DNA from: Vulcanimicrobiota bacterium
Lineage (GTDB): Bacteria > Vulcanimicrobiota > Vulcanimicrobiia > Vulcanimicrobiales > Vulcanimicrobiaceae
Reading direction: 5' to 3'
Length of the DNA stretch: 10,545 bases
NCBI GenBank assembly: GCA_013289785.1
Contig: JABCZE010000029.1
Span: 1 to 10,545 of the forward strand
Shown: one piece after another, positions 1 through 10,545 of the stretch
Layout: each line of letters opens with the position of its first letter
Numbering within the stretch: the stretch's first letter is position 1
The notes under the pieces: generated by a model
Seen by the model: only the letters and a program-made list of their open reading frames with translations
Told to the model about the DNA's origin: nothing
Databases searched by the model: none
Position numbers and translations under genes: made by a program

Positions 1-1
1 C

Positions 2-232
2 GGCTGTGCGGCGATCGTCAATCCTGGGATCGTGCAGCGCTCGATACCGGCGCTAAGCAGGCGCTACACGCGGACCCTGACCCTAAGCGACACGAGCATC
101 GTTTCCGGGGGCCAAGCCGTCTGGGACGTTTTTCATACCGGCGCAGAGACAAAAACTCCGGCCGGTATGGGTAGTTCGACCGCTTCGCTTGGGACTTTGG
201 GCCCAATGCAGGCCGTGGTTTTGAAGCAGTGA
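2..232 (+). CDS. C-terminal fragment of a probable secreted glycoside hydrolase (5' end outside window)
   Basis: The reading frame is open from the left edge to TGA at 230-232, giving the last 76 residues of a larger protein. The fragment runs from an 'AAIVNP' strand through Ser/Thr-rich, beta-like sequence to a hydrophobic end 'LGPMQAVVLKQ'. An initial 'VNP' strand and a final 'L.PM.AVVL' strand are typical of the C-terminal beta-sandwich that closes many glycoside hydrolases. The catalytic part is not visible, so family and substrate cannot be named. The stop overlaps the GTG of the next gene by 4 nt (GTGA), so it probably belongs to the same operon, where a hydrolase could trim or release polysaccharide. 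The function is inferred from a weak fold-like pattern. That this is a real coding end is better supported, by the open frame and the coupled junction. Confidence 0.5.
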   Translation, partial: GCAAIVNPGIVQRSIPALSRRYTRTLTLSDTSIVSGGQAVWDVFHTGAETKTPAGMGSSTASLGTLGPMQAVVLKQ

Positions 233-1386
233 CGCAGTCGGAAGTCTCGCTTTCCTTAGACCTTTGTTCCTCACAGTCGCGCGTATTTCGAGGCGATGAT
301 AGCGCGATGGCCGTCGACCGGTTTTCATGCCTCGACGAGGTTGAAATACTAGAAGCTCGCTGGCGAGAACTCTATGCCGCGGATCCGCGAGCCAACTTCT
401 TTTTGTGCTGGGAATACGTGCACGCATGTCTGGCAACGGAGAGGGTCCCGTGGCTGGTGCTGGGCGTGCGCGACGGCAACGGCCCCTATCTTGCGTTTCT
501 CGCCCTCAACTACAGGCGATTTCCCACGGCCGGGCCGACAGTCAACCGCGAGCTCTCGCTGGCGGGCAGCCCGCGAAGCGATTACACCGGCATGCTCGCG
601 CTCCCCGGTTCGGAGGCTCGCGTCATTCCGGCCCTGGCGCGGCAGATCGACGCACTGCCTTGGGACAACTTCACCCTCGACGATTACTCAGATGAGCGCA
701 TCGCGATGCTCGTCGGGGAGTTTTCCCCGCTTCATTATAAGATTGCGCCGGCTCAGCCGTCGCCATCGCCGTACGTCGACCTTCCGGCAACGTGGGATGA
801 GTATCTCGGCAGCCGAAGCTTCGCGACGAAACGCACGTTACGCGCGAAAGTCCGCAAGGTAGAGGCCCTGCCCGGCTTCCGGTTCAGATTTGCGCCGCCG
901 GAAGAAGCGGCCGAAGCGGTCGACGTGCTGCTGCGGATCAACAGCGCGCGGTGGAAAAAAAATCTGGGAAAGCGCCGTCGCATTTTTGGCGATTTGTTTC
1001 GGCGCTGCTACGAGTCCGGGCGCTTCGTGGTCGCGACGATTCACGACGGAGATACGTTGGTGGCGGCCCAAGGCTCGTTTCTGGAGCCGTCATCGGGCAC
1101 GCTGTTGGGCTACATGATGGGCTACAACCCGGAGTTCTCCAGGCTCTCGCCCGGCGCCGTACTCGTCGGGTTGAGCATTCGCCATGCGATTGAAAGCGGC
1201 TTTCGGCGCTACGACTTTGCGCGCGGCGGAGAAGACTTTAAGCTATCTTTGTGCACGAACGTTAAATATACGAGTCACACCAAGTTAACGCGCCGGGGGT
1301 TCAAAGCGGCGGCAGTCAACGCCGGCCGCTCCGGTTTCTTCGCCGCAAAAGGCATCGCCCGCACGCTGCTGCGGAGGTCTGCATGA
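229..1386 (+). CDS. GNAT-superfamily (FemAB/CelD-like) acyltransferase of exopolysaccharide cluster
   Basis: A 385-residue cytoplasmic protein resembling the CelD/BcsL-like GNAT proteins (Acetyltransf_6 type) that accompany exopolysaccharide and cellulose clusters. These are thought to transfer acyl or aminoacyl groups to sugar or lipid-linked substrates. The C-terminal half (about residues 180-345) carries the typical features: a basic region 'FATKRTLRAKVRK', then 'YNPEFSRLSPGAVL', then 'AIESGFRRYDFARGGEDFK'. The last block matches the 'YDF.RG.e.YK' signature of this family. The N-terminal half resembles the degenerate first GNAT domain found in FemAB-like proteins. There is no signal peptide or membrane segment. 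GTG at 229 was chosen because it overlaps the upstream stop as GTGA. ATG at 307 (residue 27) is an alternative that loses only a low-complexity N-terminus. Family assignment is confident; the acceptor is unknown. Confidence 0.8.
   Translation: MTQSEVSLSLDLCSSQSRVFRGDDSAMAVDRFSCLDEVEILEARWRELYAADPRANFFLCWEYVHACLATERVPWLVLGVRDGNGPYLAFLALNYRRFPTAGPTVNRELSLAGSPRSDYTGMLALPGSEARVIPALARQIDALPWDNFTLDDYSDERIAMLVGEFSPLHYKIAPAQPSPSPYVDLPATWDEYLGSRSFATKRTLRAKVRKVEALPGFRFRFAPPEEAAEAVDVLLRINSARWKKNLGKRRRIFGDLFRRCYESGRFVVATIHDGDTLVAAQGSFLEPSSGTLLGYMMGYNPEFSRLSPGAVLVGLSIRHAIESGFRRYDFARGGEDFKLSLCTNVKYTSHTKLTRRGFKAAAVNAGRSGFFAAKGIARTLLRRSA
1373..1377 (+). promoter_or_regulatory. Ribosome binding site of first glycosyltransferase
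   Basis: GGAGG lies 5 nt before ATG 1383, inside the end of the acyltransferase gene. It fixes the start of the next gene and supports translational coupling across the 4-nt ATGA overlap. Confidence 0.75.
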
Positions 1387-2597
1387 CGAAGGCCGTCCGT
1401 AAAGAGATCGCAATATTTTCTCAGTTTTACGACCCGGAACCGTGCGCCGCGAGCAATCGCGTAGCCTCTCTGGCCCGCAGCCTTGCCGAGCGCGGGCATC
1501 ACGTGACCGTCGTCACCGGGATGCCCAGCTTTCCGAAGGGCGTCGTCGAGGCATCGTACCGCGGCATGAAGGGCTGCGTCGAGTACGACGGGCCCGTACG
1601 CGTCGTTCGCCGCCGTGCGCCATTGGCTGAGCCCGGCGCATTGGCCGGCCGCATGAGAAACTGGATATCGCTTGCCCTCGTGCTAACCCGGACGGCGCTT
1701 CTTGAACTGCACCGAACCGATACGGTGATCGTTTCGTCACCGCCGATCACCATGGCGATTCCGGCCCTCGCCGCTTCCTGGCGGCACGCTGCCGCGCTCG
1801 TCGTCGACGTCCGCGACGTCTTTCCCGATATGGGCGTGCGCCTGGGACTCTGGAACTCGCGGAGCTTCGTAGTCCGCGCGCTGGAGCTGTTCGTCAAGCT
1901 CCTCTACGCGCGAGCCGCGATCGTCGTTGCGGTAACGCAAAGCGCTCGCGAGTCGATCTTGGCCCGCGGCGTACCGCCCCAGAGGGTCGTGCTCGCACCC
2001 AACGGCTTCGACTTTTCCCAGGCGATCAAACCACGTCGACGGCTGCAGCGGCGAATCTTCGAGGTTGCCTATGCCGGCAACATGGGCCTTGCAACCGGCT
2101 TGGACATGGTCTTGGACGCCGCGAAACTACTGCTCGACCGGCGCGACGTTCGGTTCGTTTTGGCCGGCGGCGGTCTGGACGCATCTCGGCTCGTGGCGCG
2201 GATCGAAAACGAACGATTGACCAACGTCCGGTTTCTTGGCGTTCTCTCGCGTCCCGAGAGCCTCGAACTATTGACAGAAGCCGATGCGGCCATCATTCCG
2301 CTTCACGCTGGTTTGGTCGATGCGATTCCGTCGAAGATGTTCGACGCTTTGGCCGTCGGCTGTCCGATGATATTGAGCGCTCAGGGCGAGGCGGTGCGGC
2401 TGCTGCGGGCCAGCGGGTGTGGGATGCACGTGGAGCCCAACGACGCACAAGCGCTCGCCGGCGGCATCGTGAGCTGCCTCGCGGAAAGAGATGCGCTCGA
2501 GCGCGGCGCGCGGGCCGGGCAAGCGTTCGTACGGGAGAACTTCGACCGCGAGCGGATCATGCGAGGGCTTGCGCGCCAAATCGGAGCGCTCGCCTAG
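1383..2597 (+). CDS. GT4-type glycosyltransferase, WbuB/WcaI-like
   Basis: A 404-residue GT-B glycosyltransferase that should move a sugar from a nucleotide-sugar donor to a growing lipid-linked or polysaccharide acceptor at the cytoplasmic face. The N-terminal Rossmann domain opens with 'IAIFSQFYDPEP' and continues with 'AERGHHVTVVTGMPSFPKG', which is typical of WbuB/WcaI-like enzymes. The linker contains 'VLAPNGFDF', and the C-terminal donor-binding domain includes 'AYAGNMGLATGLDMVLDA' and 'PLHAGLVDAIPSKMFDAL'. At the place of the family's E-x7-E donor motif both acids are Asp (D313 and D321). WbuB-like enzymes normally keep a Glu at the second position. A hydrophobic stretch around residues 100-140 may allow membrane association. 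The start is set by GGAGG at 1373-1377, and the ATG overlaps the upstream stop by 4 nt. Sugar and acceptor cannot be told from sequence. Confidence 0.87.
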   Translation: MTKAVRKEIAIFSQFYDPEPCAASNRVASLARSLAERGHHVTVVTGMPSFPKGVVEASYRGMKGCVEYDGPVRVVRRRAPLAEPGALAGRMRNWISLALVLTRTALLELHRTDTVIVSSPPITMAIPALAASWRHAAALVVDVRDVFPDMGVRLGLWNSRSFVVRALELFVKLLYARAAIVVAVTQSARESILARGVPPQRVVLAPNGFDFSQAIKPRRRLQRRIFEVAYAGNMGLATGLDMVLDAAKLLLDRRDVRFVLAGGGLDASRLVARIENERLTNVRFLGVLSRPESLELLTEADAAIIPLHAGLVDAIPSKMFDALAVGCPMILSAQGEAVRLLRASGCGMHVEPNDAQALAGGIVSCLAERDALERGARAGQAFVRENFDRERIMRGLARQIGALA

Positions 2598-3641
2598 ATG
2601 TCGCGGCATATCGTGCACGTTGCCGATTACGGCAATCCCGCCCCGGGGAGCTTCGTGCCGGCGATCGTGGCGCTGGCGAATGACCTGCACCTTGCGGGCG
2701 ACCGGTGCTCGCTCATCGTCAAGCGCGTCGACGACGCCGTCTGGCACGAAGCTGCCGCGCGTAACCTCCATTCGTTCGCTGCCGCTTCGACGCGCGCCGA
2801 GGTCTTTCGCCTGCTGCGCCGGGAGGCGCCCGACGTGGTCCACGTGCACTTTGCCGGCTGGTCGTTTCCGGCAACTGCGGCGGCCTACACGCAAGGCGCG
2901 CGCGTGATCTGGCATCTGCACAGTTCGATGGAAAACGGCGCCGGGCGTCTTCGACGGTTGGCGCGAGCGGGGAAATACAACTGGTTCGGTGCGGGCGTTC
3001 ACCGGTTCGTCGTGGTCTCCGATTCGTTGCGTCGTGCGATGATCGACATGGGGATCTCGCCGAAACGTGTGAAATTACTTCGCAACGCCGTCGATACCGC
3101 GCACTTTCGGCCCCCGAGCGCGCAAGAGCGCCGAAGGGCTCGCGAAACGCTCGGAATCGCGCAAGGCGACCGCGTCGTTCTTTATTTCGGGCGCGATATC
3201 GACATCAAAGGGGCCGATATTCTATGGGAAGCTCTGGACGGATCGCCGCCCGTCGTTCTGCTTGGCGTTGGGCTTCCTCCGAGAGCGGTTGCCGAGTTCT
3301 CCGCACGAGTCCCGACGATCGCACTACCGTTCGTTGCCGATGTCGCACCGCTTTATTGGGCCGCCGACCTGCTAGCTATGCCGAGCCGGCGAGAAGCCGC
3401 ACCGTATACGATGCTCGAGGCGCTTTGCTCGGGTCTTCCGGTCATCGCGAGCAACATCGCGCCTTTGGTCGAGATCGCCGCCGAAGCGCCCCGCGTACTT
3501 CTCGTTTCAAACGATCCCGCTACATTTGCGCGCGCGTTGTCCATGCGTTTCGAGCGCCACGGCGTGGAAGTCGAGGCCGTGCGTGCTCGTTTCGGACTCG
3601 ATCGGTGGGTCGAGGAGATGAGGCGCCTCTATGCGGCATAG
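2598..3641 (+). CDS. GT4-family glycosyltransferase
   Basis: A 347-residue GT-B glycosyltransferase. The N-terminal acceptor domain has 'HIVHVADYGNPAPGSFVPAI' followed by 'PDVVHVHFAGWSFP' and 'RVIWHLHSSMENG'. The hinge has 'VKLLRNAVDTAHF', the usual 'pNGvD...F' element. The donor domain has 'VVLYFGRDIDIKGADILWEA' and 'ADLLAMPSRREAAPYTMLEA'. The donor motif E-x7-E is intact (E266 and E274). ATG 2598 directly follows the TAG of the previous gene (TAGATG). The only Shine-Dalgarno-like sequence, GGAG at about 2582, is far from the start, so translation probably depends on ribosomes finishing the upstream gene. The enzyme is one of three consecutive GT4 proteins, which implies a repeat unit needing several different linkages. 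The donor sugar is unknown. Confidence 0.88.
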   Translation: MSRHIVHVADYGNPAPGSFVPAIVALANDLHLAGDRCSLIVKRVDDAVWHEAAARNLHSFAAASTRAEVFRLLRREAPDVVHVHFAGWSFPATAAAYTQGARVIWHLHSSMENGAGRLRRLARAGKYNWFGAGVHRFVVVSDSLRRAMIDMGISPKRVKLLRNAVDTAHFRPPSAQERRRARETLGIAQGDRVVLYFGRDIDIKGADILWEALDGSPPVVLLGVGLPPRAVAEFSARVPTIALPFVADVAPLYWAADLLAMPSRREAAPYTMLEALCSGLPVIASNIAPLVEIAAEAPRVLLVSNDPATFARALSMRFERHGVEVEAVRARFGLDRWVEEMRRLYAA

Positions 3642-4740
3642 TCGAACGGGTTCGGTCTTGCAGATCATTGGTGGCGCTAGACAATACGGCGCAGAGAATT
3701 TCGTGACGTTGCTCAGCCGCGAACTCGATCGAATCGGCATTTCGGTGGCCATACTTGCGGTGCGGGGCCCAGCTTCGTCGCACGGACCGGTTCAAGTTCT
3801 CACCGCCGGCCGGCGTTCGCGCTGGGATCTCGGTTTTTTCTTTCGCATGGTGAGAATCATCCGCGACTACCGGCCCAGTGTCGTTCATACGCACGGTTAC
3901 CACGGTAAACTATGGGGCCGCTTGGCGGCGCGCATCGCCGGCGTGCACCATATCGTGCATACAGAGCATAACAGCGATTTTAGCAGTCAGGTTCTCCAGC
4001 GGGTCGTCAACGGCGTGCTCCATCGCTCGACCGGCGCCGTCGTTACGTTCTCGGAGATGCTGGCGGCGCGTCTCGCTAAAGAAGATAGGGTCCCGCGAGA
4101 TAGGATCGTCGTTATTCCCAACGGTGTGGCACCTCCGGAACGCAAACTCGGTAAGTTGGCGCTGCGCGTCCAGCCGCCGCTCGAGAAAGGCGCCAAGGTG
4201 ATTTTGCACGTGGGGCGCTTGATGAAGGTGAAGAATCAGCAGCTGGCAATCCGAGTCTTTCGCGAGCTGCGCGATCTCCGTCCGGACGAGCGCTACTGCC
4301 TGCTCTTTGCAGGCGCCGGAGAGGACGATGGCGCGCTGCGTCAGCTTGCGATGACGCTCGGCGTCGCCGACCGCATACGTTTCCTCGGCTATCGCGACGA
4401 CGTCGACGAGATAATGCGCCGCTGCAACGTCGTGTTGTTCACGTCGCTTAACGAGGCGATGCCCCTGGCGCTGCTGGAAGCGATGTATGCCGGCACGCCA
4501 ATCGTGACGACGCCTTGGCAAGGGGCGCGAGAGTTGCTCGAGGACGGCAAACTCGGCTGCGTCACGCAGAGTTACGACCCCAAAATGGTCGCCGCCGCAC
4601 TCGTGCGGTGGCTCGACGACCGTGAAGGTACGATGCGGGCCGCCGACGCGGCCTTCGCTGCAGTGCGCAGCCGCTTCGACATCCGGCTCACGGCGCGCCA
4701 ACACGCAGCGCTGTATGCGAGGTTTAACGTTGCAAACTAG
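3631..4740 (+). CDS. GT4-family glycosyltransferase
   Basis: A 369-residue GT-B glycosyltransferase of the GT4/WecG-WcaL-like broad type. The N-terminal domain begins with 'VLQIIGGARQYGAENFV', the glycine-rich first loop seen in enzymes with 'GGa...v..La'. It then has 'SVVHTHGYHGKLWGRLAARI' and 'HIVHTEHNSDF'. The hinge is 'RIVVIPNGVAPPE'. The C-terminal donor domain has 'ILHVGRLMKVKNQQLAIRVF', 'LLFAGAGEDDGAL', 'IRFLGYRDDVDEIMRRCNVV' and an intact E-x7-E (E275 and E283) within 'SLNEAMPLALLEAMYAG'. The start overlaps the previous gene by 11 nt, with AGG at 3621-3623 placed 7 nt upstream. No transmembrane segments are evident, so it probably acts as a peripheral cytoplasmic enzyme. Donor and acceptor are not predictable. 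Confidence 0.88.
   Translation: MRHSRTGSVLQIIGGARQYGAENFVTLLSRELDRIGISVAILAVRGPASSHGPVQVLTAGRRSRWDLGFFFRMVRIIRDYRPSVVHTHGYHGKLWGRLAARIAGVHHIVHTEHNSDFSSQVLQRVVNGVLHRSTGAVVTFSEMLAARLAKEDRVPRDRIVVIPNGVAPPERKLGKLALRVQPPLEKGAKVILHVGRLMKVKNQQLAIRVFRELRDLRPDERYCLLFAGAGEDDGALRQLAMTLGVADRIRFLGYRDDVDEIMRRCNVVLFTSLNEAMPLALLEAMYAGTPIVTTPWQGARELLEDGKLGCVTQSYDPKMVAAALVRWLDDREGTMRAADAAFAAVRSRFDIRLTARQHAALYARFNVAN
4719..4722 (+). promoter_or_regulatory. Ribosome binding site supporting a TTG start for the ABC ATPase
   Basis: GAGG sits 7 nt before TTG 4730, inside the end of the upstream glycosyltransferase. The in-frame ATG at 4715 has no Shine-Dalgarno sequence in front of it, so this site favours the TTG. 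Confidence 0.45.
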
Positions 4741-5527
4741 CACATCGGCCATTTCCGTGCGAAACGTTGAAAAGGCGTTCGTGGTGCGACACGGCGCGCG
4801 TTATGCGTTTTCCGGCGATCGCCGGAAAACGGTATTGCACGACGTCAATCTCGAGGTTCGCCGCGGCGAGCTGATCGGACTGCTCGGGCCCAACGGCGTC
4901 GGCAAGACGACGCTCTTGAAGATGATGGCCACGCTGACTCTTCCCGATGCGGGCACAATCGAAGTCGAGGGGATCGACATTAAGAAAGACCCGCTCCTCG
5001 CGCGCTCGCGCATTGGTTTTTGCGGGAGCGACGACCGAAGCTTCTATTTCCGGCTTACGGCACGCGAAAATCTTAGATTCTTCGGCGCGCTTGCTGGGTT
5101 GCAGGGGCGCCGCCTGCAGCGTCGCATCGAAGAGACGCTGGACGAAGTCTCGCTGCGCGATGCGATCGATCGCCGCTTCGGCGAGTTCTCGTCAGGCATG
5201 CGCCAGCGAATGACCGTCGCGCGCGCACTGCTTGGCGATCCCGACGTGTTGTTTTTCGACGAACCGACGCGCGCTGTCGATCCGCTTCATGCCGATGAGA
5301 TCCGCCGAATGATCCGAAACGATCTCGTCGAGAACCGCGGCAAAACGGTTGTGCTGGCGACCAACGTCCTCGAAGAGGCGTGGTCCATTTGCGACCGCGT
5401 AGCCGTCGTGAGCAATGGCACGATCGTCGCCGTGGCTCCACCGAACGAACTGGCCTCAGGCCATCGCTTCGCTTCGGTCGACGCAACGCCGATCGAGCTC
5501 TTCAAGGCGATAACGGCCTGTGGTTAG
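4730..5527 (+). CDS. ABC-2 type exporter, ATP-binding protein
   Basis: A 265-residue nucleotide-binding subunit (DrrA/CcmA-like, single domain) that would power the permease encoded next. Walker A is GPNGVGKTT (53-61), the signature is 'FSSGMRQR' (about 153-160), Walker B is 'VLFFDEPT' with D177/E178, and the D-loop follows as 'AVDP'. Two features depart from the norm. The Q-loop region reads 'IGFCGSDDRSFYFRLTAREN' without an evident Gln. The switch (H-loop) position reads 'LATNVLEEAW', with N212 where His is expected. There is no C-terminal carbohydrate-binding extension of the Wzt type. The start is uncertain: TTG 4730 has GAGG at 4719-4722, ATG 4715 is a second choice, and a frame open back to 4622 would run deep into the upstream gene. 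The gene overlaps the permease by 8 nt. Confidence 0.88.
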   Translation: MQTSTSAISVRNVEKAFVVRHGARYAFSGDRRKTVLHDVNLEVRRGELIGLLGPNGVGKTTLLKMMATLTLPDAGTIEVEGIDIKKDPLLARSRIGFCGSDDRSFYFRLTARENLRFFGALAGLQGRRLQRRIEETLDEVSLRDAIDRRFGEFSSGMRQRMTVARALLGDPDVLFFDEPTRAVDPLHADEIRRMIRNDLVENRGKTVVLATNVLEEAWSICDRVAVVSNGTIVAVAPPNELASGHRFASVDATPIELFKAITACG

Positions 5528-6332
5528 TCAAGCGCTCTCTAAGACCGGTGCCATCTTCGTGCGAGACGCGCGCTGCGCGCTGTCGTATCCGGCATATTTT
5601 CACTCGCAGTGGGTCGCGATTTTCGTTGAGGTGACGATCGCCTACTATCTGTCGATGATCGTCGCGCCGTCTTCGTCCTTCGGCGCAAACGGGCAAACCG
5701 GAAGCTACTTTACCTTTCTCGTCGTCAGCTTCGCCTTCGTGACGTTCCAGAACAATGCGATGCTCAGCTTTGCGGAGTCGATCCGCGAGGGTCAGACGAC
5801 CGGGACGCTGGAAGCGGTCTTGGCGACGCCGACGAGCCTTTCGCTGATCGTGCTGTCGACGGGACTGTGGTCGTTCACGCTGACGCTCGGACGGGTCGTC
5901 TTCTATTTTCTCCTCGCGCTGCTCTTTGGCCTGAACTTGCACCATATGAACTGGCTCACAGCCGGCGTCTTTCTGATTCTGACGATTGCCGCCGTTTCGC
6001 CGATCGGCGTGCTGGCGGCCGCGGCAACGATGGTCTTTAAGAAGACCGGTCCGCTGGCATTCTCGGTCAACAGTGCGACGAGCCTATTTGGTGGCGTCTA
6101 CCTTCCGTTGACGAAGTTGCCGCTCGCGTTGCAGGTCGTCGGCTGGATGCTGCCCATTACGCACGCCCTCAACGGTTTTCGCGCCGCGGTCTACGGCGCG
6201 AGTCTTTGGGATCTACGCATCGAGGTGGCGTGGATGGTCGGCCTTACGGCGATCCTCATGCCTACGTCGCTCTATTTATTCGCGCGCACCGTCCATCGTG
6301 GCCGCCACGATGGAAGTCTCGGTCAGTATTAA
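5520..6332 (+). CDS. ABC-2 type exporter, permease protein
   Basis: A 270-residue integral membrane protein of the ABC-2 permease family, partner of the preceding ATPase. About six hydrophobic segments can be seen, at roughly residues 31-50, 63-82, 107-140 (one or two spans), 145-172, 185-215 and 235-258. Between the second and third lies the family hallmark 'ESIREGQTTGTLEAVLATP', the cytoplasmic element that contacts the ATPase. The end contains 'LPITHALNGFRAAVYG', also typical. GTG 5520 was chosen because it overlaps the ATPase stop by 8 nt; the only nearby Shine-Dalgarno-like sequence is AAGG at 5504-5507. In this context the pair most likely exports a lipid-linked glycan or its precursor across the inner membrane. 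Lipid or drug export cannot be excluded from sequence alone. Confidence 0.87.
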   Translation: MVSQALSKTGAIFVRDARCALSYPAYFHSQWVAIFVEVTIAYYLSMIVAPSSSFGANGQTGSYFTFLVVSFAFVTFQNNAMLSFAESIREGQTTGTLEAVLATPTSLSLIVLSTGLWSFTLTLGRVVFYFLLALLFGLNLHHMNWLTAGVFLILTIAAVSPIGVLAAAATMVFKKTGPLAFSVNSATSLFGGVYLPLTKLPLALQVVGWMLPITHALNGFRAAVYGASLWDLRIEVAWMVGLTAILMPTSLYLFARTVHRGRHDGSLGQY

Positions 6333-6333
6333 T

Positions 6334-6339
6334 GGAGAG
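6334..6339 (+). promoter_or_regulatory. Ribosome binding site of the OPX gene
   Basis: GGAGAG lies just upstream of ATG 6343, in the 10-nt gap after the permease stop. It favours this start over an in-frame ATG at 6298 that would place residues ahead of the signal peptide. Confidence 0.65.
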
Positions 6340-6342
6340 TTT

Positions 6343-7236
6343 ATGAAGCACTTGATTCTATTTGCCTCGCTCGTCCTGGCAGTTTGCTTTGCCGGAACGG
6401 AGGCTGCAGCGATCGCCGCGCAGTCGCCGTACGTGATTCATCCAGGCGATCAACTTCTGGTTTCGGTTTACGGAGAGTCGGCCCTGACTCAAACGGTCAG
6501 CGTTCTCCCCGACGGGTACGTCGAGCTTCCACTCGTTGGACGAGTCCACGTTGCAGGCAGAACGACGGAAGCGGCGCGGGAAATGCTCGCGCGTGCGCTG
6601 CAGCAGTATATCCGCAATCCGCTCGTAACCGTGGAAGTAGCGACGCAAGGCCAGATCAGCGCCTTGGTGTTAGGCGACGTGAAGTCGCCCGGGAAGTACG
6701 CCTTGCGGTCCAATGCCAAGCTATCCGATGCGATCGCCGCCGCCGGCGGGCTCGACAGTTCGGTCGATGGCGATCTTCCGACCGCGCGAGTACAAAATGA
6801 CGGGGGCCCCGTGGAGACGGCTTCGCTTCAAAGGTTGCTGCGCGACGGCGACGCTACGCAAGATATCGCACTCTCCGACGAGGCTGTCGTGTACGTGCAA
6901 TCCCGCGAGCCGTTCTCGGTCGAGGTGGTCGGAGCGGTCGATCATCCCGGCGACGTGTTGCTGCACGTCGGCGACCGGCTGAGCATCGCGGTCGCCAAGG
7001 CGGGGAACAGCGCGGCCGCTCAGTCCGACCTGAGTCATGTGTACATCAGCCATAAAGACACCGCCGGCGTCAACACGACGCAGGAAATCGATATGTACGC
7101 GGCCTTGGAACACGGCAACCTCGCGGGCGATCCAAAGCTGCAAAAGGGAGATGTCGTTTTCGTACCTCAGGCAAGGAAGCCGGGCACGAGCGGCTCCAGC
7201 ATTCTGAACTTCATCCGTTTGGTTCTAGGAATTTAA
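6343..7236 (+). CDS. Polysaccharide export protein (OPX/Wza family) with SLBB domains
   Basis: A 297-residue secreted protein expected to form or join the outer-membrane/periplasmic export channel. A signal peptide is clear: 'MKHL' followed by a hydrophobic core and 'GTEAAAIAA', suggesting signal peptidase I cleavage before 'QSPYVIHPGD'. The mature part begins with a Poly_export domain (about residues 28-105: 'YVIHPGDQLLVSVYG', 'VLPDGYVELPLVGRVHVAG', 'IRNPLVTVEV'). An SLBB domain follows ('VLGDVKSPGKYAL...LSDAIAAAGGL', about 110-145). A second SLBB-like unit follows ('VEVVGAVDHPGDVLLHVGD', about 190-240), and then 'LQKGDVVFVPQ'. The Cys in the signal core is preceded by L-A-V, which does not fit a lipobox, so acylation as in Wza is not supported. 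The protein ends with a short hydrophobic tail, 'ILNFIRLVLGI'. It is coupled to the Wzc-like gene 4 nt downstream. Confidence 0.92.
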   Translation: MKHLILFASLVLAVCFAGTEAAAIAAQSPYVIHPGDQLLVSVYGESALTQTVSVLPDGYVELPLVGRVHVAGRTTEAAREMLARALQQYIRNPLVTVEVATQGQISALVLGDVKSPGKYALRSNAKLSDAIAAAGGLDSSVDGDLPTARVQNDGGPVETASLQRLLRDGDATQDIALSDEAVVYVQSREPFSVEVVGAVDHPGDVLLHVGDRLSIAVAKAGNSAAAQSDLSHVYISHKDTAGVNTTQEIDMYAALEHGNLAGDPKLQKGDVVFVPQARKPGTSGSSILNFIRLVLGI

Positions 7237-7240
7237 AATT

Positions 7241-9373
7241 ATGATCGACGTTTACCAGTCCGCTCTGCGCTCGGGGCAACGGCCGCCGGTACGCGACGCC
7301 TTTGCCCTTTTCCAGGAATGGGGGGGCATCTTCAACCGGCGTAAAAGGCTATTTTTGATCGCGCTTGGATCGTTGCTGGGGCTTCTCATCCTCACCATTC
7401 TGGTAACCCCAAAAATGTATACAAGCGATGCCAGCGTTATCGTTGGAATGGGGCGGCAGGCAAGCAGCGGCGACGCTCCGACGAACCTGCCGATCCTCAA
7501 TGCGCTGATGATCGTCTCGGGAATTCAGTCGGGTGAAACCTACGCCGAACTGATGTCGGAGGGACCAGTCGCCAGTCAGGTGATCGCGCAGCTTGGCCTG
7601 AAGACTTCGGACAAGGCGCTACTCTCGCGCGTTCGGATCGAACCGGTCAACAACACCTCGATCATCCGGATCTCTGCGACATGGCCGAGCCGTGAAATGT
7701 CGGCGCGCATCGCGAACGCGTTCGCTACCGCTTTCATCCAGCACGAGCGCAATCTCGTGGCTTCGCAGGCGGAGACCGCGATGAACTTCCTTTCCGCGGA
7801 GATGCCCGAGGCCGCGGCTCGACAGCGTGCCGCGGATACGGCGTTGAGCGCCTTTCAAAAGAGCCATCAAGTGGCAGACATGAGCACGCAGGCCCAAGCG
7901 ACTGTCAACGCGCTCACGACACTGGACGTTAAGGCGGGTCAGCTCAACCTGGACCGCCGCCAGGCTGCCGCGGAGCTGCACAGTGACGTCGCTCAATCCG
8001 GCGCGATGAACCCAACGACGTCGGGCTCCGAGTCGCTGTCGCCAAACCCGGTCGTCCAGGAACTGCGCACGCAGCTTGCTCAGGTCGACACGCAGTTGGG
8101 CGCGGCCCGCAAACTCTACACGGAGCGGCACCCGGCCGTCATTGCGCTTTTGGATCAGAAGCAACAGATCGAAAAGCAGATCGCCCAAGAGCCGGCTACG
8201 GTGGTTTCCGGGACGAGCACGGTCGTCAATCCAGCCTACGAGCAGCTCACACAACAGGCCGCCGGATATCGTGCGGAGATCGCCTCGGACGAGGCCGGCC
8301 TTGGGGAAGTAGCGGCGCAGCGGAAGTCGCTCCTGGGAAAGATTAAACTGTTACCTGATGAGACGCTGCAACTGGCGGCACTAGAGCGAAATGCGCGACA
8401 GGCGGAGGCTGTCTATGGAGCGCTGCAGCAACGCATGAGCGATGCGATGATCGCAAAGAGCACAGCCATTAGCGACGTCACCATCACGCAGCCGGCCAAT
8501 CCGGACGACGCCATTTCGCATCCGAGCCGCTTGGCGATTCTGCTAATCGGTGCCCTCATCAGTCTGATCCTCGCTTCGACGCTCATTGTCATTCTCGATT
8601 ACTTAGATAGGCGCGCGAGATGTGAAGCGGAGATTCGTGCGGCCTTTGGGCGTTACGTGTTGGGAGTGCTTCCCGACCTCGACGCAAGCGACGAGCAATC
8701 GCTGCCCTGGCTGCGTGCGATCGCGCTCGAATCGCTTCTGAAGCTCGTGAGGTCGATCTGGTTTTCCAGACCGAGCGACCTGCGATCCATCGCGTTCACG
8801 AGTCCTCGCGCTGGCGACGGAAAGAGTACCTTGGCGATCAATGTGGCCTGGACGCTGGCTGAAATGCAGCAGCGCGTGCTGCTGATCGACGGCGACCTCC
8901 GGCGACCAACGCTGCACAAACTGCTGAACACAACCAACGATTCAGGCTTAACAGACGTTCTAAGCGGTGCGTCGACCTTGAGCGAGAGCGTCCGTAAGAC
9001 GGCCGTTCGAGGGCTGGATCTTCTAACGAGCGGGACGCCTCTCGCAGCTCCGGCTCTGCTGCTGCAATCGGGCGACCTCGACGCTCTGGTGCGTAATGCC
9101 GAGGCAGTTGGCTACCAAAGAATTATTGTCGATCTTCCCGCAATTATGCCCGTAGTCGATGCTGCGTCCATTGCGGAGAAGCTCGACGGCACGATCCTCG
9201 TGGTTTCGGCCGCGACGACGAGTGCCGAGCTCGCGCGCGAGGCCGTTTCGTATGTTGAAAGTCTTGGAATCACTAATCTCCTTGGGCTAGTTGTAAATCG
9301 CGTTCGTCGTGATGCGGGACCGGACGCGCAATACTACGTCCGAACGCAGGGGACCCCGCTGGCGCTGCCGTGA
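7241..9373 (+). CDS. Wzc-like polysaccharide co-polymerase with C-terminal BY-type tyrosine-kinase domain
   Basis: A 710-residue inner-membrane protein of the Wzz-plus-kinase type, controlling chain length and export together with the OPX partner. TM1 is at about residues 36-56 and TM2 at about 430-453. Between them lies a long periplasmic region with a Wzz-like start, an Ala/Gln-rich coiled coil, and the family's 'ERHPAVIALLDQKQQIEKQI' block and 'LERNARQAEAVY' element. The cytoplasmic domain has Walker A 'SPRAGDGKST' (521-530), Walker A' 'LLIDGDLRRP' (D550 and D552) and Walker B 'IIVDLPA' (D631), as in bacterial tyrosine kinases. The C-terminal Tyr cluster, normally several residues, is reduced to Y698-Y699 in 'DAQYYVRTQG'. 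ATG 7241 lies 4 nt after the OPX stop, with AGGA at 7227-7230. It is the last gene of the operon; no convincing intrinsic terminator follows. Confidence 0.93.
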   Translation: MIDVYQSALRSGQRPPVRDAFALFQEWGGIFNRRKRLFLIALGSLLGLLILTILVTPKMYTSDASVIVGMGRQASSGDAPTNLPILNALMIVSGIQSGETYAELMSEGPVASQVIAQLGLKTSDKALLSRVRIEPVNNTSIIRISATWPSREMSARIANAFATAFIQHERNLVASQAETAMNFLSAEMPEAAARQRAADTALSAFQKSHQVADMSTQAQATVNALTTLDVKAGQLNLDRRQAAAELHSDVAQSGAMNPTTSGSESLSPNPVVQELRTQLAQVDTQLGAARKLYTERHPAVIALLDQKQQIEKQIAQEPATVVSGTSTVVNPAYEQLTQQAAGYRAEIASDEAGLGEVAAQRKSLLGKIKLLPDETLQLAALERNARQAEAVYGALQQRMSDAMIAKSTAISDVTITQPANPDDAISHPSRLAILLIGALISLILASTLIVILDYLDRRARCEAEIRAAFGRYVLGVLPDLDASDEQSLPWLRAIALESLLKLVRSIWFSRPSDLRSIAFTSPRAGDGKSTLAINVAWTLAEMQQRVLLIDGDLRRPTLHKLLNTTNDSGLTDVLSGASTLSESVRKTAVRGLDLLTSGTPLAAPALLLQSGDLDALVRNAEAVGYQRIIVDLPAIMPVVDAASIAEKLDGTILVVSAATTSAELAREAVSYVESLGITNLLGLVVNRVRRDAGPDAQYYVRTQGTPLALP

Positions 9374-9402
9374 GCGGTAGTAACTGCCCTAAAAAGAAAT
9401 GG

Positions 9403-9414
9403 GCCCAATTGGGC
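9403..9414. promoter_or_regulatory. Perfect 12-bp palindrome, operator candidate
   Basis: GCCCAATTGGGC is fully self-complementary with no spacer, as expected of a site for a dimeric DNA-binding protein rather than an RNA hairpin. It lies just upstream of the promoter candidate for the first pilin gene. The regulator is unknown. Confidence 0.35.
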
Positions 9415-9425
9415 TAGTGAAGCTC

Positions 9426-9451
9426 TAGAAAGTGGCCGAATAGGCCGATAA
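9426..9451 (+). promoter_or_regulatory. Sigma-28 (FliA/SigD)-like promoter candidate for flp pilin
   Basis: GCCGATAA at 9444-9451 is identical to the sigma-28 -10 consensus. It is preceded at 14 nt by TAGA (9426-9429), one mismatch from the TAAA core of the -35. A transcript starting near 9458 would carry a 45-nt leader ending in a strong ribosome binding site. The -10 is part of a tandem repeat (GGCCGAATA, then GGCCGATAA). The same 7-mer core also occurs by chance inside a gene at 3213, so the match alone is not proof. Confidence 0.35.
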
Positions 9452-9491
9452 AGGTAGCAGGTGCTTCTTCTTACCTCGAATTCCTTTCAGC

Positions 9492-9498
9492 AAAGAGG
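9492..9498 (+). promoter_or_regulatory. Ribosome binding site of first Flp pilin
   Basis: AAAGAGG(AG) lies 4 nt before ATG 9503. It is the strongest Shine-Dalgarno sequence in the window, as expected for an abundant structural subunit, and it excludes the in-frame upstream start at 9461. Confidence 0.7.
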
Positions 9499-9502
9499 AG
9501 AT

Positions 9503-9676
9503 ATGCTCACGACTCTTGCCAGTATCGTTCGCCGTTCGGCCAAGGACGAAGAGGGTGCGACGATGGTCGAGTATGGCCTACTTGTAGCTCTGATCGCTAT
9601 GGTCGCCCTTGTGGGGATCTCGGCTCTCGGCATCAACCTCCAGACGCTCTTTAGTACGTCCGCCGGCTCCGTTTAA
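9503..9676 (+). CDS. Flp/Fap-type (type IVb) pilin
   Basis: A 57-residue prepilin of the Flp family, the major subunit of tight-adherence (Tad) pili. It has an 18-residue leader ending 'SAKDEEG'. The prepilin-peptidase site is G|ATMVEYGLL, with Glu at +5 and Tyr at +6 as the family requires. One hydrophobic helix follows, 'VALIAMVALVGISALGINLQ', and a short tail, 'TLFSTSAGSV'. Length and layout are exactly those of Flp pilins. Assembly would need a prepilin peptidase, the TadA ATPase and TadB/C membrane proteins, none of which is in this window. The start is fixed by the AAAGAGGAG ribosome binding site. Its position directly after a polysaccharide operon suggests a shared role in surface adhesion or biofilm. 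Confidence 0.93.
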   Translation: MLTTLASIVRRSAKDEEGATMVEYGLLVALIAMVALVGISALGINLQTLFSTSAGSV

Positions 9677-9693
9677 GAGGGCGGTTCCGATTG

Positions 9694-9720
9694 GGGCGAC
9701 TGCAAAGCAGGATCGCCCCA
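9694..9720 (+). repeat. Strong hairpin between the two pilin genes
   Basis: GGGGCGA pairs with TCGCCCC (7 bp), and inside it CTGC pairs with GCAG around an AAA loop, with a 2-nt bulge. It begins 17 nt after the first pilin's stop. No T-run follows, so it is more likely a partial terminator or an mRNA-stabilising end than a full intrinsic terminator. It could separate high expression of the first pilin from low expression of the second. Confidence 0.5.
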
Positions 9721-9808
9721 GCTCCCATGTGCTCGGCAGCGGCAAAAGTGATTGTGAAACGCCGCCGCTCCTGCCTGCGTTGGCGCATTGACGCGCGAAA
9801 GCAAGCTT

Positions 9809-10012
9809 ATGAGCAGGCGTACGACAAATTTCAACATTCTCGGATTTATTGGGGACGACGAGGCCGCGACGATGGTCGAATACGGCTTGATGGTCACGCT
9901 GGTCGCCATTATTTCCGTCAAGCTCCTGGGGACCAACCTGAGCACGCTTTTTTTACACTGCGGGCCGCAGCATCTACTCGCTCGCTCGGTGATGCGACAA
10001 ATATCTAACTGA
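9809..10012 (+). CDS. Second Flp-type pilin, diverged, C-terminus probably frame-shifted
   Basis: A 67-residue paralogue of the preceding pilin. It has a 19-residue leader ending 'FIGDDEA', then 'ATMVEYGLMVTL' with Glu +5 and Tyr +6, then the helix 'VAIISVKLLGTNLSTLF'. Two oddities stand out. The residue before the cleavage site is Ala instead of Gly. After 'STLF' the sequence turns into 'LHCGPQHLLARSVMRQISN', unlike any Flp tail and about ten residues too long. The change falls exactly at a run of seven T (9948-9954). With six T the tail would read 'LFYTAGRSIYSLAR' and stop at 9990-9992, closer to the first pilin's 'LFSTSAGSV'. ATG 9809 gives a normal leader length but has only a weak GAAAG upstream; TTG 9788 is an alternative. 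It may be a minor pilin or a decaying copy. Confidence 0.75.
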   Translation: MSRRTTNFNILGFIGDDEAATMVEYGLMVTLVAIISVKLLGTNLSTLFLHCGPQHLLARSVMRQISN

Positions 10013-10230
10013 CCCACTACCCGGCTAGAAGGGCGTAACATACTTGGCTAAGCAGCCAGGTTGAACGCTGGGGAGGGAACCAAACCCTCCCCCGGCTCCT
10101 GAACTTTGAACGGCGGCGACCTAAGGAGAACCGAAAGAAAGGTTGGCGCTGTATGGATTTAGGCGAAACGCCTGACCCCCGCTTAGACGAGGGGGCTAAA
10201 GCCCTGCCCTGAGACGGGAATACGCCGCCG
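10013..10230 (+). ncRNA. Candidate structured non-coding RNA, possibly HEARO / IscB omegaRNA-like
   Basis: No convincing gene lies here, but complementary segments are dense. Visible helices are: CCC/GGG (10020-10022/10031-10033); an 8-bp stem 10042-10049/10054-10061 with AAGC loop and one G-U pair; a perfect 8-bp GGGGAGGG/CCCTCCCC stem (10070-10077/10085-10092) with AACCAAA loop; AACC/GGTT (10129-10132/10141-10144); AGGCG-AAA-CGCCT (10161-10173); and CCCCC/GGGGG (10176-10180/10191-10195). CGGCGGCG at 10111-10118 is the exact complement of CGCCGCCG at 10223-10230, closing the last four into one multi-branched domain. A-rich loops and the G-U pair favour the + strand. TTGAACG occurs twice (10061 and 10106). 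Size and placement after a GTGA resemble HEARO RNAs, the guide RNAs of IscB nucleases, but no nuclease gene is present. The structured-RNA call is moderately sure; the family is a guess from memory. Confidence 0.5.
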
Positions 10231-10506
10231 CTAGTCTTCGAGAGGTGGAGGTGATTGAAGCGGCTCCTCAGCCTCTAAATCCGATAATCGTTTTCTTAAA
10301 GCTCGAAGTCGCTCGTTTATTCCTTGAGCTTGCTCGGCAGTCGTTTTCGGATGGAGAAGATCGGCCTGAAGGTCTTGAATCTTCTCGATTGTATTTTGGT
10401 AGCGAACCGACCACCATAACTCCTCATCGGAAGGTGGCGTCTGGTGCTGGCGACGGCGAAGCCGATCAAGGTCCTTTTGAATCTGCTCAGGGTCAAAACC
10501 GTCCAT
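10231..10506 (-). CDS. Small charged, probably coiled-coil protein of unknown function
   Basis: A 91-residue protein that I do not recognise. It begins 'MDGFDPEQIQKDLDRLRRRQ', has a central 'SDEELWWSVRYQNTIEKIQD', and continues through Arg/Glu/Leu-rich helices ('GINERLRALRKRLSDLEAEE') to a Pro-rich end. Heptad-like Leu spacing suggests two or three helices forming a coiled coil; there is no signal peptide or membrane segment. ATG at 10506 was chosen because GAGGG (complement of 10512-10516) lies 5 nt upstream; GTG at 10527 is an alternative. It faces the pilin and operon genes, and its stop codon touches the end of the structured-RNA candidate, so it belongs to another transcription unit or to an inserted element. 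The good ribosome binding site and protein-like composition argue that it is real. No function can be assigned. Confidence 0.6.
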   Translation of the reverse strand: MDGFDPEQIQKDLDRLRRRQHQTPPSDEELWWSVRYQNTIEKIQDLQADLLHPKTTAEQAQGINERLRALRKRLSDLEAEEPLQSPPPLED

Positions 10507-10511
10507 GTATT

Positions 10512-10516
10512 CCCTC
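10512..10516 (-). promoter_or_regulatory. Ribosome binding site of the small coiled-coil gene
   Basis: GAGGG on the - strand, 5 nt before ATG 10506. It is the main reason for preferring this strand and this start over the overlapping + strand frame. Confidence 0.55.
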
Positions 10517-10545
10517 AGGGGCGACACGGTGCTAGACTCAGGGCG

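Follow-up and report, generated by a model that had tools for sequence, protein, structure and literature searches.

The window analysed here (10,545 nt) makes up all of contig 29 in a Vulcanimicrobiota assembly of 2.0 Mb, which is in 361 contigs and is 66% complete. The contig encodes a GNAT-domain protein, three glycosyltransferases, an ABC-2 transporter pair and an SLBB-domain export protein, together with a long ORF at 7241-9373 that we take, by eye, to be Wzc. Downstream of the Wzc ORF, a Pfam search identified two Flp pilin-like ORFs. The first is at 9503-9676, and the second at 9788-10012 on the + strand, with a Flp_Fap score of 30.5 bits, just under the Pfam cut-off of 32.2. They are followed by the folded stretch described below, which lies directly 3′ of the end of the second pilin-like ORF and on the same strand, and then by an antisense orphan ORF.

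The Flp pilin family is multi-copy, with nine matches in this assembly, and has at least one match in 21 of the 41 genomes searched. The second pilin-like ORF contains a run of seven T at 9948-9954. Its C-terminus past this run is unlike that of the first pilin, and among the matches listed, its DNA matches to the pilins of relatives stop at or before 9951. The ORF possibly reflects a frameshift, a pseudogene or an assembly error. A consensus scan of 9370-10545 found neither a sigma-70-like promoter nor a terminator-like site, and a simple source of a transcript would thus be read-through from upstream. Two genomes of the same genus, with 94% and 76% protein identity over the Wzc query, have no DNA match beyond the end of the Wzc gene in the corresponding loci, of which about 1.5 kb was fetched.

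The folded stretch is separated from the contig end at 10545 by 309 nt, which hold the antisense orphan ORF and a + strand ORF of 96 residues, the latter judged by eye. The orphan ORF (10231-10545, - strand, 104 residues) ends at the 3′ edge of the RNA, is open at the contig end and has no Pfam family. It has no relative besides itself among about 5.8 billion proteins, and none in plasmids, phages or IMG/VR (11 pattern matches, 0 confirmed). PHROG scores were E 0.07 or worse, PADLOC gave no match, and the single weak match among 98 genomes has 31% identity and two stops inside. The GC content by codon position is 0.67/0.40/0.50, the third-position value being atypical, as the seven operon ORFs with a correct reading frame have 0.70-0.77. 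The codon score, -0.088 per codon, is about equal to that of the facing frame and does not mark this ORF as coding, so that it is a candidate gene. A coding explanation of the folded stretch itself was also rejected, all six frames of 10013-10230 having at least one stop and scoring below the two pilins.

The best + strand fold of 10005-10245 has a closing helix, P1, around five arms. P1 is formed of 6+6 bp, between a 5′ strand at 10023-10037 (GGCTAG at 10023-10028 and GGCGTA at 10032-10037) and a 3′ strand at 10221-10236 (TACGCC at 10221-10226 and CTAGTC at 10231-10236). The first arm is P2 (10042-10061), a hairpin of 8 bp (10042-10049/10054-10061) with the loop AAGC, followed by P3 (10067-10096), which is G/C-rich (10067-10077/10085-10096) and has the loop AACCAAA. 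A 13-nt single strand, TCCTGAACTTTGA (10097-10109), is unpaired in the best fold and leads into P4 (10110-10152), which has 6+6 bp, a 1x1 mismatch and an A-rich loop of 17 nt. By eye, TCCT of the single strand could form a possible pseudoknot with AGGA at 10124-10127 in the P4 loop. P5 (10159-10175) has a GGCG/CGCC core and the triloop AAA, and P6 (10178-10218) an apical GGGGC/GCCCT stem that carries the motif GGGCTAAAGCCC.

Most pairs in 10005-10245 are predicted with a probability close to 1. Across six contexts, from 241 to 1043 nt long, the average probabilities of P2 to P6 lie between 0.78 and 0.99: the mean for P2 is 0.96 in all six, and the ranges are 0.80-0.87 for P3, 0.81-0.99 for P4, 0.89-0.95 for P5 and 0.92-0.99 for P6 (0.78-0.81 for its apical part). 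They stay at 0.74-1.0 from 10 to 60 °C, and an alternative energy set gives the arms 0.56-0.86, with P2 at 0.86. A further alternative set yielded identical values, and the two are treated as a single one. The closing helix P1 has probabilities of 0.88-1.0 in 10005-10245, falling to 0.58-0.61 in the longest context and to 0.07-0.40 with the alternative energy set.

The original prediction had described this region as a compact group of hairpins that looks like a large structured RNA. Three of its hairpins are present, namely the 8-bp hairpin at 10042-10049/10054-10061, the G/C-rich one at 10067-10077/10085-10096 and the triloop hairpin at 10159-10165/10169-10175. The stem that it drew between CCCCC (10176-10180) and GGGGG (10191-10195) is not: both tracts exist, but the best fold pairs each of them elsewhere. 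It had also proposed a long-range helix of 8 bp enclosing several of the stems. The complementarity between 10111-10118 (CGGCGGCG) and 10223-10230 (CGCCGCCG) is indeed perfect, but the helix is absent from the best fold, and forcing it costs 4.8 kcal/mol. The best fold has local pairing of 10110-10122 with 10140-10152 in P4, and 10221-10226 pairs with 10032-10037, closing the whole. The region contains two complementary pairs of 8-mers, where the mean for mononucleotide shuffles is 0.36 and 8.3% of 2000 have as many as two.

Two further expectations, that the RNA is read left to right and that nothing else in the window is as densely structured, agree with the energies. On the + strand 10005-10245 folds with -99.7 kcal/mol and a z of -4.08, none of 200 dinucleotide shuffles being as good; on the - strand z is -1.59 and 14 of 200 shuffles are as good. 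The G-U pairs, 8 of the 67 in the + strand fold, fit this asymmetry. When the contig was scanned in 220-nt windows on both strands, with 30 shuffles each, 10001-10220 (+) had the lowest z (-4.23) of the 260 window/strand tests, the next being -3.49.

How often such values arise was assessed in related genomes. A random draw of 929 null windows (16 shuffles each) was taken from 2838 in 56 loci, some of them overlapping, of which 54 are from other genomes of the phylum and two from other contigs of the same genome. Ten of the 929 (about 1%) have z at or below -4, and six at or below -4.2. Ensemble diversity was compared in 2782 null windows, from the same loci and from the contig itself up to about 10200, so that the last of them overlap the folded stretch. 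It is as low as that of the query in 28 of these windows; low diversity combined with a junction of at least five arms occurs in two, and in none of 400 shuffles. Energy alone is ordinary, 966 of the 2782 being equally or more stable. With z ≤ -4 attained by about one in a hundred windows of related genomes, the fold is suggestive and not proof: it is unusual, yet not beyond chance when one takes into account that the best place was selected. Folds stronger than that of the query, with z from -5.7 to -7.0 (16 shuffles), were seen at L061 661-880 (+), L042 1-220 (+) and L036 881-1100 (-). The L042 window belongs to the same genome as the query, and the L036 window contains a long near-perfect hairpin.

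No known RNA family was recognised. At gathering thresholds the 4227 Rfam families gave no match in the whole window, and at E ≤ 10 there were three sub-threshold matches in 9700-10545, the best having 15.3 bits against a cut-off of 55. The original prediction had named HEARO, the omegaRNA of IscB, as the likely relative. The stretch shares with HEARO (RF02033) a length of about 210-220 nt, several helices and closure by long-range pairing, but differs in that the HEARO model, run with permissive filters, has no match at E ≤ 10 in 9700-10545, and in having no IscB adjoining it or elsewhere in the 66%-complete assembly, from which the IscB domain (PF14239) is absent. That assembly also has no HEARO match at E ≤ 0.001 (cut-off 83 bits). 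Among 198 genomes, PF14239 genes were found in five, the genome of the window not being one of them. The 14 control genomes for HEARO were likewise empty, and a separate control was therefore made from IscB-domain loci. Six of 12 such loci were matched, with 65.5-154.7 bits, four of them over the cut-off. One of the six is in a genome of the same family (81.7 bits) and five are in another phylum (four of 128.7-154.7 bits, and one of 65.5 bits). The other six, three of which have strong IscB domains, had no HEARO match at E ≤ 0.1. The model would thus have scored a typical HEARO RNA; a divergent omegaRNA might escape it, as half of the control loci did. Against a divergent omegaRNA there is also the downstream sequence, since no IscB-type ORF is listed in the 309 nt. 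The HEARO label, tempting as it is, was not borne out on testing and is rejected.

Relatives of the stretch were sought with blastn, with a covariance model and with exact patterns, none of which gave a convincing homologue. In 198 genomes, blastn found matches in two, the genome itself and G089, where the match is of 25 nt. This 25-nt match falls at the 3′ end of a seemingly nuclease-like ORF; in the same genome, L003 1204-3025 holds what by eye is a restriction-modification-like group of small regulator-like, nuclease-like and DNA methylase-like ORFs. When 10010-10545 was compared with 149 genomes of the phylum, matches were found in 18, including its own, each of those outside the window being of at most 40 nt. 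Five of these places fall wholly or partly in the RNA (G016, G041, G052, G075 and G089), and inspection of the surroundings covered those in G016, G041, G052 and G089. There was no blastn match in plasmids at E ≤ 1, and the three phage matches, at E 0.6, are all outside the RNA.

The covariance model was built from the single sequence as two identical rows. In 388 genomes, with stricter filters, it gave matches in five at E ≤ 0.5, including the genome itself. Those in G017 and G183 lie in coding-looking ORFs, and those in G258 and G166 are short P3-like hairpins. Two other phyla were searched as well: in one, a single genome of seven had a match, a P6-like piece in G390, and in the other a single genome of 358, where it is a REP-like repeat array. 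The top match outside the genome is L193, with 21.1 bits over the full length, and is an array of GGGCTTCAGCCC / GGGCTAAAGCCC elements; these REP-like units occupy L193 604-825, between two ORFs.

The covariance-model searches cover some 750 genomes, and the pattern scans a collection of 84,980 species as well as IMG/VR. The pattern TCCTGAACTTTGA-N10-16-AAGGA occurred in 103 stretches of the genome collection. All 103 sites were scored, the best exceeding shuffled flanks by 6.4 score units, and all were judged to be chance, without a formal cut-off, about 50 being expected by rough arithmetic. In IMG/VR, five scans were empty and one gave five matches, judged by eye to be chance; the single match from another pattern is inside a phage ORF. 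Searching by exact pattern has low sensitivity, and for the genome collection 18 named bases were taken to be invariant, so that the absence of relatives is limited by the choice of tools and patterns. In its own assembly the stretch is single-copy.

The regions after other Flp genes were also folded. After 38 such genes, 36 in other genomes and two in the same genome, the mean z is -1.08 against -0.28 in the 929 null windows (one-sided Mann-Whitney p 0.0003), although the comparison is a loose one, in which window lengths and shuffle numbers differ and the null comes partly from the same loci. The next pilin gene lies inside some of the regions; duplicates, and any region shorter than 150 nt, were left out. 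The query has the lowest z of the 39 post-Flp regions, narrowly (-3.88 against -3.76). Stem-loops 3′ of the Flp genes of related genomes thus resemble the query in position, in strand and in folding more strongly than background. They differ in shape: the strong folds, among those listed, are mostly long simple hairpins, whereas the query is a closed five-arm junction, for which the consensus scan found no terminator-like site. A covariance-model search of 28 Flp loci gave no convincing match, the best being a 35-nt piece with 10.7 bits and E 0.086.

The computation places a strand-biased, well-defined fold right after a pilin-like ORF and on its strand. On the basis of these observations, we tentatively hypothesise that the stretch is a structured 3′ untranslated region of a Flp pilin transcript. 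This is our best reading and the most economical one, at a locus absent from the relatives examined, although chance folding is almost as likely. We infer that transcription of the pilin gene would run on into 10013-10240, that the RNA would fold in the cell into its five-armed, end-closed shape, and that the fold would keep exonucleases off the 3′ end of a presumably abundant pilin mRNA, or set the level of that mRNA in some other way. The adjacency to the pilin, the bias to the + strand, the low ensemble diversity with five arms and the folding after other Flp genes all argue for a 3′ untranslated region. Against it are the closing helix P1, weaker in long context and mostly gone with the alternative energy set, the 1% of null windows at z ≤ -4, the lack of a convincing match in the 28 Flp loci, and an upstream pilin that may be damaged at its T run. 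A real fold would give a little-studied lineage a complex structured RNA, and would show that the 3′ end of a pilin transcript can be ornate.

The closest competitor is that there is no functional RNA here. On this reading a non-coding, GC-rich stretch, perhaps foreign DNA that has decayed at an accessory site, would owe its good fold to chance, and would have been singled out as the best-looking place in the window. The ten null windows at z ≤ -4 are consistent with this, as is the failure to find a homologue in 198 genomes by blastn (beyond 25 nt) or in 388 with the covariance model (beyond weak matches). So are the two same-genus genomes, which have no match past the Wzc gene, and a neighbouring ORF that is itself an orphan. 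Chance accounts less readily for the lowest z of 260 tests on the contig, for the shuffles (0 of 200 and 0 of 400 as good), for an ensemble definition with at least five arms that only two of 2782 null windows equal, and for the clear strand bias. As it stands the case is mainly cautionary: with no homologues behind it, a z of -4 is a value that about one in a hundred windows of related genomes attains.

If the RNA is one of its own kind, it would represent an undescribed class of end-closed, five-arm bacterial RNA, whose accessory locus also carries a Flp pilin and an orphan protein. Such a class would have to be very rare, since no recognisable second copy was found in some 750 genomes, the 84,980-species collection or IMG/VR, and we consider it unlikely.

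It is likewise improbable that the stretch is a free-standing or mobile-element RNA, such as a new omegaRNA-like guide, an IS110-type bridge RNA or a retron RNA, with its protein partner past the contig end. An RNA of about 215 nt with several arms and a closing helix, and with no counterpart found in relatives, would suit such an element, and so would its place beside an orphan ORF of atypical GC3 at the end of a contig; contig ends are often caused by repeats. The HEARO model, which missed half of the IscB-domain loci, leaves some room for a guide RNA. It is nevertheless negative here, the stretch is single-copy, and the remaining 309 nt of the contig show no reverse transcriptase, recombinase or nuclease ORF. 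Beyond shape and location, nothing positive supports a mobile-element RNA.

Least likely of all is a DNA-level palindrome of REP- or MITE-like type, for which 10023-10037 and 10221-10236 do form an imperfect inverted repeat as its closing arms, and the REP-like GGGCTAAAGCCC repeats of L193, from another phylum, do resemble the tip of P6; but the fold is far better on the + strand, the motif lies here within a larger single-copy fold and not in an array, no target-site duplication was seen by eye, and the 19-mer of the P6 tip, with one mismatch allowed, occurs in only two of 149 phylum genomes, including its own.

Further observations concern some of the IscB-domain loci used as controls. In a genome of the same family (G044), L015 1225-1449 is a HEARO-type RNA upstream of an IscB-domain gene, its 81.7 bits lying just below the cut-off of 83; judged by sequence, it is probably a divergent omegaRNA of this lineage. 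G195 has eight RRXRR loci. In this genome, at L022 1338-1552, the HEARO match of 65.5 bits runs into the start of the IscB-domain match, which is in a shortened frame (270 residues). Three other loci of G195 (L023, L024 and L025) have strong IscB domains, of 151.9-154.8 bits, and no HEARO match at E ≤ 0.1, and the Rfam model may not cover the type of guide RNA that they have.
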